From Gemmatimonadaceae bacterium (GTDB lineage Bacteria > Gemmatimonadota > Gemmatimonadetes > Gemmatimonadales > Gemmatimonadaceae): a DNA stretch of 45,592 nucleotides. Positions 1 through 45,592 of this stretch are shown here, one piece after another. The notes beneath the pieces are model-generated. The model worked only from the letters and a program-made list of their open reading frames with translations. It had not been told where the DNA came from and made no database searches. The stretch covers positions 1-45,592 of the forward strand of contig JACCWE010000083.1 in NCBI GenBank assembly GCA_013697785.1, read 5' to 3'. Numbering within the stretch: the first letter of the stretch is position 1; the number at the start of each line of letters is the position of its first letter. Position numbers and translations under genes: made by a program.

Positions 1-322
1 GCGCGGCGACGGGCGTAGCGGCGGGCGCAGCGGCTGGTGCCGCCACGGGAACAGCCACCGGCGCCGGAGCGCTCGGAGCAGCGCTCGCACTCTCGTCGAT
101 CGCTCCAATCTCCTCGCCTACCTGTACGACGTCGCCTTCCTTCTTCGCCTGCTTCGCAAGCACGCCCGCCTTGAACGCCGGAACCTCGACCGTAATCTTG
201 TCGGTCTCGAGCTCCACCAGCGCTTCGTTCTGCGCGACGACGTCTCCTTCCTTCTTCAGCCACCGCGCGATCGTCGCTTCGACGATTGATTCTCCCAGCG
301 GTGGCACCTTGATCGAGATCAT
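1..322 (-). CDS. 2-oxoacid dehydrogenase E2 (dihydrolipoamide acyltransferase), N-terminal part, cut by window edge
   Basis: Only the first 107 residues are present; the gene runs off the left edge. Residues 1-76 form a biotinyl/lipoyl domain beginning [12 protein letters not shown], with the lipoylated lysine in the motif [11 protein letters not shown]. An Ala/Pro-rich flexible linker follows, as is normal in E2 subunits. The GES...TEDK-type spacing and the EVPA stretch look most like the succinyltransferase (SucB) of the 2-oxoglutarate dehydrogenase complex, but without the catalytic domain a branched-chain or pyruvate E2 cannot be excluded. The ATG at 322-320 is preceded on the minus strand by AAGGCGGA, a purine-rich ribosome site, which supports this start. 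The gene is divergent from the oxidoreductase at 435, with a 112-base AT-richer gap between them. Confidence 0.88.
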
Positions 323-414
323 TCCGCCTTCATCAGAGTGTCGAAAGGCCGAGGTCCGTTGCCGTCACGTTGCGTTGCTCGTGGTGCGACTGCCTCTTAG
401 CATTCGACCTCAAA

Positions 415-420
415 TATAAC
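415..420 (+). promoter_or_regulatory. Candidate -10 box TATAAC before the MDR oxidoreductase
   Basis: TATAAC lies in a short AT-rich island (cAAATATAAC) 14 bases before the GTG at 435. If used, transcription would begin at about 427 and leave a leader of fewer than ten bases. No good -35 hexamer stands 16-18 bases upstream (the sequence there is close to GCCTCT). The same island could also serve the divergent E2 gene. Confidence 0.35.
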
Positions 421-434
421 GAGAGCCCCCACGC

Positions 435-1478
435 GTGCGAGCGCTGACGGTATCCGCCCACGGCGGGCTGGAACAGCTGCAAGTCGTTGTCGATCTTCCA
501 ATTCCAGCGCTGACCTCGCCCTCGAGCGTCCGCGTGCGCATGCACGCCGTCGCGCTCAACCATCTCGATCTCTTCGTCGTCGGCGGCCTTCCCGGCGCGA
601 CCCCCCGCCCAAATTGGATCGTCTGCGCCGACGGCGCCGGTGTTGTCGATGCGATAGGCAGCGACGTCGCGGGGCTCGCGGTCGGCGACCGCGTCATGAT
701 CAATCCCGGCATCAGCGATCGCAGCTGCCAGTTCTGCCTCGCCGGCGAGCAGTCGCTCTGCGAGAGCTTTCAGCTGCTCGGCGAGCATCTCCCGGGCACC
801 GCTGCCGAGTACGTCGTCGTCCCCGCAGCGAATCTCCGGGTCATTCCGCCGGGCATCTCGTGGGAGCACGCCGCCGCCTTTCCGCTGGCGACGCTCACGG
901 CATGGAGGCTCCTCATCACACGCGCGCGCCTCGCGGCCGGCGAGACGATGCTCATCTGGGGGATCGGCGGCGGCGTCGCCATCGCCGCGCTCCAGATCGC
1001 GAAACGCCTCGGCGCGCACGTCTGGGTCACGTCGTCCAGCGACGCGAAGCTCGCGCGCGCGCGCGAGCTCGGCGCCGACGAGACATTCAACCATCGCATG
1101 GACGATGTGGTCGCCGAGGTGCGAAGGCGAAATGGGAAGCGCGGTGTGCCCGTGGTGTTCGACGATGTCGGCGAGGCGACGTGGGAACGTTCGCTGCGCG
1201 TGCTCGGCCGCGGCGGCCGCCTGGTCACCTGCGGCGCGACGTCGGGCCCCATGGTGAAGCTCGATGTGCGCAAGCTCTTCTGGCATCAGTGGAGCATCCT
1301 CGGCTCGACCATGGGTAACGATCGCGAATTCGATGCAATAGTGGAGGCGCTCGGAGCCGGCGCGCTCCTTCCGCCGATCGACGCGGTTTTCACTCTCGAT
1401 GATGCTCGCGCCGCGTACGAACGGCTCTCCGCGGGCGACCAGTTCGGGAAGATCGTGCTGCGACTTCGCGATGACTGA
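435..1478 (+). CDS. MDR-superfamily zinc-type alcohol dehydrogenase / quinone oxidoreductase
   Basis: Medium-chain dehydrogenase/reductase of 347 residues, the usual family length. It has an N-terminal GroES-like fold, then a nucleotide-binding Rossmann half with a glycine-rich turn (IWGIGGGVAIAAL, about residue 177) and the family's DDVGEATW and GRGGRLVTCG stretches. The structural-zinc loop is present as SCQFCLAGEQSLC, but the first of the usual four cysteines is replaced by Asp. The catalytic-zinc Cys and GHE His of true alcohol dehydrogenases are not seen (ALNHLDLF and CADGAGVV occupy those places). I therefore favour NADPH:quinone- or enone-reductase-like activity over alcohol oxidation; the substrate is unknown. 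It starts at GTG, which gives a normal N-terminus (MRALTVSAHGG). The stop overlaps the start of the next gene by eight bases. Confidence 0.85.
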   Translation: MRALTVSAHGGLEQLQVVVDLPIPALTSPSSVRVRMHAVALNHLDLFVVGGLPGATPRPNWIVCADGAGVVDAIGSDVAGLAVGDRVMINPGISDRSCQFCLAGEQSLCESFQLLGEHLPGTAAEYVVVPAANLRVIPPGISWEHAAAFPLATLTAWRLLITRARLAAGETMLIWGIGGGVAIAALQIAKRLGAHVWVTSSSDAKLARARELGADETFNHRMDDVVAEVRRRNGKRGVPVVFDDVGEATWERSLRVLGRGGRLVTCGATSGPMVKLDVRKLFWHQWSILGSTMGNDREFDAIVEALGAGALLPPIDAVFTLDDARAAYERLSAGDQFGKIVLRLRDD

Positions 1479-1704
1479 TCACGCGGACCACGCGCAGTAC
1501 ACGCCCGAAGAGCAACAGCGCATCCGCGCAACGATCGTCGCCGGCGACGCGCCCGCCTGTCCACGATGCGAGGTCACGCTCACGACGCGGCCGATCGGCG
1601 GCGGCTCGTTCGGGCTTGGCTACGCGCGCCGGCGCGAGTGGCTCATCTGTCCGCAGTGTAAGCGCAGTGCCATATTCGATGTGAAGCGCGGAACGCGAAA
1701 CTGA
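1471..1704 (+). CDS. Small zinc-ribbon protein, unknown role
   Basis: A 77-residue protein starting at the ATG that overlaps the last eight bases of the oxidoreductase gene, which suggests translational coupling. It contains two CxxC knuckles (CPRCEV and CPQCKR) about 36 residues apart, enough for one zinc ribbon. An acidic/His-rich N-terminus (MTDHADHAQYTPEEQQ) precedes them and a basic tail (DVKRGTRN) follows. The open frame extends 24 codons further upstream, but that part lies inside the oxidoreductase gene and is rich in shadow-like Arg/Ser, so I use 1471. No enzyme motif is visible. It could bind nucleic acid or a partner protein; the function is not known. Confidence 0.7.
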   Translation: MTDHADHAQYTPEEQQRIRATIVAGDAPACPRCEVTLTTRPIGGGSFGLGYARRREWLICPQCKRSAIFDVKRGTRN

Positions 1705-1727
1705 TCTCTCCCACCGGTGTCACCGTG

Positions 1728-2972
1728 ATGCGTTGGTCGCCGCTCGCCAGTCTCCTGCTCGTAGTCGCGTGCTCGACGGACGCGACGCCGAAGAAGCCCG
1801 TCGCCGCGCCCGTGATCGAGCAGAAGGCGCCCGTGCGCGAGGCGCCGCCGGAGGAGCCGCTTCCCGCGATGAGTGCGTCGCCGGCATTCAGCATGGTGAA
1901 CGCGGGCGCCGGGCACACGTGCGGTGTGGCGGAGAGCGCCGAGCTTTTCTGCTGGGGGCGGAACGACCAGGGGCAGCTCGGCGACAGCGGCTCCACGGAG
2001 CGGACGTTGCCGGTCGCGGTGGGCGAGGGTCTCAAATGGCGCACCGTGAGCGCAGGAGGCACGCACAGCTGCGGCCTGACCACCGACGGAGCGGCGTACT
2101 GCTGGGGCTCGAGCATCGCCGGGCAGCTCGGCAGCGACACGCTCGGGACGATCCCCGAGCCGTATCGCGTGCAGAAGGTGCCGCCCTTCGTGCGCATCTC
2201 CGCCGGCGAGAATCACACATGCGCGATCACCGCCGATGGAAGGCTCTACTGCTGGGGAGAGAATCAGCACGGCGAGCTCGGGCTGAGTCTCTTCAGCAAA
2301 TATTCGCCGGCGGTGCAGGTCGCGCCGCAGCTCGAGTGGAGCTTCGTCAGTGCGGGCTCGCACAACAGCTGCGCAATAACCTTGGAAGGGAAGTTGTACT
2401 GCTGGGGACTCAACAACGGTGGCGGGCTCGGAATCGAATCGGGCGACGCGTGTCAGAGCGACGACGGTCCGAGGCTGTGCGCGCTGCCGCTTCGCCAGCC
2501 GATGGACACGCTGCACTTCACGACCGTCGCGACCGGCCTCACGCACAGCTGCGCGATCTCCACGGGCGGAGTGCTGTACTGCTGGGGGAGCAACGATCAC
2601 GGGCAGCTTGGAAGCGGCTTCCGTGAGCCGCTCGGTCCAAGCGCCGTGATCGGCGACGCTCGCTACGTCGCGGTATCGGCGGGACGCGAGTTCACGTGCG
2701 CGCTCACCAAAGGCGGCGTCGTGCAGTGCTGGGGCGCGGACGATGATGGACAGCTCGCGGGGCGCGCCGCAGACGCGACGGTGCCGGCTCCGATCGCGGG
2801 GAATACGAAGTTCGTCTCGCTGTCCTCCGGCAGAGCGCACAGCTGCGCGCTCTCCGCCGATCATACCGTGTATTGTTGGGGGTCGAATGCAAACGGCCAG
2901 CTCGGCACGGGCGGTCACAAACGCAGCTTCGCGCCGGCGAAGCTGATGTTCGCCGCCCGGGATAATCCTTAA
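1728..2972 (+). CDS. Secreted RCC1-repeat beta-propeller lipoprotein
   Basis: A 414-residue lipoprotein. The N-terminus MRWSPLASLLLVVAC has a lipobox ending at Cys15, so mature protein should be lipid-anchored. After a linker rich in Lys/Pro/Glu come seven RCC1-type repeats, each with a His/Glu-x-Cys near the start and a CWG motif (FCWG, YCWG x5, QCWG) plus a GQLG-like turn. Seven blades would make one complete propeller. Each blade has two cysteines about 11-12 residues apart, suggesting a disulfide per blade, as expected outside the cytoplasm. RCC1-type propellers bind proteins or act as scaffolds; the partner here is unknown. A GTG directly before the ATG is an alternative start. The gene is followed 24 bases later by the channel-like gene. 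Confidence 0.88.
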   Translation: MRWSPLASLLLVVACSTDATPKKPVAAPVIEQKAPVREAPPEEPLPAMSASPAFSMVNAGAGHTCGVAESAELFCWGRNDQGQLGDSGSTERTLPVAVGEGLKWRTVSAGGTHSCGLTTDGAAYCWGSSIAGQLGSDTLGTIPEPYRVQKVPPFVRISAGENHTCAITADGRLYCWGENQHGELGLSLFSKYSPAVQVAPQLEWSFVSAGSHNSCAITLEGKLYCWGLNNGGGLGIESGDACQSDDGPRLCALPLRQPMDTLHFTTVATGLTHSCAISTGGVLYCWGSNDHGQLGSGFREPLGPSAVIGDARYVAVSAGREFTCALTKGGVVQCWGADDDGQLAGRAADATVPAPIAGNTKFVSLSSGRAHSCALSADHTVYCWGSNANGQLGTGGHKRSFAPAKLMFAARDNP

Positions 2973-2996
2973 CCGGCAATTCGCCGGGAGCGTGTC

Positions 2997-3755
2997 GTGG
3001 AATTTCTGGGTCGCCTGCAAGTCAGCTTCGATCAGCTCGCGCTCTACATCCCCGCGCTGCTCGGCGCGCTCGTCATCCTCTTCGCGGGATATCTGCTCGC
3101 GAAGCTCATCGAGCGGGCGATCGATCGCGGACTGAACAAGCTCGGCATCAACATGTGGCTCAAGCGAGGCGGCGTGCTCGATGCCGTCGAGCGCACGGGA
3201 TGGCGGCGAACGCCGTCGCGGCTCCTCGGAAACATCGCGTTCTGGTTCGTGATGTTCGTGGTGATCCTCGTCGCGGCGAACGCGCTCGGACTGTCGTCGC
3301 TCACGAACGTCTTCTCCGAGCTCGTGAGCTACATCCCGAGTGTGATCGCGGCGCTCGTGATCATCCTCGTCGGGATAGTGCTCGGCGAGTTCGTCGACGG
3401 ACTCCTCATGGCGAGCGCGGGCTCGATTCCCGGCGGACCGACGCTCGCGCGCGTGGGACGAGCGGGGGTGATCATTCTCGCGATCTTCATGGCGCTGCAG
3501 GAGCTCGGGATAGCCACCGAGATCGTGACGACCGCTTTCGCGATCATCTTCGGCGCGCTCGCGCTGGCGTTCGCGCTCTCCTTCGGACTCGGCAATCAGA
3601 AGCTCGCGGGAGAGATCACGCGCGAATGGTACGAGCGTTTGCGCGCGGAACGGGAGACAATCGCGTGGGAGAATGCGAAGCGGGCTGCGCGCGAATCGAA
3701 GGAGGTCGAGGAGGTCGACGAGGCGTCGCTCGACGCGGAAGACGCGGCGAGCTGA
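2997..3755 (+). CDS. Conserved TM-helix (mechanosensitive-channel-like) membrane protein
   Basis: 252 residues. Four or five hydrophobic helices are visible: about residues 15-36 (YIPALLGALVILFAGYLLA), 80-100, 112-135 (YIPSVIAALVIILVGIVLGEF), 155-172 and 178-200. The repeated pattern of an YIP..xxALxIxxxGxxxxxxxxG helix matches the conserved TM-helix repeat (PF05552) found near small-conductance mechanosensitive channels. The C-terminus is a soluble, highly charged tail of about 45 residues with a probable coiled coil. The cytoplasmic MscS beta domain is not present, so channel activity is an inference. The GTG at 2997 follows GGGAG by six bases. A short hairpin, CCGGC/GCCGG, overlaps this ribosome site. 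Confidence 0.8.
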   Translation: MEFLGRLQVSFDQLALYIPALLGALVILFAGYLLAKLIERAIDRGLNKLGINMWLKRGGVLDAVERTGWRRTPSRLLGNIAFWFVMFVVILVAANALGLSSLTNVFSELVSYIPSVIAALVIILVGIVLGEFVDGLLMASAGSIPGGPTLARVGRAGVIILAIFMALQELGIATEIVTTAFAIIFGALALAFALSFGLGNQKLAGEITREWYERLRAERETIAWENAKRAARESKEVEEVDEASLDAEDAAS

Positions 3756-3806
3756 TGGTCGCTCGTAAGTTGTTGCGGTGAAACACATTATAGGGTGTAT
3801 TTCGGC

Positions 3807-3835
3807 TTGCTGAAGCCGCCTCGGCGGTGTATATT
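3807..3835 (+). promoter_or_regulatory. Sigma70-type promoter for gyrA
   Basis: -35 TTGCTG at 3807-3812, spacer of exactly 17 bases, -10 TATATT at 3830-3835, in the 127-base gap before gyrA. Each box differs from consensus at one or two positions. The spacer contains the inverted repeat CCGCC-TC-GGCGG, so a regulator could in principle bind between the boxes. Predicted leader is about 40 bases. Confidence 0.7.
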
Positions 3836-3882
3836 TCTGCTGCTGTTCGCACGCCGAATCCCCCTCCCGTAACCCCCGCCTC

Positions 3883-6402
3883 ATGACCGCTACGAACAAC
3901 CGGGAACGCATCGTCTCGCGCCTGATCGACGCCGAGGTGAAAGAGTCGTTCATCAACTATTCGATGAGCGTCATCGTCTCGCGCGCGCTCCCGGATGTAC
4001 GCGATGGACTGAAGCCCGTGCATCGCCGAGTGCTGTACGCGATGAACGAGCTCGGGCTGGTTCCGGGGCGCCCCTTCAAAAAGGCGGCGACGGTCGTCGG
4101 CGATGTGCTCGGCAAGTACCATCCGCACGGCGATTCGAGTGTGTACGACGCGCTCGTGCGCATGGTGCAGGATTTTTCGCTGCGCTATCCGCTCATCGAT
4201 GGGCAGGGGAATTTCGGCTCAGTGGACGGAGATCCGGCGGCGGCATATCGGTATACGGAAGCGAAGCTGATGCCGATCGCGATGGAGCTGCTCGCGGACA
4301 TCGACAAGGAAACGGTCAACTACGTCGCGAACTACGATGACCGCCTCGTCGAGCCGAGCGTGCTGCCGTCGGGAATTCCGAATCTCGTCGTCAACGGATC
4401 GTCGGGGATCGCGGTCGGCATGGCGACGAACATCCCGCCGCACAATCTGCGCGAGGTCATCGCAGCGGTCGTGCATCTCATCGCCAAGCCCGACGCGACC
4501 ACGACGGACATTCGCAAGCTGATCAAGGGCCCCGACTTCCCGACGGGCGGCTACATCTACGGTCGCGAAGGAATCTTCAATTATCAGGAGACGGGGCGCG
4601 GCCGCATCGTCATGCGCGCGCGCGCGGTCATCGAAGAGAAGGAATCGTCGAACAAGTCCCAGATCGTCGTCACCGAGATTCCCTATCAGGTGAACAAGGC
4701 GAGCCTCGTGAAGCAGATCGCCGAGCTCACGAAGGAGGCGAAGCTCGAGGGGATCAGCGCGCTGCGCGACGAGTCGGATCGCGACGGCATGCGCATCGTC
4801 ATCGAGCTGAAGCGCGACGCGATTCCGCGTGTGGTGCTGAACCAGCTGTACAAGCACACCACGATGCAGTCGACGTTCGGCGTCATCAACCTCGCCTTGG
4901 TGCCCGACGTCAACACCGGGCAGCTCGTGCCGAAGGTGATGCCGCTCAAGGAGCTCCTCGAGCACTACATCGCGCACCGGCACGAGGTCGTCGTACGCCG
5001 CACGCAGTTCGACCTGAACAAGGCGCTCGACCGCGAGCACATTCTCGAGGGGCTCAAGATCGCCGTCGACAACATCGACGAGGTGATCAAGCTCATTCGC
5101 GCGGCGGACGATACGCCGACGGCGAGCACGCAGCTGCAGGCGCGCTTCAAGCTCTCCGAGCGGCAGGCGGAAGCGATACTCAACATGCGCCTCGCGAAGC
5201 TCACCGGTCTCGAGATCGAGAAGCTGGAAGCCGAGCTCGCGGAAGTACGCGCCGAAATCAAGGAGCTGCGGGCGATCCTGGGCTCACGCGAGCGCCGGAT
5301 GCAGATCATGACGGAGGAGCTGCAGGCGCTCTCCGCCAAGTACGGCGATGATCGTCGCACGGAGATCACCAGCGACGAAGGCGAGTTCACGATCGAGGAT
5401 CTGATCGCCGAAGAGGACATGGTGGTCACCGTGTCGCATTCGGGGTACATCAAGCGCACCTCGGTGTCGACGTACAAGAAGCAGCGGCGCGGCGGGCGGG
5501 GACTCAACGGACAAGGGCTCAAGGACGAGGATTTCGTCGAGCACCTGTTCATCGCGTCCACACATGATTACATCCTGTTCTTCACGAGCGATGGCCGCTG
5601 CTTCTGGTTGAAGGTGCACGAGATCCCGCTCGCGGGGCGTGCTGCCAAGGGCAAGCCGGTCGTGAACCTGATCAACGTCACCGTCGATACGACCATCCGT
5701 GCAATGGTCCCGGTGCGCGAGTTCAGCGACAAGCAGTATCTGCTCTTCGTCACGCAGCTCGGCACGGTGAAGAAGTCGGCGCTCACGGAATACGGCAATC
5801 CGCGCTCGACCGGCATCAAGGCGATCAAGATCGAGGCTGGAGATCAGCTGATCGACGTGCAGATCACGGAAGGGAACAACGACATCGTGCTGGCGACGAA
5901 GTACGGCCTCTCGATTCGCTTTCACGAGAAGGATGTCCGCGAGATGGGACGCGATACGACCGGCGTGAAGGGCGTCGATCTGTCGGAGGGGGATCAGGTG
6001 AAGGGGATGGTCGTGATCAAGCGCGATGCGACACTGCTCGTCGTCACGGCGCGAGGGATGGGGAAGTGCTCGCCGATCGAGGAGTACCGCGTGCAGAAGC
6101 GCGGTGGCAAGGGAATCCTCACGCTCAATCGCACGGAGAAGACGGGCGAAGTGGTCGCGCTCAAGGAAGTTCTCCCGGACGACGAGTTGATGCTCATCAC
6201 GAAGCAGGGAATCGTCATCCGCATGCCCGTCAAGGGCATTCGCGTGAGCGGACGAAACACGCAGGGAGTCAAGCTCGTGAATCTCGACGAGGGCGATTTC
6301 GTGTGCGATGTCGCGCGCGTGGTGATCGAGGATGATGATGGTGCCGACGACGGTATCGATGAGCCAGTGGGAGTACTGCCCGACGAAGAAGAGGAAGGGT
6401 AG
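3883..6402 (+). CDS. gyrA: DNA gyrase subunit A
   Basis: 839 residues. The N-terminal breakage-reunion domain is fully conserved, starting [29 protein letters not shown], here split as [18 protein letters not shown] then LKPVHRR. The catalytic tyrosine is Tyr124 in AYRYTEAK. The quinolone-resistance region reads HGDSSVYD (residues 82-89), keeping the Ser and Asp that correspond to E. coli Ser83 and Asp87, which is the sensitive-type sequence. A coiled-coil section (about 430-500) precedes the C-terminal DNA-wrapping propeller, which opens with the GyrA box QRRGGRG at 534-540. That box marks gyrase rather than topoisomerase IV. The protein ends in an acidic tail of Asp/Glu-rich residues. gyrB is not in the window. 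The next gene starts five bases after the stop, an unusual partner for gyrA. Confidence 0.98.
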
Positions 6403-6407
6403 CGATA

Positions 6408-7415
6408 ATGGCCGCGTCCGCGACCGCGGCTGAATCCGCGACGCCGGACTCGATCGCCCTGGTCTCGCTCGACGAGATCCGGGCGGCGGCGCGTCTGCTT
6501 CACGGCGTGGCGGTGCGCACGCCACTTCTCTCCGCAGACGATCTCGCGCAGCACCTCGGCGCGGGGGAGATCTTCGTGAAGCCCGAGATGCTGCAGCGCG
6601 GCGGCGCCTTCAAGTTCCGCGGTGCGTACGTCTTTCTTGCCGGACTCTCGGCCGCGACGCGTGAGCGCGGAGTGATCGCGCCGTCGTCGGGGAATCACGC
6701 ACAGGCCGTCGCCTTCGCGGCGCGCATTTTCGGCATCCATGCGACGCTCGTCATGCCCACCACCGTCACCGCAGTGAAGCGCGCAGGCGTCGAGCGGCTC
6801 GGCGGCAAGGTCGAGCTCGCGGGTACGACTACCTCCGATCGCATGGAGCGGGCGGAGCAGCTCGCGCGGGAGAGCGGCAGCGTGCTCGTGCCGCCCTACG
6901 ACGACGCGCGCATCATTGCGGGCCAGGGAACGGCGGGGCTCGAGATCGTCGAAGATCTTCCCGACGTCGGTACCGTGGTCGTACCGGTCGGCGGCGGAGG
7001 TTTGAGTGCCGGCGTCGCGACTGCGGTGAAGCTCCTCGCGCCCAATGCGCGCGTGATCGGCGTCGAGCCGGTGGGCGCCGCGAAGCTCTCGCGCGCGCGG
7101 GAGAGCGGAAAGCCGGTGCGCCTCGAGCACACGGGCGGCCTGGCCGATGGCCTGCTCGCGACGCAGATCGGCACGATCCCCTTTGCGCATCACTCGGCGT
7201 ACATCGACGAGGTCGTCACCGTCGACGATGCCGAGCTCGCACCGGCCATGCGCTACCTGCTCGACCGGCTCAAGATCGTGGCCGAGCCGAGTGGTGCGAT
7301 CACACTGGCCGCGCTGCAGAGCGGGCGCGTGGAGCCGCGCGGGAAGACCGTCGCGGTGCTGAGCGGCGGCAACATCGAGTATGACGGGCTGCGGAGCGTG
7401 CTCGGGAATGGATAG
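6408..7415 (+). CDS. PLP-dependent threonine/serine dehydratase (short form, no ACT domain)
   Basis: 335 residues of fold-type II PLP enzyme. The Schiff-base lysine is Lys69 in GGAFKFRGAY. The substrate loop SSGNHAQA (94-100) and the phosphate-binding glycine loop VGGGGLSAG are intact, and the C-terminal SGGN motif is present. This would deaminate L-threonine or L-serine to the 2-oxo acid and ammonia; serine racemase activity occurs in the same family and cannot be excluded. The C-terminal ACT-like regulatory domain of biosynthetic IlvA is missing, so feedback control by isoleucine is not expected. The start is five bases after gyrA, and the stop overlaps the next gene by eight bases, so the genes probably share a transcript. 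Confidence 0.88.
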   Translation: MAASATAAESATPDSIALVSLDEIRAAARLLHGVAVRTPLLSADDLAQHLGAGEIFVKPEMLQRGGAFKFRGAYVFLAGLSAATRERGVIAPSSGNHAQAVAFAARIFGIHATLVMPTTVTAVKRAGVERLGGKVELAGTTTSDRMERAEQLARESGSVLVPPYDDARIIAGQGTAGLEIVEDLPDVGTVVVPVGGGGLSAGVATAVKLLAPNARVIGVEPVGAAKLSRARESGKPVRLEHTGGLADGLLATQIGTIPFAHHSAYIDEVVTVDDAELAPAMRYLLDRLKIVAEPSGAITLAALQSGRVEPRGKTVAVLSGGNIEYDGLRSVLGNG

Positions 7416-8877
7416 AGCGCGCATCCTCATCGCCGATGAGGACTTCGTGCTCTCGCGTACACTCACCTGGCTGCTCCGCGACCAGGGGTACGATGTCGCC
7501 GTCGCGCCGGGCGGACGTGGCGTGATGGATCATCTCAAGGTGACGTCGCCCGATCTGCTGATGATCGACGTGGGCGCAGAGTCCGCCGACGGCTACCAGC
7601 TGCTCGAGCGCATGCGTGGCGAGGAGCAGTGGCGCGATATGCCAGTGCTCGTGATGTCGCCGCAGACGCCCGATGAGATGTCGATGCAGGTGCTCAAGTT
7701 CGGCGCGACGGACTTTCTCTCGAAGCCCTTCCACGTGCGCGAGCTGCTCGCGCGCGTGCGCATGCAGCTCCGGGTGCGTCGCGAGATCCTTCACGCGCGG
7801 CACGCGCTTCACTCCACGGAAGTCGAGCTCGCGCAGGTGCGCACGGAAGCCGAGAAGCGCCGCCAGCTCGTCGACATCCTGCAGGAAGTGCACGGCGACT
7901 TCTCCCCGGAGGAGCTCTATCACATCCTCGTCCGCCGCGTCGCGCATGCGCTCGACATCTCGCACTGCTCGCTGGTTCTCGCGCGCCCGGGCGACGACGT
8001 CGGCATCGTCGCCGCGGCGTACGAGACGCCGGGGCTGCGTCATCTCGAGATCGAGCTCAAGCACTATCCCGAGATTCGCGCGGCGCTCGAGAGCTCGGAG
8101 CCCGTGCTCGTCGAGGACGTGACCACGAGCCCGTTGTACGCCGAGGCGCGCAACGAGTGGGCGATCTCCCGCAACGATGTGAAGGTGCGATCGGTGATCG
8201 CGCTGCCCTTCCGCATTGATGGCCTCGAGGCCGGCGTGGTCTTTCTGCGCACGCTCGATGGCGAGCCGTCGCTCAAAGTCTCGGACGTCGACTTCGCGGA
8301 CGATGTCGTGACGGCCGCGGTGAGCGCGATTCAACGTGCGCAGGCGATGGAGAGCACGCGCGCGGACAACGAGCGGCTCGAGGTGCTGGCGCTCACCGAC
8401 TCGCTGACGCTCACGCTCAATCGCCGCGCGCTCACGGAGCGTCTCGAGTCCGAGCTCGATCGCGCGCGACGATACTCGCTGATGCTGTCGGTGCTGATGG
8501 TCGACCTCGACCACTTCAAGTCGGTGAACGACAGCTTCGGCCATCTGGCGGGCGACGAGGCGCTGCGCGGGGTCGCGCGCGTGCTTCAGCGCGAGGCGCG
8601 GTCCGTGGACGTCGTCGCGCGCTACGGCGGCGAGGAGTTCGTGGTCATCCTCCCCGAGACGGGAGAGGACGGCGCGGTGAAGGTGGCCGAGCGCATCCGG
8701 GCGCGCGTGACGGAGCAGCCGGGGGAGGGGCTGGTGCCCATGCCCGCGGTGACGGTGAGCATCGGCGTCGCCACTGTGCTTTCGACGCAGGTGCAGGCGC
8801 CCGAGCAGCTGATCGCGCTCGCCGATGAGGCGTTGTACAGAGCCAAGGCGCAGGGCAGGAATCGCGTTTGCACATGA
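7408..8877 (+). CDS. Response-regulator diguanylate cyclase (REC-GAF-GGDEF)
   Basis: 489 residues. Residues 4-117 are a receiver domain with the acidic pocket Asp10/Glu11, phosphoacceptor Asp54 (LLMIDVG), Ser84 and Lys106 (FLSKPF). A short coiled coil leads to a GAF domain at about 155-310. The GGDEF domain follows, with the active-site signature YGGEEF, the upstream DLDHFKSVND, and an intact inhibitory I-site RSVD five residues before the signature. It should make cyclic di-GMP from two GTP, switched by phosphorylation and possibly by a GAF ligand, with product inhibition. No sensor kinase gene is adjacent. The ATG at 7408 overlaps the dehydratase stop; an upstream frame inside that gene lacks the REC start and was not used. 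Confidence 0.95.
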   Translation: MDRARILIADEDFVLSRTLTWLLRDQGYDVAVAPGGRGVMDHLKVTSPDLLMIDVGAESADGYQLLERMRGEEQWRDMPVLVMSPQTPDEMSMQVLKFGATDFLSKPFHVRELLARVRMQLRVRREILHARHALHSTEVELAQVRTEAEKRRQLVDILQEVHGDFSPEELYHILVRRVAHALDISHCSLVLARPGDDVGIVAAAYETPGLRHLEIELKHYPEIRAALESSEPVLVEDVTTSPLYAEARNEWAISRNDVKVRSVIALPFRIDGLEAGVVFLRTLDGEPSLKVSDVDFADDVVTAAVSAIQRAQAMESTRADNERLEVLALTDSLTLTLNRRALTERLESELDRARRYSLMLSVLMVDLDHFKSVNDSFGHLAGDEALRGVARVLQREARSVDVVARYGGEEFVVILPETGEDGAVKVAERIRARVTEQPGEGLVPMPAVTVSIGVATVLSTQVQAPEQLIALADEALYRAKAQGRNRVCT

Positions 8878-8895
8878 GTTGTACGTAATTACGGG

Positions 8896-10092
8896 ATGAG
8901 CACGCGCTGCCCCAGCTGCCAGTCGGTCTACGCGGACGACGCCAGATTCTGCCCGAAGGACGGGACGAAGCTCGAGACCGTCGTCGCGGGAGCATCAACG
9001 CCGCACGCGCCTCCGTTCATTCCTCCGGCGCTGCCCACGCCTCCGCTCCCAGCACCGACGCCCGCGGCGCCCGCAGCTCCACCCCCGCCGCCTACGCATG
9101 CGCGAGTCTTCCAGCCGCTCGGCGCCGAGAATCGCGCGACGGCGCAGCGATCGGGACCCGCGGGTGCGGCAGCGGGAAAGCCTGCGGACTATTCGAAGCT
9201 CGTCGGTGAGACGCTCGACTCGCGTTACTCGATTACGCGCAAGATCGGTGAGGGTGGGATGTCGTTCGTGTATCTCGCCGACGATGTGATCACGAAGCAG
9301 CAGGTCGCGATCAAGATTCTCTCACCCGCGCTGAGCCACGATCGAACCGCGATGGCGCGCCTGCGTCGCGAAGCGGAGCTCGCCGGACGGCTGGCGCATC
9401 CGAACGTCTGCCACATCATCAGGCTCGGCGAGACGAGCAATGGGCTCGTGTACGTGGTGATGCCGTTCGTGCAGGGCGAGCTGCTGTGCGATATCACCAA
9501 CCGCGCGAAGCAGCTGTCGATCGAGGTGACGGTTCGCTATATCACCGACATCGCCACCGGGCTGCAGGTGGCGCACGAGCTCGGAATCGTGCATCGCGAT
9601 CTCAAGCCGGAGAACATCATGATCAGTCGCGCGCCCGACGGGAGTGAGCACGCGATCGTGATGGACTTCGGACTCGCGAAGGAGCGCGCGATGAGCGCCG
9701 AGATCAAGAAGCTGACTGCGACGGGAATCGTGTTGGGCACCCCGGAGTTCATGAGCCCCGAGCAGCTGCGCGGGAAGGCGCTCGATCCGCGAACCGATGT
9801 GTACTCGCTCGGCCTGATGGCGTACGAGATGCTGACGGGGAAGCTGCCGTTCACGGGGCGCACGCAGCAGGAGATCATGATCGCGCGGCTACGGAGCGAG
9901 CCGACGCTGCTCCGGGCAGCTCGGCCGGATTTGAATTTCTCCGCAGGCATCGAGCGGGTGCTGCAGATGAGCATGGAGCGCGAGCCGGGAGATCGGTATC
10001 AGACGGCGCCGGAGTTCGCGGCGGCGCTGGCGGAGGCGGGGGGGCCGGCGAAGGGGAACAGCGGGGTGCTGGATCGGATTTTCGGGCGGTAG
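8896..10092 (+). CDS. Zn-ribbon Ser/Thr protein kinase (PknB-type, cytosolic)
   Basis: 398 residues. The N-terminus has a degenerate zinc ribbon (CPSC at 5-8, FCPKDG at 18-23; the fourth ligand position is Asp). A Pro/Ala-rich linker of about 70 residues follows, then a Hanks-type kinase domain from about 111 to 375. The P-loop is GEGGMSFVY, the ATP lysine Lys140 (VAIKIL), the catalytic loop HRDLKPEN with Asp235, the metal site DFG with Asp257, and the activation segment ends GTPEFMSPEQ. All catalytic residues are present. No transmembrane helix or PASTA repeats follow, so it should be cytoplasmic. It starts 18 bases after the diguanylate cyclase stop, so the two signalling proteins are probably made together; the substrate is unknown. 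Confidence 0.95.
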   Translation: MSTRCPSCQSVYADDARFCPKDGTKLETVVAGASTPHAPPFIPPALPTPPLPAPTPAAPAAPPPPPTHARVFQPLGAENRATAQRSGPAGAAAGKPADYSKLVGETLDSRYSITRKIGEGGMSFVYLADDVITKQQVAIKILSPALSHDRTAMARLRREAELAGRLAHPNVCHIIRLGETSNGLVYVVMPFVQGELLCDITNRAKQLSIEVTVRYITDIATGLQVAHELGIVHRDLKPENIMISRAPDGSEHAIVMDFGLAKERAMSAEIKKLTATGIVLGTPEFMSPEQLRGKALDPRTDVYSLGLMAYEMLTGKLPFTGRTQQEIMIARLRSEPTLLRAARPDLNFSAGIERVLQMSMEREPGDRYQTAPEFAAALAEAGGPAKGNSGVLDRIFGR

Positions 10093-10161
10093 GCAGCGTG
10101 GCGGAATACGCTCGCCCAGCCCCATTGCAGCCCCTCACGGCGCGCGGTCAGATTTCACTCC

Positions 10162-11277
10162 ATGAAGCGATACGCGGCGTTCGAGCCACCCGAGTACGTC
10201 GCCTGGGCTCCCGATGAGACGGAGCGGGCACGCTTTGCGAACGCGATAGCGAAGCATCCCGATCGCGCCGCCGTCATTGAACGACTGCAGGAGCCCCAGC
10301 TCCTCGACATGTACGCGGGGCTCGTTCGCACGCGGTTGATCGATGTCGCGCTGAAACGGTTCGTGAAACAGGGAGTGATCTCCAAGGCGTGGCTGGGCAC
10401 CGGCGAGGAGGCCGCAACGGTCGGCCCCGTGCACGCGCTCAGGCGCGGCCCGAACGCCGACATCGTCGCCCCGATGATCCGTAACTCCGGCGCCTGTAAC
10501 GAGATGGGCATGCCGGCCGCGGATATCTTCCGGGCCTACATGGGCACCGGCGACTCCCCATCACACGGCCGGGATGGGCATTACGGGGATTTCGCCCGCG
10601 GGATCCTGCCGCCGGTGAGCATCGTGGGCGACTGCGCGGCCGTGGTGGCCGGTATTGCCCTCGCCATGCGCCTCCAGGGGCGGGACAACGTCGCGATCAC
10701 CTGGATCGGTGACGGAAGCACGAAGGCGGGCGTTTTTCATGAGGGGCTGAACTTCGCGGCGGTGAACAAGGTGCCGGCGATTTTCGTCATCCAGAACAAC
10801 CAGGTCGCGCTTGGCACTCGTCTCGCGCAGCACCATCTCGAGCCGGCGCCGACCAGCTTCGCGAACTGGCCGAAGGCGTACGGAATCTGGGGCGGCGTGT
10901 TCGACGGAAACAACGTGCTCGATGGCTTCGCGCTCACGTCGCTGGCGGCGGAGCGGTGCCGGCGGGGCGAAGGGCCAGCGCTCCTGATCGCTGAGACATT
11001 CCGGATGGGCGGGCACGCGACACACGATGATCTCGAGGCGCGCCGCACGTTCGACTCCGGACTGTTCGAGCAGTGGGGACGACGCGAACCGATCGCGATG
11101 TACGAGCAGTGGCTGCGGTTGCGTGGCATCTCGAGCGAGCGGCTCGAGGAGCTGGAGCTGCGGGTCGAGCTCGAGGTGGGCAAGGCAGAGGAAGAAGCAC
11201 TCGCGAGTCGCGCCGGCGCAATGCCGAAGGGCGAGGACGCGCTGAGTGGAGTCTATCACACAGGGATGAGGTCATGA
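10162..11277 (+). CDS. Thiamine-diphosphate 2-oxoacid dehydrogenase E1, alpha subunit
   Basis: 371 residues, the normal size for an alpha subunit of a heterotetrameric E1. The ThDP-binding motif runs from GDG (183-185) to NN (212-213) in the standard spacing. The flanking HGRDGHYGD and GTGEEAATVG segments also match. The AWLGTGEEA and FRMGGHATHDD stretches resemble the branched-chain 2-oxoacid/acetoin-type E1 alpha subunits more than PDH. The beta subunit normally lies immediately downstream, but here the next gene is an unrelated sugar dehydrogenase that overlaps by four bases (ATGA). The E1 beta and the rest of the complex must be encoded elsewhere, or this paralogue has another role. The fragment of E2 at the left edge is a possible but unproven partner. 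Confidence 0.87.
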   Translation: MKRYAAFEPPEYVAWAPDETERARFANAIAKHPDRAAVIERLQEPQLLDMYAGLVRTRLIDVALKRFVKQGVISKAWLGTGEEAATVGPVHALRRGPNADIVAPMIRNSGACNEMGMPAADIFRAYMGTGDSPSHGRDGHYGDFARGILPPVSIVGDCAAVVAGIALAMRLQGRDNVAITWIGDGSTKAGVFHEGLNFAAVNKVPAIFVIQNNQVALGTRLAQHHLEPAPTSFANWPKAYGIWGGVFDGNNVLDGFALTSLAAERCRRGEGPALLIAETFRMGGHATHDDLEARRTFDSGLFEQWGRREPIAMYEQWLRLRGISSERLEELELRVELEVGKAEEEALASRAGAMPKGEDALSGVYHTGMRS

Positions 11278-12416
11278 GATCACTTTTCGCGCTCGCCAGC
11301 ATCGTCGGCATCGCATCCGTCTCGGTCGCCTGCGGCGGCTCGAGCGACGGCGGCAGCGTGACTCCGCCCGATGGGAGCTTTCCGAGTCCGCTCACCGTTG
11401 CCGGCGGGATGCACATCAACTACTTCGCGAAGGTGGGCGGTGCGCGCGTGATGGCGCTCGGCCCCGACGGCGCGGTGTACGTGAGCGTGCCGAGCTCGAA
11501 CAAGGTCGTGCGCGTGTGGGATGCGAACGGCGACAACGTGGCCGACAGCTCGCGTACGGCGGTCGACGGTCTCAACGGCCCGTCGGGCATCGCTTTCCAC
11601 AAGGGCTTCCTCTATATCGCGAACACGAACGGCGTCGTACGCGTGACGCTCAACGCGCAGGGAACCGCGACCGCATCGCCGGTGGCCGTGAACACACTGC
11701 CGGGCGGCGGCGGACACTCCACGCGCACGATCGTGTTCGGCGCGGACAGCGCGATGTACGTGTCGGTCGGCTCGTCGTGCAATCTGTGTGTCGAGACGGA
11801 CTCCGAGCGCGCGACCGTCGTGCGCTTCAACGAGGATGGCTCGAGCGGACATGTCTTCTCGCGCGGGCTGCGCAACGCCGTCGGCCTCGCGCTGAACCCG
11901 ACGACGCACAAGGTGTGGGTGTCGCAGAACGAGCGCGATAACGTCGCTCCCGATCACCAGGATCTCCCGCCCGAAGAGATAAACATTCTGCAGGACGGGA
12001 AGGACTACGGCTGGCCGTACTGCTATTCGCTGAATGGTGCGGCGGTGCCGAACCCGGAGTACAACGATGCTGGCCGCTGCGCGACCACGGTCACCGCCGC
12101 GCTCGAGATGCAGGCGCACTCCGCCCCCCTTGGCATGACCTTCCTCAACAGGGCGACGCTGCTGCCGTCGGAGTATCGCGGCGATCTGCTCGTGGCGTTC
12201 CATGGATCCTGGGATCGCGATCAGCCGACGGGCGCGAAAGTCGTGCGTGTGAGGATCTCGGGCGGACTGCCGACGAGCGTCGAGGATTTCGTCACCGGCT
12301 GGCAGCGCTCCGACGGCTCGCGCTGGGGACGTCCCGCCGACGTGCAGGTGTACAAGGACGGGTCGGTGCTCATCTCGGATGATCAGAGCGGCTCGATCTA
12401 CCGCGTTGCTCCGTAA
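11274..12416 (+). CDS. PQQ-type glucose/sorbosone dehydrogenase family lipoprotein
   Basis: 380 residues. The N-terminus MRSLFALASIVGIASVSVAC resembles a lipoprotein signal, with Cys20 followed by a Gly/Ser-rich tether. The body is a six-blade propeller of the soluble glucose/L-sorbosone dehydrogenase family, shown by GPDGAVYVSVPSSN, the RTIVFGAD strand, SQNERDNVAPDHQDLPPEEIN (here split as SQNERDNVAPD then HQDLPPEEIN), DYGWPYCY and AFHGSWDRDQPTGAKV. These mark PQQ-binding sugar or aldose dehydrogenases that oxidise sugars in the periplasm. Substrate and cofactor are inferred from family only. The start ATG overlaps the E1 alpha stop; the open frame reaching further upstream lies inside that gene and was rejected. 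Confidence 0.85.
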   Translation: MRSLFALASIVGIASVSVACGGSSDGGSVTPPDGSFPSPLTVAGGMHINYFAKVGGARVMALGPDGAVYVSVPSSNKVVRVWDANGDNVADSSRTAVDGLNGPSGIAFHKGFLYIANTNGVVRVTLNAQGTATASPVAVNTLPGGGGHSTRTIVFGADSAMYVSVGSSCNLCVETDSERATVVRFNEDGSSGHVFSRGLRNAVGLALNPTTHKVWVSQNERDNVAPDHQDLPPEEINILQDGKDYGWPYCYSLNGAAVPNPEYNDAGRCATTVTAALEMQAHSAPLGMTFLNRATLLPSEYRGDLLVAFHGSWDRDQPTGAKVVRVRISGGLPTSVEDFVTGWQRSDGSRWGRPADVQVYKDGSVLISDDQSGSIYRVAP

Positions 12417-12429
12417 TAGCGGTGCGGGA

Positions 12430-13434
12430 GTGAGAGTTTTTCGCGCAACGGCTGGCGCGCTCCTCGTGGTCGGTGCGCTCGCGGCGTCCGCCTCGCGCTC
12501 GCGCGCGCAGACGCTCGTCGCGCAGAACCAGCGCATCGTCGCGCGCGCCGACACGCTCCTGATTGCCGGGCGCATTTTCGCGGCGGAGTCGCTCTACTAC
12601 ATCGCCGTGCGGCGCGGCCCGCGCGATCCCGGCGCTCGCCTCGCGCTCGGCCGCTATCTCGCACAGCGTGGCGCGCTCAAGGTCGGCGCGGTGCTGATGG
12701 AGGAGGCGCGCTACTTCGGCGGCGATCCCGCGCGCATCGCGGTCGAGCTCGCGCCGGTGTATCAGCGCCTCGGCGAGTACAATCATCTCGCGGCGCTGCC
12801 GTCGAGCGCGGTGCCGTACGGCGAGCGGATGCGCGCCGAGTATCTGCGTGACAATCGCCCGGGTATCTCGGGGCCGGACTCGGCGAGCGTCGACTACGCG
12901 GTGAACGACAGCCAGCTGCTCGGCCGAGTGACGCTCGTCATCGGCGCGGACACGGTGCTGGCGACGATCGATGCGCGCACCGAGGGGCTCGTGCTCGACA
13001 CGGCGTGGGCGAAGCGAAAGGAGCTTCGGCGATTCGGCGCGCGTACGCTTGCCGCGAGGGACGTCGATGCGGTGACGCTCGCCGTCGTGCTCGGACCGTA
13101 CACCTTCACCAACGTGCCGACGCACTTCGCCGAGCTGCGCGGCGCGGCGAAGGCGACGATCGGGCTCGACCTGATCGGACAGCTGGCGCCGAGCTTCGAT
13201 CCGCGGCGAGGGAAGGTCGTGCTGCGTGCGGGAGGCAGACTACCGGCATCATTCCCGGGGCTGCGGATCGCGACGCTGACGAACGATCGTGGCGTGTACG
13301 TCGTGAAGGGCGAGACGATCTTTCCACTCGGCCACCCCGATGTGCAGCGCTACTTCCGGAATTCGCGCTGGACGCTGAATCCGAAGAAAGGCGAGGTGCT
13401 GGTGGATTCGGTGGGGACGCCGAACGCGCTGTAG
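12430..13434 (+). CDS. Secreted protein: helical repeats plus degenerate retropepsin-like domain
   Basis: 334 residues from a GTG that avoids overlap with the upstream gene; a longer in-frame start at 12379 exists. The signal peptide ends in the Ala-Gln style (SRSRAQ, residues 22-27). Residues 30-120 look like two or three TPR-type helical hairpins. Residues 160-270 resemble the retropepsin-like aspartyl protease fold, with a VTLVIGADTVLATIDART strand and the late GLDLIGQLAPSFDPRRG stretch (Gly245-Asp247), usually GLDxL in active relatives. The catalytic DTG is replaced by DAR (Asp181-Ala-Arg), so proteolysis is unlikely. It could be a binding domain. I have no named orthologue. It ends 32 bases before the convergent CoA-binding gene, with a perfect palindrome between. 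Confidence 0.75.
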   Translation: MRVFRATAGALLVVGALAASASRSRAQTLVAQNQRIVARADTLLIAGRIFAAESLYYIAVRRGPRDPGARLALGRYLAQRGALKVGAVLMEEARYFGGDPARIAVELAPVYQRLGEYNHLAALPSSAVPYGERMRAEYLRDNRPGISGPDSASVDYAVNDSQLLGRVTLVIGADTVLATIDARTEGLVLDTAWAKRKELRRFGARTLAARDVDAVTLAVVLGPYTFTNVPTHFAELRGAAKATIGLDLIGQLAPSFDPRRGKVVLRAGGRLPASFPGLRIATLTNDRGVYVVKGETIFPLGHPDVQRYFRNSRWTLNPKKGEVLVDSVGTPNAL

Positions 13435-13443
13435 GCTCCCGAC

Positions 13444-13465
13444 GATCTCTTGAATTCAAGAGATC
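13444..13465. repeat. Perfect 22-bp palindrome between convergent genes
   Basis: The 22 bases are a perfect inverted repeat with no spacer, centred on the EcoRI-type hexamer GAATTC; the left arm is GATCTCTTGAA. It lies entirely in the 32-base gap between two convergent stop codons. As RNA it would fold into a hairpin in either direction, so a bidirectional terminator is the simplest reading. However, it is AT-rich in a GC-rich genome and only a short T run follows. A dimeric repressor site is an alternative. Confidence 0.75.
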
Positions 13466-13466
13466 T

Positions 13467-13940
13467 TCAGCGCCCGATGCGTGTGAGCTCGACGAGCAGA
13501 CATCGGTCCTGCACCACCTCGATCCCCGCGCGCGCCAACTGCTCGGCGACCTCGTCGTGGCGAATGCCTGACTGAAACCAGACTGCCTTCGGTCGCTTCG
13601 CGAGAATGTCTTCGACGTGATTCGGGATGTCCTGCGCGCGGCGGAAGACATCGACCAGGTCGATGTCGCCGGGAATCTCCGCGAGCGTGCGATACACCGG
13701 CTTTCCGAACAGCTCGCGCAACTCGGGATAGTAGACAGGCACAGGAATCACGTCGTAGCCTGCGCGATGCGCGTGATCGGGAACGTAGTACGCGGGGGCA
13801 CCCGACTCCGGTGTCTTCACACCGAGCACCGCGATGCGATGCGTCCGCTGGAGCAGCGCGCGCAGCTCGGCCGGCGTTTCGAGCAGCCGCGCGCGCCATG
13901 CATCGGGCGCCTCGGCATCGGGCTCGCGCAGCGCGCTCAT
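13467..13940 (-). CDS. CoA-binding-domain protein (YccU type)
   Basis: 157 residues with a single Rossmann-type CoA-binding domain like the N-terminal domain of succinyl-CoA synthetase. Visible family stretches are TPAELRALLQRTHRIAVLG, then YYVPDHAHRAGYDVIPVPVYY (shown here as YYVPDHAHRAG and YDVIPVPVYY), DLVDVFRRAQDIPNHVEDIL, AVWFQSGIRHDEVAEQLARAG and EVVQDRCLLVE. The VWFQ-G and QDRCL motifs are typical of YccU-family proteins, whose role is still unclear. There is no ligase or acyltransferase domain. It is translationally coupled to the 73-residue gene upstream: the ATG overlaps that gene's stop as ATGA. Confidence 0.85.
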   Translation of the reverse strand: MSALREPDAEAPDAWRARLLETPAELRALLQRTHRIAVLGVKTPESGAPAYYVPDHAHRAGYDVIPVPVYYPELRELFGKPVYRTLAEIPGDIDLVDVFRRAQDIPNHVEDILAKRPKAVWFQSGIRHDEVAEQLARAGIEVVQDRCLLVELTRIGR

Positions 13941-14158
13941 TCTTCGCGCCCCGGTGCGAACGCGTCGACGGACATCTTGAGCTGCTGAGTGAGCTCCGCG
14001 TCGCCGCTCAGCAGCGTCTCCCACGAGAGCTCGCGTCCCTTCCGGCGCCCTTTGAGCGCGATCTTCACCCCATCGGGCGAGATGATCACGGTGTAGAGCT
14101 CCTTGCCGAGCTTGATCTCGCGCTTGATCTGGCCTTCGAGCCTTGTGGTCACGGTCAT
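13937..14158 (-). CDS. Small uncharacterised protein coupled to the CoA-binding protein
   Basis: 73 residues, starting MTVTTRLEGQIKREIKLGKELYT, given here in parts MTVTTRLEGQIK and REIKLGKELYT. The ATG at 14158 has GAGG four to five bases upstream, so I prefer it over an in-frame ATG nine codons earlier. The content suggests a short beta-rich protein (LYTVIISPDGVKIALKGRRKG) followed by an amphipathic helix. No domain is recognised. The four-base overlap with the CoA-binding gene and consistent codon use suggest the two are made in fixed ratio, perhaps as partners. It might be a regulator or scaffold; function unknown. Confidence 0.7.
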   Translation of the reverse strand: MTVTTRLEGQIKREIKLGKELYTVIISPDGVKIALKGRRKGRELSWETLLSGDAELTQQLKMSVDAFAPGREE

Positions 14159-14325
14159 TGCCTCGGGAAGGAAGCGGAGCGGCATCCTGCACCCGGCTGA
14201 TGGTCAAAATGTGTGCTCGCGTACTTCCCGTAGTCCCACGTTGCCGGGGGTAACGTGCCCCTGGCCGCTCAGCTAGCTTTCGTGACTGTATACAATGTCC
14301 GCCGAGTACTTGAGGAGATCTTCGA

Positions 14326-15465
14326 ATGCGAATGCTTGTTCTTGGTGCGGGGCTGCAAGGCTCGGCCTGCGCGTACGACCTGCTTCAGAATCCGGAAGTC
14401 AGCGAGGTTCGCCTCGCCGATCTGAACGTTACGCACCTCCCCGATTTTCTCAACGAGTACTCGGGGAAGCGTCTCATTCCGACACCGCTCGACGTGCGCA
14501 ATCGCGACGCCGTCCTCGCGGTGATGCGCGAGAGCAAGGCGACGATGAGCGCGATCCCGTATTACTTCAATCTCGACCTCGCGCGGCTCGCCGTGCAGGC
14601 GGGAACGAACTTCTGCGACCTCGGCGGCAACACCGAGATCGTCTTTCAGCAGAAGGAACTCGACGCCGAGGCGCGGAAGGCGAAGGTCACGATCGTTCCG
14701 GATTGCGGACTCGCTCCGGGGATGGTGAACATTCTCGCGCAATACGGCATTACGCAGCTCGACGATGTGAAGTCCGTGAAGATCTTCGTCGGCGGACTCC
14801 CGCAACAGCCGGAAGGCCCGCTCGGCTATCAGATCGTGTACTCGCTCGAGGGCGTGCTCGATTACTACACGACGCTGTCGTGGATCGTACGCAATGGGAA
14901 GCGCGAGCAGGTGAAGGCGCTCTCCGAGCGCGAGCCGGTGCTGTTTCCGAAGCCCGTCGGCGAGCTCGAGGCGTTCCACACCGCCGGCGGATTGTCGACG
15001 ATGGCGTGGCGCTATGAGGGGAAGATCCCCTCGATGGAGTACAAGACGCTCCGCTATCCGGGACACGCGCACATCATGGAAGCGATTCGCGAGCTCGGGC
15101 TGCTCGAGCTCGCGCCGATCGACGTTAAGGGCACGAAGGTCGTTCCGCGCGATGTGATCGTGGCGGCGATGGGCCCACGGCTCACGAAGCCGAAAGGGCG
15201 AGATCTCGTCGCGCTGCGCGTGGAGGTCGAAGGAACGAAGGGCGGCAAGGCGAAAAAGGTCGGCTGGGAGCTGCTCGATTACTACGACGAGTCGCGTGGC
15301 ATCAGCGCGATGATGCGAACGACGGGCTACTCGCTGTCGATCACGGGTCAGATGCAGGCGAACGGCGAGCTCGAGACGGGGGTCTACACCCCCGACGAGT
15401 GTATCCCGGCGGAGAAGTACATCGCCGAGCTTGCGAAGCGCGGCGTGATGATCAAGGCGATTTAA
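14326..15465 (+). CDS. Saccharopine-dehydrogenase-like NAD(P)-dependent oxidoreductase
   Basis: 379 residues. The N-terminus has a Rossmann fold with GAGLQGS (Gly7-x-Gly9-x-x-Gly12), followed by the VRLADLNV dinucleotide-binding strand and a DVRNRDAV segment. The rest matches the saccharopine dehydrogenase / L-lysine 6-dehydrogenase-like group: CDLGGNTEIVF, VPDCGLAPGMVNIL, EYKTLRYPGHAHIM and the C-terminal ISAMMRTTGYSLSITGQM. The PGH segment and the KTLRYPGH stretch are seen in L-lysine dehydrogenases, so oxidative deamination of lysine or a related amino acid is plausible but not shown. A good ribosome site, GAGGAG, lies 8-9 bases before the ATG. The D-amino-acid-type aldolase gene follows after 26 bases, suggesting shared transcription. 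Confidence 0.82.
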   Translation: MRMLVLGAGLQGSACAYDLLQNPEVSEVRLADLNVTHLPDFLNEYSGKRLIPTPLDVRNRDAVLAVMRESKATMSAIPYYFNLDLARLAVQAGTNFCDLGGNTEIVFQQKELDAEARKAKVTIVPDCGLAPGMVNILAQYGITQLDDVKSVKIFVGGLPQQPEGPLGYQIVYSLEGVLDYYTTLSWIVRNGKREQVKALSEREPVLFPKPVGELEAFHTAGGLSTMAWRYEGKIPSMEYKTLRYPGHAHIMEAIRELGLLELAPIDVKGTKVVPRDVIVAAMGPRLTKPKGRDLVALRVEVEGTKGGKAKKVGWELLDYYDESRGISAMMRTTGYSLSITGQMQANGELETGVYTPDECIPAEKYIAELAKRGVMIKAI

Positions 15466-15491
15466 GTCCGATGATCGAGACGTAATTCACA

Positions 15492-16616
15492 ATGCAGCGA
15501 TCGTTGGCGCGTCTCGGCGACCCTGTCGCCACCGTCGAGACGCCGGCGCTGGTCATCGATCTCGATGCGATGGAGCGCAATCTCGCGGCGATGGCGGCGT
15601 TTGCACGCTCGCAGGGTGTTGGCTTGCGCCCGCACGCCAAAATGCACAAGAGCGCGGCGATCGCGAAGGCGCAGATCGCCGCCGGTGCTGTCGGCGTCTG
15701 CGTGCAAAAGGTCAGCGAGGCCGAGGTGCTGGCTGATGCCGGGATCGCGGACATCTACATCAGCAACGAGGTGATCGACGCGGCGAAGCTGATGCGCGTT
15801 GCCGCTCTGGCGGGACGCATCACACTCGCGATCGCGGTCGACTCTATCCTCGGCATAGATCGCCTCGCCGAAGCCTGCAGGGCCGCCTCGAGCGCGCCGA
15901 ATGTGTTCGTTGAGATCGACGTCGGCCAGGGCCGCTGCGGCGTCTCGCCAGAGGAAGCAGGTGCGCTCGCGCGCCACGTTGTCTCGAGCGGCCTGCGCTT
16001 CGGAGGCATACAGGCCTACCAGGGCGGAGCCCAGCATCTGCGCGGCGCGGATGAGCGCGAGGGCGCAGTGCGCAGCGCCGCAGCTTTGGTGCGCGCGGCG
16101 CAGCTGAGCATTGCCTCGGCCGGCGTCGCGTGCCCGCTCGTGACCGGCGGGGGCACCGGCACCTTTGTTTTCGAGGCCGCGAGCGGCGCCTACGGCGAGA
16201 TGCAGGTCGGCAGTTATCTGTTCATGGATTGCGACTATGCAGACAATGAACCGGCCGAACATGCGCCGCGGTTCGAGCAGGCGCTGTTCGTCAAGTCGCA
16301 GGTGATGAGCCGCCGTGCAGCGCATGTGGTGGTCGACGCCGGGCTCAAGGCGTACGCGGTCGACTCCGGGCTGCCGCGAGTCTGGCAGCGCGAGCTCGAG
16401 CTGTTCAACTACGGCGACGAGCACGGCATCCTGAGGCGGAGCGGCAGTGACTCGACTGCCGATCTTCCTCTGCTCGGCGATCCCGTCTGGCTAGTGCCGG
16501 GGCACTGCGATCCAACCGTCAGTCTTCACGACGCTTACGTGGCGGTGCGCGGCGGGCTGGAACGGGGCGTGATCGAGGCGCTGTGGGCAGTGGATACCCG
16601 CGGCTGTCTGCTCTGA
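15492..16616 (+). CDS. PLP/metal-dependent D-threonine / 3-hydroxy-D-aspartate aldolase-type enzyme
   Basis: 374 residues of the alanine-racemase-N-terminal/DSD1 family. Lys50 in RPHAKMHKS is the PLP Schiff base. The ending PGHCDPTVSLHD supplies metal ligands His338 and Asp340. The H-x-D pair is the arrangement of D-threonine and 3-hydroxy-D-aspartate aldolases, while D-serine dehydratases have H-x-C, so I infer aldolase chemistry giving glycine plus an aldehyde or glyoxylate. Other visible family blocks are FVEIDVGQGRCGV, IQAYQGGAQH and VTGGGTGTF. The rest of the beta-hydroxyaspartate pathway is not in the window. The upstream neighbour is the saccharopine-dehydrogenase-like gene on the same strand; the downstream gene is convergent. 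Confidence 0.85.
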   Translation: MQRSLARLGDPVATVETPALVIDLDAMERNLAAMAAFARSQGVGLRPHAKMHKSAAIAKAQIAAGAVGVCVQKVSEAEVLADAGIADIYISNEVIDAAKLMRVAALAGRITLAIAVDSILGIDRLAEACRAASSAPNVFVEIDVGQGRCGVSPEEAGALARHVVSSGLRFGGIQAYQGGAQHLRGADEREGAVRSAAALVRAAQLSIASAGVACPLVTGGGTGTFVFEAASGAYGEMQVGSYLFMDCDYADNEPAEHAPRFEQALFVKSQVMSRRAAHVVVDAGLKAYAVDSGLPRVWQRELELFNYGDEHGILRRSGSDSTADLPLLGDPVWLVPGHCDPTVSLHDAYVAVRGGLERGVIEALWAVDTRGCLL

Positions 16617-16693
16617 GGTAGCGTGCGGTGCAGCGCGTAGACTCGCCTCGTGCGCAGCTCGAGGTGACCTTGCTCAGCGCTCTGTAGCTCGAT

Positions 16694-18307
16694 CTATCGC
16701 TGGAACGATGCCAGCGTCGCGCCCATCGCGTCGATGGTCGACTTCGCATTCCAGCGGTCGACGCCGTTGTAGATGAAGGCGAAGGCGAGCATCTCGCCGT
16801 TTTTCGCGGTGACGTAGCCGCCGAGCGAAATGACGCTGTTCGTCGTCCCCGTTTTGGCGTGGAGATTTCCCTGCGCAGGCGTGGCGCGCATGCGATGGCG
16901 GAGGAGCTCCGACTGTCCGGCGATCGGCAGCGAGGTGTGGAACGCGTCCTTCCAGGGCGCCTTGTTCGCATACGAGAGCAGCTGCACGAGTGCGCGCGGA
17001 GTGATCTTGTCGAGCACGGAGAGTCCGCTGCCGTCGGCGGCGAACACCGCGCCCGGTGCGGCGCCGACCTTCGTCGTCATGAAGCTCTGCAGCAGCTTGT
17101 TCGCGCTCTCGACCGAGCCCACCGAGTTCGGTGACGCGTTGCGCCCCGCATCACGGAAGAGCAGCTCGGCGTAGTGGTTGATGCTCTCGCCGTTCATCAC
17201 GTCGAGCATCTGTCCGATCGACGGCGAGTTGAGTCCCGTCACCTTCACCGCGCTCGAAGGCGTCGCGGCGAACGCAGTCGTACCGTCGATCGTGACACCG
17301 CGCGCCTGTAGCGCGCGGCGGAACGCGCCGGCGCAGAAGGCCGTCGGATCTTCGACGACGAGCTGGTAGCCTCGCTCGCCGGCTTTCGCGCCGATCGTTC
17401 CCGACACCTGAATCACGCCTGCGGCCGTCGTGTGCGCGCTGATGCGCGCGCCGTTGCCGGCAACGGTACGCACGGTCGAGGCGACGGGAAGCGTCGTCGC
17501 CGGATCGAGCGTCACCGTCGCGCCGGTTTTGCCGCTCCCCGGCTTCACGCGCACGATCACGAGATTCTCGTTCAGCGAAAGCGCGGAGATGCGTGCCGCG
17601 TAGCCGGACTGCAGGTATCGCGTTTGCCATCCCTCGGGGATGCGCTGCGTGTCGAAGGCACTCGCGTCTGCGATCAGCGTGCCGGTGACTCGCTTCACGC
17701 CGGCGTTGGAGACGAGTTGGGCGAGCGCATCCATCGCGCCGCCGTTGCCTGTGATGAAGCGCTTCGACAGCGCGGGATCGCCATCGCCGCGAATGATGAG
17801 ATTGCCGCGCAGCGTGCCGTCGGCGCCGAGTGTGCCGTCGCGGAGGACGTCGGTGCTGAACTGGTGTGCGGCGCCGAACTGGTCGAGGGCGAGGGCCGTC
17901 GTAAACAGCTTCATGTTCGACGCGGGCTGCAGCGGCTCGTCGGGATTGACCGTGTAGAGCGTGTCGTTGCGCGAAAGCGAGAGCACGACGACGCCCCAGG
18001 TGCCGTTGCGGACGCGACTCATCATGAGCTGGTGCAGATCGCTGACGAGCTCGAGCTCACTGGCGGGCGACTCGAAATGAATCGCGGCGACCGCTCTCGT
18101 CTCGCGGCGGGCGCGCCGGCGGGGGCGGTGTTTGGTGTCGTCGGTGGGCTGGCGGAGCGAAGGCACGCTCAACGAGGCCGGTGCGGCAGCGACGCTTTCG
18201 GATGGCGTAGCGAGCACAGCAGTGAGCGGCAGCGCCAATAGGGCGCCGCGGAGTATTACTCTGATCGTGGTGGCGCGGAGAATTGATGACAAGTGCAACG
18301 CCGGCAT
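16694..18307 (-). CDS. dacB: D-alanyl-D-alanine carboxypeptidase/endopeptidase (PBP4/DacB type)
   Basis: 537 residues from the ATG at 18307; an in-frame ATG 16 codons earlier would add little. A signal peptide (residues 1-41, ending VAAAP) directs it to the periplasm. The SxxK nucleophile motif is Ser130-Asn-Met-Lys133, and the KTG motif is at about 485 (AKTGTTNS). The inserted domain typical of class C penicillin-binding proteins lies between about 165 and 340. The GSGLS segment continues VLDKITP where many relatives have an Asn, giving Asp at that place. It should trim or cleave peptidoglycan peptides. An Arg-rich patch (RPRRRARRETR, about 61-71) precedes the enzyme. A TATCCT sequence just 6 bases before the ATG could be a -10 box for a leaderless message. 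Confidence 0.9.
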   Translation of the reverse strand: MPALHLSSILRATTIRVILRGALLALPLTAVLATPSESVAAAPASLSVPSLRQPTDDTKHRPRRRARRETRAVAAIHFESPASELELVSDLHQLMMSRVRNGTWGVVVLSLSRNDTLYTVNPDEPLQPASNMKLFTTALALDQFGAAHQFSTDVLRDGTLGADGTLRGNLIIRGDGDPALSKRFITGNGGAMDALAQLVSNAGVKRVTGTLIADASAFDTQRIPEGWQTRYLQSGYAARISALSLNENLVIVRVKPGSGKTGATVTLDPATTLPVASTVRTVAGNGARISAHTTAAGVIQVSGTIGAKAGERGYQLVVEDPTAFCAGAFRRALQARGVTIDGTTAFAATPSSAVKVTGLNSPSIGQMLDVMNGESINHYAELLFRDAGRNASPNSVGSVESANKLLQSFMTTKVGAAPGAVFAADGSGLSVLDKITPRALVQLLSYANKAPWKDAFHTSLPIAGQSELLRHRMRATPAQGNLHAKTGTTNSVISLGGYVTAKNGEMLAFAFIYNGVDRWNAKSTIDAMGATLASFQR

Positions 18308-18446
18308 GATGTTAGGATAGCGAAAGCTAGTATGACCCGGGCGGTGGAAACTCATGCGTCAGCACGCGCACGTCAACCCTGTCACTACGAGCCGGAAGGC
18401 GGCTCCGTCACAAATTTGCGCGACGTAACCGGAGCCCTCCGTACCC

Positions 18447-19646
18447 TCAGACTTTGACGATGATTCCGCGCCGGTGCATGAGGTGCAGGCCGGCGTAGAA
18501 GACCGCGACGTAGAGGATCGCGAAAAGGAGGCTCGAGTCGCGCGAATCGGAGAAGAGCGGGGCTAGCGCCGATTCGTAAAACGCGCTCTGGATCGACACC
18601 AGGACGCCGTTTCGCGGCACCTTCACCAGCGTGTAGATGAAGCGGGAGAGCACACCCGACGCCACGAAGGCCACGATGGGGTTCATCCCGAACGGAATGA
18701 ACGGCTTCGTCCACGCGCGCCACCCTCGCACGTCGACGAGCCACGCGCAGGTCGCGATCGCGACGCATGCCATTCCGGCCGTGAAGAGCACGTAGGAGCT
18801 CGTCCAGAGATTCTTTCCGATCGGAAACGACCATGCCCAGACGAGCCCCGCGACCATCCCGAGCGAGCCAACGGCGAACAGGGTCGCGAGCCGCTCCTGG
18901 AGCGCGCGCGGCTCGGAGATCCAGCGGCCCGCGAGCACGCCGAGCATCGTCGTGCCGACTGCGGGAATCGTCGAGAGAATCCCTTCGGGATCCCAGATGC
19001 CGCCGCCGCCGATCCACATGTGATTGGGTCCGATGACCGTTCGATCGACCCACGCGGCCAGTGATCCGCCGGGGTCGCTCAGCAGGAGCGCGCCCATTCC
19101 GTGCCCCGGCACCGGGATCAGCGTGAGCGCGAGCCAGTAGCCAACGAGCAGCAGCGCGACGATCCGGAGCTGATGCTTCACGTTCGCGCGGCGAGTGAGC
19201 AGCGCGCCGAACAGATAGCACACCCCGATCCGTTGCAGCACCCCGGTCACGCGCCAGTGCGAGATGTCGAGTGGCACGGTGGTGGAGTCGAAGACCGCGC
19301 CGCCCGGGAGATGCAGAAAGAGCTGATGATACGGAAAGCCGGTCATCAGCAGCCCGACGCCCACGATCGTGAGCGCTCGCCGGGCCGTTTGTCGCATGAT
19401 GGCACCGTCGCTCTCACCGCGCGCACGGCGCGACTCGCGCGAGAGGTAAGTGGTGACGCCGACGATGAAGAGAAAAAAAGGGAAGATGAGATCGGTGGGC
19501 GTCCAGCCGAACCACGGCGCGTGCTCGAGCGGCTCGTAGATCGAAGCCCAGCTCCCCGGATTGTTCACGAGGAGCATACCGGCGACGGTGATCCCCCGAA
19601 ACACGTCGAGCGACAGAAGTCGCTCGCGAGTGTGAGGCACTGTCAC
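18447..19646 (-). CDS. HGSNAT-like (DUF5009/DUF1624) membrane acyltransferase-family protein
   Basis: 399 residues with ten or eleven hydrophobic helices, located in the inner membrane. The start [23 protein letters not shown] and the following [19 protein letters not shown] are the signature of the heparan-alpha-glucosaminide N-acetyltransferase-like group (here cited as the parts [16 protein letters not shown] and [13 protein letters not shown]). The [19 protein letters not shown] block and the late [13 protein letters not shown] block also match. Members move an acetyl group from cytosolic acetyl-CoA to a sugar on the other side of the membrane; the acceptor here is unknown. It begins with GTG 10 bases after the stop of oxidase subunit IV, so it looks like the last gene of the oxidase operon. 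Confidence 0.83.
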
Positions 19647-19656
19647 CGGAGCGACA

Positions 19657-20013
19657 TCAGAATTGGATCTTGATGTGGTTGAAGAGAAAGAGGAGACCGA
19701 CGATGATGAACGAGGCTATCAGGAGCGGCCCGATGAAGAGCGCGCGGAAGAGCTTCGCGTCGTACTTCAGGTGCATGTAGAACATCACGACGATCGCAAA
19801 CTTGATCGCCGAGAGCGCGAGCAGCGTGGGGACGAACAGCCTCGTCGCGGTGAACGACGGGAGGTAGTAAATCCACACTTCGAGCGCGGTGATGAGCGTC
19901 AGGATCAGCGCGACCCACTTGTACGTGCCCCAGTCCGGGTGCGTGTGCTCGTGCGCGGCAGCGTCGCCATGTGCGTCGTGCGACACGCTCGAGTGCGAAT
20001 GATCGGCGGCCAT
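19657..20013 (-). CDS. ctaF: Cytochrome c oxidase subunit IV (caa3-type, small membrane subunit)
   Basis: 118 residues with three transmembrane helices at about 32-52, 60-80 and 89-112 and a His-rich N-terminus (MAADHSHSSVSHDAHGDAAAH). The pattern YKWVALILTLITALEVWIYY then LSAIKFAIVVMFYMHLKYD (KF-x-x-V-x-x-YMHLK) is characteristic of the bacterial subunit IV of cytochrome aa3/caa3 and bo3 oxidases. It helps assemble and stabilise subunits I and III and has no redox centre. It starts 14 bases after subunit III and belongs to the same operon. The N-terminal histidines may bind metal, but this is speculation. Confidence 0.92.
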   Translation of the reverse strand: MAADHSHSSVSHDAHGDAAAHEHTHPDWGTYKWVALILTLITALEVWIYYLPSFTATRLFVPTLLALSAIKFAIVVMFYMHLKYDAKLFRALFIGPLLIASFIIVGLLFLFNHIKIQF

Positions 20014-20027
20014 CTAGTGTCCCCGGT

Positions 20028-20678
20028 TTACTTGATGAGGTAGACGAGCGTGAAGATCGCGATCCAGACGACATCAACGAAGTGCCAGTACAAGGCGCAC
20101 ACGTCGACGTTGATCGCCTCGTCCGGCGTCAGCCCGCGCTTGATGTCGATGAACAGGAGCGTCAGCAGCCAGATCACACCGGCGGTCACGTGTGCGCCGT
20201 GGAAGCCGGTGAGAATGAAAAACGACGACCCGAACAGATTGGTGTGGATCGTCAGCCCCTCGTGCACGAACGACGTGAACTCGTACGCCTGGAAGCCGAG
20301 GAATGTCGCGCCGAGCAAGGCCGTGGATGCGAGCCAGATCTTCGACGACTTGCGATCGCCACGCACGACGGCCGAATGCGCGAGCACCATCGCCAGCGAG
20401 GACATGAGGAGCACGAAGGTCGAGACCGACGTGATCGGGATGTTCAGGATCGCCTTGAAAACCTGGTGCGTCGACGGATCGGTCCACGCTTCGTGCGGGA
20501 ACGGCCCGACGAGCGAGCGTCCCTTGTAGATCAGGTACGTCGAGATCAGCGACGCGAAAAAGAAACACTCGGAGCCGATGAAGGCCCAGATGGCGATCTT
20601 CGTATTGTTGAGCCCCGTGCTGGTGGCCGGGTGCGCACCAGCGTGCGGGTCGTGTGATTCGATAGCGGCGGTAGCCAA
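20028..20678 (-). CDS. ctaE: Cytochrome c oxidase subunit III
   Basis: 216 residues, five transmembrane helices, of the short bacterial subunit III type that lacks the first two helices of the long forms. Visible family features are KIAIWAFIGSECFFFASLISTYL (cited as KIAIWAFIGSECFFF), GATFLGFQAYEFTSFVHEGL (GxxFLxxQxxEF), FHGAHVTAGVIWLL (the GxHxxHVxxG-type helix) and the closing YWHFVDVVWIAIFTLVYL. Subunit III carries no metal but stabilises proton uptake by subunit I. It lies 44 bases after subunit I. The His-rich N-terminal segment AAIESHDPHAGAHPATS is a local variation. Confidence 0.95.
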   Translation of the reverse strand: MATAAIESHDPHAGAHPATSTGLNNTKIAIWAFIGSECFFFASLISTYLIYKGRSLVGPFPHEAWTDPSTHQVFKAILNIPITSVSTFVLLMSSLAMVLAHSAVVRGDRKSSKIWLASTALLGATFLGFQAYEFTSFVHEGLTIHTNLFGSSFFILTGFHGAHVTAGVIWLLTLLFIDIKRGLTPDEAINVDVCALYWHFVDVVWIAIFTLVYLIK

Positions 20679-20722
20679 AGCGATCTCCGAAAGCGTCAGG
20701 GCTGCGACAGTGGGATGCGGAG

Positions 20723-22681
20723 CTAGTGGTGCTCGGGCTCGAGCGGCGTCAGAAGCCAGCTGTACAGCGACAGCATGAAGCAGATCGCTGCGAGGAACAT
20801 GATCGGGAGATTCTTGTGCATGATGAGGCCGATGAACACGCTGCCGAGTGACAGCGCCGCCAAGAGCGGGCGGATCGTCGGCGTTGGCATCACGATGCCC
20901 AGCTGCTTCGCGGAGCTAGTGACCGGCTGCGGGGACGCCGCGTTTCCGGTCGTATCAGAAGGCGCGGGGAGGGTACCCGTTTTCTGTCCGGCCACCTCGA
21001 CATCGATCTTCGTCTCGGCCGCAGAGCCGTGCGGCACCTCGGCCGTTAGCCGCGGCGACTTGCGGTCCCACAGCGGATAGCGCGACGTGACGTTGGGAAT
21101 CGTGGCGAAGTTGTAATCCGGCGGCGGCGACGGGATCATCCACTCGAGCGTCGCTCCACCCCACGGATCGTTGCCCGCAACCTTCCCCGTCTTCATGCTC
21201 CTGAACCAGTTGTAGACGAAGAAGCAGGTTCCGATGACGATCAGAATCGCGCCGTAGCTCGCGAGATGATTGTCCTGCTCCCACCCCTGTCCCGCGTCGT
21301 AGGTCGAGATGCGCCGCGGCATGCCGTGGAGCCCGAGGAAGTGCATCGGGAAGAAGGTCAGGTTCATGCCGATCGCGGTCAGCCAGAAGTGCCAGCTGCC
21401 GGCCTTCTCGCCCATCAGGCGGCCGGTGATCTTCGGATAGAAGAAGTACAGGCCGGCGAAGAGCCCCATCATAGAGCCGCCGAAGAGCACGTAATGGAAG
21501 TGCGCGACGATGAAGTAGCTGTCGGTCTGCTGCAGATCCGACGGGGGCGACGCGTGCATGACGCCGGAGATGCCGCCGATCGTGAAGAGCGCAACGAGGC
21601 CGATGGCGAACTTCATGGCGGTGGTAAAACGGAGCGAGCCGCCCCACATCGTGCCCAGCCAGTTGAAGATCTTCACCCCTGTCGGAATCGCGATTAGCAT
21701 AGTGGTGATACTGAAGAACGAATCGGCGATCGGGCCCATGCCCACGGCGAACATGTGGTGCGCCCACACGCCGAAGCCGAGGAAGGCGATGAGGATGCCG
21801 GAATAGATCATCACCGGGTATCCGAAGAGCGGCTTGCGCGAGAATACCGGGATCACTTCGGAGACGAGACCGAAGGCCGGCAGGATGAGGATGTAGACCT
21901 CGGGGTGTCCGAAGAGCCAGAAAAGGTGTTGCCAGAGCAGCGGATCCGCGCCGGCCGAGACTTCGTAGAAGTTGGTGCCGAAGAAGCGGTCGAGCATGAG
22001 GAAGGTCAGCGCGACCGTGATGATCGGGAACGCCAGGACGATCAGGAACTGCGTGATGAACGCCATCCACGTAAAGACCGGCATGCGCATGAAGTGCATG
22101 CCTGGCGCGCGCATGTTGATGATGGTCGTAATGAAGTTGAAGCCGGCCGCGAGGGACGAGATGCCGAGGATCTGAAGGCCGATTACCCAGAAGTCGATGT
22201 TGAGACCGGGCGAGTACGGGCGGGTGGTGAGCGGCGCATAGCCGAACCAGCCGGCGTTCGGGGCGGCGTGGAAGAACCACGACGCGTTAATGAACAGTCC
22301 GCCGAAGAGGAAGACCCAGTAGCTGAAGGCGTTGAGCCTCGGGAAGGCGACATCCCGCGCGCCGATCTGCAGCGGAATCAGAAAATTGAAGAAGGCGGCG
22401 GACAGCGGCATGATGACGAGGAAGATCATCGTCGTGCCGTGCATCGTGAACAGCTCGTTGTACGTCGTCGCCGAGACGAAGTGACCGTTCGGCCCATAGA
22501 GCTGAGTGCGGATCATCCCCGCTTCGAGTCCGCCGACCAGGAACCAGAAGAGCGAAGTGTAGAGGTAGAGCTGGCCGACGCGCTTATGGTCGGTGGTCGA
22601 GAGCCAGCTCCAGAGCCCGGACTCGTATTTGTGCGTTGTCGCCGTATATGGAGTAGGAGGCAGTGAAACCGTCGTGGCCAT
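20723..22681 (-). CDS. ctaD: Cytochrome c oxidase subunit I (A-type heme-copper oxidase, caa3)
   Basis: 652 residues, 12 core helices plus an extra pair at the C-terminus (about 595-645), as in caa3 enzymes. The heme a ligands are His81 (TMHGTTM) and His396, heme a3 is bound by His394 (AHFHYVL), and CuB by His259, His308 and His309 (WAHHMF). The His259-Tyr263 crosslink pair and the D-channel glutamate Glu261 (GHPEVY) are present, as are Asp110 (GARDVAFP) and Lys337 (IPTGVKIF). These define a proton-pumping A1-type oxidase. The ATG at 22681 has GGAG six to seven bases upstream; a longer start would be TTG. It lies 12 bases after subunit II in a four-gene oxidase operon. Confidence 0.97.
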   Translation of the reverse strand: MATTVSLPPTPYTATTHKYESGLWSWLSTTDHKRVGQLYLYTSLFWFLVGGLEAGMIRTQLYGPNGHFVSATTYNELFTMHGTTMIFLVIMPLSAAFFNFLIPLQIGARDVAFPRLNAFSYWVFLFGGLFINASWFFHAAPNAGWFGYAPLTTRPYSPGLNIDFWVIGLQILGISSLAAGFNFITTIINMRAPGMHFMRMPVFTWMAFITQFLIVLAFPIITVALTFLMLDRFFGTNFYEVSAGADPLLWQHLFWLFGHPEVYILILPAFGLVSEVIPVFSRKPLFGYPVMIYSGILIAFLGFGVWAHHMFAVGMGPIADSFFSITTMLIAIPTGVKIFNWLGTMWGGSLRFTTAMKFAIGLVALFTIGGISGVMHASPPSDLQQTDSYFIVAHFHYVLFGGSMMGLFAGLYFFYPKITGRLMGEKAGSWHFWLTAIGMNLTFFPMHFLGLHGMPRRISTYDAGQGWEQDNHLASYGAILIVIGTCFFVYNWFRSMKTGKVAGNDPWGGATLEWMIPSPPPDYNFATIPNVTSRYPLWDRKSPRLTAEVPHGSAAETKIDVEVAGQKTGTLPAPSDTTGNAASPQPVTSSAKQLGIVMPTPTIRPLLAALSLGSVFIGLIMHKNLPIMFLAAICFMLSLYSWLLTPLEPEHH

Positions 22682-22693
22682 GTCGATCTCCAA

Positions 22694-23980
22694 TTACTTC
22701 AGGGACGAGAGATACGCGGCGAGATCCGCGATCTGCTGGTCTGTATAAACCCCCGGGGTAGCGCCCTTTTCAGCCTTCCCGAACAGCGGCATCAGGCTGC
22801 CCGGCTTCATCGCCGGCGCATTCTTGATCCAGAGCTCGAGATGGTGGAGGTCGTTCGGGTAGATTCCGCCGGCGATCGTGGTGCGGCCGCCGACGTGCGT
22901 CAGATTCGGTCCGACGATCCCCTGCGCAGTGGGCACGCCGCGGATCGCGTGGCACGCGATGCAGGGTGCGGTGCGGAAGAGCGTCATGCCGCGCGTCGCG
23001 TCGCCCGTTGCCGATGCGTCGAAGGTCAGCGCCGCTGGCGTCGGCGTCTTCGGGATCACCCACTCGGGGAGCTTGTTGCGCGGAAACGTCGCCGACACGG
23101 TGTCCGACACGTTCATCACGGGCGTCGCAACGGGGGGAGGCGCGACCTCGCCCGCCGGGGTCGTCGTCCCGACGGCGGTCGCGATCTTCGTGACCGGCGG
23201 CGTTCCCTTGGCGCTGTCGGTGGCCGCACCGGGCGCGGGCGCCGGTGGTGCCGAGCCCACCGCGTTGGTCTTCTGGTGTGCCGCCCACGCGTCGAACTCC
23301 GCGGGCGCGACCGTGAAGACCTTGAAGCGCATGTTCGCGTGCGACGTCCCGCAGTACTCCGCACAGAAGCCGTTCCACGCGAACGCCGAATCCGGCGTGA
23401 ACCAGATGTAATTCGTGTGGTTCGAGATCAGATCGCGCTTTCCATCGAGCTGCGGAATCCAGAAGGAGTGCAGCACATCCTTCGTGGTGAGCGCAAAGTT
23501 CGCGGTGCGGCCAACGGGCAGATAGAGCTCGTTCGCCGTCGTGATGCCGTACTGCGGGTAGCGGAACTCCCACCACCACTGGTGCCCGATGACCTCGACC
23601 TGCAACGCACTCGGGGGCGCCTTCGCCTCCGTCTCGAAGATGGTCTTGATGGTCGGAACGGCGATGAAGGCGAGAATGATCGCGGGGACCAGCGTCCATC
23701 CGATCTCGAGCGTCGCATTTCCGTGGAACTGCTTCGCCTCGCGATTGCCATCCCGCTCGCGGAACTTCACGAGAATGAAGACGATGAGCGTCTCGACGAG
23801 CACGAAGACGATCGCGCCGAGGACGACGAGCTTTCGTGTGAGGCTATCGACTATGTGCCCGAACTGCGAATGGGCGCCGAAGATGCTGTTCGGCGTGAAG
23901 GAGGTGCAGGCCGAGAGCGATAAGACAAGTAGCAGCGCGAGTGCCGGCGTCAGCCAGCGCATGCGGAGATCACGGGTCAT
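22694..23980 (-). CDS. ctaC: Cytochrome c oxidase subunit II with fused cytochrome c (caa3 type)
   Basis: 428 residues. The signal ends at lipobox Cys25 (LSAC), so the protein is probably lipid-anchored, with two further membrane helices at 51-70 and 95-113. The CuA cupredoxin domain spans about 125-230 and has the ligands His171, Cys206, Cys210, His214 and Met217 (CAEYCGTSHANM) plus the aromatic WWWEF. A long Ala/Pro-rich linker (235-320) leads to a C-terminal cytochrome c domain with CIACH (Cys340, Cys343, His344) and axial Met397 (SLMPLF). The fusion means cytochrome c donates electrons within the same polypeptide, the caa3 arrangement. It is the first gene of the operon, after a good promoter. 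Confidence 0.96.
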   Translation of the reverse strand: MTRDLRMRWLTPALALLLVLSLSACTSFTPNSIFGAHSQFGHIVDSLTRKLVVLGAIVFVLVETLIVFILVKFRERDGNREAKQFHGNATLEIGWTLVPAIILAFIAVPTIKTIFETEAKAPPSALQVEVIGHQWWWEFRYPQYGITTANELYLPVGRTANFALTTKDVLHSFWIPQLDGKRDLISNHTNYIWFTPDSAFAWNGFCAEYCGTSHANMRFKVFTVAPAEFDAWAAHQKTNAVGSAPPAPAPGAATDSAKGTPPVTKIATAVGTTTPAGEVAPPPVATPVMNVSDTVSATFPRNKLPEWVIPKTPTPAALTFDASATGDATRGMTLFRTAPCIACHAIRGVPTAQGIVGPNLTHVGGRTTIAGGIYPNDLHHLELWIKNAPAMKPGSLMPLFGKAEKGATPGVYTDQQIADLAAYLSSLK

Positions 23981-24042
23981 CCCGAATCCTTGCTATGACA
24001 ATGGGCGGGCGCCAAAAGAGCGCACCTGATGAGCGACAAGTG

Positions 24043-24071
24043 AAAGTATGCCTGTTCGAGGCGCATTTCAA
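24043..24071 (-). promoter_or_regulatory. Sigma70-type promoter for the caa3 oxidase operon
   Basis: On the minus strand -35 TTGAAA (24071-24066), 17-base spacer, -10 TACTTT (24048-24043). This is close to the consensus TTGACA/TATAAT. It lies in the 114-base gap between nicotinate phosphoribosyltransferase and ctaC, giving a leader of about 55 bases before the ATG at 23980. It suggests the oxidase operon has its own start and does not depend on read-through. Confidence 0.7.
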
Positions 24072-24094
24072 GCAAAAAGCATGTCGGTACGAGG

Positions 24095-25159
24095 CTATTC
24101 CACGAGTTCGAGACGCGGATTCGGCAGAGCGCGGCGCCCCGCTTTGGACTGCGGCGCACCATTGAGCGAGACGATGTCAGCGGTGAAGTCGAAGCGTCCG
24201 GAGAAGAGCGACGAGCCGATGCCATAGGAGTCGACGGGCACGCCAGCCTCCTCGAATGCGCGGATCTTCTCGACCGTGAAGCCTCCGGACGCCATGATCT
24301 GAATAGCGGGGAAGCCGGCCCCATCGAGCGCGTGTCGCACGTTCCTCACGAGTTGCGGATTGACGCCCGTGGGGCGAAAGCTCCCCATCTGCGGAATGAT
24401 CGACATGTCGACCAGATTCTCCGAGGTGTCGAGGCGCACGGCCCAGAGGCGGCCGGCCATCGCGCGGGCGACCTCGAGAGCCGTGCGCACGCAATCGTTC
24501 TCATAATCAACCAACGTGATGATCTGCACCGACGGGTCGATGTACTCGGCGAACTTCTTCGTGGCGAGCACGGTGTCGCCGTCGTAGGCGGCAATGAGCG
24601 CGTGTGGGACGGTGCCGATTCCGGTCGAGCCCCACCAACTCGCCTGCGCATCCGTCGAGACGCCGATGGCGCCCGCGATGTGCGCGGCGTAGCCGTCGCC
24701 GGTCTGTACGAGCCAGTGATCGTGGCGGGCGGGAAAGAACATCACCGTCTTCGGATGCGCGGCGTCGACGACGGCGCGTGTATTGGTGCCGACGCGCGTG
24801 CGGCGCGCGAGAACGCCGAGGTAGAGCGTCTCGAGATGGGCGAACATCTCGTAGGGGCCCTCGATCGTCATCACCGTCTCCCAGGGCTCGATGCGCTCAC
24901 CATCATAGAGGGCGCGGACGGTGAGCGCGCTCCAGTCGTCGGAACAGAGTTTGAGAATGGCGATCGCCTCGTCCATCCCTCCCAAGTACGCCTGGGCCTT
25001 GCCGAAGACCTGCATCGTGACGCTGGCTTCGTGGCGATCGGCGAGGAGAATCTCGCGCGCGCGAACGAAGTATTTGTCGGAGTAATAGCCCTCTCGCATC
25101 CGCTCGACGGGGAGATGGAAGACGGTGGGATCGAGTCGGGTCCGGCGGGGAATGGCCAT
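24095..25159 (-). CDS. Nicotinate phosphoribosyltransferase (NAD salvage, short form)
   Basis: 354 residues. The N-terminal ERMREGYYSDKYFVRA segment and the PWETVMTIEGPY barrel entry are typical of the nicotinate/quinolinate phosphoribosyltransferase family. A TGDGYAAHIAGAIGVSTDAQ stretch and the STGIGTVPHALIAAY block (STxGxxPH) match the small, archaeal-like NAPRT subfamily, as do RLDTSENLVD and MASGGFTVEKI (the GG phosphate site). The enzyme joins nicotinate to PRPP, giving nicotinate mononucleotide. It is minus strand and divergent from the flippase-like gene by 67 bases. A nicotinamidase-like gene lies 4 kb away at 29101, so the two could form a salvage route, although not as one operon. 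Confidence 0.9.
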   Translation of the reverse strand: MAIPRRTRLDPTVFHLPVERMREGYYSDKYFVRAREILLADRHEASVTMQVFGKAQAYLGGMDEAIAILKLCSDDWSALTVRALYDGERIEPWETVMTIEGPYEMFAHLETLYLGVLARRTRVGTNTRAVVDAAHPKTVMFFPARHDHWLVQTGDGYAAHIAGAIGVSTDAQASWWGSTGIGTVPHALIAAYDGDTVLATKKFAEYIDPSVQIITLVDYENDCVRTALEVARAMAGRLWAVRLDTSENLVDMSIIPQMGSFRPTGVNPQLVRNVRHALDGAGFPAIQIMASGGFTVEKIRAFEEAGVPVDSYGIGSSLFSGRFDFTADIVSLNGAPQSKAGRRALPNPRLELVE

Positions 25160-25226
25160 CGGTCATGGAAGGTATCGGCCACGGCTCACTGGCGGCAACC
25201 GGCGTTGGAGAGGTATTGTCCGACGA

Positions 25227-26114
25227 ATGTCCATCCTCGAAGCGCACCTCATCTGCTCGCTGCTGGTCGTGATCGATCTGGTGACACGAGCGCTGCGCTT
25301 TCAGTGGATTCTCGCAGGGCTTCGCACGCCGGTATCCTTTCGCGATTCATTCGTGATGACGACCGTCGCCGATGCGGCGGCGGCGATCACGCCGAATCGC
25401 ATCGGCGCCGAGCCAACGCGCTTGGCGGCCGCGGCGTTCGCTGGAGTGCCGGTGACGGCGGCGTTCGTCGCCGTCACTTACGAGCTACTCGTCACGGCGC
25501 CGGTGACGGCAGCGGCAGCGGGGTGGCTCGCGCTGATTTACGCGCCGAGGTGGTGGCGCTCGGCGTCACCGATGCTGGCGGCGACGGTGCATCGCACATG
25601 GCCGGTGATCGTGCTGCTGGTGGTCATGGGGATCGTGGGGTGGATCTTCCTTCGGCGCGCGATGCCGAAGACGTCGCACACGGTGCGGCGCAGCACGCGG
25701 CGGGCGTGGGCGTACGCGCGGCGTATGCCGGCGTGGCCGCTCCTGGCAAGCGTGCCGCTCACGCTGCTCGGGCTTGCTGCGCGCGTGGCGATTCTTCCTG
25801 TGCTCGCGCTGACGCTGCCGTTTCCGCCGCCGATGGGGCCACTCACCTTCGGGTCATTCGCGCTACTCTATGCGCAAATTCTGGTGCCGACGCCGTCGGG
25901 GGCGGGAGTGATCGATCTCGGCTTCGTCGGCGGCGCCGTGGGGAATCTCGGCGACCACCACCGGCAGCTGCTGCTCATCTGGCGCATATACACGACGGTG
26001 GCGGTCGTGGGGATCGGCGTGATCGTGGCGCTCAAGGCCTACGGGGTCGCGGCGCTTTCGGCGCTCGCGAAGTGGCGGGAGCGGAAGAAGGCGAAGAACA
26101 TTAGCGAGATTTAA
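25227..26114 (+). CDS. Flippase-like / lysylphosphatidylglycerol-synthase-TM-region (UPF0104) membrane protein
   Basis: 295 residues with about seven hydrophobic helices. The segments GAEPTRLAAAAFAGVPV and LVPTPSGAGVIDLGFVGG (PTPxGxG) are the hallmark of the flippase-like membrane domain seen in lysylphosphatidylglycerol synthases, where it presents lipid substrates. The C-terminal aminoacyltransferase domain of those enzymes is missing. The start at 25227 follows GGAGAGG by about 13 bases, a little long; a longer frame reaches back to 25125 but overlaps the divergent promoter region. The role is probably lipid or polyprenyl-linked transport, unproven. A short gap of 155 bases leads to the OmpA gene. 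Confidence 0.8.
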   Translation: MSILEAHLICSLLVVIDLVTRALRFQWILAGLRTPVSFRDSFVMTTVADAAAAITPNRIGAEPTRLAAAAFAGVPVTAAFVAVTYELLVTAPVTAAAAGWLALIYAPRWWRSASPMLAATVHRTWPVIVLLVVMGIVGWIFLRRAMPKTSHTVRRSTRRAWAYARRMPAWPLLASVPLTLLGLAARVAILPVLALTLPFPPPMGPLTFGSFALLYAQILVPTPSGAGVIDLGFVGGAVGNLGDHHRQLLLIWRIYTTVAVVGIGVIVALKAYGVAALSALAKWRERKKAKNISEI

Positions 26115-26269
26115 TAGCGAATGGAAACTATTATTGCGTGAGCCCTCCGAATTGCCCGAATTCCTTGTATCGTAGCATACATCCTGCGCGTCTAGGAGAT
26201 GGCGACGGGTGCATCCACCGGTCGCCGCTGCACGCCCGTGCGTGCATCTCCCAACGTCGACGAGGTTGT

Positions 26270-27322
26270 ATGCGCAGTATCATGTTCGCCGGGGCCATCC
26301 TGGCGCTCGTAGCCGCACCACTGGCCGCTCAGGGCTCCACCGATTCCACGGGACACTGGGAATTCGGGCTCTATCCGACCGGCCGCAAGCTCACGTACGA
26401 TCTCGCCGCCAGGCACGAGTGGGGCGGTGGTGGAACGGTCGGCGTCGGCTATCGCTTCACGAACGTGATTTCGCTGAACGCGGAGTTCGTCGGCGCGTGG
26501 ATCCCCCAACTGAACACCGTATCGCAGGGTCAAGCGAACGAGCTGCTGCCGACGCTCGCGCTTCAGCTGCAGATCCCCGGCAATCGCTTCAGCCCGTACG
26601 TCGTGCTCGGCGGCGGCCACGAGAGCTTCCACTTCGAAGCGCCGGTCGTTCCAGGCACGCACAATCTGAAATTCTGGACCGGGCACACGGGAGTCGGCTT
26701 CCGGCTGAAGCTCGCGAACTGGGCAGCGATGCGGACAGAAGCGAATGCGCAGATCAGCGGACATCGCCCGTCGTGGGGCGCCTTCAGCGGCGTGTCGTTC
26801 TATCCGGGGGCGAAGAAGTCCGCGCCCGCAATGGTTATGTCGCCGCCTATGGTGCAGCACGACACCATCCGCGTACGCATGATCGACACGCTGGTGAAGG
26901 TGGATACGGTGCAGATCTCGACGCACACGCAGACGACGGTGAGCGATACGGTCACGAAGACGGTGAAAGGACGCGACGTGATCCTCGTGCTGCGCGACGC
27001 GAACTTCGACGTCGGCAAGTCGGTGCTCCGTCCGCGTGCACGTGCGACGCTCGACTCGCTCGCGCATGAGCTCAACCGTCCGGCTGCGCGCTCGGTGAAC
27101 ATCTCGATTACGGGCTACACGGACAGCGTTGGAACGGATGAGTACAACATGAAGCTCGGCATGGCGCGCGCGCAGAGCGTGCAGTCGTATCTGGCTGCGC
27201 ACGGTGTCGATGCCTCGCGGATGGCAGCGGACAGCAAGGGCGAAGCAGACCCTGTTGCGCCGAATTCCACTCCGGCAGGGCGCGCGCTCAACCGGCGCGT
27301 GGAGATCGGAAAGCAGCCGTAG
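26270..27322 (+). CDS. OmpA-family outer membrane protein with beta-barrel N-terminal domain
   Basis: 350 residues. The signal peptide MRSIMFAGAILALVAAPLAAQ ends Ala-Gln. Residues 22-180 form strands of a small outer-membrane barrel (EFGLYPTGRKLTYD, GTVGVGYRFTNVISLNAEF, FSPYVVLGGGHESFHFE and a closing GVSFYPG). A Val/Thr-rich linker follows, and residues 230-348 are an OmpA-C peptidoglycan-binding domain (NFDVGKSVLRPRA, SITGYTDSVGTDEYNMKLGMAR cited as TGYTDSVGTDEYN then LGMARAQSV, and GRALNRRVEI). It should link outer membrane and peptidoglycan. GAGG lies just upstream of the ATG. It is followed by a strong terminator. Confidence 0.9.
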   Translation: MRSIMFAGAILALVAAPLAAQGSTDSTGHWEFGLYPTGRKLTYDLAARHEWGGGGTVGVGYRFTNVISLNAEFVGAWIPQLNTVSQGQANELLPTLALQLQIPGNRFSPYVVLGGGHESFHFEAPVVPGTHNLKFWTGHTGVGFRLKLANWAAMRTEANAQISGHRPSWGAFSGVSFYPGAKKSAPAMVMSPPMVQHDTIRVRMIDTLVKVDTVQISTHTQTTVSDTVTKTVKGRDVILVLRDANFDVGKSVLRPRARATLDSLAHELNRPAARSVNISITGYTDSVGTDEYNMKLGMARAQSVQSYLAAHGVDASRMAADSKGEADPVAPNSTPAGRALNRRVEIGKQP

Positions 27323-27364
27323 GCAAATAGAGGGCGCACTCGCGCCCGGCTTTCAAGAGTGCAG

Positions 27365-27398
27365 AACGGCGCGGACGCCACACTGTCCGCGCCGTTTT
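27365..27398 (+). terminator. Intrinsic-type terminator after the OmpA gene
   Basis: A perfect 12-base stem (27365-27376 with 27385-27396, start AACGGCGCGGAC) and an 8-base loop, followed by TTTT at 27395-27398 and then GCG. The outer GCAGAAC/GTTCTGC sequence extends the pairing. The U tract is short, as is common in high-GC genomes. It separates the OmpA gene from the M61 trio. Confidence 0.75.
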
Positions 27399-27467
27399 GC
27401 GTTCTGCCGCAGGGAAGGACGCGTCGCTAGCTTTTGCGGGCCGTCAACCCTGATCCTGGAGCTGTTC

Positions 27468-29099
27468 GTGCCGGACTCACCGCGTCTCGCTCGATACGTC
27501 GCGCTCGCTGCCAGCCTCGCGGCCGTACTGCCGATTTCCGGCGCCGCGCAGGCGAAGCGAGCGCATCACGCGCTTGGCATCGCCTACCACATTGCGATGC
27601 CGGATCCCGCTTCACACTACTTCGACATCGAGCTCAGGATCGTCGGGATCAAGTCCGATTCGCTCGACCTGCAGCTCCCTGTGTGGTCGCCAGGGCGATA
27701 TGCGCGCATGGACTTCGCGCGGAATCTCCAGGACATGGTCGTCACCACCGGTGAGGGGAAGCCGCTGGCGAAGGAAGAAGTAAACGGATCGCTCTGGCGG
27801 CTTCGCACGCGCGAAAGCTCCAGCGCAATCATCAAGTATCGCGTCTTCGCGAACACGCTCTCCGGCACCTTCAGTGTTCTCGACAGCGCGCACGCCAACT
27901 GGAACGGCGCGTCGCTCTTCGTCTACGTGACAGGGCACAAGCAGGACCTCGTGCATCTCACGGTAGAGCCGCCGGCCGGATGGAAGGTGATGAACAGCCA
28001 GGCCGAAAACTTTGCGCAGCGCGAGTTCGATTTTCCGAATTACGATGAGCTGATCGACACGCCAACCGAAGTCGCGCCTTCGATCTCGCTCGACTCGTTC
28101 AACGTCGACGGGCGGCTCTATCGCGTGATGCTTCACCACAACGGCGTGCTCGACTCGGCGCTCCGGATGCGCTTCGTGCGCGGCGTCGAGCGGATCGTAA
28201 AGCAGGAGAACGCCGTGCTCGGACCGCCGCCGCTCGCCATGTACACCTTCGTGGGAAACGCGGGCTACAAGGGAAGCGACGGCATGGAGCATCTGTATTC
28301 GACGCAGATCATCGATCCGCACGTGCTCACCGATACCGCGGCCGTCGACGACTACCTCGGCTACGCATCGCACGAGTACTTCCACGTATGGAACGTGAAG
28401 CGCATTCGCCCCTACCTGCTCGGTCCATTCGACTACACATCCGAGCGGTACGAGCCGAGCCTGTGGGTGGCCGAGGGATGGACGGAGTACTATGGGATCA
28501 TCTCGCTGCAGCGAGCGGGGATCACGCGCCCCGCGCAGCTGTACGTGACGCTCGGTGAGGACATCACCTACGACCTGACACGGCCGGCGCGGAGGTGGAT
28601 GTCGGCGCGGGAGGCATCGATGCATGCGCCGTTCTTCGATGGCGGGGCGCAGCCGATGGCGGTGGATGCGCCGTCGAACTTTATTTCGTACTACACGAAG
28701 GGCGAGGGGCTCGCATTGCTGCTCGACATCGAGATCCGGAGTCGCACCAACGGCGGGCGATCGCTCGACGATGCCCTGCGCTCTCTCAAGAAGCGAAGCT
28801 GGGACGCACCGAAGGCGAGCTACTATCTGCAGGGGCGCGGCTATACGGAGCTGGACGTGGAGCGCGCGGTGAGCGATGCCGCCGGGGTGGACATGCACGA
28901 CTGGTTCACGCGTTTCGTGGGCGGAACAGAGGAGCTTCCGTTTGCGGAGTCGCTCGCGAAGATTGGACTGTCGCTGACGGCGAGCGGCGACAGTGCGAGC
29001 CGGAAATACACGGTCGCGCCGGCGCCCGATGCGACGAAAGAGCAGCTCGCCCGGCGCGCGCTATGGCTCGTACACGATGTGACTACGGCGGAGCAGTGA
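27468..29099 (+). CDS. Secreted M61-family metallopeptidase
   Basis: 543 residues from a GTG with GGAG about seven bases upstream. A signal peptide ends near residue 29 (ISGAAQA). The zinc site is HEYFH (His302, Glu303, His306) in HEYFHVWNVKRIRP and third ligand Glu336 in WVAEGWTEYYG, both diagnostic of M61 (glycyl aminopeptidase family). The long beta-rich N-terminal domain characteristic of the family covers about 32-230. The PDZ domain usually found at the C-terminus is not recognisable; the protein is somewhat shorter than usual relatives. It should clip peptides outside the cytoplasm. The next gene begins with only one base between its ATG and this stop, so translation is coupled. Confidence 0.9.
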   Translation: MPDSPRLARYVALAASLAAVLPISGAAQAKRAHHALGIAYHIAMPDPASHYFDIELRIVGIKSDSLDLQLPVWSPGRYARMDFARNLQDMVVTTGEGKPLAKEEVNGSLWRLRTRESSSAIIKYRVFANTLSGTFSVLDSAHANWNGASLFVYVTGHKQDLVHLTVEPPAGWKVMNSQAENFAQREFDFPNYDELIDTPTEVAPSISLDSFNVDGRLYRVMLHHNGVLDSALRMRFVRGVERIVKQENAVLGPPPLAMYTFVGNAGYKGSDGMEHLYSTQIIDPHVLTDTAAVDDYLGYASHEYFHVWNVKRIRPYLLGPFDYTSERYEPSLWVAEGWTEYYGIISLQRAGITRPAQLYVTLGEDITYDLTRPARRWMSAREASMHAPFFDGGAQPMAVDAPSNFISYYTKGEGLALLLDIEIRSRTNGGRSLDDALRSLKKRSWDAPKASYYLQGRGYTELDVERAVSDAAGVDMHDWFTRFVGGTEELPFAESLAKIGLSLTASGDSASRKYTVAPAPDATKEQLARRALWLVHDVTTAEQ

Positions 29100-29100
29100 G

Positions 29101-29742
29101 ATGAAGCGTCCGGTGATTTTCTGGGATGTCGACACGCAGCACGACTTCATGGATCCCGACGGGACGCTCTACGTGAAGGGCGCGGAGCTCGTCAAGCCAA
29201 AGCTCGAGCAGCTCACGAAGTACGCGCACGCGCACGGTATCCAGATCGTGGCATCGTCCGACGATCACGAGCTCGAACACGCCGAGCTTTCGGGGACGCC
29301 GGATTACACGGAGACGTTCCCACCGCACTGCATACGCGGCACGCACGGGGCCGAGAAGATTCCCGAAACGACGCTCGAGTCGCCGATGGTGATCGAGCCC
29401 GTCGCGATTCCGCACGAGACACTGGTGCGGCAATTGTCATCGCACGAGGGCGACGTGCTGATTCGGAAACATCGATTCGACGTGTTCTCGAATCCGAACA
29501 CCGGGTCGGTGATCGAGGCGTGGGATCCGACCGAGATCGTGATCTACGGAGTGACGCTCGACTACTGCGTGAAGTACGCAATCGACGGCCTGATCGACAT
29601 CGGAATTCCGACGATCCATCTGGTGCTCGACGCGACCAAGCCGATCGTGCCCGAGTCGGTTGACGGGCTCGTGAGCGGTTGGAAGAAGCAGGATGTGCGC
29701 ATCGTGACGACCGACGACGTGGTGTGCGGACGGATCGTGTAG
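29101..29742 (+). CDS. Cysteine hydrolase of the isochorismatase family, nicotinamidase-like
   Basis: 213 residues. The catalytic triad fits the family: Asp11 (DTQHDF), Lys123 (IRKHRFD) and nucleophile Cys156 (LDYCVKYAIDGL). The metal-site region SSDDHELEHAEL and the FPPHCIRGTHGAEKI stretch (FPPHC-xGTxGAE) are seen in nicotinamidases, so deamidation of nicotinamide to nicotinate is the best guess. Other amidohydrolases of the group cannot be excluded. The product would feed nicotinate phosphoribosyltransferase, whose gene is about 4 kb away. Coupled to M61 (one-base gap) and overlapping the aminotransferase by 19 bases, which suggests co-translation of three unlike enzymes. Confidence 0.8.
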   Translation: MKRPVIFWDVDTQHDFMDPDGTLYVKGAELVKPKLEQLTKYAHAHGIQIVASSDDHELEHAELSGTPDYTETFPPHCIRGTHGAEKIPETTLESPMVIEPVAIPHETLVRQLSSHEGDVLIRKHRFDVFSNPNTGSVIEAWDPTEIVIYGVTLDYCVKYAIDGLIDIGIPTIHLVLDATKPIVPESVDGLVSGWKKQDVRIVTTDDVVCGRIV

Positions 29743-30824
29743 GCGCGCGCTTCTTCGTCCCCGGACCCACGGCGGTGCGCCCGGCGATTCTCCGCGAGAT
29801 GGTGAGGCCGATGATCGCGCATCGGAGCGCGGAGATGCGCGAGCTGCTTGCGCGTGTGTACGTGACGCTGCCGTCGCTGTTCGGGACGCGTCGGCCGGTG
29901 TATGTGGCGTCCGGTGCGGCGACGGGGATGATGGAGTCGGCCATTCGATGCGGGAGTCGCGAGCGAGTGCTGGCGCTGGTGTCGGGCGCGTTCGGGGAGC
30001 GGTTCGCGCGCATCGCCGAGTCGTGCGAGCGGAGTGTGACGAGGCTCGTGGCGCCTGCTGGGAAGACGGTGAGCGCGGAGGCACTGGCCGATGCGCTCGA
30101 GCACGGCGCGTACGACGCCGTGACGGCGGTGCATGTCGAGACGACAACGGGCGTGATCGCGGATATCGGGGCGTACGGACGGGTGGTGGCGGCGCACGAC
30201 GATGTGATGCTGCTCGTGGACGCGGTGTCGTCGGTTGGCGGCGTCGAGGTCGCGATGGATGGCGCGGGGATGGACGTCGTGCTCTCGGCGTCGCAGAAGG
30301 CGCTCGCGCTGCCACCCGGGCTGTCGTTCATCGCGTGCTCGGAGCGCGCGATGGCACGGGCGGTCACGCTCCCGTATCGCGGTGTCTATCTCGATGTCGT
30401 GCGGATGGATGAGTACTGGCGACAGGGCGAGACGGCGGGGACGCCGGCGATCCCGCAGCTCTATGCACTGGATGCGCAGCTCGCGGCGATTGGGCGCGAG
30501 GGGCTCGTGACGAGATACGCGCGACACGCGGCGATGGCGGGCGCGGTGCACGAATGGGTGAGCGAGGCGGCGAGGCGCGGACGGGGTGTGGGGATTCTCG
30601 CGAGCGAAGAGCTTCGCGCTCCGACGGTCACGTGCCTCACTATAAAAGGAGACGCCGTGCGTCTCGTGCATCTGCTGCGCGCGCGCGGCTTCGAGATAGG
30701 GGCCGGGTACGGTGCACTCGCGGCAAGCACGATGCGCATCGGGCACATGGGCGATCACACGGTGCGCGAGGTGCGGGCGCTGCTCGGCGCGCTGGATTAT
30801 GCCCTGGGGGAGCTGGAGGCTTGA
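29724..30824 (+). CDS. Class V aminotransferase (serine/alanine-glyoxylate type)
   Basis: 366 residues starting at GTG (MRTDRVGARFFVPGPTAV), which puts the family's FxPGPTxVxP opening near the N-terminus; a longer frame inside the preceding gene gives shadow-like sequence. PLP sits on Lys192 in SASQKALALPPGLSF. The phosphate-binding ASGAATGMMESAI block, the HVETTTGVIADIG substrate loop and the LLVDAVSSVGG catalytic Asp are present, as is the late GYGALAASTMRIGHMG. Members make glycine from glyoxylate, using serine or alanine as donor; the present protein is not specified further. It overlaps the hydrolase by 19 bases and ends a three-gene coupled set. Confidence 0.87.
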   Translation: MRTDRVGARFFVPGPTAVRPAILREMVRPMIAHRSAEMRELLARVYVTLPSLFGTRRPVYVASGAATGMMESAIRCGSRERVLALVSGAFGERFARIAESCERSVTRLVAPAGKTVSAEALADALEHGAYDAVTAVHVETTTGVIADIGAYGRVVAAHDDVMLLVDAVSSVGGVEVAMDGAGMDVVLSASQKALALPPGLSFIACSERAMARAVTLPYRGVYLDVVRMDEYWRQGETAGTPAIPQLYALDAQLAAIGREGLVTRYARHAAMAGAVHEWVSEAARRGRGVGILASEELRAPTVTCLTIKGDAVRLVHLLRARGFEIGAGYGALAASTMRIGHMGDHTVREVRALLGALDYALGELEA

Positions 30825-30878
30825 GGAGTCGCGTCCGGAAGGGGTAGCTTCGCTCACCACCCTTTTCCGGATTCCCGA

Positions 30879-32084
30879 ATGCTGCGTTGTCTGAGCCGCG
30901 CCATCGTCATCGCCAATGCCTGCGCTGCCTCGCTTCTCGCCCAGTCACAACCCCGCGCCCGCGACCTCGGCGTTCCCTTCGACGGCACGCCGGGCACCTA
31001 CAACGCGATCACCGACGTCGCCGGTGTCGAGGTCGGCGAGGTCACGCTCATCAGCGGGAGCGGGAAACGCGTGGTCGGGAAGGGGCCCGTGCGCACGGGA
31101 GTCACGGCGATCATGCCCCGCGGACATCTGCGCGGCGACACGGTGTTCGCCGGCTGGTTCACGCTCAACGGCAACGGCGAAATGACCGGCACTACCTGGA
31201 TCGAGGAGTCCGGCATGCTCGAAGGGCCGGTGCTCATCACCAACACCTTCAGCGTCGGAACCGTGCGCGACGCGACGCTGGAATGGTCGATCACGCACGG
31301 CCGCAACTATGACTATGAGCTGCCGGTGGTGGGCGAGACGCTCGACAACTCGCTCAATGACGTTGCGGGCTTCCACGTCACGAAGGAGCACGTTTTCGCT
31401 GCACTGGATGGCGCGCGCGGTGGACCCGTTCCGGAAGGAAACGTCGGCGGCGGCACGGGGATGATCTGCGGCGAGTTCAAAGGCGGTACGGGCACTGCGT
31501 CGCGCAAGCTCACAGCCGCGGATGGAGGCTACACCGTGGGCGTGCTCGTCCAGTGCAACTATGGCATGCGCCGTCTGCTGCACATCGCAGGCACGCCGGT
31601 GGGGCAGGAGATTGCCGACCTCCTTCCATGCTACGACACGCACGACTCGCTTCCCGGCGGCGAGCGCTGGGGACGCTGTGACCATCCGCGCGGCGCGACG
31701 AAGGACCAGGGGTCGATCATCATCGTCGTCGCCACCGATGCGCCGCTCCTGCCTCACCAGCTCAAGCGCATCGCCAAGCGCGCATCACTCGGAATCGGCC
31801 GGAACGGAGGCATCGGTGCCAACACCTCGGGCGACATCTTCGTAGCCTTTTCGACTGCCAACAACTCCTTCCGCCCCGATTCGCTCGCGACGGTGACGAT
31901 GCTCGCCAACGACCTGATCTCGCCGCTGTTCGAGGCGACGGCGCAGTGCGTGGAGGAGGCGATCGTCAATGCGCTCGTCGCGGCGCGCACGATGGATGGC
32001 GCGGACAATCTTCACGTTACCGCGCTTCCGCACGACCGGCTGCGCGCGATCCTCGCGAAGTACAACCGGTTGAAGAAACCTTAG
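30879..32084 (+). CDS. Secreted P1-family (DmpA-type) D-aminopeptidase / D-esterase-like protein
   Basis: 401 residues with a signal peptide of about 22 residues (SLLAQSQ). The P1 family N-terminal nucleophile fold is clear: NAITDVAGVEVGEVTL, then GVTAIMPRGH, the GNVGGGTGMICGEFKGGTGTASR region (cited here as GGGTGMICGEF and KGGTGTASR) in which autoprocessing releases the nucleophile Ser, and GVLVQCNYGMRRLLHIAG. Known members act on D-amino-acid peptides, beta-alanyl dipeptides or esters, and mature by self-cleavage into two chains. Substrate here is unknown. It is preceded by a 54-base gap and ends 7 bases from a convergent gene. Confidence 0.88.
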   Translation: MLRCLSRAIVIANACAASLLAQSQPRARDLGVPFDGTPGTYNAITDVAGVEVGEVTLISGSGKRVVGKGPVRTGVTAIMPRGHLRGDTVFAGWFTLNGNGEMTGTTWIEESGMLEGPVLITNTFSVGTVRDATLEWSITHGRNYDYELPVVGETLDNSLNDVAGFHVTKEHVFAALDGARGGPVPEGNVGGGTGMICGEFKGGTGTASRKLTAADGGYTVGVLVQCNYGMRRLLHIAGTPVGQEIADLLPCYDTHDSLPGGERWGRCDHPRGATKDQGSIIIVVATDAPLLPHQLKRIAKRASLGIGRNGGIGANTSGDIFVAFSTANNSFRPDSLATVTMLANDLISPLFEATAQCVEEAIVNALVAARTMDGADNLHVTALPHDRLRAILAKYNRLKKP

Positions 32085-32091
32085 TACTGAA

Positions 32092-32646
32092 CTATCGCAC
32101 GTCCGCGCGGTCGCCGATGTACTCGACCAGCAGATCGCGAATCCCCTCGAGTCTCTCCGGCCACTGTATGGCGCGCTTCGGCAGGTAGTACGCCGACTTG
32201 CGCGTGAAGAAGAGCAGGAACTCGCTCGTCTCGCGCACGACGATCAGCTGCGCCCAGTTGAGCTCCACGTGGAAGCTCTCGCCGTCGATGCGAAAGCCTG
32301 CCTCATCCAGCGTGTACGCACGCTCCTGCTGTGTGCTCGGATCGTCGGCGAGCTGCTGCTCGACCGCCTTCTTCATCGCCAGCGGCCGCGTGGCAGCGAA
32401 GATCGCCGCGCCCACGATCGGCACGCCGAACACCCACAGATACGCGATCGGCACGTGATGCAGCTCGCGCCACCGCCGCGCGATGATCGCGATCGCGATG
32501 CAGACGAAGACGCCGAGCGCGAGCAGTCGCAGCTCGCGCCATATGCGCCGCTCCTGCCTGGCGTGCTCCTTTCTGAGCGTGCGAATCGCGCGATAGTGCT
32601 CGTCCGCCTGCACGCGCCACCGCAGAATCGACGATGGGCGCGCCAT
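32092..32646 (-). CDS. YcxB-like C-terminal-domain membrane protein, coupled to chemoreceptor
   Basis: 184 residues. Residues 1-40 are charged (RPSSILRWRVQADEHYRAI then RTLRKEHARQERRIW), two membrane helices follow at about 41-58 and 67-84, and a C-terminal soluble domain (100-184) has the pattern YTLDEAGFRIDGESFHVELNWAQLIVVRETSEFLLFF, given in parts as YTLDEAGFRI, WAQLIVVRET and EFLLFFTRKSAYYLPKRA. This order matches YcxB-like C-terminal domains, small membrane proteins of unknown role. The ATG overlaps the chemoreceptor stop (ATGA), so both are probably made together. No enzyme motif is visible. Confidence 0.72.
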   Translation of the reverse strand: MARPSSILRWRVQADEHYRAIRTLRKEHARQERRIWRELRLLALGVFVCIAIAIIARRWRELHHVPIAYLWVFGVPIVGAAIFAATRPLAMKKAVEQQLADDPSTQQERAYTLDEAGFRIDGESFHVELNWAQLIVVRETSEFLLFFTRKSAYYLPKRAIQWPERLEGIRDLLVEYIGDRADVR

Positions 32647-33977
32647 CAGCCCGCGCCCACGCGAAAAACCGACACGCGCGCCTGCAGCCCCTCTGACGCG
32701 CTCGCGAGCGCCGCGGATGCAGCCGCGATCTCCTGCGCGCCCGCGCTTTGCTCCTGCGATCCCGCGGCCACCTGCTGCATGGCCGACGCGAAGGACTCCG
32801 TCCCGTGGGCCAGCTCGGCCAGCCGCGCATTGTTGCTCGCGAGCAGCGTCCCCGACTCCGTCGCCGCCTCGCTGATCGAGCGCAGCCACGCCACACTCTC
32901 ATCGAGCGCGCGCTCGATGCCGCCGAAGCTCCCGTGCGCCTCGCGCTGCGCATGCTGCACGATGCCGAGCGTCGTCACGGTCTCGCGGCTGCTCTCGCGC
33001 GACTGCTCCACGCGCTCCAGCACCAGCGCCACCGCCGTCTCCGTCCGCTCGGCCGCCTCCGCCGCAGTGATCGCGAGCGACCGCAGCTCCGACGCCACGA
33101 CGCCAAAGCCCTGCCCGTGCTCCCCCGCGCGCGCCGCCTCCATCGATGCGTTGAGCGAGAGCAGCTTGGCGCGCCTCGCTATCCGCCGCACGAGCGTCAC
33201 GAAGGATCCGATCTCGTGCGCTGCGTGACTCACCGCTTCCGCCGATGTCGCGCTCGACTCCGCGACGGCGGCGAGTGACGCCACCGCGGTCGCACTGTCA
33301 TCGAGCCGTGCGCGGCTGTTTCGCGCGAGCACCGCCAGCGAGTCGTTCCGCACGACGCCATCGCGCGCGCCCGCGTCGAGGCGCGCCGAGACGCGCAGCA
33401 GCCGGTCGGAGTCCGCAGCGGTGAGCGTGATCGCGGACGACATTCGCGACGCTTCCTGGCTGAGCTCTCCCGCCGTGCGCGCGAACTCGGACGCGGTCGC
33501 CGACAGCTGCTCCGTACCAGCCGTGATCTGCGCGGACATCGTCGCCGTCTCGTCGGAGGCGCTCCGCATCGCGTGGACCAGGCGGCGGAGCGCACCAATC
33601 ATCTCGTCGAGCGCCCAATGCAGGCGATGCACATGCTCACTCCCCTCCGCCGAACTGAACGCGATAGTCAAATCGCCCGCCGCCACACGCTCGGCCGCAT
33701 GCGCCAGCTGCGACACCGGATCGCTCGCCTGGCGCGCGACCGCGGCGGCGGCAACGAGCAGCGAGAGTACGACAATGGCGCCCAGGCCGATCGCGGCGAC
33801 CGTGACGTCACGGACGGCCGCGGCGTGCTGCACGGGGAGCTCGTATAGCGCCGCGTCGAGCCAGAGACGCCCCGCCCACGCGACGAGCGCGATCGCGACG
33901 ATCGCGGGAACGCTCGCGCCCAGCGCGATGCGCCACGGCGCGTTGCGCAGCGGGTTCCGAATGTGCTTGTCCGGCAT
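32646..33977 (-). CDS. Methyl-accepting chemotaxis-type protein without periplasmic sensor domain
   Basis: 443 residues from the ATG at 33977; GTG seven codons earlier is an alternative. Two helices, about 17-38 and 57-80, are joined by only about 18 residues, so there is no room for a ligand domain. A HAMP linker (81-130, DPVSQLAHAAERVAAGDLT) leads to the MCP signalling hairpin whose tip is residues 280-300 (EAARAGEHGQGFGVVASEL) with preceding KLLSLNASM. The C-terminal receptor tether pentapeptide is absent. It should sense something in the membrane or through a partner, perhaps the coupled YcxB-like protein. No che genes lie nearby. Confidence 0.9.
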   Translation of the reverse strand: MPDKHIRNPLRNAPWRIALGASVPAIVAIALVAWAGRLWLDAALYELPVQHAAAVRDVTVAAIGLGAIVVLSLLVAAAAVARQASDPVSQLAHAAERVAAGDLTIAFSSAEGSEHVHRLHWALDEMIGALRRLVHAMRSASDETATMSAQITAGTEQLSATASEFARTAGELSQEASRMSSAITLTAADSDRLLRVSARLDAGARDGVVRNDSLAVLARNSRARLDDSATAVASLAAVAESSATSAEAVSHAAHEIGSFVTLVRRIARRAKLLSLNASMEAARAGEHGQGFGVVASELRSLAITAAEAAERTETAVALVLERVEQSRESSRETVTTLGIVQHAQREAHGSFGGIERALDESVAWLRSISEAATESGTLLASNNARLAELAHGTESFASAMQQVAAGSQEQSAGAQEIAAASAALASASEGLQARVSVFRVGAG

Positions 33978-34048
33978 GTGGGGAACGCTAGATTTCACTT
34001 TTGCCCCGCCGCTTCCCGTGGGGAGCGCGCATCCAATTCAACCACACT

Positions 34049-36493
34049 GTGTCGACTTCGCACCCGGTCCCCGATGAGGGACCCATTTACGACCCGACCG
34101 CACTCGAGCTCAAATGGCAGCGCCGCTGGCAGGAGCGCCGCACCAACGAGCCCGACCTGCAGGCGGCGACGTCCCCGTTCTACCAGCTCATGATGTTCCC
34201 GTATCCGTCGGCCGAAGGGCTGCACGTCGGCAACGTCTTTGCGTTCGCGGGCGCTGACATCCATGGACGATTTCAGCGGCTGCAGGGGAACAGTGTCTTC
34301 GAGCCGATGGGGTTCGACGCTTTCGGCATCCACTCGGAGAACTACGCCCTGAAGGTCGGGGGGCACCCGATGCGGCTGATCCCCCAGAATATCGGGAACT
34401 TCCGCCGCCAGCTGCGCCGCGTCGGGCTCATGGTCGACTGGAAGCACGAGCTGTCGACGACGGACGCGAAGTACTACAAGTGGACGCAGTGGATCTTCCT
34501 CCAGCTCTTCAAGAAGGGGCTCGCCTACAAGAAGAAGGCTGCGGTCAACTGGTGCCCGAACGACAAGACCGTTCTGGCCAACGAACAGGTCGAGAACGGA
34601 CTGTGCGAGCGCTGCGGCGCGCGCGTCGAGCAGCGCTTCCTCGAGCAGTGGTTCTTCCGCATCACCGACTACGCCGAGCGTCTGCTCCACAACCTGGAGT
34701 GGATCGACTGGTCCGAGTCGACGAAGAGCGCGCAGCGTAACTGGATCGGGCGCTCCGAGGGCGCGGAGATATCGTTCGCGATCGCGGGCAACGACGGGCC
34801 GCCGCTGGTCGTGTTCACCACGCGCCCGGATACGATCTTCGGTGCGACGTATCTCGTGCTCGCGCCCGAGCATCCACAGGTCGCCGCAATCACCACCGCC
34901 GGGCAGAGCGCGGAGATCGAGGCGTACCGCGTGCGCACTGCGAAGCAGGACGTCGTCTCGCGGAAGATGGGTGAGAGCGCCAAGAAGACCGGCGCGTTCA
35001 CCGGCTCGTATGCGACGAATCCGGCGACGGGGGAGCGCATTCCGATCTGGGTCGCCGACTACGTACTGATGGAGTACGGCACCGGCGCGATCATGGCCGT
35101 GCCGGGACACGACGAGCGCGACTTCGCGTTCGCGCAGGGGTACGAGCTGCCGATCATCCGCGTCGTCGCGCCCGATGATTCGAATGCGAACGCGCCGCTC
35201 GCCGAGGCGTACACGGGTGACGGGCGGCTGGTGAACTCGGGGATGTTCGAAGGTGTGCCGGCGACGGAGGCGAAGTCGCGGGTGACGGAGTGGATGGTCG
35301 GCCTCTCGGCGGCGAAGCCCGTCGTGAACTTCCGCTTGCACGACTGGACGATCTCGCGGCAGCGCTACTGGGGCCCGCCGATTCCGATCATCTATTGCGA
35401 TGACTGCGGCGCGCAGCCTGTGCCCGAGGATCAGCTGCCGGTGATCCTGCCTGAGATCGAGGACTTCCGTCCGGACGACACCGGGATTTCGCCGCTCGCG
35501 CGCCACGAGGAGTGGTATCGCGTGCCGTGTCCGAAGTGCGGGAAGCTCGCGCGCCGCGAGACCGACGTGTCCGACACCTTCCTCGACAGCGCCTGGTACT
35601 TTCTGCGCTACCCGAGCTCGGACTTCGACTCGGTGCCCTTCGATCAGACGATCACCAGGAAGTGGCTCCCGGTGAATTCGTACATCGGTGGCAACGAGCA
35701 CGCCGTGCTGCATCTCCTGTACTCGCGTTTCATCACGATGGTGCTGCACGACATGGGGCACCTGACCTTCGAGGAGCCGTACACCCGCTTTCGCGCGCAC
35801 GGGCTGATCATCCGCGATGGCGCGAAGATGTCGAAGTCGAAGGGAAATGTCGTGAACCCGGACGAGTTCATCGAGCGTTGGGGGGCCGACACCTTCCGTA
35901 CCTATCTGATGTTCCTCGGCCCCTTCGAGGAGGGGGGCGACTTCCGCGACGCGGGGATTTCCGGTGTGCGCCGCTTTCTCGATCGGCTCTGGAAGTCGGC
36001 GCACGACGCGCACACGGACGGCGAGCCCGATCTGGCGGTCATGCGCAAGCTGCAGCAGACGATCCGCAAGGTCGGCGAGGACACGGCGAAGCTCAGCTAC
36101 AACACGGCGATCGCCGCGATGATGGAGTACATGAACGTGCTCCGCGCATCGGAGCGCGATGCGCATCGCGCGGAAGTCGAGCCGCTGGTGCAGCTCGTCG
36201 CGCCGTTCGCGCCGCACATAGCGGAGGAGCTGTGGGAGCTCTTCGGCCACGAGGGCGGCGTCTTCGAGTCACGCTGGCCGAAGTACGATCCGGCCCTGGT
36301 GACTGTCGACGAGATCGAGCTCGTCGTGCAGGTGAACGGGAAGGTGCGTGGGAAGGTCCAAGCCGCGCGCGACATCACGCAGGAGCGCGCGATGTCGCTC
36401 GCGCGCGGGGATGCCGGGATCTCGCGCTTCATCACCGGCGAGCCGAAGAAGATCATCTTCGTCCCCGGCCGGCTTCTCAACATCGTGGTGTAA
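34049..36493 (+). CDS. leuS: Leucyl-tRNA synthetase with variant HIGH motif
   Basis: 814 residues from GTG 34049; TTG at 34001 would add an Arg-rich tail that looks non-coding. The catalytic PYPSAEGLHVGN segment gives HIGH as HVGN (His59-Asn62), where most bacterial LeuRS have a second His. KMSKS is intact at 593-597. The GFDAFGIHSEN block replaces the usual GWDAFGLPAE. The CP1 editing domain is complete (FTTRPDTIFGAT and AVPGHDERDFAFA). The zinc-like Cys pairs are CERCGA and CPKCGK. The C-terminal anticodon and tRNA-binding regions end NIVV. The unusual motifs probably mark a lineage-specific LeuRS clade and do not suggest loss of function. Confidence 0.96.
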   Translation: MSTSHPVPDEGPIYDPTALELKWQRRWQERRTNEPDLQAATSPFYQLMMFPYPSAEGLHVGNVFAFAGADIHGRFQRLQGNSVFEPMGFDAFGIHSENYALKVGGHPMRLIPQNIGNFRRQLRRVGLMVDWKHELSTTDAKYYKWTQWIFLQLFKKGLAYKKKAAVNWCPNDKTVLANEQVENGLCERCGARVEQRFLEQWFFRITDYAERLLHNLEWIDWSESTKSAQRNWIGRSEGAEISFAIAGNDGPPLVVFTTRPDTIFGATYLVLAPEHPQVAAITTAGQSAEIEAYRVRTAKQDVVSRKMGESAKKTGAFTGSYATNPATGERIPIWVADYVLMEYGTGAIMAVPGHDERDFAFAQGYELPIIRVVAPDDSNANAPLAEAYTGDGRLVNSGMFEGVPATEAKSRVTEWMVGLSAAKPVVNFRLHDWTISRQRYWGPPIPIIYCDDCGAQPVPEDQLPVILPEIEDFRPDDTGISPLARHEEWYRVPCPKCGKLARRETDVSDTFLDSAWYFLRYPSSDFDSVPFDQTITRKWLPVNSYIGGNEHAVLHLLYSRFITMVLHDMGHLTFEEPYTRFRAHGLIIRDGAKMSKSKGNVVNPDEFIERWGADTFRTYLMFLGPFEEGGDFRDAGISGVRRFLDRLWKSAHDAHTDGEPDLAVMRKLQQTIRKVGEDTAKLSYNTAIAAMMEYMNVLRASERDAHRAEVEPLVQLVAPFAPHIAEELWELFGHEGGVFESRWPKYDPALVTVDEIELVVQVNGKVRGKVQAARDITQERAMSLARGDAGISRFITGEPKKIIFVPGRLLNIVV

Positions 36494-36527
36494 AAAGAGG
36501 GCAGCGCCGAAACCGGCGTTAGCCCTC
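36492..36527 (-). terminator. Intrinsic terminator for the deacylase-RidA operon
   Basis: On the minus strand a stem GAGGGC-TAACGCCG pairs with CGGCGC-T-GCCCTC around a 4-base loop (hairpin 36527-36497), followed by TTTTT (complement of AAAAA, 36496-36492). The hairpin contains the RidA stop codon (36519-36521) and the T run overlaps the leuS stop on the other strand. This is the best terminator in the window. Confidence 0.82.
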
Positions 36528-36899
36528 GGCGATCGCGGCGATCGAGATCTTCATCCCCTTCGGTCGCACGGGGAGCTTCGCCCCCTGGCGCGCCGGCGGG
36601 CTCATGGGAAACCACTTTACCCACTCCTCGTTCATCCCGGCGAAATCGGACTCCTCGGCGACGATGACCGTCGCGCTCACGATCCGCTCGAGCGATGAAC
36701 CCGATGCAATGAGAATCGCCGCGACGTTGCGCAGACATTGAGCGGTCTGCTCCTGGATAGTTTCGCCTACGACATCACCGGTCACAGGATCGAAGGGGCC
36801 CTGCCCCGACACGAATACCAGCCCCGCCGACTTCACCGCCTGGCTGAACGTCGCCGGCGGTGCAGGCGCGTTCGGGGTCAGCACGATCTCGCGCGACAT
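36519..36899 (-). CDS. RidA/YjgF-family protein
   Basis: 126 residues, the usual size, with no signal peptide. The fold signatures are SQAVKSAGLVFVSGQGPFDP, VGETIQEQTAQCLRNVAAIL and PPARQGAKLPVRPKGMKI (the conserved PAR Arg is retained). The Glu that follows in deaminases (GVxxEIE) is replaced by Ser and Ala (KISIAA), so true 2-aminoacrylate deaminase activity is uncertain. Members remove reactive enamines formed by PLP enzymes, which fits a window rich in such enzymes. It starts one base after the deacylase stop (TAG-G-ATG), so the two are made together, with the terminator overlapping its stop. Confidence 0.88.
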   Translation of the reverse strand: MSREIVLTPNAPAPPATFSQAVKSAGLVFVSGQGPFDPVTGDVVGETIQEQTAQCLRNVAAILIASGSSLERIVSATVIVAEESDFAGMNEEWVKWFPMSPPARQGAKLPVRPKGMKISIAAIAEG

Positions 36900-36900
36900 C

Positions 36901-38463
36901 CTACTTTCCCGCCGTGAGCACGCGCTTGATCACCCGACCGGGACGCGCACCGGTGGTGTGCTCGCCCTCGTACACCGAAGCGCCATTCACCCACACGCGA
37001 CGAATTCCCGTGCTCGTCAGATGCGGCTCGGTCGGCGTCGCGCGGTCCACGATCGTCTGCGGATCGAAGAGCACGAGGTCGGCGTACGCGCCCACGGTGA
37101 TCCGTCCACGATCGTGGACGCCGACGTTCGCTGCCGCGAGCGAGGTCGCCTTCCGGATCGCCTCCTCGAGCGTGATCACGTGCTCATCGCGCACGTATCG
37201 GCCCATGATCCGCGGGAAGCTGCCGTAGCCGCGCGGGTGCGACCCATCGAGATCGCCGTCCGTGCAGAAGGCCGCATACGGCCATGCGATCAGCTTCGCA
37301 ACGTCGCGGTCGTCCATACTCGTCGCAATGATCGAGTTCGACTCGTGCGCGGTGTCGCCCTTCGCCGACGCCTCCTCGGATGCGTGCAGCAGCTGGATGA
37401 GTGCCGTCGTATCGTCGACGTTCATCAGCTTTGCGACATCGTGCACCGTCTTGCCGTTGTACTCCGGCTTCGGCCCATAGTTCGCGAGAATCAGCCCTTC
37501 CGACGGTGCGACCTGATCGAGCGCGAACGCCGCCGCCTTGCGATTGTCGAAGTCGCGATGCGGGAAGAGCACCGACATCCCCGAGTGCCAGTACGTATAC
37601 GGGTAGATGTCGGCCGTCACCTGCACCCCGCTCTCGCGCGCACGGTCGAGCACGTGGATGAGCGAGTCGCCGAGCCCCCACGATGCCTTCATCGCCAACT
37701 TGATGTGCGACACCTGCACCGGCATGTGATTCTCGCGCCCGATCGTGATCAGCTCGTCGAGCGCCTTCCAGAAGGCGAAATCCTCGCTTCGGAGGTGGCT
37801 GATGTATCGTCCGCCCATCGAGCCTGCGGTTTTCGACAGCGCGAGCACTTCGCTCGGATCGGAATAGATCCCCGGATCATATTCGAGCCCGCTCGAGAGC
37901 CCGAGCGCGCCCGCGTTCATCTCCTGTGTGACGAGCGCCTGCATCTTGAGCACTTCCGCCAGCGTCGCGACTCGCTTGTAGTCCTTGCCGAGCACGAGAT
38001 CGCGCACGGTGCCGTGCCCGACGTACGACGCGACGTTGATCGCGGAGGGCTCGCGCTCGACGTGCGCGAAGAAGTCCGCGAGCGGATACGGCGAGCCGCC
38101 GTCCTGCCCGACCACGACCGTCGTGATCCCCTGGCTCACGTCGGCGAGCGCATCGCGGAGCTTGAAGAAGTCTCCGTCCGCGTGGCTGTGGTCGTCGATG
38201 AAGCCAGGTGCGAGCACGAGGCCGGTACCGACCACGAGCGTCTCGCCGGTGCGCTGACGTAAGTCGCCGATGTCCGCGATCCTGTCGCCGATCACGCGCA
38301 CGCTCGTGACTCGGCCCGGCGCTCCCGTGCCGTCGATCACTCGCGCGTTCACGATGAGGACTCCCTTTGCGGAAGCCTCGGGCGCGGGCGCCGCCACCGG
38401 CTTCGCGCAGGCCGATGTGAGAGCGAGCGCGAAGACGGAGACGCGTCGAATGGTGCAATTCAT
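36901..38463 (-). CDS. N-acyl-D-amino-acid deacylase family lipoprotein (amidohydrolase)
   Basis: 520 residues from ATG 38463; a longer frame upstream is shadow sequence. The signal ends at lipobox Cys19 (LTSAC). The metal-dependent amidohydrolase barrel opens with GFIDDHSH (His92, His94) and has the block SSGLEYDPGIYSDPSEVLAL, cited as SSGLEYDPGIYSD, the QVSHIKLAMK (H) strand, ADIYPYTY and CTDGDLDGSHPRGYGSFPRIM (cited as CTDGDLDGSHPRGYGS). This is characteristic of N-acyl-D-amino-acid and N-acyl-D-glutamate deacylases, which free D-amino acids by amide cleavage. The lipoprotein signal puts it outside the cytoplasm. Coupled to RidA. VIT1/ferritin gene starts upstream on the same strand with 59 bases between. 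Confidence 0.88.
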   Translation of the reverse strand: MNCTIRRVSVFALALTSACAKPVAAPAPEASAKGVLIVNARVIDGTGAPGRVTSVRVIGDRIADIGDLRQRTGETLVVGTGLVLAPGFIDDHSHADGDFFKLRDALADVSQGITTVVVGQDGGSPYPLADFFAHVEREPSAINVASYVGHGTVRDLVLGKDYKRVATLAEVLKMQALVTQEMNAGALGLSSGLEYDPGIYSDPSEVLALSKTAGSMGGRYISHLRSEDFAFWKALDELITIGRENHMPVQVSHIKLAMKASWGLGDSLIHVLDRARESGVQVTADIYPYTYWHSGMSVLFPHRDFDNRKAAAFALDQVAPSEGLILANYGPKPEYNGKTVHDVAKLMNVDDTTALIQLLHASEEASAKGDTAHESNSIIATSMDDRDVAKLIAWPYAAFCTDGDLDGSHPRGYGSFPRIMGRYVRDEHVITLEEAIRKATSLAAANVGVHDRGRITVGAYADLVLFDPQTIVDRATPTEPHLTSTGIRRVWVNGASVYEGEHTTGARPGRVIKRVLTAGK

Positions 38464-38522
38464 TGAAAGCGTGGGTTCGGGGACGTCCGGCAGGGACGGA
38501 GAACGTAGCACGCGGGAGGCGA

Positions 38523-39659
38523 TTACAGGAGACTCGCCACCCAGCCGCCCACGTAATAGCCAATGACCGCGACGCCGAGCCCGACCACGAACATGTCGAG
38601 CCCGGAGCGGAAGACGCTGCGTCCGGTGAATACCGAGCGCGCCGCGCCAACCAGGAAGTGGGACGCCATCGCGAGCGCGAAGGACGTGATCATCGCCGCG
38701 GTCCCGGTCATGAAGAAAAACGGGAACACCGGAATCAGAGCGCCCACAGCAGTCGCGAAGCCCGTGAGCCATGCCTCACGCATTGGCGACGTATGCGCAT
38801 CGCCGATCTTGAGCTCCTCCTGCACCTGCTCCTCGAGCATGCGCTGCGGATCGGCCATCACCTCGGTGGCGAGCGCGAACGCCGCATCGCGCTGCATCCC
38901 CTTCGCCTCGTAGATGAGCGCGAGCTCGTCGCGCTCGACCTCGGGCATCAGCTCGATCTCGGTGCGCTCCATCGAGATCTCGTTGTCGTAGACCTCCTGC
39001 TCGCTCTTGGCGGCGAGGTAGCCGCTCGAACCCATCGACAGTGCATCGGCGATCAGCCCCGCGACACCCGCGAGTACGATCGTCTGATGCGCCGCGACCG
39101 CGCTTGCGCCGATCATGCCTGCCACGAGCCCGAAGTTCGCCGTCAGCCCGTCGTTAAAGCCGTAGACGACGTTGCGCAGAAAGCCGCCGCTCTCCGTGCG
39201 GTGCCACGGCTCGATTCCCTTACCCGAGATCTCGCCGAGCGTGCTCGCGTGCTCGGCGCTCTCGCGCGCGAGGAGCAGCGACTCGCCGCGACCGGCGATT
39301 CCCTCGGGAGTCGAGCGATGCATCGTGAGATAGCCGCGTACCTCGCGCCCCTCCTCGGCGAGGAGCATCGGAAGCAGGAACTTGGGGCCGAACCACTTGC
39401 CGAGCAGCGCGAAGAGACGTGCCCGACCACTCGGATGGAAAGGCTTGGGCGGGCGCCCGCCGTCGGTCAGTAGCTTCCCCCAGATCTCGAGATGCCGGTC
39501 CTCGACGATCGCGAGGCGCAGATAGATGTCGCTCTTCGCCGAATCGGGCTCTGCCTTGGCGAGTATTCGATAGAGAAAGGCGGCATCCGCCTCATCCTGC
39601 CAGTGATGCTCGAACGTGTCGAGATCCGGCCCGTTCGTTCCGATGTTCGTCATTGCCAT
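38523..39659 (-). CDS. Ferritin-like/VIT1 fusion membrane protein (MbfA type, iron or manganese transport)
   Basis: 378 residues. The N-terminal half (20-150) is a rubrerythrin-like ferritin domain with acidic ligands Glu23 (DEADAAFLY), Glu53-x-x-His56 (EDRH), Glu102/103 and Glu133/His137 (ARESAEH). A VIT1/CCC1 membrane domain follows from about 160, with NVVYGFNDGLTANFGLVAG and four to five helices including SPMREAWLTGFATAVGALIP, cited as AWLTGFATAVGALIP. This combination is known from membrane-bound ferritin A, which stores and exports iron. Likely protects against iron and peroxide stress. Not part of an obvious iron operon; downstream is the deacylase gene. ATG at 39653 is a close alternative start. 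Confidence 0.88.
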   Translation of the reverse strand: MAMTNIGTNGPDLDTFEHHWQDEADAAFLYRILAKAEPDSAKSDIYLRLAIVEDRHLEIWGKLLTDGGRPPKPFHPSGRARLFALLGKWFGPKFLLPMLLAEEGREVRGYLTMHRSTPEGIAGRGESLLLARESAEHASTLGEISGKGIEPWHRTESGGFLRNVVYGFNDGLTANFGLVAGMIGASAVAAHQTIVLAGVAGLIADALSMGSSGYLAAKSEQEVYDNEISMERTEIELMPEVERDELALIYEAKGMQRDAAFALATEVMADPQRMLEEQVQEELKIGDAHTSPMREAWLTGFATAVGALIPVFPFFFMTGTAAMITSFALAMASHFLVGAARSVFTGRSVFRSGLDMFVVGLGVAVIGYYVGGWVASLL

Positions 39660-39759
39660 GCCCGAAATTTAGCAGGGAAGGGCGCGAAGAAGAGCGAAAA
39701 GCGAACACGAATGCCATCGGCTGCCCTCCATCGGCTTCGTTCGTGCGCATCGTGGCCAG

Positions 39760-39970
39760 ATGTTCTCGAAATCACGAATCAACACGCGCCTTGCGCAGCT
39801 CGCTCTGCTCGGCGTCGTGCTCTTCGCCCAGCTGGCCCGTCCAGTCGCCGACGAAGGCCACGTTGAGATCGGGTGGGTTGGCGGCGGCGCTAGGGGCGCC
39901 CGCGGCGAAGAAGGAAGTCCGCGCCAGCGGCAGCGTCGACGACAAGGACTATCAGCCAGCGGCTCCGTAG
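39760..39970 (+). pseudogene. Possible small secreted protein, probably broken by a frameshift
   Basis: The 326-base stretch 39660-39985 has no clear gene. From the ATG at 39760 one frame gives a signal-peptide-like start, MFSKSRINTRLAQLALLG then VVLFAQLARPVADEG, but soon turns into Arg-rich shadow. In the neighbouring (+1) frame a well-formed C-terminus, AAKKEVRASGSVDDKDYQPAAP (cited as KKEVRASGSVDDKDYQPAA), ends in a stop at 39968-39970. Both halves have codon use typical of the genome. Joining the frames near 39880-39900 would give a small exported protein of about 70 residues. No ribosome site is seen. It could instead be a chance frame or sequence error. Confidence 0.3.
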
Positions 39971-39985
39971 CACGCAACTCGAGCC

Positions 39986-40795
39986 CTACAGCTTCCCGAT
40001 GTTCCACGTCAGCCCCGCGTACAACGCGTGCGGCTGCGGTCCGGTGAGCGGAACGATGAAGCCCGCATCGAGCACGATCCACTTCTCGATGGCGAACGTG
40101 GGCCCAGTCAGAAAGGCGACGATTCCATCTTCGCCCGCAGGGCCGGTGGTTCGCGGATAGCCGTAGAATTCCGCCACCCAGCCAAGCGCGTGGTACACCG
40201 GCCCGCCACCGCTCACCGTCCACAGCGTGGAGTTCTTCGGCGCCTCGCTTCCGTTGCCGCTTCGACGCGTGTACGCCGCGTTGAGGTCCAGCGCGTAGTC
40301 GCCCCAGTCGTGGCTCGAGATCACCAGCAGCTGCACATCCGTCGTGCCGGTGCCAGTGCCGTGCGCTGCAGATCCCGTCGGAAGTTTGAGCGACGGCTGC
40401 ACTGCGAAGTCACCAAGCACGGGCGCCTTCTCGAGCGCGCGCCATTTGACCGCGATGCTCGCGTCGCCAACTCCCGAATACGCTGGCGCCACTCCCGCGA
40501 CATGCTGAAACGAGCCGATGAGGTCGAGCTGTATGCCCTCCGCCACTCCAACCTTCAGCAACGTCGGGGTGAAGAAGGCGTGGGTACCATCCAGGCGATC
40601 TCGCTCCACTCCGGTCTCGAGCTCGATCCACCCCGGAGCGACAGTGCTCGCCGGCGTCGCGACCGTCGGACGTTCCGGCTGCGCAGCATGCGGATCTCTC
40701 CCGGCCATCGAGCTGTCCGCTCGCTGCGCACGCACCAGCGTCGTTCCAGCCGCGAGCGTGATCAATGCGAGCGCGACGGTCGAAATCGCTCGCAT
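39986..40795 (-). CDS. Putative outer-membrane transporter-like beta-barrel (phenol-degradation MetA-like)
   Basis: 269 residues with a signal peptide (about 1-23, LVRAQ) and a body of alternating strands: GWIELETGVERDRLD, VGVAEGIQLDLIGS, ASIAVKWRALEK, FAVQPSLKLPTGSA, DYALDLNAAYTRRSG, GWVAEFYGYPRT and the C-terminal LYAGLTWNIGKL. This resembles the MetA-pathway/outer-membrane transporter-type barrels often annotated as transporters. No substrate can be named. Its ATG overlaps the kup stop (TGATG), so it is made with the potassium transporter. The pairing is unusual. Confidence 0.72.
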   Translation of the reverse strand: MRAISTVALALITLAAGTTLVRAQRADSSMAGRDPHAAQPERPTVATPASTVAPGWIELETGVERDRLDGTHAFFTPTLLKVGVAEGIQLDLIGSFQHVAGVAPAYSGVGDASIAVKWRALEKAPVLGDFAVQPSLKLPTGSAAHGTGTGTTDVQLLVISSHDWGDYALDLNAAYTRRSGNGSEAPKNSTLWTVSGGGPVYHALGWVAEFYGYPRTTGPAGEDGIVAFLTGPTFAIEKWIVLDAGFIVPLTGPQPHALYAGLTWNIGKL

Positions 40796-42735
40796 CAGAA
40801 CTCGATCTGCGCGCCCAGCTCCACCACGCGATTCGGCGGCAGCCCGAAGAACTGCGTCGCAGACTGCGCATTTCGCGACATGATCACGAACAGCTTCTTG
40901 CGCCAGCGCGGCATTTGCGAGCGGCCCGTGGGAATCAGCTGCTCACGCCCCAGGAAGTACGACGTGTCGTTGGGGCGCAGCTTCACACCCAGCGGCGCGC
41001 ACTGCGGGAAGATCGACGGCACGTTGGGCTGCTGCATGAATCCGTAGCGCGCGATCACACGGTAGAATCCCTCGCCGAGCGACTCCACATTCACGCGCTC
41101 GCCCGCCGCAACCTCGGGCACGTCGTCGGTGATGACCGAGAGCAGAATGACCTGGTCGTGCAGCACCTTGTTGTGCTTGAGATGGTGCAGGAGCACCACC
41201 GGCGCGCCGCTCTCGTCGCTCGTCATGAATACCGCGGTGCCCGGCACGCGCGGCGGCTGCCGGCGCTTCACGTCGTCGAGAAAGAGCCCGATCGGCAGGC
41301 TCCCTTCGCGCAGCAAAGTGTGCAGCGCGCGGCGGCCATGATTCCACGTGGTCATCATCAGATAGACCACGAATGCCGCCGCGAGCGGGAACCAGCCGCC
41401 CGATTCGATCTTGATCACGTTCGCGAACAGGAAGGCGCCGTCGATCAGCAGGAACACGGTGAGGAAGACGATCGCCTTGAAGCGCGACCAGCCCCAATGC
41501 CTGCGCGCGATCTGCGTGAACAGAATCGTCGTGATCACCATCGTGCCGGTGACCGCGATGCCGTACGCCGACGCCAGCGCGTTCGACGATCTGAAGAAGA
41601 GCACGAGCGCGATGCTGCCGACCATCAGCGCGCGATTGACCTGCGGGATGAAGATCTGCCCCGCCTCGAGCTTCGACGTGTGCGTCACCGTCAGCCTCGG
41701 CGAGTAGCCGAGCTGCATCGCCTGGTGCGTCAGCGAGAACGCGCCCGAGATCAGCGCCTGCGATGCGATCACCGCGGCCGCCGTCGCCAGAAAGAGCATC
41801 GGGTAGATCAACACGCCCGGAATGAGCAGGTAGAACGGATTGAGCGACGCGGAGGGGTCGCGGAGCAGCAGCGCACCCTGTCCGAAGTAGTTGAGAAGCA
41901 GGGCGGGGAAGACATAGACCGCCCAGGCGAGGCGAATCGGCAGCCGGCCGAAGTGTCCCATGTCCGCGTACAGCGCCTCGGCGCCCGTCACCGCGAGCAC
42001 GACGGAGCCGAGAATGAAGATGCCGTGCCAGCCGTGGTTCATGAAGAACTGAACGGCGTACCAGGGATTCACGGCCTTGAGGATCGACGGTTCCTTCGCG
42101 ATCTCGAGTCCGCCGAACAGCGCAATGGTTCCGAACCAGAGCAGCATCACCGGACCGAACACCCGACCGATCTTCGTCGTGCCCCCGCGCTGGAAGAGAA
42201 AGAGCAGGAAGAGGACGACCACGCTGATCGGCACCACGAGATGCCTGAGCGCGGGCGTCGCGACGTCGATACCCTCGACCGCGCCGAGCACCGAGACCGC
42301 CGGCGTGATGACCCCGTCGCCGTAGAGCAGTGCCGCACCGAACAGTCCGAGCGCGCCGAGCACCGTGAGGCGCATCGCGTCGTTGTCCTTGTGCAGTCGC
42401 TGCTGGATGAGTGCGAGGAGCGCGAGAATCCCGCCTTCTCCATCGTTATCCGCACGCATGATGAAGAAGATGTATTTGATGGTGACGATCATCGTCAGTG
42501 CCCACACGATCAGCGACAGCACGCCGAAGACATTGTCCGGCGTCGGCGCGACGCTCGCTCCTTCGGGACCGCCGGGGACGACGCGAAAGCACTGCTTCAT
42601 CGCGTAGAGCGGACTCGTTCCGATGTCGCCGTATACGACGCCGAGCGCCGTGAGCGAGAGCACAGCGAGGCGCTTGCCCGACGGATTTGCCTCGAGGGCC
42701 GGACGCTCGCGCGGAGCCGGGAAGCTGGCGGTCAC
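40795..42735 (-). CDS. kup: KUP/HAK-type potassium transporter
   Basis: 646 residues with about 12 membrane helices. The starting GVVYGDIGTSPLYAMKQCF is diagnostic, as are ADNDGEGGILALLAL and YGDGVITPAVSVLGAVEG. The C-terminal soluble domain (about 470-646) is present, ending VVELGAQIEF. It imports K+ with H+. The gene begins with an ATG at 42735 and has no recognisable riboswitch in the short (47-base) upstream gap. Overlaps the barrel-type gene downstream. Confidence 0.96.
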   Translation of the reverse strand: MTASFPAPRERPALEANPSGKRLAVLSLTALGVVYGDIGTSPLYAMKQCFRVVPGGPEGASVAPTPDNVFGVLSLIVWALTMIVTIKYIFFIMRADNDGEGGILALLALIQQRLHKDNDAMRLTVLGALGLFGAALLYGDGVITPAVSVLGAVEGIDVATPALRHLVVPISVVVLFLLFLFQRGGTTKIGRVFGPVMLLWFGTIALFGGLEIAKEPSILKAVNPWYAVQFFMNHGWHGIFILGSVVLAVTGAEALYADMGHFGRLPIRLAWAVYVFPALLLNYFGQGALLLRDPSASLNPFYLLIPGVLIYPMLFLATAAAVIASQALISGAFSLTHQAMQLGYSPRLTVTHTSKLEAGQIFIPQVNRALMVGSIALVLFFRSSNALASAYGIAVTGTMVITTILFTQIARRHWGWSRFKAIVFLTVFLLIDGAFLFANVIKIESGGWFPLAAAFVVYLMMTTWNHGRRALHTLLREGSLPIGLFLDDVKRRQPPRVPGTAVFMTSDESGAPVVLLHHLKHNKVLHDQVILLSVITDDVPEVAAGERVNVESLGEGFYRVIARYGFMQQPNVPSIFPQCAPLGVKLRPNDTSYFLGREQLIPTGRSQMPRWRKKLFVIMSRNAQSATQFFGLPPNRVVELGAQIEF

Positions 42736-42782
42736 GTCGGTCGCGTGTGCAAGAAGCGCGCGGAGCTACGAAGGAGAGGGAT

Positions 42783-43784
42783 TTATCGCTCCGGGTGCAG
42801 CCGTGCGTCGAGAAACGCCAGCGTCTCCGCCCAGCTCTCGCGCGCCTGTTTGGTGTCCACCCGTGAAAACTGGTGGCCTCCGGGTGGATTGTGCCACTCC
42901 TTGTACGTGTACAGCCCGGCCGTGTCCTTTCCCGCCACCGTCATCGAGTCCCGCAAATGATGGTTCTCGGCGATGAATACATCGCTGTCGTTATCGGCGG
43001 CGTGAACGAGCAATGGCACCTCGAGCTGGCGCGCGTGCGTGATCGGCGAGCGCTCGAGATACGGCTTCGGATTTTTCGAGATGTCCGCACCGTACGCCTT
43101 CTGCGCCGCAAACAGGTTGTGGTAGCTCTGCGGGTGCGTCCGCATGCGCTCGGCCAGATCCGCCACTGGAACGACGGCGACGGCGGCCTTGAACAGCTCG
43201 GGGCGACGGAAGATCGCGTGCAGCGTAATGAAGCCGCCGTGACTCCAGCCCATGATGCCGAGGCGATCGAGATCCGCATTGGGGACGAGCGCGCTCAGAT
43301 AGTCGTGCGCCTGAATGACGTCTTCGACTTCCTTGCCGCCGTAGTCGATGGCGTCGTAGTAGTCTCGCCCGTAGCCGGTGCTTCCGCGATACTCCGGCGC
43401 GATCACGATGTACCCGCGGCCCACGAGCGCGCGCAACTCCGGCACGTAAAGCGTCTTGAAGTCCCCGTGCAGATCCTCGTGCACCATGACGATCGTGGCG
43501 TGCCTGTGCGTCCTGTCGCGAGGCATGAAGAGGTACGCGGGGATGATCATGTCGTCGTCGCCCGCATACTGCACTTTGCGCACGGTCATCTCGCCGGCGA
43601 GCTGCAGCTGAAAATCGACATCGGTGAAGCGCTTGAGAACGCGCTGCTGTGCGAAGTCGTCCTCGCGGTCCGCGCTTCTGAGCGCCCCGCCGCTGGCGCT
43701 GGCGCATCCTCCAGCGAGCATGAGCGCACATCCGATCGTCGTTGCCTTCAGCTGTGCGATTCGGAGGTGCGACAATCGAGGCAT
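42783..43784 (-). CDS. Alpha/beta hydrolase lipoprotein (prolyl-oligopeptidase-like)
   Basis: 333 residues from ATG 43784. The signal MPRLSHLRIAQLKATTIGCALMLAGGC (cited as LKATTIGCALMLAGGC) has a lipobox at Cys27. The fold begins with IPAYLFMPRDRTHRHA, and the nucleophile elbow GWSHGG, the YRGSTGYGRDYYDA cap and the HADNDSDVF acid region agree with the dipeptidyl-peptidase/acylaminoacyl-peptidase (S9) hydrolase group. The final His is in GGHQFSR. Mature protein should be lipid-anchored outside the cytoplasm; it may act on small peptides or esters. A longer frame reaching 43898 has an Arg-rich start and was not used. Confidence 0.85.
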   Translation of the reverse strand: MPRLSHLRIAQLKATTIGCALMLAGGCASASGGALRSADREDDFAQQRVLKRFTDVDFQLQLAGEMTVRKVQYAGDDDMIIPAYLFMPRDRTHRHATIVMVHEDLHGDFKTLYVPELRALVGRGYIVIAPEYRGSTGYGRDYYDAIDYGGKEVEDVIQAHDYLSALVPNADLDRLGIMGWSHGGFITLHAIFRRPELFKAAVAVVPVADLAERMRTHPQSYHNLFAAQKAYGADISKNPKPYLERSPITHARQLEVPLLVHAADNDSDVFIAENHHLRDSMTVAGKDTAGLYTYKEWHNPPGGHQFSRVDTKQARESWAETLAFLDARLHPER

Positions 43785-43971
43785 GAGCAGCGTTGGAGGA
43801 ATCGAGCGCCGTCGGTGCGCCCGCAGTAGTGTAGCGGGCGCTCCAACCAGCATCCGAAAGTTGCGGACAGGCGGCTTTCCGCGCGAGCCCCAACGCACCC
43901 CCTGACTGGTTGGCTAGCAGCGCCGTTACGGCCCTCCAGGTGAAGCTAACATACGGCATGTGGCTTGCCCT

Positions 43972-43977
43972 TATAAT
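43972..43977 (+). promoter_or_regulatory. -10 box TATAAT before the CsbD-like gene
   Basis: A perfect TATAAT in the 255-base divergent gap between the hydrolase and csbD-like genes (43785-44039). No convincing -35 lies 17 bases upstream (local sequence near AACATA). Leader would be about 55-60 bases. CsbD-type genes are often stress-controlled, which could mean an alternative sigma factor. Confidence 0.5.
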
Positions 43978-44039
43978 CCGCAACGGTCCGCCGGCAGGGT
44001 GGCGGGCCGGACTTCAACGTCTTACCGCAGAGGTGTACG

Positions 44040-44294
44040 ATGGACAAGAACAAGGACATGGCCGACAAGGGACTCGCGAACGAGATCAAGGGCAGCGTCA
44101 AGGAGACCGTCGGAAAGGTTCGTGGCGATCTCGGCGATGCAACCGACAACAGCAGCGAGCATCTCAAGGGTCGCGCTCAGCAAGCCGAGGGCAATGTGCA
44201 AAAGAACTTCGGCAAGGCCGAGCAGAAGATCGACGAGAAGCTCGACAAGTCGGACACCGAATACACCGATAGCGGCGCGAAGAAGAAGCACTAG
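44040..44294 (+). CDS. CsbD-like stress protein
   Basis: 84 residues, hydrophilic and helix-rich: ANEIKGSVKETVGKVRGDLGD then LKGRAQQAEGNVQKNFGKAE, matching the CsbD repeat (KG.xKexxGK). Rich in Lys, Glu, Asp, Ser and Gln with no cysteine. CsbD proteins in Bacillus and enterobacteria (YjbJ) are small general stress proteins; function is poorly known. A GAGG lies upstream (CAGAGGTGTACG-ATG). Single gene, between divergent promoter and terminator. Confidence 0.9.
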   Translation: MDKNKDMADKGLANEIKGSVKETVGKVRGDLGDATDNSSEHLKGRAQQAEGNVQKNFGKAEQKIDEKLDKSDTEYTDSGAKKKH

Positions 44295-44315
44295 CCGCAG
44301 CCGCACGATGTTGAG

Positions 44316-44345
44316 GCCGGTCTCGCGCATTTGCGCGGGGCCGGC
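44316..44345. terminator. Bidirectional terminator-type hairpin between convergent genes
   Basis: 13-base stem (44316-44328 with 44333-44345; GCCGGTCTCGCGC) with two G-U pairs in RNA and a four-base ATTT loop. It sits 22 bases after the CsbD stop and 22 bases before the convergent permease stop. Only TTCTC follows, so it is a weak U tract. Confidence 0.6.
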
Positions 44346-44366
44346 TTCTCGCATCTCGCTCGGCTG

Positions 44367-45587
44367 CTACTCGTAGCGCAGCGCGACGATCGGATCGAGA
44401 CTCGCGGCGCGTCGTGCGGGCCAGACGCCGAACACGACACCAACGAGCGCCGAGAACAAGAACGCCGCGGCAACGGCGCCGAGGGAGACATCCGTGTTCC
44501 AGTGCAGCCCGTAGCGCATCCCAATCGCAGTCCCCGATCCGACGACGATCCCGATGATGCCGCCGAGCACACAGAGTACGACCGCCTCGGTGAGGAACTG
44601 CGCGAGGATGTTGCGGCGCGTCGCACCGAGTGCCTTCCGGATTCCGACCTCGCGCGTGCGCTCGGTGACGGAGACGAGCATGATGTTCATGATCCCGATG
44701 CCGCCGACGAGCAGGCTCACGGTCGCGATGCCGGCGAGGAGGAGCCCGAATACCTGCGTCGTCTGCTGCGCGGCATTGAGGAAGTCCGACTGGTTGCGAA
44801 TGGCGAAGTCGTCGTCCTTGCCGCTCTGCAACCGATGCTGTCGCCGCATGATGCTCTCGATCTCGGTCATCGCCTGCGGAATCTCCGCCTCGGAGTTCGC
44901 GAGCACGTTGATCGACTGGAGATTCTTCGTGTCGAAAACGCGGAAGCGCCCGGTGTTGAGCGGAATGAGCACCTGGTCGTCGGGATCGTTGAAACCGGTG
45001 GCGCCGCCCTTCGACGCGAGCACGCCGATGACCTCGAACTGAATCCCACCGATGCGAATGCTCGAGCCGACCGCGGACTCCGGCGGATCTGCGCCGAGAT
45101 TGGTGGCGGTGGTGGGCCCGAGCACGACCACCCGCTGGCGGCCCTTGTCATCGGCCTCCGTGAACATGCGGCCGGCGGCGAGCGAGAACTTGCGCACATC
45201 GAGGTAGTTGGGCGTGGTGCCGATGACGCGCGTGCTCGTGTTGCGATTGCGATACTGCAGCTGCAGCGTGCGCGACATCTCGGGCTCAACGCCCGCGAAA
45301 AACGTCCCCTTCTGCGCCAGCGCCGTCGCGTCCTCGACGAACAGCTTCGCGCGATCGGCCGATGACGCGACGCCTCCCGTGAACACCTGCCCGGGGACGA
45401 CGGTGAGCATCGTGGTGCCGAGCGATGAGATACGATCGTTCACGGCCTGCTGCGCGCCGCGCCCGAGCGCGACGACTGCGATCACCGCGCCGACGCCGAT
45501 GACGATGCCGAGCATGGTGAGCAGCGAACGCAGCTTGTTGACGCGGAGCGCGCTCAGTGCGACGACGATGATCTCGGCGAGGAGCAT
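44367..45587 (-). CDS. MacB/FtsX-type ABC transporter permease
   Basis: 406 residues. N-terminal helix (SALRVNKLRSLLTMLGIVIGVGAVIAVVAL, cited as LRSLLTMLGIVIGVGAV) then a large periplasmic domain (about 55-270) of MacB_PCD type (VGSSIRIGGIQFEVIGVL), and three C-terminal helices with the FtsX fold (GGIGIMNIMLVSVTERTREVGIRKALGA, cited as GIGIMNIMLVSVTERTREVG). It should export or expose lipoproteins, peptides or small molecules, driven by an ATPase expected upstream beyond the window. The ATG lies five bases from the window end, so the upstream context is unseen, and a longer gene is possible. Confidence 0.93.
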   Translation of the reverse strand: MLLAEIIVVALSALRVNKLRSLLTMLGIVIGVGAVIAVVALGRGAQQAVNDRISSLGTTMLTVVPGQVFTGGVASSADRAKLFVEDATALAQKGTFFAGVEPEMSRTLQLQYRNRNTSTRVIGTTPNYLDVRKFSLAAGRMFTEADDKGRQRVVVLGPTTATNLGADPPESAVGSSIRIGGIQFEVIGVLASKGGATGFNDPDDQVLIPLNTGRFRVFDTKNLQSINVLANSEAEIPQAMTEIESIMRRQHRLQSGKDDDFAIRNQSDFLNAAQQTTQVFGLLLAGIATVSLLVGGIGIMNIMLVSVTERTREVGIRKALGATRRNILAQFLTEAVVLCVLGGIIGIVVGSGTAIGMRYGLHWNTDVSLGAVAAAFLFSALVGVVFGVWPARRAASLDPIVALRYE

Positions 45588-45592
45588 ACGAT

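Follow-up and report, generated by a model that had tools for sequence, protein, structure and literature searches.

How does a chemoreceptor that carries no recognisable sensor domain stay in a genome, and does the small membrane protein encoded next to it provide the missing input? These questions are raised by two adjacent genes in the window, the whole stretch of 45,592 nucleotides from a Gemmatimonadaceae bacterium that was analysed here. The gene may well descend from an old, sensor-bearing chemoreceptor divergent from leuS, stripped of its sensor and kept as an element of the CheA/CheW array, a judgement that we consider finely balanced. The evidence for this reading, and for the alternatives to it, comes from the receptor itself, from its orthologues, from the neighbouring gene and from the chemotaxis genes of the genome.

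The receptor gene and its locus

The chemoreceptor gene (32646..33977, minus strand), delimited from its open reading frame and Pfam, runs from an ATG start to a TGA stop and encodes 443 amino acids. The MCPsignal domain (PF00015) scores 85.2 bits, against a Pfam cut-off of 34.6, which places the protein in the MCP family. Identity to three congeners is 88, 82 and 78%, and the whole-receptor dN/dS against them, 0.14–0.22, indicates that this is not a chance open reading frame. The Pfam scan gave no sensor match, dCache included, and the fold model (mean pLDDT 68.7) consists of helices throughout and shows no globular sensor. A hidden sensor was looked for by these two routes and rejected, and the description of the protein as a chemoreceptor without sensor domain, proposed in a sequence-only reading of the same DNA, is upheld.

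Membrane helix 1 (residues 17–35; 33873..33929, minus strand) and membrane helix 2 (residues 62–80; 33738..33794, minus strand) were placed by hydrophobicity and alignment. The loop between them comprises 26 residues when measured between 19-residue hydrophobic windows, and 4 residues between the helices of the fold model. Its length varies with the helix ends chosen, and the 18 residues given earlier are a fair middle value: that the loop is short holds, but the figure itself moves between 4 and 26 with the definition. Helix 2 leads into the HAMP region (residues 80–135; 33573..33740, minus strand), which was assigned by profile match and alignment. The HAMP profile scores 17.9 bits in the whole protein, below the Pfam cut-off of 25, and 27.2 bits when a 115-residue piece is scanned. 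The match covers positions 2–26 of the 53 in the profile, that is, the first half only, and the DExG stretch of the long orthologues of the family is replaced in this region. The sequence-only reading had described a HAMP domain followed by a complete signalling hairpin; the MCP hairpin is indeed intact, but the HAMP is only half recognised.

The hairpin tip (residues 256–310; 33048..33212, minus strand) was delimited by residue conservation and dN/dS, and we take it to be the part that meets CheA/CheW and likewise makes the trimer contact. A motif scan found five methylation-type motifs, against a mean of 0.28 in shuffled sequences; one lies at residues 152–161 (33495..33524, minus strand) and four overlap at residues 397–420 (32718..32789, minus strand), and these two stretches are presumably of the methylation type. 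Tip residues 271 and 279 (33141–33167, minus strand) are K in 67 of 68 rows and M in all 68 rows of the leuS-linked family, respectively, and are N and I at the equivalent positions of another MCP of the same genome (contig C28). The K/M pair could mark a distinct CheW/CheA interface.

Upstream, on the plus strand, lies a gene (34001..36493) that we take, from its sequence, to be leuS. It is divergent from the receptor and stands outside the signalling unit, and it marks the locus across relatives. The leuS start is uncertain (TTG at 34001 or GTG at 34049), and the spacer between the two divergent genes, drawn from the sequence and the list of open reading frames, is given as 33978..34048. The family sample comprises 148 genomes, from which the PF14317, CheA and FlhA counts given below also derive; some are incomplete (68–100% complete for the five from the window's genus). 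Of these genomes 130 have some receptor match, and the loci of the best 77 of these 130 were fetched. The receptor is divergent to leuS in all 76 readable loci of this set; the script alone scored 75 of 77, since in G133 an open reading frame reads through, the arrangement being divergent judging by coordinates, and in G077 the contig is cut. Among sister families, leuS adjoins the receptor in 16 of 21 loci of f2, in the single locus of f3 and in none of seven of f10, although some of the stretches examined were short. The five f2 loci where leuS is not beside the receptor in the stretch examined include G273, whose stretch starts at the receptor, and a long copy in G298. A scan of named genome contigs returned 32 loci at E ≤ 3e-32, and the titles of their records all read Gemmatimonadaceae, Gemmatimonadetes, Gemmatimonadota, Gemmatimonadales or Gemmatimonas; matches from other phyla come next, beginning at 5e-16 to 1e-16.

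Downstream of the receptor, no single gene is common to all short forms (defined below) among the neighbours called, and the neighbour differs by genus. In genus g20 (L098 and others) and in G033 (L076), a related gene comes after the receptor in the same orientation; in L098, the one member scanned, it is a Ser/Thr protein kinase according to Pfam.

Sensor-bearing and sensor-free orthologues

The distance between the two helices separates the 77 fetched receptors into 22 long, 3 half and 51 short forms, plus one unreadable, the classes being assigned from hydrophobic windows and reading and not by a topology program. The loop spans about 270 residues in the long forms, about 145 in the half forms and 8–28 in the 48 short rows with a computed value; the other three short rows (G135, G129 and G062) were classed by reading. 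Fourteen of the 20 genera fetched contain short forms. In G062 a stop codon cuts the receptor frame.

In the long orthologues, helices 1 and 2 are separated by a Cache loop of ~270 residues. Of three long members scanned, two gave a dCache_1 match, in each case under the Pfam cut-off, and phmmer searches with four long query rows (1e-35 to 1e-161) identify the long loops as one homologous domain. Helix 1 of the window receptor aligns with helix 1 of these Cache-bearing proteins, and the half form (L067, L083 and L092, all of genus g2) aligns with helix 1 and, in its loop, only with the portion of the Cache domain nearest the membrane. Both helices are traceable in five short forms aligned to long or half relatives. 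The clearest sensor loss is that of G094, which is short within a genus of nine long members and keeps the tail and helix 1; G078 is likewise short within g2, where the other three members carry the half-length loop. The alignments show that relatives bear the Cache domain between the same two helices, and that the lineage of the window and several others have both helices and the signalling hairpin but lack it.

The direction of the change was read from trees. Long forms whose alignment covers most of the protein are also found in families f2, f3 and f10, and the outgroup f10 is long in 7 of 7 cases. In a rooted tree of 99 rows, with f10 as outgroup, the short form needs 10 changes, six of them forced by starred branches; this tree was a quick search with several weakly supported deep branches, and leaves out the long-branch rows G005, G018, G079 and G119 as well as G062, G129 and G077. 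The window receptor clusters with long forms in a receptor tree with SH-aLRT values (10 rows, SH-aLRT 97; 67 of 69 rows used, with G062 and G077 left out), and a separate leuS tree, built from the 71 of 76 leuS rows longer than 300 residues, also puts the window's genus among long forms (12 rows, support 99). The 99-row tree joins this genus to the short genus g22, on an unstarred branch with support 89. Repeated separate gain of the Cache domain is disfavoured because the outgroup is long, with the caveat of the weak deep branches. Loss of the Cache domain is the reading to be preferred, with some uncertainty over how many times it happened, and the distribution as a whole is best read as repeated loss at a fixed locus, with the output end preserved. 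The long G298 copy, a member of f2, sits inside the window's family in the tree, where transfer or a mixed assembly is possible. A tie between sensor loss and loss of flagella is unsupported: FlhA was present in 4 of the 22 long rows, in none of the 3 half rows and in 19 of the 52 short rows, the last count including G077, whose unreadable N-terminus excludes it from the 51 used otherwise.

The output end is the part most strongly held. Residues N276, E280 and R283 of the tip are invariant in 68 of 68 family rows and, with the sister families added, are kept in 94 of 95 rows, the exception being one of the 40 long rows. Against the three congeners, dN/dS is 0.04–0.18 for the hairpin and 0.04–0.05 for tip residues 256–310, rising to 0.16–0.27 for HAMP and 0.20–0.76 for residues 1–82, which at 48–82% identity are the least constrained part of the receptor within the genus. 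HAMP also differs between classes. Its profile is matched by 22 of 22 long pieces versus 37 of 49 short ones; with sister families included, none of 40 long rows has lost the HAMP proline, versus 23 of 55 short rows, and the DE pair of DExG is missing from 17 of 40 long and 47 of 55 short rows. A comparison of HAMP decay with sensor loss over the five phylogenetically independent pairs did not give p < 0.05, and the recent losses (G094 and G078), together with genus g22, retain the proline and most of DExG.

These patterns bear on the first alternative, namely that the input is a physical state (temperature, osmotic pressure, proton motive force or membrane order) perceived by the two membrane helices themselves, which would act on the hairpin by way of HAMP. 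It is unlikely, with two points in its favour: membrane-bound MCPs without ligand-binding domain have been described, with physicochemical stimuli put forward as a hypothesis (PMC6775455), and both helices are retained in the five short forms that align to long relatives. It would, however, place the sensor in residues 1–82, the very segment that drifts most, and would pass the signal through a HAMP that is half recognised in the window and missed by the profile more often in short than in long forms. A receptor reading membrane state or energy had been suggested in the sequence-only reading, and the drift of the membrane part within the genus argues mildly against it.

The YcxB-like neighbour

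The gene that follows the receptor (32092..32646, minus strand) encodes a protein of 184 residues that belongs to the YcxB-like family PF14317, with 34.5 bits against a Pfam cut-off of 23.3, in agreement with the earlier assignment. The two genes had been said to overlap by ATGA, which proved incorrect: the junction reads TGATG, with one base shared. In the congeners, read by eye, the junction is a 2-nt gap in G056, a 4-nt gap in G091 and G032, and a GTGA overlap in G077. Tight receptor–YcxB spacing is common to the genus, and the overlap itself is not shared. Contig C317 of G091 (L049) carries a second, partial ycxB beside a peptidase-like gene at the contig edge, possibly a strain duplicate within the assembly.

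The predicted structure of the YcxB-like protein (pLDDT 74.6) is a PH-like fold interrupted after its first strand by a membrane hairpin of two helices. Its best structural matches are PH-fold chains (Z up to 10.1, rmsd 2.5, 91 residues), and a Foldseek search was weak, with E no better than 0.022 at this modest pLDDT. PH-like is our own reading of the predicted model, distinct from the official family definition. Literature searches on the role of YcxB, or on PH domains with YcxB, returned nothing useful.

Could this protein have replaced the Cache domain within the genus as a sensor in trans, as sensory rhodopsin serves Htr? The pair is on the same strand, with an overlap or at most 4 nt between the genes, in 5 of 5 species, the protein is the single PF14317 match of the window genome, and its dN/dS (0.11–0.36, ten pairs) indicates purifying selection. 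A predicted membrane hairpin with a PH-like domain would suit such a role, and sensory rhodopsin–Htr offers the precedent of a two-helix transducer with a membrane partner (PMC3274258). This second alternative is nevertheless rather improbable, given the distribution of the family beyond the genus. PF14317 is present in 12 of 148 family genomes and in 6 of 35 genera, seven of the genomes being outside the window's genus. Five loci from four of these seven genomes were read, and none has an MCP within 1.5 kb of the PF14317 gene; a YcxB-like protein apart from the receptor in relatives is what the sequence-only reading had named as refuting its proposal. Of the 51 readable short-form genomes, 45 have no PF14317 match. 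The related genus g22 is short with no YcxB match, and recruitment of YcxB therefore does not account for the loss of the sensor.

As a general partner of the receptor, YcxB is ruled out by this co-occurrence pattern. The earlier suggestion that the small protein is a sensory partner fails in general and keeps some ground within the genus, where a specific receptor–YcxB partnership is a possibility. A more elaborate version, in which one genus, after deletion of the Cache domain, recruited the PH-like YcxB as an in-trans input, forming a two-protein chemoreceptor of the sensory rhodopsin–Htr type that senses lipid or membrane state, appears quite improbable. Under the preferred reading, a sensor-stripped receptor kept as an array element, YcxB would be a closely spaced neighbour specific to the genus and not a general replacement sensor.

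The chemotaxis pathway and known systems

The genome of the window encodes three MCPs, with a tip-to-end arm of 163 residues in the receptor and 160 and 162 in the others. It also contains four CheW domains, counting that of CheA itself, one CheA match with a CheY-like receiver and CheC beside it, CheR, and CheB at a contig edge. None of the five species of the genus, this genome included, gave an FlhA match (completeness 68–100%). Two adjacent T2SSE ATPases are present, which we infer to be of the PilB/PilT kind and assign to a pilus; the chemotaxis set and these ATPases lie on contigs C151, C111, C139 and C63. Searches of the literature on Gemmatimonadetes, MCP and type IV pili found nothing on point. 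Gemmatimonas phototrophica has flagella and Che genes, and the receptor is not identified in the part of that paper available (PMC9862903).

Of the 77 receptor genomes, 71 have a CheA domain, as against 2 of the 18 genomes with no MCP match. Six receptor genomes have no CheA domain, two of them short and near-complete (G019, 100%, and G119, 99%). In these two (L108 and L088) the receptor is kept while the CheA dimerisation domain was not found, which indicates that the receptor can be retained where no partner is recognised.

If the receptor is an array element, its hairpin would still join trimers and bind CheA/CheW, and the gene would be retained for this. The protein would act not as a ligand receptor but by setting or diluting the basal activity of CheA, which CheR and CheB could tune, and any input left to it would have to enter by way of its helices, HAMP or methylation. 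The output of the sole CheA found would be other than flagellar, with type IV pili as the most likely candidate, judging from gene presence alone. That the gene is a decaying relic is very unlikely, since the lost sensor, the weak HAMP, the undetected CheA of some short-form relatives and the interrupted frame of G062 are outweighed by a hairpin under strong constraint, tip residues unchanged in every family row and the spread of short forms over most genera fetched.

The dCache chemoreceptors (dCache_1-HAMP-MCPsignal) are the orthologues, with the same locus, hairpin, HAMP position and two helices, whereas the window receptor has only a short loop in place of Cache. Four membrane MCPs without ligand-binding domain are described for Pseudomonas syringae pv. 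tomato (PMC6775455), and the window receptor resembles them in being membrane-bound and devoid of such a domain; here, in contrast, leuS synteny and an intermediate form reveal the ancestry and the repeated origin. The likeness to sensory rhodopsin–Htr lies in a two-helix, MCP-like transducer, where sensing could sit in an adjacent membrane protein (PMC3274258). However, YcxB is not a seven-helix photoreceptor, the pairing is seen in one genus only, and retention of the partner, complete in that genus (5/5), does not extend across the family. The window protein is, like other members of PF14317, small and membrane-anchored and reaches the family score, but among the PF14317 loci read, pairing with an MCP is confined to the window's genus.

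We found no paper on repeated sensor loss in such a chemoreceptor in the open-access literature, within the limits of the wording chosen for the search. For the role of membrane chemoreceptors without ligand-binding domain, the available part of PMC6775455 offers a hypothesis only. The family described here holds one leuS-fixed orthologue with full, half and no sensor, with losses inside single genera. It would provide matched pairs in which to ask what a receptor does once ligand binding is gone, and whether the HAMP relay then decays.
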